This document shows positions 1-64,000 of a DNA stretch of 64,000 nucleotides, piece by piece; position 1 is the first letter of the stretch, and the number at the start of each line of letters is the position of its first letter. This stretch comes from Capitulum mitella (Eukaryota; Arthropoda; Thecostraca; Pollicipedomorpha; Pollicipedidae), in assembly GCA_030062745.1 (NCBI GenBank), contig CP099839.1:41527891-41591890 (forward strand), in the 5' to 3' direction. The position numbers and the translations under genes are program-made. The notes under the pieces are model-generated. The model did no database searches, was not told the origin of the DNA, and was given only the letters and a program-made list of their open reading frames with translations.

Positions 1-855
1 CCAGGCGCTGATCCTTCCAATTTAACACCTAAGCCCTTTGTCGGTAAAGTGAACCTAGCGCTAGCGTGCTCCGCTCCGTATGACGCCTACGGCTGCAGTT
101 ACCAAAACAAAACCTGAACATCCGTTTCAAACTTCTAAGCCTGGTGGTATTAAAGTGAAATTTATCCTTTAAGATGTCAGAACCAAAAACTTAGACGAAA
201 AATGCGGTGATGCAAAGCTTAGGGAAAGTCAACGAGAGCTGGTAAACCCCTCCAATTCTGGACGCCACAAAGAAACGCATTAACAAAACCGCATTCTTAA
301 GCGATGCTTAGCGCTCAAGTGCAGCTCACACCGGAATATATGTAACTAGAAAACAAGTGGTTGTTTTAGATCGCCAAAAATGTCAAACAGTTCACACCTT
401 ACATCCGAGTGCTTCGTGGTTGCATTCGTCACGTCCAACCTTCTGTGTGAAGTATTCGTGCCCATTGTTCTCATTCACTTCCTTTACGTGCTTTCTACAC
501 GATTCGTTACGGACCTGCCATTAATCACTCGGGAGTTGATACCCTGTCGGAGTCACTGCCTGCAGCCTACCGAAATCGCCTTATCTTCGTTAAGCCGAGA
601 AAAAAGAGCACTCCGGCGGTGGTGCGCTGTGTTTGCCTGAACCTTAGTGGCCGTCTGGCCGGCGGCAGCGCGCCTTTGATCTTCAGCGCACGGCCGGTGA
701 CTCATAATAATGCAATGTCGCATGTGTCGCACGGAGGAAAGGCGGCTCCCTTTATGGGGCACATCGAGGTCATGATGCAAAGTTGGGCGGCCATGGCACC
801 GGCGCGCGGCCGGTCCGAGCCGCTCTGGGGACGGTCCGCGGAGCGTGGTCCGCGC
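1..855. other. No gene recognised
   Basis: Mixed-composition sequence with only short chance open frames on both strands. I see no transposon ends, tandem repeats or RNA gene here. Composition becomes GC-richer after about 780, approaching the tandem repeat that follows. Confidence 0.5.
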
Positions 856-1118
856 AGGACCACTGCAGAGGACCACACTGCAGACAAGCTCTGCAGAGGA
901 GCGCACTGCAGACAAACACTACAGAGGAGCACCGTAGAGGACCACTGCAGACAAACACTGAGGAGGGCCACTGCGAGGAACAAAGCAGAGGACCACACTG
1001 CAGAGGACCACTGCAAAGGACTACACGGGAGAGGACCGCTGCAGAGGATCACTGCAGAGGAACACTGCAAAGGAACGCTGTAATGTCGGTAGACCACAGG
1101 AGAGGGCCTCTGCAATTT
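856..1118. repeat. Degenerate minisatellite, 13-bp core
   Basis: About 17 imperfect units built on ACCACTGCAGAGG, varying from 12 to 15 bp, so many PstI-type CTGCAG sites recur. The repeats keep frames open on both strands (a 204-residue minus-strand frame runs across them), which is a repeat artefact and not a gene. Confidence 0.8.
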
Positions 1119-3033
1119 TTGTGATGAACAGAATAGCACTGTAGGATTTGCGAGTTTGCGCATCACTGAAGGACCCACTCTTGAACTAATGGGCAGGGCA
1201 GGTGAAGAGACCACTGTTGTACCCACGAACATCTGAAAAGCCTTGGTGATCAGCGTGGGATCTCTCGCATGGGTGGATCTCACGCTGGCTTTATCCACTG
1301 GGTAGGTGAATGCCATCTGGTGGAAGCCAAGGCTGACCTACGCAGCCACACGTAGGGAAGTAAAGCGAATATCTGCATGTATGGGGTGTTTTGTTTCTCG
1401 GTCTTGCTGCATTTGTTTTAGCAAGCTCGACTCAGAGTTCAGAGGTTTTCACGCCAGAAGGTGTCACAGTGTGATAAATCAATACATAGTATATCAAACT
1501 AAAATAGGTTCTACAAACCACTGAACGAAGCTCTACTGGACTGGAAATGAGTGCTGGTATGCCCCGAGAATCCGTTGTCCGGGATTTCGTTGGATCAGCA
1601 GATCGCTGACCGGCACAAAAGGCGGCCCTATGGACCAATTATCAGCACAGGAGAGATGGGTATGAAATCTAAGCTGGACAAATTCATAAGGGATCGCCAG
1701 AGATAACAAAAGTCTGAAGTATGGACCACTGCAAGCACACCCTAAACTTCAGGTCTACTGGTGACAGGGCAGGATAAAGGTCGCGTCTGTTGACCGCTAG
1801 AAAGGACAGCAGGCTGATCTCAGGACCATTGAACCGGACAAAAGTCTGGTCTTTTGGCCACTGAATGAAATAAAATGGGGCTAGCTGGGAAACAAGACTT
1901 TGGGTCTTTCCATTCACCAGAAAGGGCAAAAATCCCGTCTGCTATTTGCCACCGAACATTTCGCATGACCATTCCGGGACCGACTGAAGCTCTACAACAT
2001 CCCTCCATGATATCAGGTTTCAGGACGAGGTGACATTTGTGGTGAAGTGAGTACTGGAAGGGCGGGGGAGGGGGGAGGGCGGTGCCCGGCTCCGGAAACC
2101 TGAGGGTGTGGCCCAGCGGGGGCCGGAGCCGTCGGTTGCAGCACCGCCTCGACGGGTGCGAGTCGCCCGCGCGTGAACCGCACCTACGAACAATGGCGCT
2201 GCCGGCGGTCGGCCGAGCTCTGCAGCCTGCAGCTCCGCCAGAACACAGTCGCGTTGCGAAATCGGCCGCCGGTCCCTGGTCGCCGGCGGGCCCTGAGGCA
2301 GACCAGACAGGTCGTCTCCGGCTTCCAGGCCGCCGGCGGCTGAGCGCGCAGCGCGGATGTGGCCCGCGAACGTCTCCAACAGACATCCGGCGTTGCCTCA
2401 GGAGGTGTGTAACAGACCAGTTCGTCTTTGGTGCTTTTTGCTCAGATCAGGATCACTCTTCCATTCCGCCAATGGCTGTTCGTACGTACCACGCTTCGAG
2501 TAGGGTGCGCGCGTCTTGCGTTATTGCCCATTGCCTGAAGCAGCGGTGGCATCGAGAAATGGACCCTTTCCGTGGTACAAAACACGTGGGAACATACAGG
2601 AGCCTACAGAAACGTGCTGCCAGTTCCGGCGATCGTCCAGCCGAGGGATACAGCCGGAGACACGACGACGCTGCCGAGGTCTGTAGATGTGCTGACAGCT
2701 GACGGCCGCCCGGCTCGTGCGGAGACATCCATCTCTGTCAAGGTGCCCGCACACCCAGCGGGCTGACGTCAGGGCCCGCAGTGATCGCTGGATTAATTAC
2801 AGTTACCCGGAGTGGTTTTATGGACTCATGTTAGCGTTCCCTTTGAATATATAAATCAATAACATATTCATGCTACTGCAAAACATGCTCTGCGGTTAAA
2901 GAAACGACACGACGGCTTCGTTGAACATCTACGATAGTCTTTCAACAGCTCTTCCGCTGCGGCTTGGCTTCAGAAGGACCAATTCCCACTGGAACAATGA
3001 ATGGCGACAATGCTTTGTGTCAGCGCGTTTAGG
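1119..3033. other. No gene recognised; GC-rich patch at about 2060-2400
   Basis: Unassigned sequence. Between about 2060 and 2400 it is CpG-rich with several GCCGGCGG runs, so it may be a small CpG island. Overlapping open frames there are on both strands and match nothing I know. The rest is of average composition. Confidence 0.4.
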
Positions 3034-3366
3034 CCTCGAGTCGCCGCCGCTCGGCTCGTCAGGGGCCGAACCTCGAGTCGCCGCTGCTCGGCTCGTCAGG
3101 GGCCGAACCTCGAGTCGCCGCTGCTCGGCTCGTCAGGGGTCGACCCTCGAGTCGCCGCCGCTCGGCTCGTCAGGGGCCGACCCTCGAGTCGCCGCTGCTC
3201 GGCTCGTCAGGGGCCGACCCTCGAGTCGCCGCTGCTCGGCTCGTCAGGGGTCGACCCTCGAGTCGCCGCCGCTCGGCTCGTCAGGGGTCGAACCTCGAGT
3301 CGCCGCTGCTCGGCTCGTCAGGGGCCGACCCTCGAGTCGCCGCTGCTCGGCTCGTCAGGGGCCAGG
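3034..3366. repeat. 37-bp minisatellite, 9 units
   Basis: Unit begins CCTCGAGTCGCCGC and ends GGGGCCGAA. Unit starts fall at 3034, 3071, 3108, 3145 and so on, exactly 37 bp apart. Units differ mainly by C/T changes. Since 37 is not a multiple of three, all frames cycle through the same 37-residue translation, explaining the long arginine/serine-rich open frames. Not a protein gene. Confidence 0.9.
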
Positions 3367-3586
3367 ACTCGGGCCGCCGCTCCCGCTGTCAGGCGGCTGC
3401 GTGCGGGCCCGCGATGGCCGGCGCCTCGGCCTGTCCGGCTCCGACCTCTGACGCCGGATCAGACATTACCCCAGCCGGATGGGGCCGGCGGCGGCGCCTT
3501 TCGTAAGGGGATTGGCGGCCGGCGCGCTATGCAGCGAGCGGTTGCACACATCACTGCGTACGGAATCCTGGGCGGCCGGCCGCGCC
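3367..3586. other. GC-rich island between two minisatellites
   Basis: CpG-dense sequence including a GGCCGGCC octamer near 3572. It sits between the 37-bp and 34-bp tandem arrays. No coding signal seen. Possibly an unmethylated regulatory island. Confidence 0.4.
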
Positions 3587-3880
3587 GCAGGTAGTCGGTC
3601 CGGGATCAGGTCCGACCGCCGCAGGTAGACTGTACGAAATCAGGTCTGACTGCCACAGGCAGACGATCTGGGATCAGGCCCGGCCGCCGCGGGTAATTGG
3701 TCGGGGATCAGGTCAGACCGCTGCAGGTATTCGGTCAGGGATCAGGTCCGACCGCTGCAAGTAATCGGTCTGGGATCAGGTCCGACCGCCGCAGGTAGTC
3801 GGTCGGGGATCAGGTCCGACCGCCGCAGGTAGTCGGTCAGGGATCAGGTCCGACCGCTGCAGGTAGTCGGTCGGGGGTCT
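3587..3880. repeat. 34-bp minisatellite, 8 units plus partial
   Basis: Unit starts GCAGGTAGTCGGTC and contains GGGATCAGGTCCGACCGC. The first and last unit starts (3587 and 3859) are 272 bp apart, which is 8 x 34. Middle units are more diverged than the last ones. Confidence 0.85.
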
Positions 3881-6800
3881 GTCGGTCGCTGGCTAGAGTC
3901 ACGGTCCCCTTCACTGACCACCGCCGGGTCAACGCCACGGACGGTCTGAAGGCAGCGCAGGTGGGTCTGTCAAGACGTGAACGCAGTGGTGTGGCTGTAG
4001 TAGTCAGTGGGCTTATCCCCAACTTCGAACCACTTGTGAGGGTGGGTCCACAAGAATGGCATCAGGCATTGTGATATGTCAGGATGCTGCCATGACACAG
4101 GGAAACCGTGGTTAGGTCGATGACTGACATTGTAAGAAGAAGGCTCTCTTGAATGCATACCAATCGAAGCTGAGGCACTTTTTAAGCAGAACTCTGCTTT
4201 GAAGACAGAAATGTTCACAAATCCTACCGACATTTGTAACGTTGAATATTACACGAACTCACTGCTCCCATTTCTGGCAAATTGTGCAGACCTTATAATC
4301 AGAAGATAACATGCAATTTGGCGTGAGCTTGTCTCATTAACACATGTACCAAAAGCGCATCAAAGATGGAATGAGGTCACATCATGCAGCGTCAAACCAG
4401 CAATAAGTTTAGCCAGCGCGACATTTTCACGACAGTGGCTATGACGGTAGCATACTCTGATCCGGGACAGATACAATAGAATTGTATTGCTTTCGGGAAG
4501 GTGTAGGGTTGGCAAAAATCTTGGTTTTTCCGATACTTTGATTAAAGTCCTGGTGTGATTAATATCAAGTACCAAATGCATGTAGGAATGACGGGAAAAC
4601 GTTCTTAACAGCAGGGACGGAACTTTTCCTCACAATAATATGATATCAGGAGCTCATTGAAACCTAGCCAAGTTTTTCCTTTCAGGAGCCTTAGTAATCT
4701 GGCTTATAGGTGACCCTTCCTTGATCTCAACTGGACACGTAGGCACAAAATGTTTGTGTTACGCCTTGAACGCCTTTGAACGTTTGAACGTTACGCCTTG
4801 GGTTAAAGGAATTCGTAAGGAATTGATGTGAAACGCATATCGGCCTATGCTAGGATGTGAACCATGCTCCTGTTGTCTGGTTGTGTGTGTAGTGCTATTT
4901 AACGTCTAATGGGCATCGCAAAAGCCCATAGCTCAACAAAGTTGCTAGGTGCGTAATAAATAATTTTTTGCGAAGGCGTAATGGCATATTTCTCTCTGTG
5001 TGCCTGTGTTGCCCTTGAAGAGCTGCAGCAGGTAGTATGTAAGCATACCTCCCATTTCTATTTTGTTCCAGTGCTTTCGCAGCGTTTTTGCAAATGATTT
5101 AGGGGCACGTTTGGCATTTGTTCTACGTCAAAATGCAAAACCATTCCTTTTTTAGAGTTCTAAATGTCGGCTTGGCAAGCAGCATGTCCAACGTTCATAG
5201 CCACATCTTAAAACAAATTAACGCTACCTGAAACGACTTCAACTCATTGCCGGCGCAGCATCTAAGAGCATGTGAAGGTTGCTGTCGATTTCGGGCCCAG
5301 CCTACTTACCAGACTGATGACGACTCACAGGGATGCCGCCGCACAATGTCTGTCCAGCGGCCGATGTATGTGAAACGTTCTGGGCTCAATGGTGATCGTC
5401 ATTGTTCTGTGAGGTGACGCATGGCTACCCGGCGAATGAACATCTGACGTCATTAATCCGTCGAGCCTGAATCCTCCTTTCGGTGCAATTTACATTTCTT
5501 ATTTTATGCAGGCCGAATGATGCGTTGGGGTAACGTTTTCGACCAAGACCTGAACTAGACACGGGACTTTATTCTTTTTAGCATCTTGGAACCATAGTGA
5601 TCAGAAGAGGAGAGTTGCTTGTGAAACACGAATCATTATGCTGTAACCTATATGTATTCATGGGAGCAAGTCTGAAACCCAAAACCTGGCTATAACTTAA
5701 GGTTTTTGAATTATTAGTACTTAAACGAGCAACCCCGATCCTGCTGCATTCCTATTCTTTCGTACACAGTATATGTAATGATATTCTGAAGTCATATGCG
5801 TATGCCTCGAAAATGGAGAAAGAACATAGAATAACAGAAACCCATTTCCGTTTAACCCAAAGAAAAATAAACAACATCTGCATTTTTGAATGTGCCAATC
5901 CTGCCAAAGCACCTACGATGTGATAATGCACGACATTTTCGACCAGACAGCGTGCGGGTGGCACGTGCCACGTTGCGAACACCAGGCTTGGTGTCTGACG
6001 TGTTTTGACAGGCTTTGGGTTCTCCATATACTGAAAACATTTTCACATTTTCAACGGTCGTTTTGAGCTCTTTTCCAGTTAGTCCAACGACGCTTATTTG
6101 TGGTACCCTGAAACAGCGGGCATCATCATACATCGTATCTGGCACTATGGTGCCATAGGCATACAGGCAAACATCACATCTGATGTTCAACGAAAACCGT
6201 GCCAACGCTTCGGTAGTGTCCCTGGCGTATACAGAATAGGATCGGAAGAGGTCAGACGTCTAGGATGTGAAACGCATCAGTTTGTACCGTACCTTGGAAC
6301 GGCGTGAAACTACAGGAGTCTGGTCGCCTCCGACTGCAGCTTTTTACGGCCAAACCAGCCGCTTTTTAGATAGTTTCTAGATGCCCTTGGTGCAGGAAAT
6401 TTGGTAAGGTGAGGACTCCGGACAATTTTCCGACTGGAAAGACGTAATTGATGTTTCGTAACCGGTGTTCGTGCGAACAATGAGCGCTGGACACGTCCTA
6501 ACACTTCGCCGTCAAGACTGGTACACGAGAAAAAGCAGAGCTCGCTGCACGCAAACAGCCTGATCAGTCGATGGAAGGCTGCCACAGGAGTCAAGGACCG
6601 GCCTATCCCTTGCCGCAGCAGCGTCCTCAGGAGTGTCATGCCGGCCTTCGGAAAGAAGACAAAACGAATAAAAAACCTGGTCGTTTGGCCGAGAAGACCC
6701 AGTCAGTTTTCAGACAGTCACGAAGTCGGTGCCAAATGGGGGACATGGATTCCCTGGCACTTCCCTGGCAACGCTGCTGCCCGGCTGGCATAAATCATTC

Positions 6801-7829
6801 AAAAAATCGTATGTAATCGTGATAACCGTCTGGCGGCGAGGTGCTGCCGCTGTCCCGACTGCTTGTCACGCACGGTTAAAGAACGAGGAAATCGCGAGGA
6901 CGTGGCGTTCCTTGAACTCGACAGAATGAACGAGCCGTGTACTGAGGCGGCTGCCCAGCGACAAGGCGTTGTCGGTGTGCTGTTATCAAGTGTGCGATCG
7001 GGGCCGTTTTCGTGTTCTCTTTTAGACGGAAAACTAACGAGACCTAACGGTGTGTCGGTTGTTTCGGTGACAGTTTTTCGTCTGTGGATGAGAAGCTCAC
7101 AGCGCTGGCATCTCCTGACACGACTAGAGCTTGTGCACCAAAGCGAGATGCATGGCGACGGCCACTGGTAAAACACGACCACGCTCCAAACAGCTGCTGT
7201 GTCAGCATTGGCGATGGCACCGGGTAGAACTTTGGCCGATAGCTCCCTTTTACACAAACCACCTCATCGGTACCACGCGAAGACAGATTGTCTAATCATA
7301 ACTTGGAAAGCTGGGAGGAAGAACCTGGACGTTCCTTGTACTCACAAACGCGACGCATGCTGCTGCTCAAAGTAAAGTAAAGTAAGACCCCCTGGCCTCC
7401 GTCTCTTTTATCATTCTGGCTTATTTTGTGCCCGGCAGAGAACCCGATTCCCATAAAGTAATGCCTAGCGCCCCGTATTGCAAAACAATGTGGTGCATCT
7501 GTGTGACCTTGTGGCCAGGTCCCTCCTTCTAGAGCGATCTTTTGAAAACACTGAGCACGTTTCGCGGCACACAGAAAGTACTCACGCACATTGCCCATCT
7601 GGCTCTCGCTTAAGAATGTACTTTTGTAGCGCACGCATGAGCGTGCATATGATAATATCAGGCAGCGTGTTCGAAAGGAAAACTTGACCGCTTGCTCGCA
7701 GTAGGGCTTTGACGTTGTGAAATCTTGGCAAAGCCCGCCCGAGTTAAACTGGTAAAAAACTGACCCGCTGAGATATCCATCATCAGTGATTAGAGTCAAA
7801 AGGCCGCTGGCTCATCCTCAGCCTCTCTT
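3881..7829. other. No gene recognised
   Basis: About 4 kb of average-composition sequence. Open frames are short (under 155 residues), occur on both strands and show no domain I recognise. Apart from a small direct repeat of ACGCCTTG-type words near 4768-4800 I see no repeats or transposon termini. Confidence 0.45.
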
Positions 7830-8665
7830 GAATGCGCTGGCCGCGTGAAGACAAGAGCCTCGAGCGTTGCGGATGCTCGAATTGGTGCCGTCTTTGTTGA
7901 CGGTGCCGACAGCAGCCGGCCCCTGGAGCGGGCCGTACCCGGACACACACCGGGCCGCCTGCAGCACTGGGCCGTGTCGGCGCTCGCATGAGGCGCCGGC
8001 TGCCGCGCCGCGGTCGTAACAACTCGGCCGGAAGAGGAAAAATCCGGCCTGACCGCGGCGCGGCCGGCAGCCGGGCTCGGCCGGCCCGGCCACCCCCGGC
8101 TCCCGGCCGCATGCAAGGCGCCCCCGCGGCTCGGAGCAGCCCTGCTGAGGAGCGGCCAGCCCGGCGGACCCGACCTCCCCTCTCGGAGCCGCCCGCCGCA
8201 GCCGCCGCCGCCGTGACCTCTCGACAGTCCCGCCCTCAACAACCTCATGTGCAATGCACATCTCCGGGGTGGCGTGTCGCTGGACGGGGCGGGGGGGGGA
8301 GGTCGCAGTGAGCGGCGGCCGGCCGGCCGGCGGCGGCGCCTGTGTTCTGCCCGGCCGGAGCCGGCAGGCCGTGTAAACAGTCGGTGACATCAGACGGTCG
8401 GGCCGGCCAGGCGCGAGCATTGTGTGGAACGAGCGTCTGGACAATACGGCACAAGAGCCGTATGCGACGCCGCCGCCGTCCCGGCGTATGTAAACAAGGC
8501 CCAGATCAGAGGCGGCCGGATAAAAACCTGCCTCCGGCCGGCGGCGGCAGGCGAGAGCCGGCCGGCTGGCGGCGGCGCCGCACGCGCGCGCGCGCGCCGC
8601 GCCGCTCGGCCTCGTTTGTTTTGCCGTTCATCACGCGGCGCCGGACGCGTCGACTCTTGACGTGA
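7830..8665. promoter_or_regulatory. CpG island with GGCCGGCC octamers
   Basis: Very high GC and CpG density with several GGCCGGCC octamers, an alternating CG run near 8583-8600, and AT-containing words embedded in it: TGTAAACA near 8373 and GTAAACAAG near 8490 (forkhead-type), and CGACGTCAATG near 8674 just past the edge (CRE-like). This looks like a CpG-island promoter or regulatory element. No transcript can be assigned. Long arginine/proline-rich frames on both strands are composition artefacts. Confidence 0.5.
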
Positions 8666-9269
8666 AAGTTGACGCCGACGTCAATGTCGGCAGCTCCCGC
8701 GTCCCGAGATAGTAGATGGTGGAAAGAGACCGTTCAGAGCCCCAGGCCAGTGTAAATCGTAGGAAAATCGCCAGCGGACGAGACCTCCGGGAGAGACGGA
8801 AAGAGTGCTGAACGACGGCGGAGGCGCGATGTCAAGCAGATCACAGGTTGTTGGAGGAGCCGAGATACAGCAGAGAGTCCGGGGGAACACAGAAGGTGCC
8901 GCGAGAGACCGCTGAGAGGGTCAGGGCAGCGGACAGACAGCTCTCTGTCTGGCGGGTTCAGAGACGATGCCACCTTACCTTGACAGTGTTTGGATTGTGT
9001 GAATCACACAGTGCTCCGCGAGAGGCTTGTTTCCGGACGTTTGCTTTGGTCTCTCGGTCTGTCTCGTTATAAACAAACCGCCGCCACTGCACGCTTTGCC
9101 ACATTTGACAATAATAAAGAAATACGAGCGCAGGCGCTAGCTTTGGTGTGAAACAACCGTGCATCCTGTAAAAACTTCACAGCCGGGTAAAACCAACACG
9201 TTTGCAGCGGGCGCCGGCCCCTCTCATCTGGCGGGGCCTGCGCCAGAAATGTCGCGGCGCGGCGTGCCG
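8666..9269. other. No gene recognised
   Basis: Transition between the CpG island and the 21-bp minisatellite. No repeat or coding signal seen. Confidence 0.4.
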
Positions 9270-9949
9270 TGGCCGCGTCAGATCTCGTCACCACCGCTTC
9301 AGATCCCGCCGGCACCGTGTCCGATCCCGCTGACACGTGCACCACTAGCGCGTCATCAGATCTCACCAGCGTGGCGTCAGATGTCGCCGACGTTGCGTCA
9401 GATCTCGCCGACGCGGCGTCAGATCTCGCCGACGCAGCGTCAGATCTCGCCAACGCAGTATCGGATTTCGCCGACGCAGCGTCAGATCTCGCTGACGCAG
9501 CGTCAGATCTCGCCGACGCAGCGTCAGTTCTCTTTGACTCGGAGTCAGACGTCGCTGATGCAGCGTCAGGTGTCGCCGATGGAGTGTCAGACCTCGGTGA
9601 CTGAGAGTCACCGAGATCTGACACTCCATCGGAGTCAGATCCCGCCGATGCGGCGCCAGCGGTTACAAGCGAGGCGTCAGATTTCAGCGGCATTGCGTCA
9701 GTTCTTACCAGTTCGGCGATGACCGGCAAACAGATATCTAGCCGATATCGGACTAGGCACCTCATAGGCAGCATCGTGTCTCGCCCAGACATTTCTGTCG
9801 CCAATGAAGGTTCACACATCACCGAAGCAACGTCAGACCTCACACGCAACCGATCGCACTCTATATGGGACGTCAGTCTTACTGACGAGAACACGTCCGA
9901 CTGACGCAGCCGTCCGAGGCTACTGACATACAGTCAGATCTCACCGGCA
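9270..9949. repeat. 21-bp minisatellite (GCCGACGCAGCGTCAGATCTC type)
   Basis: Units of 21 bp carrying GCGTCAGATCTC are clear from about 9340 to 9540 and degenerate outside. Because 21 is divisible by three, heptapeptide repeats (SDLADAA on plus, SARSDAA on minus) stay open in several frames, giving a 275-residue minus-strand frame that I do not regard as a gene. Repeat words reappear after the MITE at 10379, so the MITE interrupted the array. The array contains the palindrome at 9576-9632. Confidence 0.8.
9576..9632. repeat. Long palindrome inside the minisatellite
   Basis: Two 27-bp arms with one mismatch around the 3-nt spacer GAG at 9603-9605. The inner arms read CTCGGTGACT and AGTCACCGAG. 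The minisatellite orientation flips at this point. Confidence 0.85.
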
Positions 9950-10378
9950 CAGGGATGTCAATTTCTGTGAATGATTGGGTGGGCCGAGCCGTGGGTCCGA
10001 CAGCCTTACCTCCCCCAAATGCGGGTTTCTCATTGGGTTTAGCGCACTTTGTCTTGATCAATGGAAGTTTTTGATTTTTTTTTTTTTGCTATATTTCAAG
10101 TAAAAAATTGTGTATATCCCATGTATATTGGTACATATAAACACACACACACGCACATATATATATGATAGAAAGACGGATGGATACATCACTTTATGAC
10201 TTACTCCATACTTCCTGCCTATCTTTTATCTACTGCGGCCGTTTCTTTCGTTATTTTTGCCCAGTTCCCTTTAAAACTGGCAGAAAATATTGAAGGGGCC
10301 CAAAGCAACATTGGAGGGGCCCAGATCAACATTGGGTGGGCCAGGGCCCCCTCGAAAAAATACAAATCGACACCCCTG
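9950..10378. mobile_element. hAT-like MITE, family 1, copy A
   Basis: A 429-bp non-coding element. Ends are inverted: it opens CAGGGATGTCAATTT and closes AAATCGACACCCCTG. Flanking octamers caccggca and catcggcg match at 6 of 8 positions, an eroded 8-bp target duplication as expected for hAT-type insertion. It contains a T-run, an AC run and an AT run near 10070-10165. Related copies lie at 19730-20240, 43583 onward and 47896-48466. No transposase is encoded. Confidence 0.7.
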
Positions 10379-10721
10379 CATCGGCGTGACGCCAGATCTC
10401 ATACAGCGTCAGCTCTCATTGGTCCGCCCACAGTGCTAGGATAGATAACACTGATACGGTCTTAGTTCTCAGCAACTCATATTGGTGAGAACCAACAGTG
10501 TTGTCACGCCGGTGAAAAGGCGCAGGTATAAAGAACAGCAGGAAATCTTACTAACAGTGTCAACAGTTCAACAGTCATCGAAGAGGACATGTCATCAATT
10601 TTGCTATCATTTTGTTTCAGCCTGAAGTTCATTGATTTAGTTCTATCTTGTCACCACCCCCGAAGCATGGCTGGAGATCTCCGAAAATTATTGGGAGGTC
10701 CACGTAGGATTTCGGACCATT
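10379..10721. other. Minisatellite remnant then unassigned sequence
   Basis: 10379-10425 carries GCCAGATCTC and CAGCGTCAG words that continue the 21-bp minisatellite on the far side of the MITE. The rest shows nothing recognisable. Confidence 0.4.
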
Positions 10722-10790
10722 TCTTTCCAGTCATTGCCATAGGCCTTACCTTAAAATCCCTGCCTACTGGGGAGTCCGGATCCCCCCTCC
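10722..10790 (+). repeat. Unnamed interspersed repeat, copy a
   Basis: Contains TCTTTCCAGTCATTGCC then ATAGG, then an AAAAT-rich stretch and a C-rich run. The same order is seen at 27228-27301 (minus), 30405-30488 (plus) and 34821-34900 (plus). This is the most diverged of the four copies. Confidence 0.5.
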
Positions 10791-11647
10791 CCGCCGGATT
10801 GCCAGTGATGCCCCGAAGCGTCGCTGCTAACAAGGTTATGTCTTTGGTCCATAGGCAAACGGGGGGGGGGGGGCAGGAGAGTCATTGCCTCTCCCTTTTA
10901 AGGTGGAGGTAGCATTGTTAATCGGATCCTGCACTTTCTGTGACTTTTTTTAGTTTTCTTTTAGGTAATCTAAAACATGCTTGGCGCTTTGCCCAGTTCA
11001 CCTGTAATCTATCTCAAAACCTACTGGATAAAATTGTTCCATATTATAAAGGAATGATTTGTCTGATTGCATGAAAAAAATGATGTGGGAGCACCTTATG
11101 CTACCATATCTACCAAATATTCTGATAGTCAGATATTCTGAGGCAAACTGTAGCGCACTCTCGCACTTAGCCGCACATTTTAAACCCAGCTGATAATGTT
11201 GCCGGCAACGCTTATGAAACTAATGAGAGGGTGAGTAGTCGTTAATAGAACAGATCATAGGAGGGCATCATCATCATCATCATCATAGGAATAGGGGGTC
11301 ATGCCCCCACTTTTCAAAGTAGGAGGGCCAGCAACGGTGCTTATCCCCTATTTCTCAATATCCTTCGAAGGTATATTGCAACAGCTAAAGAAAAAACATT
11401 ACAAATGATCACTTTTAACAGTAAATCCCTCCAAATTAGGCAGTAAAGGCGAAAAATCATCAAGAAGTCCTACACAGAAATGTAGATAGTAGACACACTT
11501 CCAGTATCCATTTAACTGGTGAAAGTCTCAACGATGTCTTGCCCATACTAAGGACGAAAATGCAATTACATTTGCAGGACAGCTGTAGGTGTTCTGTATT
11601 TTGCGCAGAACCGCTTCCTGACTTCTCGACTCTATTTTGAATATAGA
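10791..11647. other. No gene recognised
   Basis: AT-rich unassigned DNA with a 12-nt G run at about 10861 and a short CAT trinucleotide run at 11267-11287. It ends at the Helitron terminus. No genes seen. Confidence 0.45.
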
Positions 11648-12311
11648 CTAGCGGCAAACAGCCGGCCTGTCGGCCGGCATCGCCCCATCTAGATGCTGTC
11701 GCTACGAGCTCGTTCCTGTACCCCCATACCCCCCGAGTTGCCCATGTACGCCACACGACACATTCGCGACGCCCCGACAGCAATTTGGAAGTCTGCCGCG
11801 CCGCGCATTTAAAGTTCTTTGCGCGTTCCAATTTTGGAATCGAATCAAGTTTCGGCCAAAGAGGTGACCGAACTGATCCTGGGACCGTCCCACCACCACC
11901 ATCAAGTTGCCGGCCGGCGAGAACCTCGTCGGGCTGCCGCGCCGCCGGTGCGGGCCGTCCTTGGCGTGCGGCATCCCTCACTCGCTGCTGGCGGTGGCGG
12001 TTGCGCTGCATCGCGTCTGGGTCCTCGCGACGACGCTGCTCGCGCTCGTGCTCCCGCTCGGCATACTGTTCATCACGGCGCGCGTCTCTCAGTCTAGCGG
12101 CGACGGCCTCCCTTACCTCCACATCCGCGGCACGGGCCACTCGTCGGCGCTCCAGTTCGGCGGCTCGTTCGGCCTCGTTCAGGGCCTCGCGTCGCAGCCG
12201 GGCCCGCTCGGCCGCCCTGCGCCTGTCGGCCGCGCTCGGCCGGCGCCTCATCGCGAGCGTATCACAAATCCACTTCGGGCGCAATACACTTTCACAGTAC
12301 ACACACTCCAT
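11460..12311 (-). CDS. Arg/Glu/Ala-rich Helitron ORF, copy 1 (uncertain)
   Basis: An open frame of 283 residues, starting at ATG 12311 with an in-frame stop a short way upstream. The first residues hold a CxxC pair (MECVYCES). About residues 20-120 are a highly charged Arg/Ala/Glu segment with repeated RRR and AER words, likely a helical or coiled-coil basic region. Similar charged N-termini are known in Helitron-encoded proteins of arthropods, so this may be a leftover N-terminus, but no Rep or helicase motif follows. The frame continues past the element's 3' end at 11648 into flanking DNA, so the C-terminal part is not conserved. Copy 2 has the same frame with only a few residue differences. 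It may be an unspliced or non-functional remnant. Confidence 0.35.
   Translation of the reverse strand: MECVYCESVLRPKWICDTLAMRRRPSAADRRRAAERARLRREALNEAERAAELERRRVARAADVEVREAVAARLRDARRDEQYAEREHEREQRRREDPDAMQRNRHRQQRVRDAARQGRPAPAARQPDEVLAGRQLDGGGGTVPGSVRSPLWPKLDSIPKLERAKNFKCAARQTSKLLSGRRECVVWRTWATRGVWGYRNELVATASRWGDAGRQAGCLPLVYIQNRVEKSGSGSAQNTEHLQLSCKCNCIFVLSMGKTSLRLSPVKWILEVCLLSTFLCRTS
11661..11678 (-). terminator. Helitron 3' subterminal hairpin, copy 1
   Basis: Perfect 7-bp stem GCCGGCC/GGCCGGC with loop of 4 nt, 9 nt from the terminal CTAG. In Helitrons this hairpin is thought to act as the rolling-circle termination signal. It is not a transcription terminator call. Confidence 0.8.
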
Positions 12312-12648
12312 AATTTCACGCAAAACGCTTGTAGTCCAGGAAGCCTAAATCGGCCAGAACACACACAGCACAACACGTATCAGACGAATGGCTTATTTTT
12401 TCAATGCGCCACGTATGTAAATCGCGCAAATGCAAAAAAAAAATCACGTGTTCGGTCACGTTTTTTTCTCGGGCACTGCTCACTTGAAGTCACTAAGAAG
12501 AAAACAACAGACCAATAAAGGGAAGAAATAATCGGAAACTGTTATTAACATGGTAACCGCATTCATTTCCCTCCATGCGGTTTCTACCGTAAGACTACCT
12601 AGGGTACAATGTAGCCGCTGCCTCGTCCTCCTGGGTTTTGCTTTTCTA

Positions 12649-13134
12649 TTTTAGGTATGAGCAAGGGGAGCCCTAATTGACGAAAAAATCACGCAAAAGA
12701 CCAAATAAGACCTTTTTGTACGCTTTCGTTGAAAACAACCGCAACGAGACACACCAAATGGCCTATACCGACGCATTCACAATTGACTGACGAACTTGAT
12801 GCAAGTATTTTCAATGGCCAGCTCCCAATGACGGCGCCACAATCGTCAACCGAACACAAAACGCTGAAAATGCGTCGATTTTGCGCATGAAGCCAATTTT
12901 ATGTATGAGCAAGGGGAGCCCTAATTGACGAAGAAATCACGCAAAAGACGAAATAAGACCTTTTTGTACGCTTTCGTTGAAAACAACCGCAACGAGACAC
13001 ACCAAATGGCCTATGCCGACGCATTGACAATTGACTGACGAACTCGATGCAAGTATTTTCAATGGCCAGCTCCCAATGACGGCGCCACAATGTTCAACTG
13101 AACGCAAAACACTGAAAATCCGTCGATTTTGCGC
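12649..13134. repeat. Two 248-bp tandem units in Helitron copy 1
   Basis: Unit starts at TTTT followed by GTATGAGCAAGGGG, at 12649 and 12897, exactly 248 bp apart. The second unit is slightly shortened where it runs into the 5' block. Each unit keeps a 60-odd-residue minus-strand frame, more or less open, which I treat as incidental. Confidence 0.85.
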
Positions 13135-13731
13135 AAAACTACGACATGCATCGGTTCGGTTGATGCCCCATGGCACGAACAGTTATGTCAAGTATGATGA
13201 TTTTATTGCGGCGTCAGAACGACAAAACTACGGCCTTTCCATTGGTACCAATTTTGCCAACAACGTCACACTGCATGCTGTCGAAATCGCAGTGTAAACA
13301 CAAATGAACCGGTAATGAAAAATGTTGCCATTTTGAAACCTTTGAGAACGGCCATTTTTCTCGTTGCCTCGGGTGGCACGCGCCACGTGCCGAACCCCGC
13401 GCCACGTGTTCGGTGTCATGCTGTTCCCCTGCAGATTCTCTTTCGATGGCATTTGGTTTGGTGTCGATGCGACCTGCGGTTGCCGAGATCGGGCGCCCGG
13501 AAGCGGCGCGCGACACCGTTTTTGCACGATGTCGTCAAAAATACATGCAAACCCTATGGGCGACTGTAGCGGGTGCCACGCGCACCCCGTGCACCCCCGA
13601 CGCCCGAAAACGTGACCAGAATGCATTGTGCCACCAAACCCCTGACCTGGCCGAGTTTCAGCCACGTGCCACTTGTAGTCTTGCCACACCAGCCCGTCAA
13701 AACCGAACTCCGACGGTCGACATTTTAAAAT

Positions 13732-14409
13732 TTATAATATAGAGACTAGCGGCAAACAGCCGGCCTGTCGGCCGGCATCGCCCCATCTAGATGCTGTCGC
13801 TACGAGCTCGTTCCTGTACCCCCATACCCCCCGAGTTCCCCATGTACGCCACACGACACATTCGCGACGCCCCGACAGCAATTTGGAAGTCTGCCGCGCC
13901 GCGCATTTAAAGTTCTTTGCGCGTTCGAATTTTGGAATCGAATCAAGTTTCGGCCAAAGAGGTGACCGAACTGATCCTGGGACCGTCCCACCACCACCAT
14001 CAAGTTGCCGGCCGGCGAGAACCTCGTCGGGCTGCCGCGCCGCCGGTGCGGGCCGTCCTTGGCGTGCGGCATCCCTCACTCGCTGCTGGCGGTGGCGGTT
14101 GCGCTGCATCGCGTCTGGGTCCTCGCGACGACGCTGCTCGCGCTCGTGCTCCCGCTCGGCATACTGTTCATCACGGCGCGCGTCTCTCAGTCTAGCGGCG
14201 TCGGCCTCCCTTACCTCCACATCCGCGGCACGGGCCACTCGTCGGCGCTCCAGTTCGGCGGCTCGTTCGGCCTCGTTCAGGGCCTCGCGTCGCAGCCGGG
14301 CCCGCTCGGCCGCCCTGCGCCTGTCGGCCGCGCTCGGCCGGCGCCTCATCGCGAGCGTATCACAAATCCACTTCGGGCGCAATACACTTTCACAGTACAC
14401 ACACTCCAT
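13732..14409 (-). CDS. Arg/Glu/Ala-rich Helitron ORF, copy 2 (uncertain)
   Basis: Counterpart of the frame in copy 1, starting at ATG 14409 and 225 residues long. It has the same CxxC start and charged Arg/Glu/Ala segment, followed by a glycine-rich stretch (GGGG) and a less structured tail. It runs through the element's 3' terminus and stops a few codons into the 5' end of copy 1, so the stop is supplied by the neighbouring copy. No catalytic motif of Helitron Rep or PIF1-type helicase is present. It is probably a remnant N-terminal exon or a captured fragment. Confidence 0.35.
   Translation of the reverse strand: MECVYCESVLRPKWICDTLAMRRRPSAADRRRAAERARLRREALNEAERAAELERRRVARAADVEVREADAARLRDARRDEQYAEREHEREQRRREDPDAMQRNRHRQQRVRDAARQGRPAPAARQPDEVLAGRQLDGGGGTVPGSVRSPLWPKLDSIPKFERAKNFKCAARQTSKLLSGRRECVVWRTWGTRGVWGYRNELVATASRWGDAGRQAGCLPLVSIL
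13759..13776 (-). terminator. Helitron 3' subterminal hairpin, copy 2
   Basis: Identical to the hairpin of copy 1 (7-bp GC stem, 4-nt loop), 9 nt from the terminal CTAG at 13746-13749. Confidence 0.8.
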
Positions 14410-14747
14410 CATTTCACGCAAAACGCTTGTAGTCCAGGAAGCCTAAATCGGCCAGAACACACACAGCACAACACGTATCAGACGAATGGCTTATTTTTTC
14501 AATGCGCCACGTATGTAAATCGCGCAAATGCAAAAAAAAAAATCACGTGTTCGGTCACGTTTTTTTCTCGGGCACTGCTCACTTGAAGTCACTAAGAAGA
14601 AAACAACAGACCAATAAAGGGAAGAAATAATCGGAAACTGTTATTAACATGGTAACCGCATTCATTTCCCTCCATGCGGTTTCTACCGTAAGACTACCTA
14701 GGGTACAATGTAGCCGCTGCCTCGTCCTCCTGGGTTTTGCTTTTCTA

Positions 14748-15482
14748 TTTTATGTATGAGCAAGGGCAGCCCTAATTGACGAAAAAATCACGCAAAAGAC
14801 GAAATAAGACCTTTTTGTACGCTTTCGTTGAAAACAACCGCAACGAGACACACCAAATGGCCTATACCGACGCATTCACAATTGACTGACGAACTTGATG
14901 CAAGTATTTTCAATCGCCAGCTCCCAATGACGGCGCCACAATCTTCAACTGAACACAAAACACTCAAAATGCGTCGATTTTGCGCATGAAGCAAATTTTA
15001 TGTATGAGCAAGGGGAGCCCTAATTGACGAAAAAATCACGCAAAAGACCAAATAAGACCTTTTTGTACGCTTTCGTTGAAAACAACCGCAACGAGACACA
15101 CCAAATGGCCTATGCCGACGCATTGACAATTGACTGACGAACTTGACGCAAGTATTTTCAATGGCCAGCTCCCAATGACGGCGCCACAATCGTCAACCGA
15201 ACACAAAACGCTGAAAATGCGTCGATTTTGCGCATGAAGCCAATTTTATGTATGAGCAAGGGGAGCCCTAATTGACGAAGAAATCACGCAAAAGACGAAA
15301 TAAGACCTTTTTGTACGCTTTCGTTGAAAACAACCGCAACGAGACACACCAAATGGCCTGTGCCGACGCATTGACAATTGACTGACGAACTCGATGCAAG
15401 TATTTTCAATGGCCAGCTCCCAATGACGGCGCCACAATGTTCAACTGAACGCAAAACACTGAAAATCCGTCGATTTTGCGCA
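14748..15482. repeat. Three 248-bp tandem units in Helitron copy 2
   Basis: Units start at 14748, 14996 and 15244, 248 bp apart. They can be told apart by linked variants such as TATACCGACGCATTCAC against TATGCCGACGCATTGAC. The last unit matches the last unit of copy 1. Confidence 0.85.
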
Positions 15483-16092
15483 AAAGTACGACATGCATCG
15501 GTTCGGTTGATGCCCCATGGCACGAACAGTTATGTCAAGTATGATGATTTTATTGCGGCGTCAGAACGACAAAACTACGGCCTTTCCATTGGTACCGATT
15601 TTGCCAACAATGTCACACTGCATGCTGTCGAAATCGCAGTGTAAACACGAATGAACCGGTAATGAAAAATGTTGCCATTTTGAAACCTTTGAGAACGGCC
15701 ATTTTTCTCGTTGCCTCGGGTGGCACGCGCCACGTGCCGAACCCCGCGCCACGTGTTCGGTGTCATGCTGTTCCCCTGCAGATTGTCTTTCGATGGCATT
15801 CGGTTTGGTGTCGATGCGACCTGCGGTTGCCGAGATCGGGCGCCCGGAAGCGGCGCGCGACACCGTTTTTGCACGATTTCGTCAAAAATACATGCAAACC
15901 CTATGGGCGACTGCAGCGCGTGCCACGCGCACCCCGTGCGCCCCCGACGCCCGAAAACGTGACCAGAATGCATTGTGCCACCAAACCCGTGACCTGGCCG
16001 AGTTTCACCTCCGTGCCGCATGTGGTGTCGGCGCACCAGCCCGTCAAAACCGAACTCCGACGGTCGACATTTTGAAATTTATAATATAGAGA

Positions 16093-18680
16093 TTTGACCA
16101 GCAAAAGTCGAGTAGCTACCTTGCGCATGGCAAGAGTGATGATAAATAAAAATATGCTTGCAGGGCCGTGCTCTGTAATGCTGGGCAGGGCGGCTTCTTG
16201 ACTTTTACTTTGCTTTCCTTCCTAACAAGGCATAGTTAGAATGACTTTCGGGCAACTCAGTAGCATTAAAATATGCCGTCAAAACGAAGTTCTTCCACGG
16301 AGTGATTCATGGGTACCCACTGACGAAAAAGGTTTCGCTGATTGCTAACATACATCGCCATTCTGCTCTCCGACCACCACCACTCGAATAATTAAATAGA
16401 ACACCCGACGTTTTTTAACAGAATCCTAACAAACAGAACATACAGAATAAACAGAATAAACAGAAGTGCACGGGCGTGCTGTCCCGGCTGTTTGTGAGTT
16501 TGACACACAGTCTCTTAGGCTCAGGTGTTCAGTCTTGTGTCTCGTCTGGCGTCAGTCAGTCGCCTGGTGGCACGACCGTTAGTTTTTAATGCCCACGGCG
16601 CGACTGACAACAAAAAATCATTGTTTTGTCTCGTGTACGCCGACATTGCACACGACACGAAAGGGAAAGAAAATATGCATTGGACATATTTTTGCAATGA
16701 ATTCATATACTGTGGCCCCCTCAAAGTTATCACCATGCGTCCAATTTGGTGATTAAGCTGACGGATTAAAACTTAAATAAATCGATTTTTTTGGTATATC
16801 TAGGCTTTGCATCTATACGATTTTTGCAGTTTACTTTTTCATATGCACCTGAAAACTACATTCTAAGGGAAGTAAATACGCTACAAGATTCCGACTTGTG
16901 AGTTGTTAGTGGCGACCAAAAGAAATTCTGACCTACAACACCACTGCGCTTAAATTTTTGTATAATTTTGGTGCTAATGTGGCCGTGAGACTCTGCCTCG
17001 TGTGGAGGAAATCGGTCAGGAGACCATATGCAACATGAAGCCCTTTCTGAACCACGTCCCATTTCAGGCTTGCCCCGCGAGAACATTTTATGTTCTCATT
17101 GAGTACACGGAATGAGCGAATTATTTGGCTTAACACTGGGTCTGACGATTTTTTTGTCGGGCCGCATTCCCCTCTCCGGATTAGCTAAAATGGTTTTGAT
17201 CAAACATTTTACTTTTGTCGGACCTTACCTGTACCAGTCATTTAAATTTATTTGGCCCTTGGCCCCATTTTTTGAAACGTGTTCCTACGCATGTGCTGTG
17301 GCCAGCCATTTACAACTTTTGACACGAGTACACGGAAGACGAAGGTAATGCTGTAGGTTCATACCAAACTCACCACTTTTTCGACTAAAACTTCGCGTAA
17401 GCGATGGTCTAACTGAATCGTTCAAGCAACAGTACGTTCTGAGCAAAGATCATGCCTCCGTTGCAGATTAAACAAATGCCATTCCGTTTAGCGGCTAGCA
17501 TGACCAACTGCGAAATATGAGATCTTTGCCAATTCACCGATGCACTGAAAGTGCTACAAAAGACTGCCTCTCGGAGAACGATTGAGACTAGAAGAACCAA
17601 AGCTTATTTTTCAGAATTGGTGTTATTTTCTACACATTGCAATAGCATGGAAACGCAATGTCAATTTTACGTAATGTCGAAAGAGTAATTCAGAATTGAC
17701 AAATATTTCTTTCGTTGTCAGTTTTAATACTCCATCATGCATCAGGCCAAGCTTTTGCATGGCGTAAATCCTTCGGCCTATTTAGCTAGAAACATAAGTT
17801 GTTTTATTTCATCATATTCGAAAGCGCGCCAAATCAGCGGAAGCAAGAAAAGGATAAGTTATAATGAAGCCTTATAAATATAACCCTTAAATGAAAAGCT
17901 GCAATGGCCCCTCATTGTGGAACGGCATTCGTAACTCATGATCACTATCCATGTAGTCATGCATGGTGAGTTGAGACATGATCATGAGAAAACTCAAGTT
18001 TGGACATATTTAGGTTCAGACACCAATCAGGTTTGGATAACTACAAAAATCAGTGGAGATGTTCTGTTAAATGTTTATCAAAACAAGCAGAGTTAAACAA
18101 AAACTTGATTTGCGTTTGTCTAAAAACCCAAAAATTGGTCATGAAAAGTCTAAGAGGTTTTTTAAACAGTATCCCAGATCATTTTCAGCATTTCATTGCT
18201 GAGGAATGATGACGCATTTTTTTGCAAATGTTTTTTTTTGTCGCGTGGAACATTTTACTTCCATATGAACTTAACCAAGGATGTAGGAAACCAATGTCGA
18301 AAACGTCCTCCAGCTGGGACATGAACGTTGTATTTTCTCCGGCATCAATAACAGCTTATTGTTGCACTAACTGTTACAACACCCACTAGCATTGCATCAG
18401 TTCTAGCTCTGTAAAAAAAAATGCAGAGTTGATATGGAAACCGGCGTTGAAAAATAAATGTTTTAAATACATTTCATCAGACTGGTCTGCTAAGCTGATG
18501 TTAAGGATCGAAGCCCTTGCTAAGCAGAGCTTGCTGCAAAGGTTTCGAGCCCTACAACCGACCGAGCAATTCCAGGTAGCGGTTGGTACTTTGTGGTGAA
18601 AGTCCAACGGGCCATCAAAGATTGGATAGATCACGTGGTAGTCATGACCTTCTATTGGCCAGTTGCCAAATGACCCACGG
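16093..18680. other. No gene recognised
   Basis: About 2.6 kb of AT-leaning sequence. Short frames only, no transposon termini or tandem repeats found. Confidence 0.45.
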
Positions 18681-18684
18681 GGCA

Positions 18685-18765
18685 AATATCGAGCACCCGG
18701 CGACTCGCACTAGTCTTGATTTTCAAGAGAGACAATGTTCTTTACCATCTGAGCTACCGATGAAG
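18685..18765 (-). ncRNA. tRNA-like SINE head (fragment)
   Basis: On the minus strand there is a good RNA polymerase III box A, TAGCTCAGATGG, followed about 32 nt later by GTGCGAGTCGC, a weak box B. Order and spacing are those of a tRNA. The cloverleaf is imperfect: the D stem and anticodon stem have mismatches. This favours a decayed tRNA-derived SINE over a tRNA gene. The minus-strand downstream part (to about 18480) could be the SINE body but has no recognised tail. Confidence 0.4.
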
Positions 18766-18889
18766 GTAAGACCACGGCTTTTCTTTCGCATTTTCTTTTG
18801 TTTCCCTCCGACGTCACATGCCGTAAAATGCCATGCCGTGTTTATGGGGGCTGCAGTCCCCCATCTTCAAAAAAGCCCCCTCAATACTT

Positions 18890-19470
18890 AAAATACCCTC
18901 TCCCAATGTATGCTCATGTGTTTTTTGAACCAAAGAGCGTTTATCTTGCACACAGAAATCACAAAATCATGTACTTTAAGGAACAGAGAGTATCACCAAC
19001 ATAGGTTATGAGCCAGGGCATCATGCATTCACCCATATATTTAGCCCACATTATTACAAATGCATCTAATACCTTCCCATCTATTGCATTAAGCATGCAT
19101 TATATTACATATACAGCGCTCTTGTACAGTAGAAATGCTTGCTGACATTAAAACTACCATTTCAGATTTCACGTTACATATACAAACATAAGTGGAACTG
19201 CAAAATTGCAGAAAAGGCTGGCATAGTCACATGGTGGAACAGCACTTGGCAGGGTCTGCAATGCTGGTGCTCCGCCCATGGATGTTCATCCATAACAATT
19301 TTCACTGCATTCCATCACAAAAACTTAAATTCCTGATATTATTGCCATCTCACCCATAGTGTTATACGTAAACCCATGCTGCATGACAATAGCATAATTT
19401 GGGCTTCAGCCACAGTCAAATGTTTGGCTTCTGAGCTATTTTGGACACATCGATGCGAAACATTAAAGGG
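18890..19470. other. CpG-poor block, no gene recognised
   Basis: Only about half a dozen CpG in 580 bp with many CA/TG words, such as TGCATG. No coding frame recognised. It resembles the much stronger CpG-depleted block at 55.8-57.7 kb in composition. Confidence 0.35.
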
Positions 19471-19729
19471 ATAACATTTGATTTATCTCAGGTTGGTCGG
19501 GTCATTGGCCGCTGCTTTACCCATCCCATGACACCCTGTACCGACCTATTGCTATGCCTGTTATCATAGCATGGCAATCAGTAGCATATCAAGACGATGA
19601 TCCTTGCTTGACATCCGAAACAGGTAGAATCGGGCAATTTTTCTTGAATCAGTTACCAAATAAGTCTTTAGGAGTAAAAAGAATTCAACACTTCAAAGAT
19701 GATGAAAGCAAAGAAAACATACATCTTTG

Positions 19730-20240
<511 letters not shown>

Positions 20241-21754
20241 ACCATGGACGTATATCATTTAAAAATATAGTGTACCTTGCGACGTTTTCGGAACAAACAA
20301 TTCAGAATAAATCTCATGATGGCGTGCGTGCGTATGCATTATTATGTGTTGCTGTCCTCAGATGGGTTGAAATGATACTTGAGCAAACTATACATCGTAT
20401 GACAAACAGCCCGTGCAAAAAATCGTATAATGTAAGTTTTTGTTACACAATTTGACTTGGTTCTTCATTGACGCCGCCAGTGAACCGTTTCTCACTAATC
20501 ACTGCTCTTACATGTTGCGATTTACGACTACACCACATTATGCTTGTAATTTTTGTAGCCCTGGAAACCAGTATCCCTGAAATAAAAACGTTCTTCATCT
20601 CAAGCGAGGTTGCGCCAGTTACGAGCCTCCATTGCAGTTCAGGTCAGTGATGTAACTAGCGTTGACTCAAGAGAGCCAACATTGACCAAATATAGCGTCA
20701 GCTGCTGGATCTTGTCCAAGAACAGTGACGTCATAGCCAAGGACGGCGACACGCGATTTTGGTTCTGGGTATGGGGAACGGGGTCAGGCATAGCAAACCC
20801 CTTCCCCAAAATAAAAACACCGCATTTTTTTCGACTATACATTTTTTGCATTTGGAAGGACGTGGGATTTGCATTGGACTGAAATAAATTGGACTGAAGG
20901 GATCTGGATCACACAAGAAAGAACTGTAGTGTCGTGTGTCCACCTGCCACCCTGCGCCCAGCTGGGACGGGCCGCCGCCCGGTCAAGGTCACCGCCTGCG
21001 GCGGGGAACAGACCACCGCCTGCGGCAGGGGCCGCGGTCGAGGCGGACACGGGTGCCTGGCGCATGGCCTGAGTCTGACCCGGGGGACGACCGACTGGCG
21101 CCTGACGAGACACACGACTTGACTCAAGACTAGTCGGCTCCCGACTACGACAATAACGATCATTCTTGACTGATGCGTCGCAAAAGAAGCCAGAAAACAA
21201 ACAAAGAAGTCTGACCCGGGAAGTTGCTTCGTGCGGACCGTTGCGTTCAAGCTGGAACGTTTCTCTTCGGTTTACTGTGTACCAAGTGAATACACATCAA
21301 GTGGTGACGGGGATAGAGCCGCAACATTTCGTGAATTTCGTGAATGATTGCTATATTTTTTAAGCTCTCGCCGGCATGCCCAGAGGTGACGTGTTTTCCT
21401 CTTCTCGTCTGAAAAGGGTCTGATGTGACGTCTGATGTGATGTGATGATGTGCCGGGTCACCTGTCCCGTGATGGTGTACTGGTGTTTTTATTCATACAC
21501 AGTTACCCATACCCAACCCATACCCAACCTTAGTCGGTAAACTAAGCTACTTTGAAACAATGGTAGCTAGATTTGCAGCGTTACCACGATTGCCTCTGAA
21601 CAGGGGTCTGGCGGCGGTCTTATCAGCTTGGCTTCGACGCACCGGGCCGGACTACCTGCCGTTGACGCGTTGCAGATAATGCATATGTAGTTTGGAATCA
21701 CTCTTTTTGAAGCAGGTTTTCGGAATAAGTTATTCCCGCTTTTTTTAAGAAGAA
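20241..21754. other. No gene recognised; small GC-rich patch
   Basis: Unassigned. 20934-21080 is GC-rich with short direct repeats of ACCGCCTGCGGC. Otherwise average composition. Confidence 0.4.
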
Positions 21755-21778
21755 CAATGTCTGGATATCCAGACATTG
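21755..21778. repeat. Perfect 24-bp palindrome
   Basis: A completely self-complementary sequence with the core TGTCTGGATATCCAGACA and no spacer. Confidence 0.9.
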
Positions 21779-23262
21779 CTGACATCCATGATGTCACCTG
21801 TGTACAAGCTGACGCGCCCGTGGCTTACTAGGGCAGACTGCTGACAACCGTCGGAAAAACTGCAAACAACGGACGCGGCAAACGCAGATGCTTTTCGTCC
21901 GCATTTGGAACAGGCGGTTTCAGTTGTCAGCATTTACACTGTACACAAAAAACGTCCAAAATAGCTGTCTGCAAGCTGTTCCCGCTTGCTTCACTGCGCG
22001 AAGATGCAACGCTGCTGGCGCCGATGGCGTCTTCTCTCGTAGATCATATAAATGCATCGCCAAAAATTGTAGGAGAGATCTAGAACACTCGAAAATCTAC
22101 GCAGCAACCCATCCCATCCTGGTCCAGTTATGATTCATTCCACCAAAAACCCTGCCTTTCACTGCTTCCAATTGGACCCCGCAAACATACTGGTAATTTA
22201 GGTGCTTTGGGAAAGCAACAACAGCAACAAAACCGTTCACTTTTGATGTACATGGAGGCCAGGAAAAACCAACCCCTTTTAAATCTGTGGGCTGAGCAGG
22301 ATGACAATTTTTATGCCTAATTCTCATTCTGTTTGCCGATTTTGCATCACTCCGAGTCCGTTTCGTCTCGAATTCTATCACTAGAATTCCTCTGCTTTAA
22401 CGGTGTCACCCGATTTACTGGCGTAAATGAGCTATCTCCTGAAACTGAGGATCCTAAATCCATCGCTGTGTGAGCTATGGCTGTGACGGACACTCGCGAC
22501 GGAGCAGCATTGAATTACGTCGTCGATCGCCACAGAGGTCGAACCCGTCGTGCGTGCAAATTTCACCGTCATCAGTGCAACCGTCTGTGCTGAGCATCTG
22601 ACTAAAAACTCCGGACACATAGACACACGGTATTAATTTAATATGCGTAGTCGCTGCGCCAGGCACTGCACCAATGACAAAATGTGGAGTGAATAAGCTG
22701 TTCAGTGCATTCACCTTTCCTCCGTTTCGATGGCAACCAATATCTACAAGCGTTGAAGTGTTTGCTTTCAATGCCGGAATGCTCATTCGTACTAAAATAT
22801 AAGCTCCCTCCAAGGTAGTGGGGACGCGTCTCTCACGTCGTCTGCATTGCCACCGCCCCTGATCACAGCCCGACGGTTAATTACGCGTTCGCCTCCGAGG
22901 GCGGATGACATGACAGTCAAGCGCACACGCAGCTGATTGCATTATATCAGAGTTCTTCCAAGAAAGAGCCGCAATGCGACTTGCGCACCAAGTGCAATAC
23001 GTGTCGCGAATCATAGCAAACCGACGCAAAACATAGGAATTGCTGACCTTGATTATTTCATTAATTCCGTTGGCTGTTTTCGCCGTGTATCTGCAGATCC
23101 TGGGGCGATTCGTGCCAAAAATTGTCCTTGCATGCGTTTGCGTGGCGGCCGCGACAACGAAGCGTTCAATGAAGGCGGCAACAGTGACCATAATAAATGT
23201 GTTTTCGTGTAGGAGGTGGTAACTGTCGTAGAAAGACCGCGACATTGGCGAAGCTGCCTACA
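21779..23262. other. No gene recognised
   Basis: Unassigned sequence of average composition with only short frames on both strands. Confidence 0.45.
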
Positions 23263-23270
23263 CCTCCCGC

Positions 23271-23527
23271 CAGGGACGTAGCCAAGGGGGACCATGGGGA
23301 CCATGCCCGTCCCCTCGAGCCAAGCGGTCTACACTAGATATAAAGTGATTTCGCAGGAATACGTTAAGTGATCACACATATGTTGCAAAAACCAATATTT
23401 TCCAGTGCATTTAATATAGTGTAAATCACGTAAAATTGCTCTTTTTCACATAAATTTCGCCATATACCAGTGGTATATGACAAAATTTCACATTCCCCCA
23501 CCAAGGAGAATTCTGGCTACGTGCCTG
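23271..23527 (+). mobile_element. hAT-like MITE, family 2, copy 1
   Basis: A 257-bp element with inverted ends: CAGGGACGTAGCCA on the left and TGGCTACGTGCCTG on the right. Flanking octamers cctcccgc and gctcccgc match at 7 of 8, a target duplication of hAT length. Internal landmarks are GCGGTCTACACTAGATA and a small palindrome around ATATACCAGTGGTATAT. Non-coding. Second copy at 25359-25626 in the same orientation. Confidence 0.8.
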
Positions 23528-23778
23528 GCTCCCGCCGTGACACTGGCGGCCTGAACACACTGACGGTTTCAGTACCAACAGAACAAGGAAACACGTTGGC
23601 GACCTCAGCTGCGGGCGCCCTGGGCCTGGCTGTCATACTGTTGATGCAGCGGAAAGAAAGCCAAATTCTGATTATAACTCAGACACGCGACATTAATACG
23701 GAGTTCGTCATTTGAAGTGGTATTACTAAAAGAGGTTCGGACACGGAACAGTGCAGTCAGTTGGCCTGGCACAGAGCC

Positions 23779-24185
23779 GTGTGGTGAGTGGTTGGACACG
23801 GCGCCGTGTGGTCAGTGGTTGGATACGGAGCCGTGTGGTCGGTGGTTGGACACGGAACCGTGTGGTCAGTGGGTTGGACAAGGAGCCGTGTGGTCAGTGG
23901 TTGGACACGGAGTCGTGTGGTCAGTGGTTGGATACGGAACCGTGTGGTCAGTGGGTTGGACAAGGATCCTTGTGGTCAGTGGTTGGACACGGAGCCGTGT
24001 GGCCAGTGGTTGGATACGGAGCCGTGTGGTCAGTGGGTTGGACAAGGATCCTTCTGGTCAGTGGTTGGACCAGGAGCCGTGTGGTCGGTGGTTGGACACG
24101 GAGCCGTGTGGTCAGTGGTTGGACCAGGAGCCGTGTGGTCGGTGGTTGGACACGGAGCCGTGTGGTCAGTGGGTTGGACACGGCG
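23779..24185. repeat. 27-bp minisatellite, about 15 units
   Basis: Unit GTGTGGTCAGTGGTTGGA followed by CACGGAGCC. Some units carry an extra G (GTGGGTTGG), shifting the frame. As 27 is divisible by three, 9-residue repeats (WTRSRVVSG type) are open in several frames. These are not genes. Confidence 0.85.
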
Positions 24186-25358
24186 TTGCTGGAGCTGGGG
24201 GTCGGCACAGTTGGCCTTGGGCCGGCCGACAGCCAGCTGCTCGAGAATGAGTTACGAATACCGGCCGGCCGGGGCGCAGCCGGGACTTTGTGCTGGGGCT
24301 AATTTTTTCAGGATGAGCCCCAATATTATCGACGGAGGGCCCCAAACACCGAAGGCAAAAAGACAAGTTATAGCCCTTATTGGGCTTCCAGGGTGAGCGA
24401 GTCACTCAGATTTTTCGAGGGCCCATGTTACACCACGCCAGACCTCAGATTCTGTTCTGGGGACCCGCAGAGTTTGTAACCCTTCTAACTCGCATGCCCG
24501 TAAGAAGCCTCCCAGGCTTTTCTGGCGGATCTCTGGCAATCAAAGAGGTTTGATAAACCTCAGACTTCCTTGGAGACCTTTGAAAGTCTGGTGAGGACGC
24601 TCATGTTGGAGCTAGGCTAACCAAGGTACAATCGAACCTTTGTGAGAGTATGGGGTCATTCTCGGTCCTTAGAAAACCAAGGGGACTTTTCAAGTGTTTT
24701 CACTGTCTCTCTGCAAGCTTTCATGAGCAATATCTTAGATCCCTTCTGGTCGACTGCCGGCCCACCAGTTCCTTCTGGTGTGACTGACCGGAAGAGACTT
24801 AGCCTTACGCCCTTGCGCCTTTGCCCCCATCCCGGTACCACACGTAAACGGCATACGTAATGCACTGAGCCAAAAGAAATGTGATGTGAAGGACACAGCC
24901 CCTCAGAAGGCCTTCATTTTTTTCATTTTCATCAGATTTCAGGTCTCCTTAAGGACCTGTTCAGGTCTCTATTTTTTTACGAAGACACCAAAATTTTCCG
25001 AGGTTTTCGCAGACTACCAGAAGACCCCAAGAGACTACATAGAAAACTCCTCGAGTTTTTTCGGGGCCGCTTCAGCAGATGGAAGGAGAATTAATAGTTC
25101 CTTAGGGTTTTAGAAAGCCTTTTTGAGTGCTGTTAGATCTGTCTGGGATCCTTAGATCGCCCTGAGGTTTCTCAGAATCTACTGAGGATTTCTCAGACTT
25201 CCAGGAGGAAAATCAAACATTCTTAAAGACTCTCGAATCTCCTCAAGGGCCGAGTCAGATCTGAGTGAGAGTCACCAGGCGTACACTAAGTTCCCTCAGA
25301 CTATTTCGGAATCTATTAGGGATCCTCATGAAGGTTCTTCAGAGACCTGGGCCCTCGC
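24186..25358. repeat. Degenerate low-complexity tract rich in TCAGAC/CTCAGA words
   Basis: From about 24400 to 25350 the plus strand repeatedly shows CTCAGA, CCTCAGACTT, TTTCAGG and similar words at irregular spacing, suggesting a very old, decayed tandem array. A short GC-rich stretch with GGCCGGCC lies near 24221 and 24262. No gene recognised. Confidence 0.35.
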
Positions 25359-25626
25359 CAGGGACGTAGCCAAGGGGGGCCATGGGGGCCATGCCCCCCC
25401 TGAGCCAAGCGGTCTACACTAGATACATGGAGATTTCGTATGAATACGTAATAGTGATCATATATATGTTGCAAAAAGAAACATTATGTGTTTCCCTGTA
25501 CATTAAATACGAGACAAATTGCCTCAAATTGCTGCCTTTCCTCGTAAATTTCGTCATATGTCTGTGGCATATGACAAAATTTGTCATTTGCCCACCCCCC
25601 CGAGGAAAATCCTGGCTACGTGCCTG
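25359..25626 (+). mobile_element. hAT-like MITE, family 2, copy 2
   Basis: A 268-bp element starting CAGGGACGTAGCCAAGG and ending TGGCTACGTGCCTG, with a perfect 8-bp target duplication gccctcgc at 25351-25358 and 25627-25634. It shares GCGGTCTACACTAGATA and the internal ATATGACAAAATTT word with copy 1. Non-coding. Confidence 0.85.
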
Positions 25627-26080
25627 GCCCTCGCTACTTGTAGCTCAGGGTCCCTTTGTATTTACTAGAGTCCTATACCTTGGAAAGGGTCTGTGAGCTG
25701 CCAAAACGGGGCTTAAGCCGCCCCAAGGGCCTCTTGGTCATAGAAGGTTATTAGGGCCATATCAAAGGTAAGGAATGTTAAAAGGGGTCTTGAGCTCTCA
25801 AAGCAGCTCTTGATTGGCCTTCAAGCTCTTAAAGGCCGCTGGACTCTCAAAAGGATTTCTTGGCTTCCGAATGACTCCCGGTCTTTCAAAAGATTTCTAG
25901 TGATTAGAAACACTCTTTGCTTAAAGTAAGGCCTTTTGTGCTTAATTGCTATCATTTGTTCAAAAGGCATGCTCTTTTTCCTCAGAATTTGTCTTTGTAC
26001 CCAAAAAGCAGACCGATCTGTCCGAACTGGGACAGGGAACATGTCTGGCCCTTGGCTGCCAGTCGGCGGCCAGCAACAGT
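25627..26080. other. No gene recognised
   Basis: Continues the CTC/AAGG low-complexity character of the preceding tract to about 25900, then average sequence. Confidence 0.35.
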
Positions 26081-26339
26081 GCGGGTCGGACGCCAGTACG
26101 GACCTGACCGGCGGTGCGGGTCAGATGCCAGTACGGACCTGACCGGCGGTGCGGGTCGGACGCCAGTACGGACCTGACCGGCGGTGCGGGTCAGATGCCA
26201 GTACGGACCTGACCGGCGGTGCGGGTCAGATGCCAGTACGGACCTGACCGGCGGTGCGGGTCAGATGCCAGTACGGACCTGACCGGCGGTGCGGGTCAGA
26301 TGCCAGTACGGACCTGACCGGCGGTGCGGGTCGGACGCC
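26081..26339. repeat. 35-bp minisatellite, 7 units plus partial
   Basis: Unit starts GCGGGTCAGATGCCAGTACG and ends ACCTGACCGGCGGT. The first unit is at 26081 and the partial unit starts at 26326, so seven units fit exactly. Units are nearly identical, differing by TCAGATG or TCGGACG. Confidence 0.9.
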
Positions 26340-27080
26340 CACACAGGCCGGCCGGCGGCGCCGCGGCGTTGCGAAACCTGGCCGCAGGCCGCCTCTGGCC
26401 GTGATTTGACCGCACAATGGCGGATAAATCTATAGGCAATCTGAGCGGGCGGCCGCCGTCGCCATCGACCGGCCAGACAACAAGCCGGGCTCATCATCGA
26501 CAGTGATGAACATGAAAATAACCGGCCGCTGACGTCAATGGCCGGCCGCCATCGATTATTTATGCCACAATAGCGTACGTGACAAATCAGATGCTCCTAA
26601 TCTGTCAATTATGTCGGCGGCCATGAGAGCGGCCGGAGGCCGGGCAGCCGACGTGCCAGCACCGCCTGAATACTGCAGGCCGACTGGTGTGACCGCTGAC
26701 GGATGTCGGCGGTTCGGGTCGCGGCCGGTCGGCGCCGGACGCCGCGCCGGGCCACACCCGGCCGCATCAACAATGCATGCGCGCCAGCCGCGGCGGGCGC
26801 CGGCAGTGCCTGGCCGCGGGCGATACTGCGGCGGCGATGGCGCGGCCGGCCGCCCCGGCCGCCGAACGGCGCCGGCTCGTATAATCTGGCCGGCCGAAAC
26901 TCGGCCAACTCGGCCCGTGAAGTATCGGCCGACGCCGCGACGGCGGTCGGCGACGGCGCTCGGCTCGTCAAACCGACGTCAGGACGAACTTGGGCGGCCG
27001 TCTTCCGGCCCCGATAGTGGGCTCAGGTCGTCCTGGCCAGGTTCAGCGGCACTGCAGCACTGCCAAGAGGCCCGGCTGGC
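26340..27080. promoter_or_regulatory. CpG island with embedded AT-rich motif cluster
   Basis: Dense CpG with at least four GGCCGGCC octamers (26344, 26540, 26850 and 26890 areas). Between about 26520 and 26610 it includes a perfect CRE (TGACGTCA), ATCGATTATTTATG, and TAATCTGTCAATTA, which resemble homeodomain and TALE-type sites. This layout suits a promoter or enhancer. No coding frame recognised. Confidence 0.45.
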
Positions 27081-27227
27081 TCGGCGTGACGGCCAATTAC
27101 CGTGCCTGTAGCTGGCTTTCTTCAACAGCTTTAAGGGCCAAAATATCGCGTTGGTTGGGACCGATGATTCTTGAACATCACGGGGTGTGCAGACTTTGGC
27201 ATGGGCGCGGGAGCCATGGGGCCGGAG

Positions 27228-27301
27228 GGGAGTCTTCAGCCCCCAACTTTTTTTGAAATTTGACATTGGCCTTATGGGCGCTGACTGGAAAGAATCGACC
27301 C
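27228..27301 (-). repeat. Unnamed interspersed repeat, copy b
   Basis: On the minus strand: GGGTCGATTCTTTCCAG, then TCAGCGCCCATAAGG, then AAATTTCAAAAAAAGT and a G-rich/C-rich tail. Aligns closely with copy c at 30405-30488. Confidence 0.6.
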
Positions 27302-30300
27302 AAAGTGCTCCTCGGCCGCCTGTAGAACTGTAGAGGAGCTCCCGTGCCCCTGGACTTCAGTGTCTGACTTGAGGAACAGCTGGCATGACACAGTTCTGTC
27401 TTCATAGCTCCTAACGCGCATTAAGTCACGGGTGACTCTTCTCATATGTCCAGGCGTTAAATACTTGAGGCAGTGCGTGTAATGTCGGCGACAGGGTCCT
27501 GAAGGGTGGCGTGCCGCTCCGCGATACCCCAACAGCGGTGCTGAAATCCGGTACATGAATTCCTTGCTTATTTTTCAGACGTTAATAAGAATGTGTATAT
27601 CCAGCAACACCACATGCATGCAACGGATGTCTTGTAGTAGATCGCTACGGATACCAGCCCGTTTGTCCCTTCCACGTGCCAACAGGCTATCTTTTCTTTC
27701 GCTTTCCGCCTAATTTGCGACACTATCGGCACTACGTTCCATGTTCTGTGCCTTAATATGCAGAAGACAGCAGAAATCGTTTAAATGAAATTCCAGCAAC
27801 GCTTCAGCATCGTAATTAAGCCACAATAAAAGGTGCTATTATTAACAGCAAGGCATCCCAGAGGACTTTCCGGTCCTAAATGATGTGCTTCACGAAACAG
27901 TTTTAGTGAAAAATGTATGAAGAACAAGCGTGCAACATTGGCAAGCACTCTTCTCTTTAAATATGTATGCCTGTCATTGAACCCGCAGTCACCGGCGTCC
28001 CCTAACTGTCGACAGGGTGAGGTCACACTGAGCTATTATTCTAACCTCGGCCGCCGCTTGTTCATTCTAGAACGTGAGCTCTTGTACACTTGGTGAAAAC
28101 AGGTACATATATACGGAAGCAATCTACAAATTCTATAATGAATCTGCTTCGTAAACTATATTGAACAAAAGGCTCCGAAAAATAGCCAGTGGACTAATGG
28201 AGATATCTCTAATTAGGGAACTTTCTGACTTTCTGAGTTTTCACGGAAATGTAGTCGAGGCCTGTCCGTTCCAGCTGGTTTCTGTTAGTGTCCAGTGCAC
28301 ACTGGATGCTGACATCATCGATGTTGAACTGATTTTTGTTGCATTCTTACCTTAAATGTGAGTTTTGTAGCACGTCCGATAGAAACAGAATAATGGGGAG
28401 TGTGCTCCATGAGTACGAGACGTCCCTAAAACAACGTACATGTAGCACCCCACAGGGATCATCAGAGGCAGACAGGCAGCCATTTCCGTAAAATATTCAG
28501 AAATCAGGTCAGCTCTAGGCTAACTCTAATTTCCTTGGTCATTTGTTTTTCATTTTGTCGTGTCTAAAAAATAAGGGATTCGAGCGGAAGTGTTGCGCAG
28601 GTTTAAAAGTGAAGTGAGAGGTATTCATAGCCCTGCTCAACACGGAGTCATGTCCTTCGCCCAGAAGCTAAACCCCAAAAATAATAATAGTAATTGTAAA
28701 ATAAGGGACGCCACTTCGGCGGCCTTTTGGAAAGAACGTCACCGAATGGTTCCTGACAACGAAGAGAACGACAAATGTACGGCCTCTCTCCCGGGACTGA
28801 GTGCCGCTCGTCGAGGTAGTTTTTGCTCCGTATGAAGTCTGCTCCCTCGGAGGCGGACACAGCAGCTCTGTGGTGACTGAGACCACCTCCTCATAGGATC
28901 CTCTGGACAGTTCAGGAAGCTGTATGCACCGCCATCTCTTAGAAAAGTTCGGAACTACTCTATTTCCAGCCAGCAGGCCAACGTTGCGTCCCGCTGGACT
29001 TACGAGTTACGGGTCTTCATCTGAAAAAATCTGTACTGTGCCGTAAAACGATGGGAATAAGGTGCTCCTGGAATCGCCTGGCTGTGTCTGGCCCTAATTT
29101 CCTAACACCTGTAGTGACTGCATTTTAGCATAAGCCGGTACCGCCGCTCTAGGTGTTACCAATTGCGCCAGAGCGGGACGGGGACTTTAACTACGCGATT
29201 GAAGCAAAGAATACCCATGTACTTATCCAAGGAAGTCCTGATTCGGCCATTATATGCAAGATACGAAGGCTAACGTGCGATTTCATACGGGATCAACATC
29301 AAGTAACAGAACCTGATTAGCATTCTCCTGCTATCGTGAAACAGACGTCACCGCTGCCTTGATTTGGGTTTGTGGCGACGAACGCGAGAATTGGTCTCTT
29401 GATCCAGTTTCAGCTCGACTTCTTGTACTGAGCCCTACGTGTATCGCTTTACTTAACCAAGGCCCTGCAGAGAGTTAAGTCAAAGTCAAGGGCCCTGCAC
29501 CCCAACCGCCACAGAACCAGCCACGACTGAGCCTTCTCCCGGCCCCAGAAGTGAAGTGTTTAGTGATGAGAGATGTGACGCTATCTCCAGCGGCCGCTGC
29601 ACGCTGGCCCGCGCGGCAGCTCTGCTCATCTGGCGACTCTGCATCAGCAACTGATCCGTAGGCCCAGGGTGCCACAGGCCGAAATTCAGACAAGGTGAAT
29701 CCCTACAGTGCGTTCGGTTGGTTGATTCGCTGCTGCGGATCATGTTTGGAATGAATCAGGATGGTTGGATATGGCTCCATTGAGCTTCTTTGTACGTCAT
29801 GTATTGAAAGAAGTAGGTAATAAAACCTGGTATAGACCAAATAAAAGGAAAAAGATCCTTTTCTTCCCGCACTAGGAGAAGGGCAAACAGCAAGGGTCAA
29901 CTCTGAATCAGCTTTACGCAGAATCCGTCCTGCTAATCTTTCAGCAGCTTCCCAATAGCAACTTTGACAGGTACCTTCTGAGCTGCTTCTGAGTTTTCTC
30001 GTCACCTAACTCTCCTGCCAGCAGTCGCCTATAACGTGGAGCACTGTCACCGATGTCAGGCACGGCCAGCTCTGACTGGTCCCAACGACTGCTGAGCTTG
30101 AGTCAAGTGCCCTTCTCCGGAAGTCGAATCGAAGTAAATCAGCCAATGGCAGGATGGTTTCATCTTTGGTTTCTGTCACCAATTCGCTTTAACTTCTCAG
30201 TAATGTAATGTTAAACAGTAGTTTTCTGCCTGCCTATGAATGGGTAGGGGCAAAAGATTGTCACGCGACGTCAGCGCAGTCAGAAATCTCCCCACCCCAA

Positions 30301-30404
30301 CAAACAACAGCAAAAGACAAAGAATAGGAGCGTAGCACCAAGAGGTCAAACCAGGGACGCGGAAACTCGTCCACAATTGAAGGGCAGGGGGCAAAGAGGC
30401 CTTT
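27302..30404. other. No gene recognised
   Basis: About 3 kb of average sequence with short frames only. A good isolated box A (TGGCGCAATTGG, minus strand near 29165) has no matching box B. No transposon ends found. Confidence 0.45.
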
Positions 30405-30488
30405 TGGGTCAACTCTTTCCAGCCAACGCCCATAGGATCAATGCTAAATTTCAAAAAAGTCGGGAGGCCGCTGCCTACCCCTCATCCC
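30405..30488 (+). repeat. Unnamed interspersed repeat, copy c
   Basis: GGGTCAACTCTTTCCAG, then CCAACGCCCATAGG, then AAATTTCAAAAAAGT followed by GGGAGGC. The best preserved copy along with b. Confidence 0.6.
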
Positions 30489-33400
30489 TGGGTCAATCAC
30501 TACCTGGACATCAATCGTGTCCGCCAGAGTCGCCGAACTATGACTGTTGTGAAGTTTAACATTGCGCTGATGGACACTGCACGGAAAAAAACACATAAAA
30601 ACAACGCTAACCAAGGACCTGTGGCTGACACTTCCGTGGCAGGTGTAGATGTCTTCGTTCCTGCGACAAGATAGGGTACGACTTGCACCTGTCAGGGACT
30701 GTTGTACTTGGATAATATCGTTAATCCACATTCCACCCTGAAGAAACTTGTGGAGACGGTCAATCGCAAACATTGCAAAGTTTAGACATCAACCGAGAAT
30801 TAATGGCCTAGTCGTCTGGAACAAAGAAACACGGAAAACAAATGCTCTGAGAAAGCCAACCAAAAGATGGTGTTTATTGGTTACTTCACGCAGTGCTTAC
30901 AAGGCTTTTTGTTTTGTCTATCCCAAAGCCTGCGGTGGCCAAGAATTGCGTGTTAAAACCAACGATCCCGTCGTGATGGGGAGCCTGCCCAATATCAATG
31001 GGGCTCTGACGCTGCTGTGTCTAATAACCTTTACACTAGAAGATGTCTGCTCTTGTATTCTAAGTCATATGTTCCGGAACATCCAGCAGCTGGAGCTAAA
31101 CTTCCTGCGAGACTGAACCCGTCAGAGCTTCCTGCCAGCGTTTGCTCAGCTGCTGTGGTCTGGCGCGGTCGGGAAAATTGTGAACTTTTTCAGGCTGTTG
31201 AGGAAAGTCGGCAGCACGAACCCTCTCGTAAAGGGCTACAAGCACAGCAGGCACGCTATGACGTTGCTGCTTTTGCACGACGGTGTATTCTCCTCATCCT
31301 CCTCTTTCTTCCCAAGATTTCCGCTGAACGCGAACAGAGCCTCCATCCGTTTTCAAGCTACCTGACTTTATTCGACGAACACTGTTATTCGACCTTCCCC
31401 GGTAGGCTGCCTACGTAAAAAAGCGAACCGCCTGGATAGTGTATGAGCATTTTGCATCTTATACACTGCGACCATATTATCGAGATTCGAGGGTCAATAA
31501 TAAGTTGAACTGTTCAGCAGCCATCTAGCAGCAAGATATGAGACGGCTGCCCCATGCCTAGTACAAGAATTAAACGTTGATCATCAGGCATCGCTCATAA
31601 CAGACAAAAACCTATAAACATATCTAGTCCATGTTTTTCTGTAGAGAGAAAATACATTTCAAGCCAACGTCTTTTGGTTTTACGCGAGACAAATTAATCT
31701 TGCCTGAATATTGGGAAACAGCTTTTATTGCAGTGTCCAACGGCATGCACCCCAGTCTGGCAGAAGCATGGTAAAAAGATGCCACAGTACCGGGGTTACA
31801 AAGATAATCGTTGCCTCACCGGCGCTATAACATCTTTCAGCGCGCACGCTTTGAAGCCGAATTGCTCCCATGCTGGGTCATCATGAGTTGCTCCCGGGGA
31901 ATTCCTAAGCTGGCTGACTCAGAGTCCTTGGACGTGGCCTTTGCTCCTGGATTTTCTCTGAATAACCGATTTAGTTCGAGTCATCTACATAGGTTCTCCG
32001 TAGATTTCCGTGTCGTAAACCCTAGACCTCCTGCGTGTGAAGGCCATCGAAGATCTGAAATGTATGTCAGGCCAATCCGTATCTGATTCTGCACATATGT
32101 GTATCTCTGCGGTGGAGATATCTGGCGTACGAAATATGAAATTAAATCGTTAGTCAAATTTTAACAGGGAGTATTGCGAGACTGCTGTGTTTCTGTCGTC
32201 ACCCCAGGCATCATTCAAAAAGAAAAACTAATTAGCAGAAAGAACGTACACATCAATACAAACAAGATTCTTGATTCGCAGAACACTTTGAATAGTGTCT
32301 TTTTAAATGAAACGCAGGGTGTCGAAGGAAGGAGCAAATGGACGATAAAAGCATCCCGTTGAAAAATAACAGGTATTTTAATTACATCATAAGAGGAAGG
32401 TTAAGTAATCCCCAGGAAAATCTGAATAAATCTTAATAAATCATTTCTTTTTTGTGCATGTATGAGTGAGCATTTTACAAGGAAGGGGAGGTTAGAAAGA
32501 TAGCTCAGATGTGGCCATTTTTAAGTACAGTTCATCCGAACACCGTCAGATACCCTCAAGGATCCCAGCAATGTCAAAAAGAGCAGTGCGATCTTGCGCT
32601 CTCGAGTATTTAGGAATCGGATGAGTTGAGTTAAGACTTTACCTATACGTTTCTAGCCCAGCGCCGCGCAGTGGTGGCTGGCCGTTGGCTGGATGCCGTC
32701 ACCGCCCTTTCCAGTGCATGTCGGCAGCGTCTTAAAGCTTTTTTTGTGCTGGCTAAGATTGCGTGTCATATAATACGAAAGCTGGCGTGTTGATGACTAC
32801 CCTCTTGGTTTTTAGTCTCCACCTAGACGACACCCTGTGTGCACATCAGGAAAAATACTGACATTACAGTACTGCTGTGAGGTTTTGCTATGGAATGCCA
32901 TAGCTATAGAGCTCATCCAAAAGTCAGCTTCTGGACTAGGATGTCTGGTTCCCTAGCTGCAAATCTGCCTCTTTACAGCTTTCCTGAAATAGAAGGAACT
33001 TGGCATTTCCCAATGCTCCTCTAAGGCTTACCGGCGCCGGAGAGATATTTCGTTTCAACTTGTATGAAAGATGTCGAAAGTGGCCCGTGAGGCTTGCCAG
33101 TAACATTGCTGCCGTACGAAATGCATCCACAAGTCGTGAAGATACTCTGTCAAAGGTATCTTCTGAAATCTGTGATGCAGGAGACGTTAAAGTTCTGAAA
33201 TTATTTTGCATACAGAACCAAAAGAAAAAATGGGCATGAATAAAGAGTTTCTAAACAAGTTCAGACAAAGATGTAATGCCACAACCTTTCTGCATTTCTT
33301 TAGAACGCAAAGACGTAGGCATATTTTGTCATCTTAGTCCACCAACGTTCCAAAGAGCAACTCTGCCCGAGATAGCCGAACGTCATCAAGCTATCGCGAT

Positions 33401-34600
33401 TATCTGTTTTCCTAATCGAACTACACTCAAGGGCTCGCAAGAATCGCCTCTCATAAGGACGTCAGTCTGATGATTAAGTCTTACTTCTGTGACCCGGGAC
33501 CCCGAAGGCCTTGACCTCCGATCCGAGATTTGAGCAGAGTTACGGGTGTCAATCATTCCGATGTTTGTAGTTGTTCTAAAATTACATCTCCGTAGTAAAA
33601 GCAAAGCAATATTAACATTAAGCATTGAAAAGTTACCTGGACTTTATGATGTCATGATCTAGCGTAATAAAGCCACGTTCAGAGCCACCAGCCACCAGGC
33701 ACGGTCCCTTGGGATTTGGCCGGGATTATGGATGTGCCCATTTACGTATTTTCTTACTACGCGTCTTCTAACACCCACTTACGAACAACAACGCAAGGCT
33801 TATGTCGCTCTGTGGTTTGTTTAGGCTGCCATGCCCTTTTCAACTTCATATTTGCAACTTACCTGATTTCATCGTTCTTCTTGGCTGCACTGCTTGGTAC
33901 ATTGCTAGAGGCCTACAACCATAGTATTCATGCTCATACAAATGTGCAATGCTCCACAAATTTAAAGAGGTAATGAATATCGTCTGATGTAGTACAACAT
34001 TGCACAAAAAGTCATTATGTGCACTGCTGAACAGCAATTACGCTTAGTCTTGAAATATTTAGAACACGAAACCGTCCACTGCACTGACATTCAGCTAAGC
34101 TTTGGCCTTTTTGGTATCTTTCGAACGGCTGCAAAGGTTTCAATGCCTATCGCAGCGATGGTCATGAGCACTGTAAGCAATTCTCAAAGAGACCTCCGTG
34201 CCTGAGATACGGAAACATTACGCCTCCTTTTGAAAACTTTTTAAAGATCCCTTAAAAGCAATGTTTAAGGACTTGGCGCAGCCATCATCTGAACCGTTTT
34301 CTGGGCCAGTTGGTTTACAAAAGCGAGTTTAGGCTCCTACGGATGAGACTGAAGCCTGTCCCTTCGTTATCGGCCGACAATTCTTTTTTTTGTCAGAAGT
34401 TGTGGTATTGCTTTCGCGGCACAGCTTTGCAATTCTTTCTAAGAAGCATCAGGTAACAAGTCCCTCCTGGGTCATTACTACCGCCCAGGAGATTGTAACA
34501 ATGCCGCGTCCATTCGCTGTCTTCCAGCAACATTTTCCCCGCTATTTCGCAAACGTCTCTGGCAGTCCGCTGTTCGCCTTTTGCAGCACAATATACGCGT
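30489..34600. other. No gene recognised
   Basis: About 4.1 kb of average to AT-leaning sequence. No tandem repeats, transposon termini or convincing exons seen on either strand. Confidence 0.45.
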
Positions 34601-35575
34601 TTTTCAGCGCCAATCCCTGACAACAGTCCGATCTGGAAATAATGAACCTCTAAAAATAAGTCCCGTCTTCGCTCCGGCCGTCCCCATAAACGTGTCCGCT
34701 GTCGTCATCGCTACTGCCGTCCCGGCTATACTGGGTGACGGCTCCTCAACTAGCACTTCCCGTCCGACTTTCTCCGTCGGTGTCTCCACCTCTGCGATGT
34801 CAGTGACCTTCTCCCACTCCAGTCAGCTTTCCAGTCAACGCCAGTAGGGTCAGCGATAATTTCCAAAAAATGGGGACAGCCGCCTCTCCTGCCCCCCCCC
34901 CCCCCCGCTTCCTGCGTTCTTGCCACCAGTTCCAGTCATATTGTCACCAGCTCCATTGTCTTGCCGTTGCTGCGGACTCTGCTGCTGTCATCTTTGGCGG
35001 CAATGCTTCCATCGTTGTCGCCTTCAGCGCCTTTGTCTCCACTTTTGTCACCGCTTCCGCCGCTATTTCTGCCTTAATCTCAATCGATGTTTCCTCTGGA
35101 GTTTCCTCCGTCACCAACGTGCTTGTTCCGGCAGTCTGCCCTGCCCCGACTCTGCCGATGGCCAGCTCGCCGTCTGCGTTCTCTCCTCCTCCCGCTGCCT
35201 CAGCTACTGAAGCATCCGCCGACGCCATCCGCTCTTTCTTCTTCCGCCATACGTCTCCGTCGTCTCGGCATTATCAGTTGCCATTTTCTTCCACGACGTC
35301 TCTCCGCCGGCTTCTTCGCTTCCGGGTATAACTGCTGCCATCCCCTTTCTGACGTATAGTTACTGCCGTCCCCCCGACGTCTCGCTGCTGCCGTCCCCTT
35401 CTGACGTGTCGCTGTTGCCGTCACCGCTTCTGACCGCTGTCCGCTGCCACCTCCCTCTCTGACGTCTCTCCCGTGCCATCTCCCAATCTGATGTTTCTTT
35501 CCTGTCATTTCCGCTTCTGATGTCTCTCCGCCGCCGTCTCGGCCTCTGATCTCTAGAGCTACTGCTGCTCTAGAC
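34601..35575. repeat. Pyrimidine-rich degenerate repeat tract
   Basis: The plus strand is strongly C/T-rich with recurring TGCCGTCCCC and TCTGACGTCTC words about 25-35 bp apart, most evident at 35330-35560. A 14-nt C run lies near 34891. Frames are open on both strands for over 90 residues because purines are rare on one strand. I do not see a gene. Confidence 0.5.
34821..34900 (+). repeat. Unnamed interspersed repeat, copy d
   Basis: AGCTTTCCAGTCAACGCC then AGTAGGG, then AATTTCCAAAAAATGGGG and a CTCC/C-run tail. Order matches copies b and c. It lies inside the pyrimidine-rich tract. Confidence 0.55.
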
Positions 35576-35589
35576 ATTTGAAGTGTCTG

Positions 35590-35960
35590 TCTGTCTGTGC
35601 CGTGCTGCCTGCGCCGGCGGCTCGGCGGCCAGCGGCCCGGCCAGAGCTGGACGGTGCTGTCCGGAGCTGGACAGATTTACCGCCGGACCGTAAACCGGGC
35701 CGCGCCGAGTCGCCGTGCGGACGTCGGCCCGCCGCCACGGGCGTCACCGGCTCGAATTACCGGCCATTACGGCTGTCGAGCGGACGCGTTTCACACCTGA
35801 TCGACCGAGAGACTCACAATGGGCCGTTCGGCCGCGTCACGGCCGCGTCACTTGGTGCCCGGTGGCCGGCCGTCCTGTGACGGTCGGACGGAGCTCTCAC
35901 CGCGGGACCGCCGAGGGAGGCTCTGTTTGGCTCCCGGGCGAGTTCTCTTCCGTTATCCTG
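35590..35960. promoter_or_regulatory. CpG island
   Basis: CpG-rich with GGCCGGCC near 35866. Contains TTTCACACCTGA near 35788, which holds a T-box half-site (TCACACCT), and CGAATTACCGGCCATTA near 35752. Possible promoter or enhancer, but no transcript can be assigned. Confidence 0.4.
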
Positions 35961-38317
35961 CGCCCAACAGGGTGATGGTGGCTTAGTGCACGCCGCTCCA
36001 TGGTTATAGAGCCAGAACAGTCATACGCTCGCCCGTTTCACCGCAGAATCCATCGGTTTGTAAATGAAACCAGCGACGGCTCTCCGCGCGCTGCGTCCAG
36101 TCTGTTCTGGCTGTTGTACGCCCACGATCGACTGACCCCAGTCTGCAGAGCATTTGAAGCCTATAAGGAAGAAGAAACCTGGGAAACAAAACCAGTCGAC
36201 TGGGTATTTGTTCCCGCGAGCCGCCCGACATTGCCGCTGAGTGCGTGAAGTGTGACGCCAAGCGGCCATTGACGACTTACTGCATCCGCGGTGCTGAGAG
36301 TACGGACCCGGCAGGCCATGGATACTGGGGCTCAGCAGTCAGCATCCACGTCTCTGCAGGATGTCTCCTCATCCACCGTTTGTTAACAGCTGTTAGTTAC
36401 CGTGCCAAAAGGAGCAATTTAGCCGATAAGTTGAGCAGCCCAGACTTGTCACAAAATATTTTTTTCTTAATTAGCCCCGTTCGTGTTCCTTACGACTGCG
36501 GCTTATGGGATACATCAGGAAAGATGAAACGGAAAAAACGATCTAAGAAGCAGGAAATGCTGCTATGGACTACTTGTGACTCAGATTATGCTAAAGGAAC
36601 TGCTTTCGTGGTACAATGAGAGTGTGTCAGCAAACAGCATTCCGTGCTCTCTCATATTTGTCACGACACATTACGCTGTTATGTATACGTTGCGTCATTT
36701 CGCACGCACAGACGCGTGCTACTTTACTGTGTCCTTTTCCTTCGACCTGGTGGTTAGTGCGGCCGGGGTTGTTATCATCGAATCGGTTTGCACAAATACG
36801 TTGCGATGTTTCCCTTCACCATCATGAAAGCACCCAAGACTCATTCATTGCCTTACCGGAGTGGCTTAGATTATGTTTCTAAGAACGAAAAACCGTACCA
36901 ACGTAAGCTGTAGACACGTAAAAAACATTCCGTTCCCGGGCTAACTGTAGAATCAGCCGCCAGTAACACGTCCTATCCATTTGTGACCGCTCAGCGATAC
37001 GGTTTCGTGATCGGTGTCACCTGTAACGAGGTGTCCTCATAGCTGAACACCCAACGTTCACCACCAAAACGGATTCAGAAATACCGGAACACATTTTTAG
37101 TCTTGACACCTGTGCGCTGACTGTCACTTACGACCGCTGGAAAAATAATAATCCAGGATCGGCGAAAAAAGTGACCAGATCTGTGACCTAGCGTGATAAC
37201 GAAAAAGAAAGTCGCAGACATGCATTAATAGAACAAAAAATGCCGCCTAGATTAGGGGCGTATTCAGGCTAGACCACATGGTAGGCTCGGACCTGTAAGG
37301 TTACTTCGTGATATACCGGGAAAAGCGGTGAAAGAATGTTCAGTTCTAGATTACGCAATTATCAGCTCACATCTTTCAGGAAGGAAGGCGATGTTCAAAT
37401 GTTTGTCATTTAGTCAACAGACTGCATTTATAGACGTGTTTTCATCACTCCAACGGAGAGCCTGGGGGACGGTTCCTGACGCTGGACCCGCCTCTGTGCA
37501 GGGGTAAGGTATCGCATTGCGCCGTCTGTTGGCACGTGATCACAGCCAAGAGCGCTGGGAATGCGCCCCGCTCGGTGTTAACCAGCGGTATGCAGCCATA
37601 TTGGGCCGAGCGGTCGGGCGGAGAACACGGCCGCGTGACGTGACGGCGGCGCGACGACCGGCACGTGACGCGGTGCACCACTCAGCATTGTCAGAGCCGC
37701 CTGTTAGGCCGATTCCTGCTTCGAGAAGCCGGAAGGTCAAGGACCGGGCAAACTGAGTCATTGCCGGTGGAATGCCGTCGCATTATATTGCTCTCTCGTA
37801 GTTTTTGCGTCGATGGCAGCGATAAGACTAAGCGCAACACCTAAGAAAAGCGCACTCCAGTCAACACCTGTTTTCATATGCAACGGCGTCAAACGCAAGC
37901 AACACCTTAGGCGAGCTGCCAGTTAAAATTCTGATTGCAAGCCCGTCTATATTGCAATTCACAGCCGGGCCAACAACTCACCACTTAAAATTCCGATTTT
38001 GACACGCTTTTAAGGTAGAAGACGCACTTATCAACCATCATCCATCCTTGCCAGGGCCTATTTTGACATGTTAACTGGCGGGCAACTGGCCTTCATTCCT
38101 CCCTTTACTCCCCCCCCCCCGCTCAAGAGCCTTTGCCCTTGCAAAAAAAAAAACAGCCAGGAGGAGTAGAGCATCACAGCGGTCAACTTTGTCCAGCGTA
38201 ACCAGGAAAGCATTCCTTAAAGCGCTGTGCACGAGTCTCTCGCAAAGCAGCATCTGATCAACGAAGGATATTTTGAATCACTGAGTGATGTAGGAGCACA
38301 CTTAGAAGCATCGCTTT
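35961..38317. other. No gene recognised; small CpG-rich patch at 37500-37760
   Basis: Mostly unassigned. The patch at 37500-37760 has two CACGTGA E-boxes (about 37533 and 37661) and GCGTGACGTGACG, which is CRE-like. It may be a small promoter. A C run lies near 38110. Confidence 0.4.
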
Positions 38318-38877
38318 ATGATACGTATTGCAGACATACCTAATGATCGTTGGCAAGCGTACTATAACAGTCACTTATTATGGTGCCTCAGCGAAGAACT
38401 GGCTGGTGTGTCGTTCTTCGACTGGGGCGTGCCGTGTGAGATGAAGAGGAGGATGGTCGGGGCACTCCAGGAACAGGGGTCGGAGAGTCCGCCCAGCGAG
38501 CGCAGGTGGATGTCGCGGCGAAGGAAGTTCTCGCCAGGAAGATCATCGTCGACGTCATTACGGCAAAGTCGATGGGCAACCTGAAGGTCTGCAGCATCAG
38601 CATGGACTTCCTTGCCGCCGATCCCGCTGACTGGGAGACGGCACCTGGCTACAAGAAAGCTAAGGAAGTCCTGCAAGGGATCGCGGTAGTCGGCGACTTC
38701 GCCGAACGAGCTGTGGCTCTCATCCAAGCATACAACGAGGTACTGACGAACGATGGAAGACAAAAACAGTACCTGCTGCAAGTCGTCGAATGGCATCGTC
38801 GCCAGAACCCCGAGGCCACAAAGAGGGTTGAAGCATCATTCCCATGTAAGCCGCATTGCTGCCGACAGAGCCAGTGA
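38318..38877 (+). pseudogene. Remnant of a conserved uncharacterised protein (frameshifted)
   Basis: Two adjacent plus-strand frames read as one protein. From about 38370 the first gives a hydrophobic segment with WCLSEELAGVSFFDWGVP, then MKRRMVGAL. It breaks near 38490-38505, and the second frame continues from 38506 to a stop at 38877. This includes SMDFLAADPADWE, VVGDFAERAVALIQAYNEVL and KQYLLQVVEWHRRQNPEATK. The style and the WxLSEEL ... AERxVxLIQ ... Q(Y/F)LLQVV(E)xHR pattern match a family of uncharacterised proteins I recall from arthropod and other invertebrate genomes, often in multiple copies. Its function is unknown to me. No transposon termini or introns are visible. The frame break and lack of a start consistent with the family suggest a pseudogene or partial copy, though a missed splice is possible. 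Confidence 0.5.
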
Positions 38878-39353
38878 CCCATGACCAGAGACAGCATGTG
38901 AAGTATCTTTCAATCAAGTGTGTCAAAAGGATTTACATGATGTTTGTTGTATGTATATCATAGTACTTCAGAAGGATATACTATGACGTGCATTTTGTGC
39001 GTATCGTGCGCTTGGTTTAAATAACTGGAGCAGAAAACACGTTCGGGGGCATTTCAGACACACCTCTCGCTGACTTAATCTCCCAGGGATCACAGTTCGA
39101 TGGAGAATGAGTTTTTGCTGGGGACAGAAGGAGCAGTGTTCTTTGATTACTGGGTTTGAAATGCACAGAAGCCGTCGCGGATTTCGTCAAAATAAAAATA
39201 AAATCCGGCACAAGCGACATACAGCCTTCGTGTGGCAGTGCTTACAAGTGTTGGACCAAGACCATATTTTGCACGCATGATTTCCTCCCAAAGACGCATC
39301 AGTTAATGAGAGAGCACAGTGAGGAAGAGTCTTCATCGTAGGTCGCTCTTTTA

Positions 39354-39404
<51 letters not shown>

Positions 39405-39514
39405 ATATATGAAGTGGATAAAATTCAACAAGGAGAACGCAGATGCCGGGGGGAGGGTGGTTTCGGCGAGTGCCCCTCGTTCGCAGAGTTGCCCCCTCAG
39501 TAATTTTTCCTTAA
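38878..39514. other. Unassigned; AT microsatellite at 39355-39401
   Basis: A pure AT dinucleotide run at 39355-39401 is followed by ATATATGAAGTGG, similar to the sequence after the AT run of MITE copy C (about 43722). It may be part of a related element. TTAA at 39511-39514 is the target site of the next element. Confidence 0.4.
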
Positions 39515-40060
39515 CCCTATTCCCGGAGGGCTAGACGGTATGGCCGATTCCCGGCAGGGGGGGCGGATTCGGCCCCCCCCTGAGATCTCGAGAAGTACTC
39601 GTCCGATTTCGTCGCAACAAACGGCAATCGATTTGCCGTGACGTGAACTACATTTTTATAAAAAGAAATTTTCTAAATTTTGAAATTTGTGGATACAGGG
39701 GGGCAAAAATGTCAAAATGGGGGGTACTTTTTGACTTCTTATAACTCCGTTGTTTATGGACCGATTTCGATGAAACTGGCATCAATCGAGAGATTATGGA
39801 TAGGGCTTTTACCATGGGTATGCAAATTTGAAATTTTGAGAAAATTCATGAGCGTTCACAAGGTTTCAAAAATAGGAGGATTAGTTTTCTAATAACGGAA
39901 TGAACAAAAGAGGCCAAAACACTTTTTTACCTTCTGCTAGTCATGTTATGCTAAAGAAGTACAAATCGCATTACAATGTTTGTATAATGTTAGCATAGGC
40001 GGTGCCAGGGACATAAAAAAGGGGGAACTGCCATGATCACACGTTCTTCAGATCAACTTG

Positions 40061-40104
40061 TGACCTTTGACCTTCAATGACCTCCAGTGACCTTGGGGTC
40101 ACCT
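40061..40104. promoter_or_regulatory. Nuclear-receptor half-site cluster (copy 1)
   Basis: TGACCTTTGACC at 40061-40072 is a perfect direct repeat with 1-nt spacing (DR1) of AGGTCA on the minus strand. Further TGACCT half-sites occur at 40078 and 40089. Binding is an inference from sequence only. Confidence 0.5.
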
Positions 40105-40381
40105 GGAATGATGTCGTGTGCATTCAATATTATCTTTAAACGTTTTTAATCGATTAAATTCACTCTATTCCAAAAAATCCATTTTTTGGCTTTTGCGATA
40201 TAAGGTACGTGCACTGACATTTTAGATCATAGCTCCGTGACCCGACCTGATATCAAGCTGAAACTTAGTACTACACAAGTACTAAAAACTACACAAGTAG
40301 AGGGCATCTTTATACGTAATATATATTCCGGGTTTGGCATTTGAAAAAACGGCGCCGAAATTATTGCGAAAAAACGAATTT

Positions 40382-40418
40382 TGACTTTTGACCTTGACCT
40401 GACCTTGTAAAGTGACCT
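40382..40418. promoter_or_regulatory. Second half-site cluster (copy 1)
   Basis: TGACCTTGACCTGACCTTG-type sequence containing TGACCTTGA, the complement of TCAAGGTCA (the extended monomer site of ERR/FTZ-F1/SF1 receptors), plus TGACCT near 40413. Confidence 0.5.
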
Positions 40419-40723
40419 CAGATAAACAAAATTACGTATGCACATTGCCCAACTATTAAGCTATATATTCATAAAAAGTTTTAAGTTCTATCTTAAAAAC
40501 TCTGTTTTTGGCAGACATTTTCCTTTTACCCTCAACATGTCCAAAAATGACGTGAGGTGCCTCCCAAAAACGTTGCCTGGCTCCGCCCCTGAGCAAAATA
40601 GAATTTCGAAATTTTGTCACGGCACGTAGAAGGAATAGCTAGGAAAAGTCACCAAGTTTCGTGAAGCTGCGTTAAAAAGCCTGGAATTGGCAAGCAAAAA
40701 CCCCCTGCCGGGAATAGGGTTAA

Positions 40724-43582
40724 AATAAGCCCTGACCCTTACTACTGCATTTTGGTTGGGCCGGGAGGATGCAGAACTACTTGCAGTAGGGAACCAAGCA
40801 ACTCCTGGATAAGGCATTCGTGTTTCCCCACTTGCATTATTGTTTGATTAGCTAGGGGGGCTACCAGTTATGTGACTCAACAGAGGCGCACTCGGAAGCG
40901 CGTCAGATTCGGTGCCCGCGTGGTAGCCGCTCTGTGATGCCAGGCATGACGGAGTTTCAGCCACATTGGCAGAAGTGGAGCTCTTTTCGGTGAACTGCAT
41001 AGTAAAAGAACGGGATGCACATGCAGCGCCCAGGCCGTCCGTCGCCGTTAGCGCCCCGAACTGACGCATGATCCACTGATACGTCGCCCCACCGTGTCCT
41101 GCTGTACCGAGCCAGCAGGCGACGACGGCGAGCTGCAAACCGCTCGCGTTGGCGCTGCGCGTGGGCGGCGTCCGCTCTCAGGCCGCGCCGCCAGCGCGTC
41201 AGCGGACTGTCCGCCGGACAGAAGCACGACGCGACGCTCATCCGGATTCCCTGCATCGATGTGCGCTCGCTTTTTGTTGTGTGATGAATCATCTGAGTGG
41301 CGGATATATTTTTAGCAAACGTACAAGGCGTGTTCTAATAAAAAAACTCATTACGAAGTGTCCGAAATAACACTCATTCTGACACCGGTGAGGTGAAAGT
41401 TGCATCCATGAAGGTTGAATGTGGCCAGAGGCCCGTCGCCTCGCGCGCTAGGTAGCGTTTGGCAAGCGCACAAGGGTGTTTGGAATGTGCATATGTCAAA
41501 AGAAGCGGTTGACATTTGTGGCGGGGTGCAGATCTCAAAAAGCAGTGGCCGAGTGTTAGGCCCTCCTGACGTCACGTATATCTGATGCGCATTTCATACC
41601 GGCTCGGACCAGCTTGCGTTCGGAGCTCGTGCTGCATTCGACTGAGCCCTGACACACTGGCGGCTAGACTGTGATGAAGTTTCGTACATCAATCTAAGCC
41701 TGGCCTGGACAGACCGCCGCTGCTCGCTGCACCTGAGTAAAATCCTTGATACTGAAGCAAGAGACATGTTGGAATAAAAACACACTTGGAAACTGAAGCA
41801 GAGACGCATTCACAGCCAAGCAGTTTTTAACAGTAATCGATTTCAAAAACACTGTGAACCGTCTTGGCAAAAAACGTCTTTTAATTGTGATGCTCAAGGC
41901 TGCGCAGATTTGTTGGATAGAAACCGATAAAATCAATTCCTTTGCATGCTTAGCTTAAAAGCGATGCAACAGCGTCTCAGAGCTTAGGAAGCGATCAGCT
42001 CCGCTTCTGTCTGCAACGCATCGACGATTTTGCCAGTTCATTAAACACATCTGAATCTACGCTACACAAACCTGGACGCGTCACACATTCGAGCCTTCAG
42101 CGACACGAGCTCGACGGTTACGACCATCTACTGGACACCGTCTCAACGCCATAATTTTCGCTGAACTCTGAGACGACAAATGGCTAGTTCCCGCCCTCGG
42201 CACAACAATTTTCGGTAGACCGCAGTGGTCCCTGTCCAGTTCCTGTTACACCCATTTCCGGGCTTTCCGTGAACTCTGCAACGATTCAGAAAGGCTGGAC
42301 GGATAACGTCCTTGCTGTTCTCATTGATCAACTTGCCTGTCCCGTTAGCGACCTTGGACGCATCTAGAAAGCAGTTTGCATTATAAGAAAGAAATTCGGA
42401 ATTTCCCAAAGAGTTCGGGTAATCAGTTGCCGGATGTCACGCTTAATAAACTTTGGGAAAAGGGAAGGTTGGGAAAAGGAGATTTACCTCCTCTCCGGCT
42501 CTGGATCGTCCCTGCACCTGAACAGGGTTTCAAAAAGTTGCATGTTCACCATGCATAGTAGGTAGCACAAACGAAAAGCAGTGCGAGCCTAAACTGTAGC
42601 ACAGTAACGCTCGTGCAGTTGTTACGCTTATCTTGGACCTCTCCATCATTTTTTTCGTCGCATTTATCAAAGCCAAAGTACACTTGACCAGAGGTGCTTT
42701 GCCCAAAAGCAATGAAATTTAGTAAAACTGGGCGGCATACATCACCATCATCAGAATACAAGCATAACCGCATCTAGCTGTCTTCCCGCAAAGCAAGATG
42801 CGCGACAACAGTGCCCTTTTGCGTATTTTCTCTCTGGTTTCCTGCGAGTATCGCCGTGTTTCGTGAACTCTTGTAGAGAATATGAGTCTTCTTGTGACTA
42901 CTATTGGTGCTTCTGAAAAAGGAATCAACTTTGCTTCTACGTCGATTTGACGGTACTTCTTATGCTGGAATGGTCGAAAAATGTTCTTGACTTGGCTGCC
43001 AGTAAGACCCCTGCCTGAATAACATTCGATACTAGACACAAAGCCGGAATATTTGGTAAATTTCACAGTTTGTCGTGTATCACGACCTCACAGACAACGC
43101 ATGGCAAAACAGAAAATACGAGGCAATGAATATTCATTACAATTTTATGTCAAAAAAGTCAAAAGGTTTATTGCACATGAAAAAAACAATCTAACGTGGC
43201 CAGAGAACTGTCAAAAAGTCCTTGAGACCAATGTTTAAAATGCCGTGGTTAAATGCAAAACTATGAATAAACAAATGTATCCGTATTTCATCAACGATTA
43301 CGTTTTCTCATGATTTCAAGACCAGTGATACCGGTCTCTACGGTAAACTGGTCGCTGGCTGACCTGCCCGGCAAAAAAAAATTGAAAGATATGTATTTTT
43401 TCTCCTCTCTGGACAGGAAGGTGGGCTCAGAAGGACACGCAGACCTGTCATGGCGGTCTGTCCGTGGCGGACTGCTGTGTACTTTAAAGCCCACAGGAAG
43501 TCGAACTTGAAATTGTGCGTGACAAAATGGTCAAAGTGAATTCAACAGAACATGTTATATAAGCATGTTACTTATGTTCAAG
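40724..43582. other. No gene recognised
   Basis: Unassigned. A GC- and CpG-rich patch at about 41090-41230 carries overlapping arginine-rich frames on both strands that I do not recognise. Confidence 0.45.
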
Positions 43583-43678
43583 CAGGGGTGTCGTTTTGGG
43601 TAAATGGGAGTGGGGGGAGGGCAAGCCGAGGGCCCGATAAACTAATCTTGATTTGACGCTTGGGTTGCTACTTAGCCA

Positions 43679-43735
<57 letters not shown>
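43583..43735 (+). mobile_element. hAT-like MITE, family 1, partial copy C
   Basis: Starts CAGGGGTGTCGTTTTGGG, then AAGCCGAGGGCCC as in copy B, and reaches an AT run at about 43680-43731. No matching right end could be found after the AT run, so it appears truncated or diverged. Confidence 0.55.
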
Positions 43736-44705
43736 GTCGTGATGTAACACAGCAGCATTCTGAGGGGTGGGGCGGGAGCAGTAGTACCTGTGTAGCGGTT
43801 TTAACCCTGGAACATAACTATGTAGGGCAGTTGACACCTTTTGCACCTCTGCATCTGGGCCTGTTCTGGTTTGAATAGAACCCGGCCCGGGGGTAAACAG
43901 AGCCATCTGCGTCTCCACGCACGGCCAGCACTTCATCCGGTCTGAGTGACCTACAAGAAACATTTTCTTACGGGCCTGCTCACGCATCCCAAGATATCTG
44001 TGGACGGAGGTCAAACGTACTTAGCTAAATCCGAGCAGTGCACTCGATGATCGACCCGATAAGAAACAGTCTGAAGTCGTCAAAACGAACACTCGCGTCT
44101 TTTTATCAGCGGCTGTATTTGCACTGATGCGACTTCGACGCATTTTGTTGCGCTTTCGCATATAACGCACAATAAGGATCTCCCCGCGTGGTTACCTGGG
44201 CCACCGCTGCGGCAGTCACCAGTCGCAGACCTCCTGCTTTAGAGCCCGTCTCTGCAACGAAATCAGACTCCACTGGGCATACCTACCTGACCTGGACCTG
44301 GGCATAAACCTGACTTGGACCTGGGCATAGACCTGACCTGGACCTGGAGCAGCCGGAACGACAGCCGTGCCCGCCCGTCAGAACAAACTGCCGTCACGTC
44401 CTCTCACATAAGCCAGCCTGTTCGCAGGTACACTGAGGTTGTATCAGGAAAATTCCAACTTTTGGTTCCTCTCTTTGTCTCAAGCTCCAGGTCATCCTTT
44501 CTCTTTGGCTCCTCAGATCTCAAGGATTTTAATTCCTAGTTATTATTGAACCAGCTCACTGTTCTGAAAACAGCAAGATAAATGCTACAACGCTAAAGAG
44601 TCCGGCCCTCAAGGCCTGATAACTAAAAAGGCAATATCTAAGAGTTCTCGTAACGAAATAAGGCATTGTAAAACTGTCCTGACGCCTGTTCCCCACTTGC
44701 AGATA
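43736..44705. other. No gene recognised; short 28-bp tandem repeat
   Basis: Unassigned except for three imperfect 28-bp units of CCTGACCTGGACCTGGGCAT at about 44287-44350. The target-site TA of the next transposon is at 44704-44705. Confidence 0.45.
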
Positions 44706-46532
44706 CAGTCAAATCTCGTTACTATGCCACCCGTGGGGACCGAGCGAAAGTGGCATAGTAGCGAGAGTGGCATAGTAACGAGGGTTTGTAAAACGGCTTT
44801 ATTCTCTCAAGTTACCCATCAACTCAACCCAAAGTTCTCAAGAATCGTCGGCTGGCGCATCTTCTTTCGGCGGATCTCGTGCATCTCGTTGTCTAGCCGA
44901 TCGCACGCTTGCATCACACCGGGCTTCCCGCTTCTCTGCTGCATGAACTTCCGGACGGTGCTCCATGCGCGCTGGGCTTCCTCGAACGGAACGATTTCCT
45001 CCTCGACAGTTACCTCGTCGTCTTCGCTTTCCACCGGCTCCTCGCTGCGCAGCATCTCCTCCACAATCTCCTCCAGCGTGCAAGACCCGCCAGTCGCGAG
45101 GCGCTCGTCGGCTTCGAGAAAGACAGCTCGATCTCCTCGTTCTCTTGCATCTTTCCCTCGGCAGGCAGAGCTTCCCAGATCTCGAGCAGCTCAGCATGCT
45201 CTGGCTCAGTTTGGATCTCCTCTTCGATGAACATGGCCTTCGCGAAACAGTTCCTGATCGTCGACTCGCTGACCTGCTGACGTGACCACGCCGGGCGACG
45301 TGTAGAGCGTCGAGCAATGTGAACTTGAAAACTCTTTTCCCTCGTCCATGGCCTCGAGCCGGCGGCACAGCAGGAACTTCATGTAGTGGCGCTTGAGGTT
45401 CTCTATGATTCCCTGATCCATTGGTTGAGAATTGGCTGTCGTGTTGGGTGGGAAGAAGACCAGTTGGATGTTGTCCAGCTAGAGCTCGGGAGGGTGGCCA
45501 GAGAAGTTATCGAGACAGAGCAGCACTCTGCGTCCTTGCTGGCCGAGTCGTCCGTCCCACGCACGCAACACCTCGAAAAGCTCCGCCGTCATCCACGCCT
45601 TCGAGTTCGCCTTGTACTTGACCGGGATCTCCTTGTTCTTGAAGGCACGGGGTCTCTTGGAATTGCCGATCGCCAGAAGAGGGAACTTCTCGCTGCCGCT
45701 CATGTTTGCCCCGACCAGAAGAGTGATCCTTTGCTTGCTTCTCTTCCCTCCAGTGCACCGCTCTCCCTGAAAGCCATGGTCTTGTTCGGAAGCAGCTGTC
45801 AGAAGAGTCCAGTTTCGTCCAGGTTGAAGACGTCGTCTGCGGAGAACTGCCCGAGCAAGGGCCGGGGGACCTGTTGTTGCCACTCAAGCAGGGATTGCAA
45901 ATCCACCGCTCCAACTTCGCCCTGCACTGTCTTGAACGTGATGCCGTGGCGCTTCTTGAAATTGTCCAGCCAACCGTCGCTCGCCATGAAGTCCGGGATG
46001 TGCATCAGCTCGGCCAGTTTCATCGCCTTCTCCTTGATCAGATCGCCGCTGACTGGCAGATTCTGTCCTCTTGCTTGCTTCAGCCACATGAGCACCCCCT
46101 CATCGAGCTTTGGGTCGTGAGCCTGCGTCAGCTTCATGCGCTTCGATGGAACTCCAGCTTTGATGGCCGCCTCGATTGCATCCTTCTTGCTGAGAATGCC
46201 CTTCACGGTGGTTCTCTTAACTTCGACGCCCCATTTCTTGCTCATCTCCCTGGCCAGCTTGGACTGATTCGGCTCCTTCGCGGCATCGATGATCTCCTTT
46301 TTCTCCTTCTGCGTAAAGTCGGTTCGCTTGCGCTTCTGAGCTGACATTGTGGGCTGAATTTGAAAAAAAAATTGAATTCGAAAATACAACACATACAATC
46401 GTGGCATAGTAGCGAGATTAGGGGGTGGCATAGTAAATTTATTTTGTATTGAATTTGGTAGGGCCCGAGCAGAAGTGGTATAATAGTGAGAGTGGCATAG
46501 TAGCGAGATGGCATAGTAACGAGATTTGACTG
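44706..46532 (-). mobile_element. Tigger/pogo DNA transposon, full length but inactivated
   Basis: An 1827-bp element with perfect 24-bp terminal inverted repeats beginning CAGTCAAATCTCGTTACTAT and a TA duplication (44704-44705 and 46533-46534), diagnostic of the Tc1/mariner-pogo group. Subterminal copies of TGGCATAGTARCGAG occur inside both ends. It contains a minus-strand transposase broken by frameshifts and one stop. The intact ends suggest a fairly recent insertion that might still be moved in trans by a related enzyme. Confidence 0.93.
44819..46347 (-). pseudogene. Tigger-like transposase pseudogene
   Basis: Starts at ATG 46347 (MSAQKRKRTD). Residues about 5-60 form the pipsqueak-type helix-turn-helix. 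About 65-140 form the CENP-B-type DNA-binding domain (MLKQAR-like helix, DGWLDNFKKRHGI). The DDE_1 catalytic domain follows. The three acidic residues expected of pogo enzymes are visible: NLDETG (about 45810), LCLDNFSGH (about 45500) and PMDQGII (about 45420). The reading frame is broken at about 45800, 45325, 45250 and 45090, and a TAG interrupts at 45479-45481. The C-terminus is acidic (VEEEIVPFEEA) and ends at the stop at 44819. Length of about 505 codons fits the family. The protein would have cut and pasted the element by binding the inverted repeats. It is not functional as it stands. Confidence 0.9.
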
Positions 46533-46534
46533 TA

Positions 46535-46799
46535 CACGTATTTAGAAGAGCTCGGAGAAGATCATTTGACCTGGAATTATAACTCCGAGAGGTCAGATCG
46601 CTCATACTAAAACAGAGTGTCATGTAGCGTGTGAAAAAGCTACCTTTAAAGTTGCCAAAGTCGCATTTTGGTCCTTTTTTCGTAAACTGCAGTGGAAGGT
46701 ATGCAACGATTGACTTCGAACGAAACCGGACTCCGGCTCTGAATTCGAGCTGGTATGTTTGTTCCCCATCCGCGCACCACGAGCGTGAGCTGTCGTTTT
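46535..46799. other. No feature recognised
   Basis: Short unassigned stretch between the Tigger element and a CpG island. Confidence 0.4.
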
Positions 46800-47400
46800 C
46801 ATCAAGATGCCGCTGAGCCGGATGCGCCGGCGCATTGCAGCCACCCCTGCGTCACCGTGCGCTTTCATGCGTGTCTGCCGCGTGCGAGGGTGTGTCACGG
46901 CGCTGGAGCGCGTTTGTGTGCGTCGGCTGGTCTCCCGTCGCCGCGACCGCCGGCGTCGGGTGTCACACGTCACTGGCACCGTCCAATTTGCCATCGGTCC
47001 CCTCCGGCCGGCCGATCGACTAAATCTCCCGGAAATTACGGCGTTCCATCTCGGTGTTCTGCATTCACAGGATTGAAATTTGTCATCCCGGAGCGCACCA
47101 GAATTGTCAGAGTTGCGGATGGCTGCGCTGAGCTATTGCTTCATTTGGCGCTAAATCCCCTCTTTGGGCGCGCGCTTTTTGACAAACGACGACGATTACG
47201 GCGGCCTGGGGCGGCGACGCGGCCGACGGCGCGGAGAGACGACAGTGTCCGACGCCCCGGACCGGCCGGGCCCGGCGGTACATAAATATCACCAGCCGAG
47301 CGGAGCCGGCCACCCCGCCAGGCGGCCGCGCCGAGCCGCCGCCGCCGCCGGCCGGCCGGCCGGCCGGCCAGCCGCGCAAACACCCTCAGGGCAGAGTGTC
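46800..47400. promoter_or_regulatory. CpG island
   Basis: CpG- and GC-rich with GGCCGGCC near 47008 and a 26-nt run of alternating GGCC units near 47346-47372. Includes CACACGTCAC near 46964 and ATAAATATC near 47281. Possible promoter or enhancer. Frames in it are composition artefacts. Confidence 0.45.
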
Positions 47401-47895
47401 AGAGCACTGTCAGAGCAGAGCGTGAGAGCCGGGCGCCGTCAGAGCAGAATGACAGGACCGGTGGGTGTCAGAACGGAGTTTAAGAGCCGGACACTGACAG
47501 CGCAGAGTGTCGGAGCCGGCACTGTCGGAACAGTGTCAGAGACGGGACGTGTCGGCTGGGCACTGCCAGAGCACAGTGGCAGGACTTAGGAGAGTCAGAG
47601 GAGAGTGCCACGGACGGGAAGTGTCGGACTCGTGGATTGTCGGGGTTGGGGAGATTCGAAGAATATTAGGGTCTCAGTTGCGAGTGTCAGAGTTTGGATG
47701 TCTGATCTTCTTCGTCTCTAAAGCAGGCACTGGACGTATGCTAGAGCGGGAACATAGGCGTCTGGGAACATAAAACTGGGGAACGTCTGGCCGGGGCGTT
47801 ATCCCAGCCGGGAAACGGCATCATGGAATTGTTGAACCGGGAATGTCACAGCCGATGTAGTCGGCTCGAAAGCGTAAAAGACGACAGCGTTAAAC
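47380..47895. repeat. Degenerate GTCAGAGC minisatellite, left part
   Basis: Imperfect units of roughly 18-22 bp with the core CAGAGTGTCAGAGC, clearest at 47385-47620 and fading to the right. The same words resume after the MITE at 48480-48545. Confidence 0.55.
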
Positions 47896-48054
47896 AGGGA
47901 TGTCGTTTTGCGTAAATAATTAGGGAGTACCGAACCGAGCCTTACAATCTAGCCTCGCCCCACACGTGGTTCCTCTATAGATTTAGCCCGGTTTATTTTG
48001 ATTGACGGCAATTTGTATCTTTATTTTTGCTATCAGTTATAAAATGACAAACTG

Positions 48055-48124
<70 letters not shown>

Positions 48125-48466
48125 TGTGTGTGTGTGTGTGTGTGTGTGCGTGTGTGTGTTCCATCTGTCCGTTGTAAGGAATTCCTGATTTTTGATTCTA
48201 TGATTTCATTCCAGTACCTTTTGTATAGATTTGTGATTTAAGATTTTGTGCTAAAAACAATATTTTCTTGATGTTTTAGGTCATCTGATGCCGTACACTA
48301 TACTTCCCGTTGATCTGTTATTTATGGCAGTCATTATTTCCGTAATTATTGGCTATTTCCCTCTTAAAAACTGGCGAGAAACAATGAAGGTCAAAATCGA
48401 CTTTAGAGGGGCCAAAATTCACATGGGGGCACGGCGCCCACACGAGAATAAAATTCGACACCACTG
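47896..48466 (+). mobile_element. hAT-like MITE, family 1, copy D
   Basis: A 571-bp element starting CAGGGATGTCGTTTT and ending AAATTCGACACCACTG. Flanks gcgttaaa and gcgttggc share five bases, an eroded 8-bp duplication. Contains TTTAGCCCGGTTTATTTT near 47979 and a compound microsatellite (TAAA, then AT, then GT) at about 48056-48158. Non-coding. Confidence 0.65.
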
Positions 48467-49099
48467 GCGTTGGCTAATGGGTGTCGCAATCGAAGAGTGT
48501 CAGGGCCTGGAGTGTCAGTGTCAGAGAGTGGCACAAAGTCGAGCTCTCGGGTGAAGAAGTCTCAGTTAGTGGTGCCAAGATCGGAACAAGAGGCAATGTC
48601 CTCATAGAAACTAGGGAAACTACGGACAAGCCGTTCGCTGTTGATTTTAAGCGTGCGGAAATATATACATAATCATCCACACGTATCTGACAAACAGAAA
48701 TCTGAATATGAAGAGATTTGGCATTACAAATTTTGCCATAGCGAGTTTTGAAAGTGCTCAGCATATCTTTCAAAACACAGCATTTTGTGAGAAGACAAAA
48801 CGTCCCTAAAAATATCATCATCAACATTTTGAATACAGCAGGAATGGCTATGTGCAATGAAGAATGTTCCAGAACTGAGTGCGTCAGCGATTACCGAGCA
48901 TATTTTTGTGTATAATTTGCCTTCCTTCAAAAAAAAGAAAAAACAAAACAAATATGTCTTCAGATCTCTTCAGTGGTCCTACAACTAGCCGTAAAAAGCG
49001 CATTAATTTACATGTGCTTCACAAGGAGTTCCTGCACATGCATTATGCATGGCGGCAGACCAGGCGCATGACTAAATCCCGATGTGTAAGGAGGATTTA
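48467..49099. other. Minisatellite remnant, then no gene recognised
   Basis: 48480-48545 continues the GTCAG-rich minisatellite (GAGTGTCAGGGCC, GTGTCAGAGAGTG). The rest is AT-rich and unassigned. Confidence 0.4.
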
Positions 49100-49500
49100 T
49101 GATGGAATCATGACAACGCATCGGCGCCGCCGACTCGGCCCGCCGGCTGGTCGGCCGTCGCCGCCCGTTTCCAGCGATTTACGTAAACAAAGAGGCGGAC
49201 GTTCAATCGGGTCCACCCCTGCCGGCAGATTGCTCAATGCAGTGGACAAAATTGCGTCGGCGCGTCGGCCGGCGGCGCGACGGGCCCGTCGCCGGCGACG
49301 CGCCTGTCGGCGACACGGCCCATCCGTCAGCGGCCGGCGTAATCGGGTTAGCCGCCGCGTCGGCGCGCCATTACCGGCCCATTGAGGCCGGCCGCCGCCT
49401 GAAAGCAAGGGTTGGCGCGCGCCGAGCGCCGCGTCCGCCGCCGCTGCGCCGCTGAATGCCGCTCGGTGACGCGCGGCCGATCGCGTAACGGCGACAAATG

Positions 49501-49532
<32 letters not shown>

Positions 49533-49680
49533 CGGCGGTCGGTCGGACGGTCGGGCGGACAGCGCCGAGGACAGCGTGACAGCCGGCGGCCTCAGGCCAG
49601 TCATCTGCGACCCGCGGCAGAAAAGCCCAGCCGGCTTTCCATCGACGGCCTGCGAAAGACTCGCACAGCTGGCCGATTCT
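49100..49680. promoter_or_regulatory. CpG island with GGC trinucleotide run
   Basis: Dense CpG, GGCCGGCC near 49386, and a GGC repeat at 49502-49537. Near 49179 it contains TTACGTAAACAAAG, overlapping a palindromic TTACGTAA site and a forkhead-type GTAAACA. Just upstream is GGATTTATGATGG (about 49093). Likely a regulatory island. No exon recognised. Confidence 0.45.
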
Positions 49681-50844
49681 GCGGCAGTAAACGTGGACAT
49701 TGAGCACTGCGGGGCAACTGAAAGAGTGAAGCCAGTGTCAGGGGTCTCTGATCGCTTGGCGCTCTTACCAGACCTCTTGTAATGTACTTATGAAGTCAGT
49801 GCCATGAGGGGCCCTAATCGCTCAGCGCTCTTACCATAGATTTCTTGTAAAGTGCTGATTTTCTGTAATGCCAAGGAAGGATTGCGTGTGCCGTCAACAT
49901 AGCTGCAACGCAATCTAACTGTTTGCCGTCCAGGTTGCGACCACAGTGAGCGAAGTGAAACGAGGGTCTGCAGCCGGATAACAGAACCCAGAAATGGGAA
50001 ACATTTGCTGACGGATAGAAACCCGTGTACCTTTACCGTTTTTTTTTTGTATTTTTACACGAGGTGATCTTCCTTCGTTTCGTTTGCCGTTGTGCGTAAA
50101 AGACTTTTCACACTAAGAGTCCACTGCCGCTGCATCATGCCGAACGTCTAAGATGCACCAATGAGCCATCTACACTTCTGCAGTGGAGACTGGGGGCGAT
50201 TTCCTCCCGAACTCGGTCTGTGATGTGCGCCGTGGCAGTGATGGTCAACAGTGACGTGGCATGGCTGCAGTGTCCGGCAGGGCAGCACCGGGTAGTTTTG
50301 CGGTCGCCTGCGCCGAGTGGACTGGACGCTGGGGCCGGACTGCAGCCAGTGACGGGCTTCTCTGGTTCAATGCCCGGGACGAGCGGTGCTATATGGTCCG
50401 GCTTACTTCCCCATCTTGGCGCGGGGCGGCAGCCTCTTGGAGTTGCACGGCACGTTCACGGTCGTTTGGGCACACCGGAGCCGGATCTAGGACAGAAATA
50501 CACTGGACTGATGGCGCAAAACGTGGGAAAAAATCGCACTTTTTATTTCGAGCCGCTCGATTTCATCCTGAGAAATCTTATTAAATTAAATTCCTTCCCG
50601 TTACGGGAAGGAACGGAACGAACAGCGCACCGTGACCTCCAGTGTCGCTCAGTTTTTAGGATTAGCCATTTATTCTAATGGTACTGCAAGGAAAGAATCA
50701 CCTCAGCATACGCCAGTGGTCCAGCGTATTGCTACGACCTTCCTACGACAGCACTCTCCGAAACGTCGGCATAATTCCACACTACATTTGACTTTAGCAT
50801 ACGCCTTCACTCTGCATATTAACCACTTTCATATGGGGGGTTTG
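49681..50844. other. No gene recognised
   Basis: Unassigned. 50220-50480 is moderately GC-rich with overlapping open frames that I do not recognise. A short T run lies near 50041. Confidence 0.4.
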
Positions 50845-50882
50845 ACATGTGGGGCAACATTTCTTAATGTTGCCCCACATGT
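50845..50882. repeat. Perfect 17-bp stem hairpin
   Basis: Arms ACATGTGGGGCAACATT (50845-50861) and its exact complement (50866-50882), with a 4-nt loop TCTT. Pairing does not extend beyond the arms. Confidence 0.9.
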
Positions 50883-53747
50883 GACTTGAAATGACCCTTT
50901 AGTTCTTAATATTTAGTCCTGCCAAATTAGTTTTGAGACCTTGAGCGCAGTAGCTTTGAAGAAAAGTCATAGTTCGTCCATGGTAAATCCTCTGGGAAGA
51001 CCAAAAAGCCAACAGTTTTTATTCTTTATATGGATGTCTATTGGCTGTTGCTCTTCATGTGACCATAAAATGTTTCAATATGATCGGCTGCGCACTTGAA
51101 ATTGGAGGGCCCCTTAAAACGCTCGGTTTAGCTAAATGGCAGAAGGTTGTAGTTGCTATGTCCCACGCTGCTGGGTCTGCTGGCTGTCCGCCAACGGACT
51201 AGTCCAGGCGTCACAATCGGCGACAGTGTAACGCACTGCAATACGCAGCACACTCGGCGGCGCTGTAGCTGCAATAGTCCAGCACTCCTGGGTCCGCTGG
51301 CTATTAGCCAGCGTTACACTGCCGCAGAATGGGCGGCAGTGCAACGCAACAGCGCCCAGCGCGCGGGCCGACCCCTAATTGTTGGACGACGGTGCGAACT
51401 CAGGCAGAAGAAACAGTGGAGGCTCGTGATTTTCCGGCTCATTTCCCCGAGCGAGAACCGGCGGCCAAGCGACGCCCTCGGACGGCAAGACGGATGAATG
51501 AGAGCCGGGCCTGGAGGAATATATCGCCGCCGGCCGTAAAACGTTGGACGCCGCAGCCGTTCTGCCAGGCTACTGCTGTTTGAAGCCAGGACGATTCTCA
51601 AGCACTCCAGTGATACGAATCTGCTCTTGGTGGATGCCAAGATATGTTTACGATCATATCGAGCGTTACATATGACATGGAACCAACGCATCACTTGATG
51701 CAAATTGTTATATGCCATCAAAGCTGCCGCGAAAAATGACAAGTGAAAGGTGGTGACAGACGTCAACCGTTCGACCTGATTTTGGGGAACAATTTAATCC
51801 GTAGTCCGAAAGAGGAGGGCGAGCAATGCGTGGGTGCAAAGGGGCAGGGCCATTTTTCCTAATTCTTTAACACAGTTGACATCTATCAGTTATCGGAACA
51901 CTGTCTTTCCGTGTGTATTGTAGCCCAGGGGTGTCTCCACTAATGAGTAGGCCCATGACGCAAAAGACAGCTTTCATGTCGGCACAATGCAAATTGCTGT
52001 TTGGCAAACGAATTGGTAATGCTGCAGACGCAGAGGACCGCATCAATTCCCGTGGATACAAAAACGTAGATATTTCAAGGGTTTCGCGAGCCAGGAACTC
52101 ATTCACGCAACCACGCAGTTTTTTCGTGTTCATTGATCTTCTGGAAACGTACCGTACATAAGACGAGCCAGGCAGGTACCGAAGCATGAGAGTAACTCCT
52201 ATCACAAGCATTTATGTATCTCTAAGAACGTTACTTGAACAAATATATTAGTACGAAGGCTTTACGTGAACTAGGGAGCATCAGGAGCGACGCCACATAT
52301 TTTTGACTGTGGGTCACCATCTGGGACGCAGACCGGAACGAAAAAGTCTTGAAAGGAGCCCCACTCTTCAAACTTGATATCTTCCCGGATTAGGGTCACT
52401 CTATTTCGCAATTTGCGATCTTTACAATAAGGAAAAATATTGCTGATCTGGCCCAAACTTCGGGAAAATTGGTAACTTTCCTATATGAAATTATGTTTTT
52501 TATTACAAAAGAAACCGCTACGAAAGCGAACTTTGCCACAATGGACACAAAATTAAATTTCACATGCAAAATGACATCAGAATATTTTGCTAGGCACCAG
52601 ATTTCATTTCTCTACCATCGCGCTGATATTCGTCTCGTAGGGGCCAGTTTCGTTAAAATGATAAAGTTTCCAGAATACTTCCGTACGCGAAGCAACTTCA
52701 CAATTATATTTGACCTCACGAGGTACGGTTGTTGCGGAGTATTTAGTATAACCGGTATCTCACATTTAAATGGCTGAGGGGCTCTGGTACCACACGTACC
52801 CCATGGCAGCGCCGCCCATGAACATCAGTTATGGGATGGGGCAGCTCCGTAGCGTCCCGCGTAAAAGTGGGAAAGTTTACCCGCACCCGACTGTGGATCG
52901 CCGCCATGCACACTCGACTAGAGGGGGAGCGGTTGGCCGCCCCCCTCTTACTCACGAACGGTTGGTCGGACGATAAAAATAAGCACACCGCTGGAAAGCT
53001 GGTGACGAGTAGAGCTCGAAACTGGTCTCGTTTTTAGTTTTGGATAATATGTAAACCATATACTCTCTACATATGTTTTCTCATGGCCGACTGCATGAGA
53101 CCGAGGAACGGCCTGAATCTCAAGGGCTGTGACTAAAAAAGTCTGGATAAAGGCGCCAGCGGACAGGTAAAAATCCGCTCTGATTTCTTTAATATGTAAT
53201 CGGAAACCTTGAATTAAAGACACGGTGATTTTCGCAGCGCTGCAAGGCGGACGCCACCGACGAAGGCGGTATGAAATTAACGGGGACTGATTTTGGCGTT
53301 CTTTTATTTCCGTGAAATATGCTAATCCAAGTGTTGTTTCTTGATCCTAGTGGCTCTTGGAATGATTTCTTATGCTTAAATGTTGGGGAAACTCATTAGT
53401 TATCAGTCTATACAATTGGCGGAGCTTTATTCGCTGAAGTCTGTTTATTCCCAAAATATGCAATTTTTGGAGATTTGTGAACTTTCCGGCATTAGTCGCA
53501 ACTGTGCGAGCCAGTTCTGGCAGTTTTAACCCGATCTGAGTCATTCATCGCCGATTTTAATGGCTGTGCATTTTGACTCATAACAGTTATTCGTGACCTG
53601 ACCTCAGGTCAGTGGTCGGAGGTCATTGAAACTTTGTCCATTGACGGAATATGGGTGTCTGGAATCTCCCCGCAATGGAATTGTTTTTTAAAAAATCCGT
53701 CAATTTTCGAAAAAGTTGACTTTTGTTGAAAACGGGCTTGACCTTAA
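50883..53747. other. No gene recognised; imperfect duplication at 51160-51350
   Basis: 51169 and 51289 carry similar CTGGGTCYGCTGGCT blocks about 120 bp apart. A hairpin with 15-bp arms and one mismatch (GCGTTACACTGCCGC, 51311-51347) lies in the second. The remaining sequence is unassigned. AGGTCA-type half-sites cluster at 53597-53630. Confidence 0.4.
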
Positions 53748-54071
53748 CCCTATCCCCGACAGGGGGGGGGCTGAATCAGCCCTCCTCCGGTTTTTTGCTT
53801 GCCAATTCCAGGATTTTTAACGCAGCTTTACGAAATTTGGTGGCTTTTCCTAGCTATTCTTTCTACGTGCCGTGACAAAATTTCACAATTCTACTTTGCT
53901 CAGCAGCGGAGCCAGGCAACGTTTTTGGGAGGCACCTCAGGTCATTTTTGGCCATGTTGAGGGTAAAAGGAAAATGCCTGCCAAAAACAGAGTTTTTAAG
54001 ATACAACTTAAAACTTTATATGGATGTATAGCTAAATAGTTGGGCAATGTGCACACAAAATTTTGTTTATC

Positions 54072-54105
54072 TGAGGTCACTTTACAAGGTCAGGTCAAGG
54101 TCAAA
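54072..54105. promoter_or_regulatory. Half-site cluster (copy 2)
   Basis: AAGGTCAGGTCAAGGTCA at 54086-54103 preceded by GAGGTCAC. Counterpart of 40382-40418 in copy 1. Confidence 0.5.
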
Positions 54106-54364
54106 ATCAAAATCTGTTTTTTTGCAATAATTTCGGCGCCAATTTTTCAAATGTCAAACCCAGAATACATATGACGTACAAGAGTGCCCTCTACCTGTGT
54201 ACCAAGTTTCAGCGTGATATCAGGTTGGGTCACGGAGCTATGACCTAAAATGTCAGTGCCCGTACCCTACATCGCAATAGCCATAAAATGAAATTTTTGG
54301 AATAGAGTGAATTCAAATGATTGAAAACGTTTACACATAATACCAAATGCACACGAGATTATTC

Positions 54365-54410
54365 CAGGTGACCCCAAGGTCACTGGAGGTTATTTAAGGT
54401 CAAAGGTCAC
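54365..54410. promoter_or_regulatory. DR1-containing half-site cluster (copy 2)
   Basis: AGGTCAAAGGTCA at 54397-54409 is a perfect DR1, preceded by AAGGTCACTGGAGGT. Counterpart of 40061-40104. Confidence 0.5.
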
Positions 54411-54960
54411 AAGTTGATCTAAAGAACGTGTGACCATGACAGTTCCCCCTTTTTCATGTCCCTGGCACCGCCTACGCTAACATTATACGACCATTGTGGT
54501 GTGATTTGTACTTTTTTAGCATAGCATGACTAGCAGAAGCCAAAAAAGTATTTTTACCTTTTTTGTTCATTCAGTTGTTAAAAAACTAATCCTCCTATTT
54601 TTGAAACCCTGTGAACGCCCATGAATTTTCTCAAAATTTCAGATTTGCAGGCTCATGGTAAAAACCCTATCCATAATCTCCCGATTCATGCCAGTTTCAT
54701 TGAAATTGGTCCATAAACAACGGAGTTATAAGGAGTCCAAAAGTACCCCCCATTTTGACCTTTTTGGCCTCCTGTATCCACAAATTTCAAAATTTAGAAA
54801 ATTTCTTTTTGTAAAAATGTAGTTCACGTCACGGCAAATCGATTGCCGTTTGTTGCGATGAAATCGGACTAGTAGTTCTCGAGATCTCGGGGGGGGGGGC
54901 CGAATCCTCCCCCCTGCCGGGAATCGACCATACCGTCTAGCCCTCCGGGAATAGGGTTAA

Positions 54961-55799
54961 GTCAATGACCCGGACATGTCTGGAAAACCCGAGACAGCAG
55001 ATTTGTTGTATTTATCAAAATCTTAAATCCTTGAAAGTTTAACTTTGTTGTCATGTTTTGCGAAAAAGTTGCAGGGCTCTAAACTTTTTTGGACATAGGT
55101 CCACTTGACCTGACCTAGGCCAGACACGGTACTTGACCTGAGGCAAAAAAATGATACAAGGTGCAAAATGATCAAGCAAAAGGTGCACAAGGTTTCAGGC
55201 GCTGCGTTTGTTCGTTCTCTCGCAATCTTGGAAAAACTTGAAGGGTGGTCAACCCCCCATTCGGGGACGGGTAAAGATAGGCTATGCTTAAGTATTCAGT
55301 TAAGAGACAAATTAAAATGATTGAATGCGTTTGAGGCGGATCTTTCCGATATTTTTAAGATGAAAATTTCCATGAAAAATGTTGAAAGCATATAGTCACT
55401 GCTCTGATGTCAAAAACTGTATTTTACATGCGTCGTGGCGACAACAATAAAAATAACTCGTGAGAGCATTCCATACTGTTGTGGCGCGGAAATGATATTT
55501 GGAAAGATAAACAGTGGCGGTAACGAGTTTGAACAAGATTAAGCTTTTGGGGTAATCTCGGGCATTGTTCGTACTGCTGGCATCCGACAGGTCAGGCTGT
55601 TTTCTTCTGTTCATTCCATATGGGCCCTATGTGGAATTGATTGGGTTTCCTGTTTTAACGATGCTGCCAAATTTATACAGGAGCATAGGAGCGGACAAAA
55701 AAGCAGGGCCAAAGACGTTTTTCCCATAGGGCTAATGAAAAATTTCCAAAGAGTGGGAAGCCATGGCCTCCCTGCACTCCCCATCCCCTAGACCATGGA
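54961..55799. other. No gene recognised
   Basis: Unassigned, with more TGACCT words at about 55107-55142. Normal CpG content up to about 55800. Confidence 0.4.
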
Positions 55800-57700
55800 T
55801 TTATGCCTATCAGTTACCGTTCCCTGCCTGTATGGCCTTTGCGAAGTGTTGTTTTCATGGTGTAAACAAAGGGGTTGTAGAGTTTGGCATGTGGTTTGTG
55901 TAATGTGTGCCATTGATGGTCTGTCATATTCTTTTGTGGGAAAGGAGCAATACAAAGTAATTTGGCAAATGTTCTTGGACATTGTCTGAATGGTAGCAGG
56001 ATCTCAAATGAAATTGTCCAGCACTGTTCCTGTTATTCTTTGCACAAGTTATCATTGGATAGTATGTAATTTGTTGTGCTTTAGGCGTAGTCAGAATGCC
56101 AGGTCAGGAACATTGTGATCAGTCTAAACATTGCAGACCAGTGTCTTTATCAGGAGTTTCATTAAGGATATCAAAACATCATGGAGTATCCTAGTTTTTA
56201 TCTTGAAATTATGGCAGGGAAATTCATAAATTGGGGAATCTCAGTGCATGTGGATTTTATTTATGCAATATTTTGTATTAGGCATTGTGCTCAGAGAGAC
56301 TGAGTGTGGGACTCACCTCAATAGCCACAGTAGCCAAAGTACTGTATAAAACCCAACTGTCAAATTCCTCATCAACATGTTTCGGGATATTTTCTTGTCA
56401 TGCCATATCATTTTGTCTTTGTGGAGGAAGCAGAAATGTACCAGCCTAAGGCCAAAATGTCATAACATTAATTTCCATTCAGAGTATGAAATTGAGCCTT
56501 ATTATCTGGTAACCAATACAGATTTTTCTGGCATGGATGTTGGAAAGTGTGGTAGTGATCCATGTTGAGTGATGCTGACTTTCCCTGTAAATGTTGTGCA
56601 TTGTGACATTGATCAACATTTACTGAAGTACATTGTAAAACTCAAGCTGGTTTTGACATGAAATGTTTGTTGAGATAAGTAGTATGCATAATATAGAGTG
56701 AATAATTTGCATAATATAGAGTTGAAGTTGGGACTGCTTGTGAAAATTTGGATATGGGCATAGGGGGTATTTTGCTATGTTCTGGTGCCTGTAGAATATA
56801 TTTTTGCTGTGCTCCTTGATAATACCCACACATATGCAGTTGTCATTTGTGACACAAAGCATCAGTGTGGTGCCATGTTATATTATGCAAATGGGATAAG
56901 CCACAATGTAGAGCTGAACCATTTTGCTGATTGATTTTGCTCAGCCTCATGGGATAAATGCTGGTAGGAGGTGTATTGCTTGTGCACACATTGGTCTTAG
57001 AACTTAGTCACTTGGTCTTTTGTCACTGGGACTGCTGGTTTACATGCCTGTGAATGGGAGATTGGCACCTTGTCCTTGCACACATGCCACGTATGCTTTT
57101 CACATCTGCCATTGACTTGCCTTTCTTAAAGATACTGAATGCTCTGCATGACATTGATGATAAGAACTAATATGATTAAGTAACAATCAGCATTGCTTTT
57201 CCCAGTGAAAGCATTCTTGGAAGACATTGTGTGGATGCTGATGTCTAAAGGGATATGATGCCCATATTTAACAAATTTGTGCATTGGGAATCATGTGTTT
57301 TGTCTTGAGAATCAAATTATGATTTTCTCCTATAGCAAGGTGTGTACCACAGAATGGTGCCTTTGATTCCTATTTGAAACATTTACTTTTCACTACATCC
57401 CATCTGCCCATTAGGATGGCCTCTGAAAGGGCCCAGTTTTGCAATTTTCTGCCTTAGTTACTGGAAAATTATAAATTTTGGTTTTGTAATTTTCTGCTAA
57501 CTACTGCATGCTTCAGTGTCATGCTGCTGTATTGTGTGCTGTTGATCCCTGGCATGCCAGATTGTGCTCTTGGGTGGACATAAAAGAATTAAAAATGTTT
57601 TAGCAGCCTATTCATGTTTCATTGCCATTGCCATTGCCATTGCCATTGCCATTCATTGCCATTTATTCCATATTTGGGATGATGCTGTATGTTACAGTTC
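55800..57700. other. Extreme CpG-depleted block
   Basis: From 55861 to 57690 I count three CpG dinucleotides (56086, 56383, 57090) in over 1.8 kb, while TG and CA words abound. The plus strand is T/G-rich. Frames are under 85 residues and unrecognised. Germline methylation followed by deamination, as in the body or 3' UTR of a transcribed invertebrate gene, would give this pattern. A TTGCCA hexamer run lies at about 57623-57656 near its right edge. Confidence 0.7.
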
Positions 57701-57779
57701 TGTGGCACTTTCTCACGACCATTGAGAGTATGTTCAAGAAGAGCAAGGAACCCTCTTATACCGTGAGTGGCACGGTTCT

Positions 57780-58320
57780 GAGTCTCTGTGGGCCCGCTGT
57801 GTAGTGTGGGCTGTGCCGATCCAGGCCGGACCGCAGCAGGTCGTCAGAGGCAGGCCTGTCCGCTGTGCTGAGACGCAGCGCCGGGTGTCGCCGGCCGGGG
57901 CGGAGCGCCGCGCGGTGCCGGCGCCGACCTGCAGGCGGCGGCCGGCCAGCCGGCAGGTGTCCGCGCCGGCCCGGCCTTGGCTCGGCGGCCGGGGTCAGCG
58001 CCGGCGGCGGCGCGGCCGCCTGCGTGGCCGGCCGGCACTAACGAGACCGGCGGCGGCGCCGCTGCAGCCGCGGCCGGCGTGGCGCGGCTGCACGCCGCCT
58101 GGCGCCCGCGCCACGGCCGGCATTGTGACGCGATCCTATCGGCCGGCGCTTCCTGCGGCCCGGCGCCGGCCGGCTCTGCCCCAGCCGCGGCCGCGCGCCG
58201 AGCGCCCCGGCCCTCCTGGGTCTGACCCGCCCGGCCTCAGAACGCCCCAGGTCCGGCCGCCCTGGCACTGGTCATTCTGGCCTGTCACGGAACTGTCTTT
58301 GGCGCGGGACCTCTCTTGAC
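57780..58320. promoter_or_regulatory. CpG island
   Basis: Abrupt change from CpG-free to CpG-dense sequence, with GGCCGGCC near 57940 and 58026. Possible promoter of a transcript covering the adjacent depleted block, on the minus strand if so. No exon was recognised to confirm this. Confidence 0.45.
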
Positions 58321-58550
58321 ACACTGGCGGGCGGCTCGGTTATTAGCTCTGGGTTAGCCCATATCATCGCGCCAAATGTAGGTTGTGACTACTCGGCTAA
58401 ATGGCCGATAAATGGAAGGAGCTAGTGGTGGTAGAAGCCGATGCTTGTGACCTGAACCCGTGCACATGCTCCTGATGGTGAACGCTACTTGGCCAAATAA
58501 CACTGACGAGTGGAAATGACCCGAAATCACCGCTTAGGCCGGTTGACACA
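58321..58550. other. No feature recognised
   Basis: Average sequence, possibly a very diverged extension of the next minisatellite. Confidence 0.3.
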
Positions 58551-58802
58551 ACCTGACTTGACCACACTGGCTTGTGGATGTGACCTGATCTGACCAGATT
58601 GGCTGGTGGATATGATCTTGCATTGGCGTACTGAGCAGTGGATACGACCTGATCTGAGTGGGTGGGTGGAACCCGACCTGACCACGTTGGCTGGTGGGCG
58701 TGGTCCGACTCACCACACTGGGTGGCGGACGTGGCCTGGCCTAACCACGCCGACTGATGGACATAACTGGTCGTAACGACACTGAATGGCGGATATCACC
58801 TT
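58551..58802. repeat. 32-bp degenerate minisatellite, about 8 units
   Basis: Units begin ACCTGACTTGACCACACTGG and end GTGGATGTG. Lengths vary from 27 to 32 bp. Each unit contains TGACC words. Confidence 0.7.
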
Positions 58803-59447
58803 GCACGGCGATTATGAATTGATTGACGTCATCGCGCCGCATAGAACTGGCCAACTTTCGAACGATTTCACTGTGGTTTTGCATTGCTCATTTGCTGAGG
58901 CAGTGGCGTTGAGGTGAGCGTTGCGCTGGAATCATATTCACCTGCCATACGGAGCTTCGACCAATCCAGTTCCGGGCAGTGCCGTCTCCGCCTTGTTGGC
59001 TGCTGAGGTCGACCCAACAGGCCTGGCATACCACTGTATTCACGACTGTCGTGTTCCCGCTGACTAAAGGAGCGGGGCCGAAGTCCAGCGCCCCCGGCGT
59101 CGGTCTCGGTCGTATCGCTTCTGGGAGGAGGACGAGGCCGCGCGAACTCCTGCACGGTAAACGGACGCGGCCAGACGGGCGCATCCGCCTGCTCAGTCGC
59201 TCTCCTGGTGCGCATGAGAATGCCGTCGTGAGGCCGTGAAGAGTGATTATGCATTGAAAAGTCATACTGTGGCGTTGGGTTAGTTACGTGGAGTGCTGAA
59301 TAGCGTTACGGTGCATTAGTTTTGCGGACCGTGACGATGGGAAGTTGACATAGCCCGACCACCAGAGCGATTATTTTCGGCACGAATTCCGGAATACAGT
59401 TTTTTTCGGAGCCAGATCTCTAAAAACGGCATTTTTTCCACCACATC
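58803..59447. other. No gene recognised
   Basis: Moderately CpG-rich with overlapping short frames on both strands. Nothing recognised. Confidence 0.4.
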
Positions 59448-59592
59448 GTGACAGGGCCGCTGTACGACCACGTGACGGGGCTGCGGTGGGACCACGCGAC
59501 AACCGCTGTAGGACCACCTGACAGGGCCGTTATAGGACCACGTGACAGGGCTGCGTTGAGGCCATGTGACAGGGCCGCTGCAGGACCACGTG
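59448..59592. repeat. 24-bp minisatellite, 6 units
   Basis: Unit GTGACAGGGCCGCTGTA followed by GGACCAC. One unit is 22 bp. Open frames here (WSYSGPVT-type repeats on minus) are artefacts. Confidence 0.85.
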
Positions 59593-60200
59593 GCTGGAGC
59601 CCCCAGAGCCCACACGTGGTTGGCGTGCTAAGTGGCGCATCACTGGGCTCCGGAGACCGCGTCTGCCGCCGGCCGGCCGGTGCGCACTGCTGGGTGACGT
59701 CTGCGGGACGCTGGACCAGCACCAGCGGCCGGGCGCCGGCCGGCCGGCAGCGCGATCCAATTAGACGGCGCGTTGGCGTCTCTGAGGTCGTGACAGTCGA
59801 TTTGTTGCCGTTGTTTGTGTCGGCGACAGCAGGGCCGACTGCCTCGGATCGGGGATTTTATGCCCGCGATACCATCGTCCGAACGGCCCGTAATGAGATA
59901 ATGAAAACGGCGTCGGTCGTCTGTATAAATCAGCCGTTTTGAAATGCGATGCAGTGTAATGCGGTGTGCGGGCGTGTGCAGGATTGTTGTCGGCACCGTT
60001 ATCTGATTTACGATCGGACTAATGCATGCCCATTCCGGGGGAGTCGAGCTATTGTCTGAGCCGGTCCGTGGTGGGCGCGCCTTCCGCGGGCGTGCACTGC
60101 ACGCTGCAACTGCTGTTGGCTCACTGCGGTGTGGAATGAATTTGACGCGGTTTTGCTCGCCTGAACGGATATGTTCCCCGCCCGAAATGGATTTCTGGCC
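59593..60200. promoter_or_regulatory. CpG island
   Basis: GGCCGGCC near 59672 and 59738 in CpG-dense sequence. Right part holds GTAATGAGATAATGAAAA near 59890. Possible regulatory island with no exon recognised. Confidence 0.4.
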
Positions 60201-61384
60201 CCCTTTCCGCATTGACCTTGATTGGAAGGAGTAGCTGGCCTTTCGTCTATTTTTTTTTACAAATATGTTTTGTTTCTCTCTTTCACATTTATAATCAGTG
60301 TCTTGCGACGTGTTTGGAATTGTTCACCATATGGCGGGCTCGCCATATTTGATATACTGGAGGTTGTTTTTTGCATCTCGTGGTATTGGTAGTGTCAGCT
60401 GCAGTTGCACAGCTTTTGCGTCTTTCCTATCGGGCTAGTGTGACATTGATTAATGCCAGCTGACAGCGCGTACTTCATGGACACCCGCGATACATTTGTC
60501 GCAAGAGTGCCTTCGTTGTAATAGAGCTGGCGCGTCAGTCACATTAGGTTCACTAAGCTGCTAAGCCACTCAGAGCGGTGCGTGAAAAGACTGGAACCGG
60601 GCGATTGGGTGGGACGGGGAGGCCAGATTACCAGCCGGCGCCGACCGACGGATGTGACGAGTCGGCGCCATAGCCGGGGTTCAGTGAGGGTCACTGCCAG
60701 CCCGCTGCCATTGACTGCGTTGAAAGGAGGTGGGAGGGGGGGGGGGGCTGAGAGCCTGGCGGTCTCGTGGTCAATCCACGGCCTTGGTCAGTCCCACTGC
60801 TGCCTACCGGGATGAGACTTGCGGGGACTGTCGTCAGGTCGCGCCTTCCGATAGAGCGGCCGTGTTCGATGTATCGTTTCGTATGGTGGACGCGTGGTGG
60901 ACGGACGTGTGGTGGACGCGCTCGTCGGTCGAGGTTGGCTCTGAGCTGTTCGCGGTCCGCCGTGGCTGCTCGTGGCGTGTGTTGGGGGGAGATGGCTCCC
61001 TCCAGTTCATGGCCCTGGTGGCGACTTGCTGCCTCTAAGATTGTCTCGTCCATCCGTACTGTAAGATTTAGCAGTCGGACCGGCCAGCGTGCACGCCAGT
61101 CGGTGTCATCGCTTGCTAACTTATCATCATTGCGGAATCTTTGAGATGTTTTTGTTATCACACTGTGGCAAAGGATACGGCGCATTTGATCTAGGCTTGT
61201 TTGGTGAGTCGATGTCATCAAACTCTTCAGGTGTTGTCCGCCTTTTGTCCGTGGCCGGACCCTGCAGACGTTATCTGCTTCCATAGCTGGACTCTATAGA
61301 CGCTGTGGGTTTACGTCTTTAAGTGATCCTGTCGTTACTGGCTCCATTTCAGCACTTCATTCCGAGGTCTGCGCCGCACCCAGC
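60201..61384. other. No gene recognised
   Basis: Unassigned. A G run lies near 60737 and a short GTGGTGGACG direct repeat at 60888-60922. Confidence 0.4.
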
Positions 61385-62000
61385 CGACATAGGCCGTGCC
61401 TCTGAGTGGGCCGCCAGCCCGGCCGGGCGCCGGCCGCCGTAGCGGAGATCACGACCGTGACCTGTCGTGCAGCGGTCAGCGGCGGTGGCCGCGTCGGCGG
61501 CGGCGGCGGCGCCTCCCGGCCGCCCGATCGGCCATTAATCAGCGCGACGTTATCAGCGGCTTCACACTTGCCGCCGCTGCCGGCCGCCGTTAATTGGACA
61601 CTTTCGGTGGCGGCTTTCGGCGGGCGCCGGCCGTCCGGTCGGATCGGATGTCGGCGCCCTCTGCAGCGGCCCGCGCGCGGCCGCCGCAGCATTCCGCGCC
61701 GCCCGTTCGGCGAACGGTGACGCGCCTCTGCGTGGCCGCCCTGTCGCCGGCGACTAATCCGGCGGCGCGCGGCGGAAAAAACGCGCCACTGTCGGCCCGG
61801 CGGCGGCCGCCGTGCAACCCGTGCAGCGATGGTATCGGCCGGCGGCGGCGGCACCTCGCCAGCTGCATAAGGCTCGGCTGAGGCGCCGGCCGGCCGGCCG
61901 GCCGCCGAGCGGCGCCCTCTGTCGGCGCCGGCGGCAGACAGCGGCAGACGGCCGCGTCCGCGCCCGGGATAAAGGCTGTCACCCCAGGGCGGGGTGACCC
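61385..62000. promoter_or_regulatory. CpG island with homeodomain-like words
   Basis: Very CpG-rich, with a repeated GGCCGGCC near 61888-61905. Between 61530 and 61605 it holds GGCCATTAATCAGCGCG and CCGTTAATTGGACACTT, AT-rich cores typical of homeodomain sites. Long frames on both strands look like composition effects. Confidence 0.45.
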
Positions 62001-64000
62001 GTGGGCGTCGAACTGGACTGTCACGCCGTCTTTTTGGAGAGTGTAAGCCAAAGAGCACGTCGAGATCTGTGTATTAGCCTCACCGCTGTCTGGATTTTTT
62101 GGGGAATTTGGGCATGCAAGGTCAAGGTCTATTGTCAGTCTGCCACTGCTGTCTGAAATTTGTCGGAAATTTCCGCACATAAGATCAACATTATGCACAC
62201 GTGGGAACAGCCAAACAATATTTTTGGGTGACTGTATCAAATCAGAGCGTCTGGGGGCCACAGACATATAGAAGATGTCGCTTCTGGCTGTGACTGGTGT
62301 GCAGGCCGGAGCAGCGGTGCCTCCTGCGTCCAGAGCAGGGTGCAGACAGTCGGGTGGGGCGGGGGGGACACCGCTGGGCTGCTCGCGGCAGGCCAGAGGC
62401 CACCAGCGCGAGGGCGGAGCCTGACAGTGCTGTTTATGAGTCATTGTCGCCTGCAACCAGAGGTGTGGAAATCAAGCAAGTTTGTTCTGTGCGGGTAATA
62501 ACCAGTGTTTAATATCGGAATCTGATTTCCGGCTTTTCAAAGATTTTCCGATTTCCGAATCGGAAATCGGTTGGACTTAGCACTTGTTTGTCGGAAAAAT
62601 AGACAGCTTATTGCGAGCCAAGTGTCAAAAACTGTAACGAAACCAAATGTTGCTTAATATTCCAGTTATAAACTCAGCGGCAAGCATGGCATAAAATGAT
62701 CGTTTTGATAGTCGTTCCACACCTTGGTTGGCTAAGCGTCTGCGCTTTGCAAGCCCAATTCAGCTCCACATCTTTAAAAACTCATATCCACATTGCATAC
62801 ATTTGAGGTGAATCAAGACTATTGCTGGTCAGACCAGTTATTATGGACTTGAAAACAGGAATGCACCTCATTGGCTACAATTTCAGTGCCGTTATATCCC
62901 AAAAGAACACAAAATATTATGCAACTGTTTTCCACAACAAACCAGTAGGCTTGGCTTAATGATCTTCGGTATTTTGCGATTTGCATATGGTCCGTAAATG
63001 CAGTTTTATGGAACTGTTGAGAGTGCTCAACCAGCTTTAGGGTCAATTCAGTCTCATACATTGCTCTTCGGTCAATCTTCAGTTTTGAGATCATGGGTTT
63101 GCCCATGCATCTCAGAGATATAGGTACAACATTGCCCCTATAGAAGGCACATGGATATTTCATGGCACTGCAAACTGGAAACCGGCCTTAATGTTTTGCA
63201 GATGACTCACAGCTATTTCACAGAGTGTACGAACTGTAAACATTCTTGATGTGTTAGGTAGCTCAAACACATTTTTCCCCATAACATTAGCGTGTAACGT
63301 AACTGCATGTCGGCGAATCTATCTGGTCAACGTTATATCCTGCTTACCTCCCACCATTAGATCTGCCTTACTTGTTTATATGGAATGATTGGATTCCCAG
63401 CCATACCTGTCATTTATTGTCTTGCGTCATGGTCTTCCCTGTTTTCACTGTTGTCAGTCCTATTTTGCGCGGTAGCCCAGGAAGATGTGCATTGTCATAT
63501 GGCTGTCCGTTAACCTACAGACCTACAAGATGGTGAAAAATCGCCAACAATCAACCATTTTTTTAGCATAGTTCTTCACTTAAATTTAATGTTGAGGAGA
63601 CTACGCAGGATGAACCACACATGTCAAGATAAATTGTACATTTGGGTTTAGAAGCGACGACACCGAATACCTTAATTGTAAGGCGAAGACGTAGGTGCGT
63701 AGGCGACGACAACGCGCAGTGAGTGGGCGGAGGACGGGGCTGCCATTTATTTATGGGATGTTGGTGACAGTGTTCATGCATTCCGCCTATGACCAGCGCT
63801 ACGGCCTTAAAAAGAAAATTTGGAAGACATGCTTGTTTCGTCTCTGTTTCCTTCAGCCATCACTGTAGTTCATTTTTGTACGAAAAAAAACATGCAATAC
63901 ATGTGGTCTTGGCTGTTTGCAGAGCGGAAGCAGACGTAACAATTCCAATAAAATGTATCGAAATTTTCTTGGACAGACTTGTATCCTTGACAGTCTTGGA
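62001..64000. other. No gene recognised
   Basis: AT-leaning and moderately CpG-poor sequence. Holds a 23-bp palindrome (CCGATTTCCGA arms around one A) at 62548-62570. No exon, RNA gene or transposon end recognised. Confidence 0.4.

Follow-up and report, generated by a model that had tools for sequence, protein, structure and literature searches.

How two Helitrons came to lie head to tail, with no host base between them, is the question raised by a locus on contig CP099839.1 of Capitulum mitella. Perfect joints of this kind are cited in PMC5876387, where the point is discussed, in support of rolling-circle transposition. The preliminary description of the window, by which we mean the whole stretch of 64,000 nucleotides analysed, proposed failed rolling-circle termination or a circle made from a single copy. 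Our analysis suggests instead that members of this family were, in many cases, joined to resident copies at their front end and not copied twice from one source.

Two complete Helitrons meet at a perfect joint

Both units are complete non-autonomous Helitrons on the minus strand, running from TC to CTAG: unit U (16092-13746) is 2,347 nt long and unit D (13745-11648), downstream of it, 2,098 nt. D begins TCTCTATATT directly after the CTAG of U, with zero host bases at the joint CTAG/TCTC (13745..13746, minus), and the pair is flanked by a host A on the left and a host T on the right. The coordinates, polarity, perfect 3'-5' junction and outer A and T of the preliminary description are all borne out. 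Within the window the 22-nt junction occurs once exactly, against a mean of 0.00 in shuffles (n=100, ≤3 mismatches).

The 5' terminus (LTS) of U, TCTCTATATTATAAATTT, lies at 16075..16092 and that of D, the proposed joining site, at 13728..13745, while the 3' termini (RTS) occupy 13746..13776 in U and 11648..11678 in D (all minus strand). Each RTS carries a GC hairpin, GCCGGCCgacaGGCCGGC, with a 7-bp stem and a 4-nt loop, 9 nt ahead of CTAG. A GC hairpin had been described at both ends, which holds for the 3' ends (z of -2.57 in both units) but not for the 5' ends (about -0.5). U and D carry the ends of canonical (Helitron1-type) Helitrons, with 5' TC, 3' CTRR and a GC-rich hairpin about 10 nt before the 3' end, and insertion is likewise between A and T without target duplication. 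Internally, U has three 248-nt tandem repeats (14747..15482, minus) and D two (12648..13135, minus), the second being U2-like with a U3-like middle.

A 236-aa open frame of U (13732..14442, minus), possibly a relict, is without a significant Pfam match, and a Pfam scan of the two open frames of the units recognised neither Rep/helicase nor any other transposase. The best scores for the 231-236-aa frame were E 0.41 against Pfam and E 0.0073 against PDB (a bacterial kinesin light chain), with no relative in either, and zero relatives were found in IMG/VR and GTDB. IMG/VR gave 0 matches to the two longer unit patterns and 2 to the 18-nt 5' end; Rfam gave 0 matches at gathering thresholds.

U and D belong to different lineages

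In the pairwise alignment U and D differ by 31 mismatches in 2,098 aligned positions, by one T and by one 248-nt repeat (three copies versus two); the multiple alignment gives 32 difference sites rather than 31. The high identity noted in the preliminary description is therefore correct on average, but it is uneven. Eleven of the 31 mismatches fall in nt 60-104, a subfamily-diagnostic stretch (15989..16033 in U; 13642..13686 in D, which is of the other subfamily type; both minus) at whose sites both alleles occur in other units, and four fall in nt 1347-2347. No 50-nt stretch exceeded 7 mismatches in any of 20,000 permutations.

At 30 of the 32 difference sites, spread across nt 19-2255, both alleles are found among 36 other intact genome copies, and U and D have one private base apiece. 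Among the units compared, the nearest to U is L028_1 on contig C7 (distance 0.0057; D is 10th of 43) and the nearest to D is L026_1 on contig C2 (0.0044; U is 8th), in a comparison in which L025_1 was truncated where the following 5' end begins and foreign middles inflate distances. For each of the two, then, some copies on other contigs are more similar than the adjoining unit. By these shared polymorphisms, U and D belong to two different lineages of one non-autonomous Helitron family, both existing elsewhere. The recent duplication of a single copy that had been proposed does not fit the shared alleles, and read-through or a circle of one copy is a poor fit for this pair because both lineages occur elsewhere. 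A read-through array should have a perfect 3'-5' junction, which is present, and units from one source copy, against which the 30 shared polymorphisms argue.

Affinities vary along the units. Over nt 301-600 U is nearest to L019_2, and D to L019_3, L021_2 and the L022 units, in both cases differing from the overall nearest copies; the 3' half of the units is nearly monomorphic. Such mosaic units show that the family has undergone conversion or recombination.

Joints recur across the genome

The preliminary description had proposed a search for further CTAG-TCTCTATATT joints; in the host assembly (477 Mb, 16 contigs) the exact 22-nt junction occurs 31 times and its reversed control 0 times, which makes an artefact peculiar to this locus unlikely. 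The genome holds 96 exact 5' termini and 71 exact 3' termini of the main RTS type. Directly preceded by an RTS CTAG are 31 of the 96 exact 5' ends, and 27 of the 71 main RTS run straight into an exact 5' end. The other four joints have RTS of non-main types: two of B units, which are 88-91% alike in the parts shared with main units and differ in the middle, one of a third type and one, at L038, that is foreign and resembles U across 76 nt only, at 78%. These whole-genome counts are less biased than the parsed loci but require exact ends; one-mismatch end matches are uncounted (13 rows in one search; 20 in another, 15 of them listed). Classification of what precedes the 5' ends took in 85 of the 96, and the 31 joints are complete.

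For comparison of neighbouring units, 22 loci were parsed (21 places plus the window); these over-represent arrays because 24 of 783 candidates were scored. Neighbouring pairs at 16 exact and 5 near-exact joints were compared over the first 600 nt because foreign middles inflate unit distances, and 19 of the 21 pairs show at least 9 differences per about 600 sites. Since these 19 are non-sister pairs, a perfect joint alone is no proof of read-through. Of 36 array units, 30 (one of them tied) have their nearest unit at a different place, and mean distance within arrays is not below expectation (4580 of 5000 label shuffles as low or lower). Neighbours at L018 show 0 differences in their first 600 nt, and near-identical units (distance 0.0006) occur within arrays as L011_1/3, L018_1/3 and L019_1/4; read-through or multimers may lie behind other arrays such as L018. 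L019 and L022 have a common 6.4-kb multi-unit block (99.5%), which indicates that whole blocks of arrays are exchanged or moved as well, and that some joints are non-independent.

Some 5' ends are interrupted: the opening 11-13 nt of another 5' end stand ahead of 4 of the 85 classified, and 4 of the 71 RTS adjoin a 5' end from nt 12 on. CTAG running directly into TAAATTTT was weighed as possible proof that an element had inserted within a 5' end, and set aside; at L014 the missing first 11 nt are absent from the left side, and single cases are therefore inconclusive.

Host targets differ from the resident 5' boundary

Host targets of the family have A at +10 in 27 of 27 cases, usually within TTAAAT, with three host-repeat copies collapsed to one and three rows without the initial T left out. 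Recounting with 71 instead of 68 RTS took the counts from 25/25 to 27/27 and from 24/25 to 25/27, and the motif and ranks barely changed; one earlier scoring was without L019 and L026 and had L034 shifted by one base. T follows 29 of the 32 exact RTS that are without adjoining 5'-end sequence. For the 37 5' ends that follow host or other DNA, the base upstream is A in 24 cases, and 11 end in TC.

The right flank of the pair, TCTATATTCAAAATAGAGTC (11628..11647, minus), matches this motif: when the model was built without this site, 28 of 7029 background A/T sites were equally good. For the resident 5' boundary, which is without A at +10, the figure is 468 of 7029. The 5' boundary is thus poor as an ordinary target, plain target choice gives no explanation, and recognition of the end is assumed. 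We had at first expected this boundary to be an excellent ordinary target, which the scoring ruled out. Two further ideas were dropped: that the target resembles the element's own junction (5 of 7277 sites equally good, a post hoc figure), which the family-wide motif explains better, and an argument from base composition (the 5' end is A+T-rich, with 196 of 7277 sites as rich), since superseded.

One host repeat supplies the empty site, its 5,152 matches (≤3 mismatches) reading through without loss or gain. It is occupied at 3 places judged by both flanks and at 3 more by one flank, and this occupancy (3 to 6 against 5,152 empty) is far under the 31 of 96 for 5' ends.

Origin of the pair

We lean, with limited confidence, towards end-directed joining, in which U, a different member of the family, was joined to the 5' end of an earlier-inserted D. 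First, D would have inserted between a host A and T at a site with the family target motif. U would then have been joined to the 5' terminus of D, where the host A meets the first T of D, through precise 3'-to-5' end joining of the kind carried out by Helitron transposase, the presumed agent, to give A/U/D/T with its perfect CTAG/TC joint. Transposase would recognise the resident terminus as a 5' end in its own right and not as one more target site, and perhaps nick it like a donor end. The incoming form at this locus may have been a circle. As a wider and more tentative proposal, the resident 5' terminus could be a dedicated integration site, handled by the transposase as a nickable end, to which the 3' ends of any related Helitrons are joined, building mixed arrays by accretion, with dispersed insertions using the extended target (A/T, A at +10). 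Points against end-directed joining are the poor score of the 5' boundary as an ordinary target, the near-identical units inside arrays, as read-through or multimers would give, the mosaic units and the block shared by L019 and L022.

Homologous recombination offers another route, in which a circle bearing CTAG/TC recombined into a resident copy in the manner of Campbell, leaving reciprocal chimeras. Perfect joints, mixed units and the favouring of copies as sites would all follow, and the family is visibly mosaic, with blocks common to arrays that end inside units. We nevertheless regard this origin as unlikely, given that the copies closest to U include L028_1, and those closest to D include L026_1, whether the first 300 or the last 497 nt are compared, although the affinities of nt 301-600 point elsewhere and the 3' half is nearly monomorphic. 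Furthermore, L028 holds a B unit, with an RTS of its own, directly beside a main unit that is 99.2% like U over its whole length, and the foreign RTS of L038 is almost without homology; a crossover inside units does not easily yield such joints.

It seems to us improbable that read-through or a multimeric circle of one copy produced an identical tandem whose units later gene conversion made different. The 30 of 32 differences over nt 19-2255 are polymorphisms common to other copies, at least 9 of about 600 sites separate the members of 19 of the 21 neighbouring pairs, and joints occur with foreign RTS types, even though perfect joints are typical of circles according to the Helraiser work (PMC4778049, PMC5876387), some arrays hold near-identical units, and the uneven divergence and mosaic affinities of U and D could include conversion tracts. 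We give still less credence to a heterodimer, in which a 3' end was joined in trans to another copy's 5' end before a single insertion; this would use the circle-forming chemistry, and one insertion at a good host target would yield the observed structure, but cases in which one 5' end interrupts another suggest that resident 5' ends were entered by a different route. An assembly error is scarcely credible, for while 2-kb repeats at 98% identity are difficult to assemble, these units differ by 31 sites and 248 nt, and the 31 exact junctions stand in an assembly of 16 contigs.

If resident 5' ends are indeed preferred joining sites, the clustering of Helitrons and the origin of chimeric elements would be easier to understand. 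The preference is testable with an active element such as Helraiser, and the extended target motif makes a concrete prediction on target recognition.

Comparison with known systems

Tandem Helitrons and consecutive insertion have already been published. In the bat Myotis lucifugus, tandems have perfect head-to-tail junctions like that of U and D, and bypass of the termination signal was proposed for them (Pritham and Feschotte 2007, as cited in PMC2267711 and PMC4067079); U and D, in contrast, belong to different lineages. The Helraiser transposase joins RTS to LTS precisely, as at the CTAG/TC joint here, and uses A/T targets in A+T-rich DNA, most of it on the 3' side, akin to this family; that work is experimental, and a resident 5' end is not among the tests reported in the relevant parts of PMC4778049 and PMC5876387. 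For FoHeli and a triple in Metarhizium acridum, self-insertion, more than one 5' terminus and a tandem of three copies are discussed in terms of the same two models, although, as presented in PMC5148889, these are few cases with non-canonical Helitron2-like ends, unlike the family of U and D. Comparable too are two adjacent maize Helitrons, in which CTAG is directly followed by TC (Du et al. 2008, PMC2267711) and for which both models were stated, including insertion between the host A and the first T of the resident element. The maize case, in the account given there, is one pair with clearly different contents and an unresolved order, whereas here many joints are found within one family, together with a target motif from which the 5' boundary departs.

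Structure and divergence of the tandem pair

The preliminary description of two Helitrons joined head to tail by a perfect 3'-5' junction, with outer flanks of A and T, is borne out: the upstream unit, U (16092-13746, minus strand, 2,347 nt), ends in a CTAG that lies directly against the TC of the downstream unit, D (13745-11648, minus strand, 2,098 nt), and the host bases outside the pair are A and T. Both units start with TCTCTATATTATAAATTT and end in a 7-bp GC hairpin, 9 nt and CTAG. CTAG also stands 10 nt before the hairpin as well as 9 nt after it (11648-11692, 13746-13790), so that on either strand the hairpin reads as a potential terminus. U carries three copies of a 248-nt repeat and D two, the second of which is U2-like with a U3-like middle. 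A full Rep/helicase would not fit units this short, and scanning two open frames revealed none; both are thus probably non-autonomous.

A diverged direct repeat of ~130 nt lies in the host flanks on either side of the pair (16093-16216, 11511-11638); its score of 58 exceeded the best of 2000 shuffles (43) and was equalled by none of 3345 window pieces; the best of 500 dinucleotide shuffles on 400-nt flanks reached 62. Elsewhere the window contains a Tc5-type transposase DNA-binding domain in an open frame (45799-46851, minus strand; Pfam HTH_Tnp_Tc5, 2.7e-17) and minisatellite arrays at 3034-3363, 9356-9596, 23734-24183 and 26079-26339.

U and D differ by 31 mismatches in 2,098 aligned positions, unevenly spread along the unit as numbered from its 5' end: 15 fall in nt 1-200, with 11 in nt 60-104, and 4 in nt 1347-2347, whereas 20,000 permutations placed at most 7 in any 50-nt stretch. 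This counts against identical daughters that have merely drifted apart. Given those four nucleotides, and the 4 of 231 residues that differ between the long frames, there is no sign of constraint on the long frame. At nt 60-104 the family has several types, of which U and D represent two. At 30 of the 32 sites that distinguish U from D in the multiple alignment, both alleles are found among 36 other intact units; nt 1683 is private to U and nt 2166 to D, and one private base per unit suggests that the pair is young. The unit nearest to U is the first at locus L028 on C7 (distance 0.0057; 18/2,346 differences over the whole unit), with D ranking 10th of 43; the nearest to D is the first at L026 on C2 (0.0044; 10/2,098), with U ranking 8th, and U and D themselves differ at 32/2,098. 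Within nt 301-600, U comes closest to L019_2, whereas D's closest are L019_3, L021_2 and the L022 units; such shifting affinities show the family to be a mosaic. The pair brings together two pre-existing lineages.

Joints across the host genome

Our search covered 477,042,490 bases in 16 contigs, with the window at C1:41527891-41591890; from these, 24 stretches (21 places) were retrieved and, together with the window pair, parsed into 22 loci and 44 units. In this genome the 22-nt junction has 31 exact copies (reversed control, 0). The U-D joint is no peculiarity of the window locus. The 18-nt 5' end has 96 exact copies (reversed control, 0). Among the 85 classified by upstream sequence, a 3' terminus (RTS) ending in CTAG precedes directly in 31, CTA without G in 2, CTAG plus a few bases in 6, TCTCTA copies in 5, a further 5' end cut short after 11-13 nt in 4, and host or other DNA in 37. 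Exact main-type (U/D-like) 3' ends are followed directly by an exact 5' end in 27/71, by a lengthened, truncated or incomplete 5' end in 12/71, by T-initial host-like DNA in 29/71 and by other DNA in 3/71.

Two 5' ends 98 nt apart (C1:34824080 and C1:34824178; L035 with L022) form a double-start element resembling those reported in Fusarium. Four 5' ends (C6:5281859, C11:10821917, C9:6824950, C1:39168565) are preceded by 15-17 nt of family unit body, which suggests nested insertions.

Most of the neighbouring units examined are not sisters. We compared 21 neighbouring pairs, 16 with an exact joint and 5 with a joint displaced by 6 or 1 nt, over ~600 sites each: 19 show 9 to 31 differences, and for these 8% to 95% of between-array pairs are closer; the other two, both in L018, show none. 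Of 36 array units, 30 (one by a tie) have their nearest unit beyond their own array.

Target choice and origin of the joints

Across 27 non-redundant host right flanks, A occupies +10 in all 27 and +11 in 20, and C occupies +2 in 13; [TC]AA[AT] begins somewhere from +7 to +10 in 25/27 against 579/7029 background A|T sites, all from the window (Fisher p 3.8e-25). With the site of the pair held out, its right flank is equalled by 28/7029 background sites; only 2/7029 score as well as the A|T inside the 5' end that separates nt 11 from nt 12. The family occupies the same position in one dispersed host repeat, with different 5' variants (C2:13624604, C14:16437558, C15:10911337, C16:998032, C15:9698729, C15:10283250); both flanks are seen at C2, C14 and L014, and one at C16:998015, C15:9698729 and C15:10283250. 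Allowing up to 3 mismatches, the intact form of this site is matched 5,152 times (reversed control, 0), which supports insertion at A|T with neither loss nor duplication. Good host targets thus abound but are seldom used, whereas 5' ends are scarce but frequently joined, a comparison that is not strict since a single event may lie behind several joints and the host repeat could be of more recent origin.

We favour end-directed joining: the transposase would identify the 5' terminus of a resident element as an end, joining the 3' end of another element to it. Because host A stands left of U, D would have arrived first and U second. The preliminary description had looked to rolling-circle read-through, but a single source leaves mixed units unexplained; near-identical array units (distance 0.0006: L011_1/3, L018_1/3, L019_1/4) and the 6.4 kb that L019 and L022 share at 99.5%, spanning two joints, indicate that exchange of blocks, read-through or reinsertion nearby takes place as well. 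Nor are joints with a foreign RTS easily derived from crossover within homologous units. The main RTS stands at 27 of the 31 exact joints. At L028, a related B-type unit (two shared parts 90% and 91% alike, ~1 kb middle unmatched) places its own RTS directly against a full-length main unit 99.2% like U; L026 has the same joint type, its following unit known for the first 116 nt only; L037 has a third RTS type (97% over 253 nt), and L038 a distant one (78% over 76 nt). Ordinary target choice fails to account for joints at the 5' boundary, which 468/7029 background sites equal in score.

Comparison with other Helitrons

The extended target motif and the genome-wide count of mixed perfect arrays may be new to the literature, both being absent from the titles and abstract openings found, with subscription literature mostly outside reach. 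In the portions of the sources available, one adjacent pair is described in maize with both models stated (Du et al., 2008; PMC2267711), self-insertion and a triple are discussed (PMC5148889), insertion near other Helitrons is attributed to Yang and Bennetzen (cited in PMC12477314), and Helitron circles and A|T insertions are reported for wheat (PMC13286980). Arrays in bat and silkworm are mentioned, as are distantly related Helitrons that directly adjoin one another (PMC4067079), and the Helraiser transposase is shown both to make and to cut precise junctions of RTS and 5' terminus (PMC5876387, PMC4778049).
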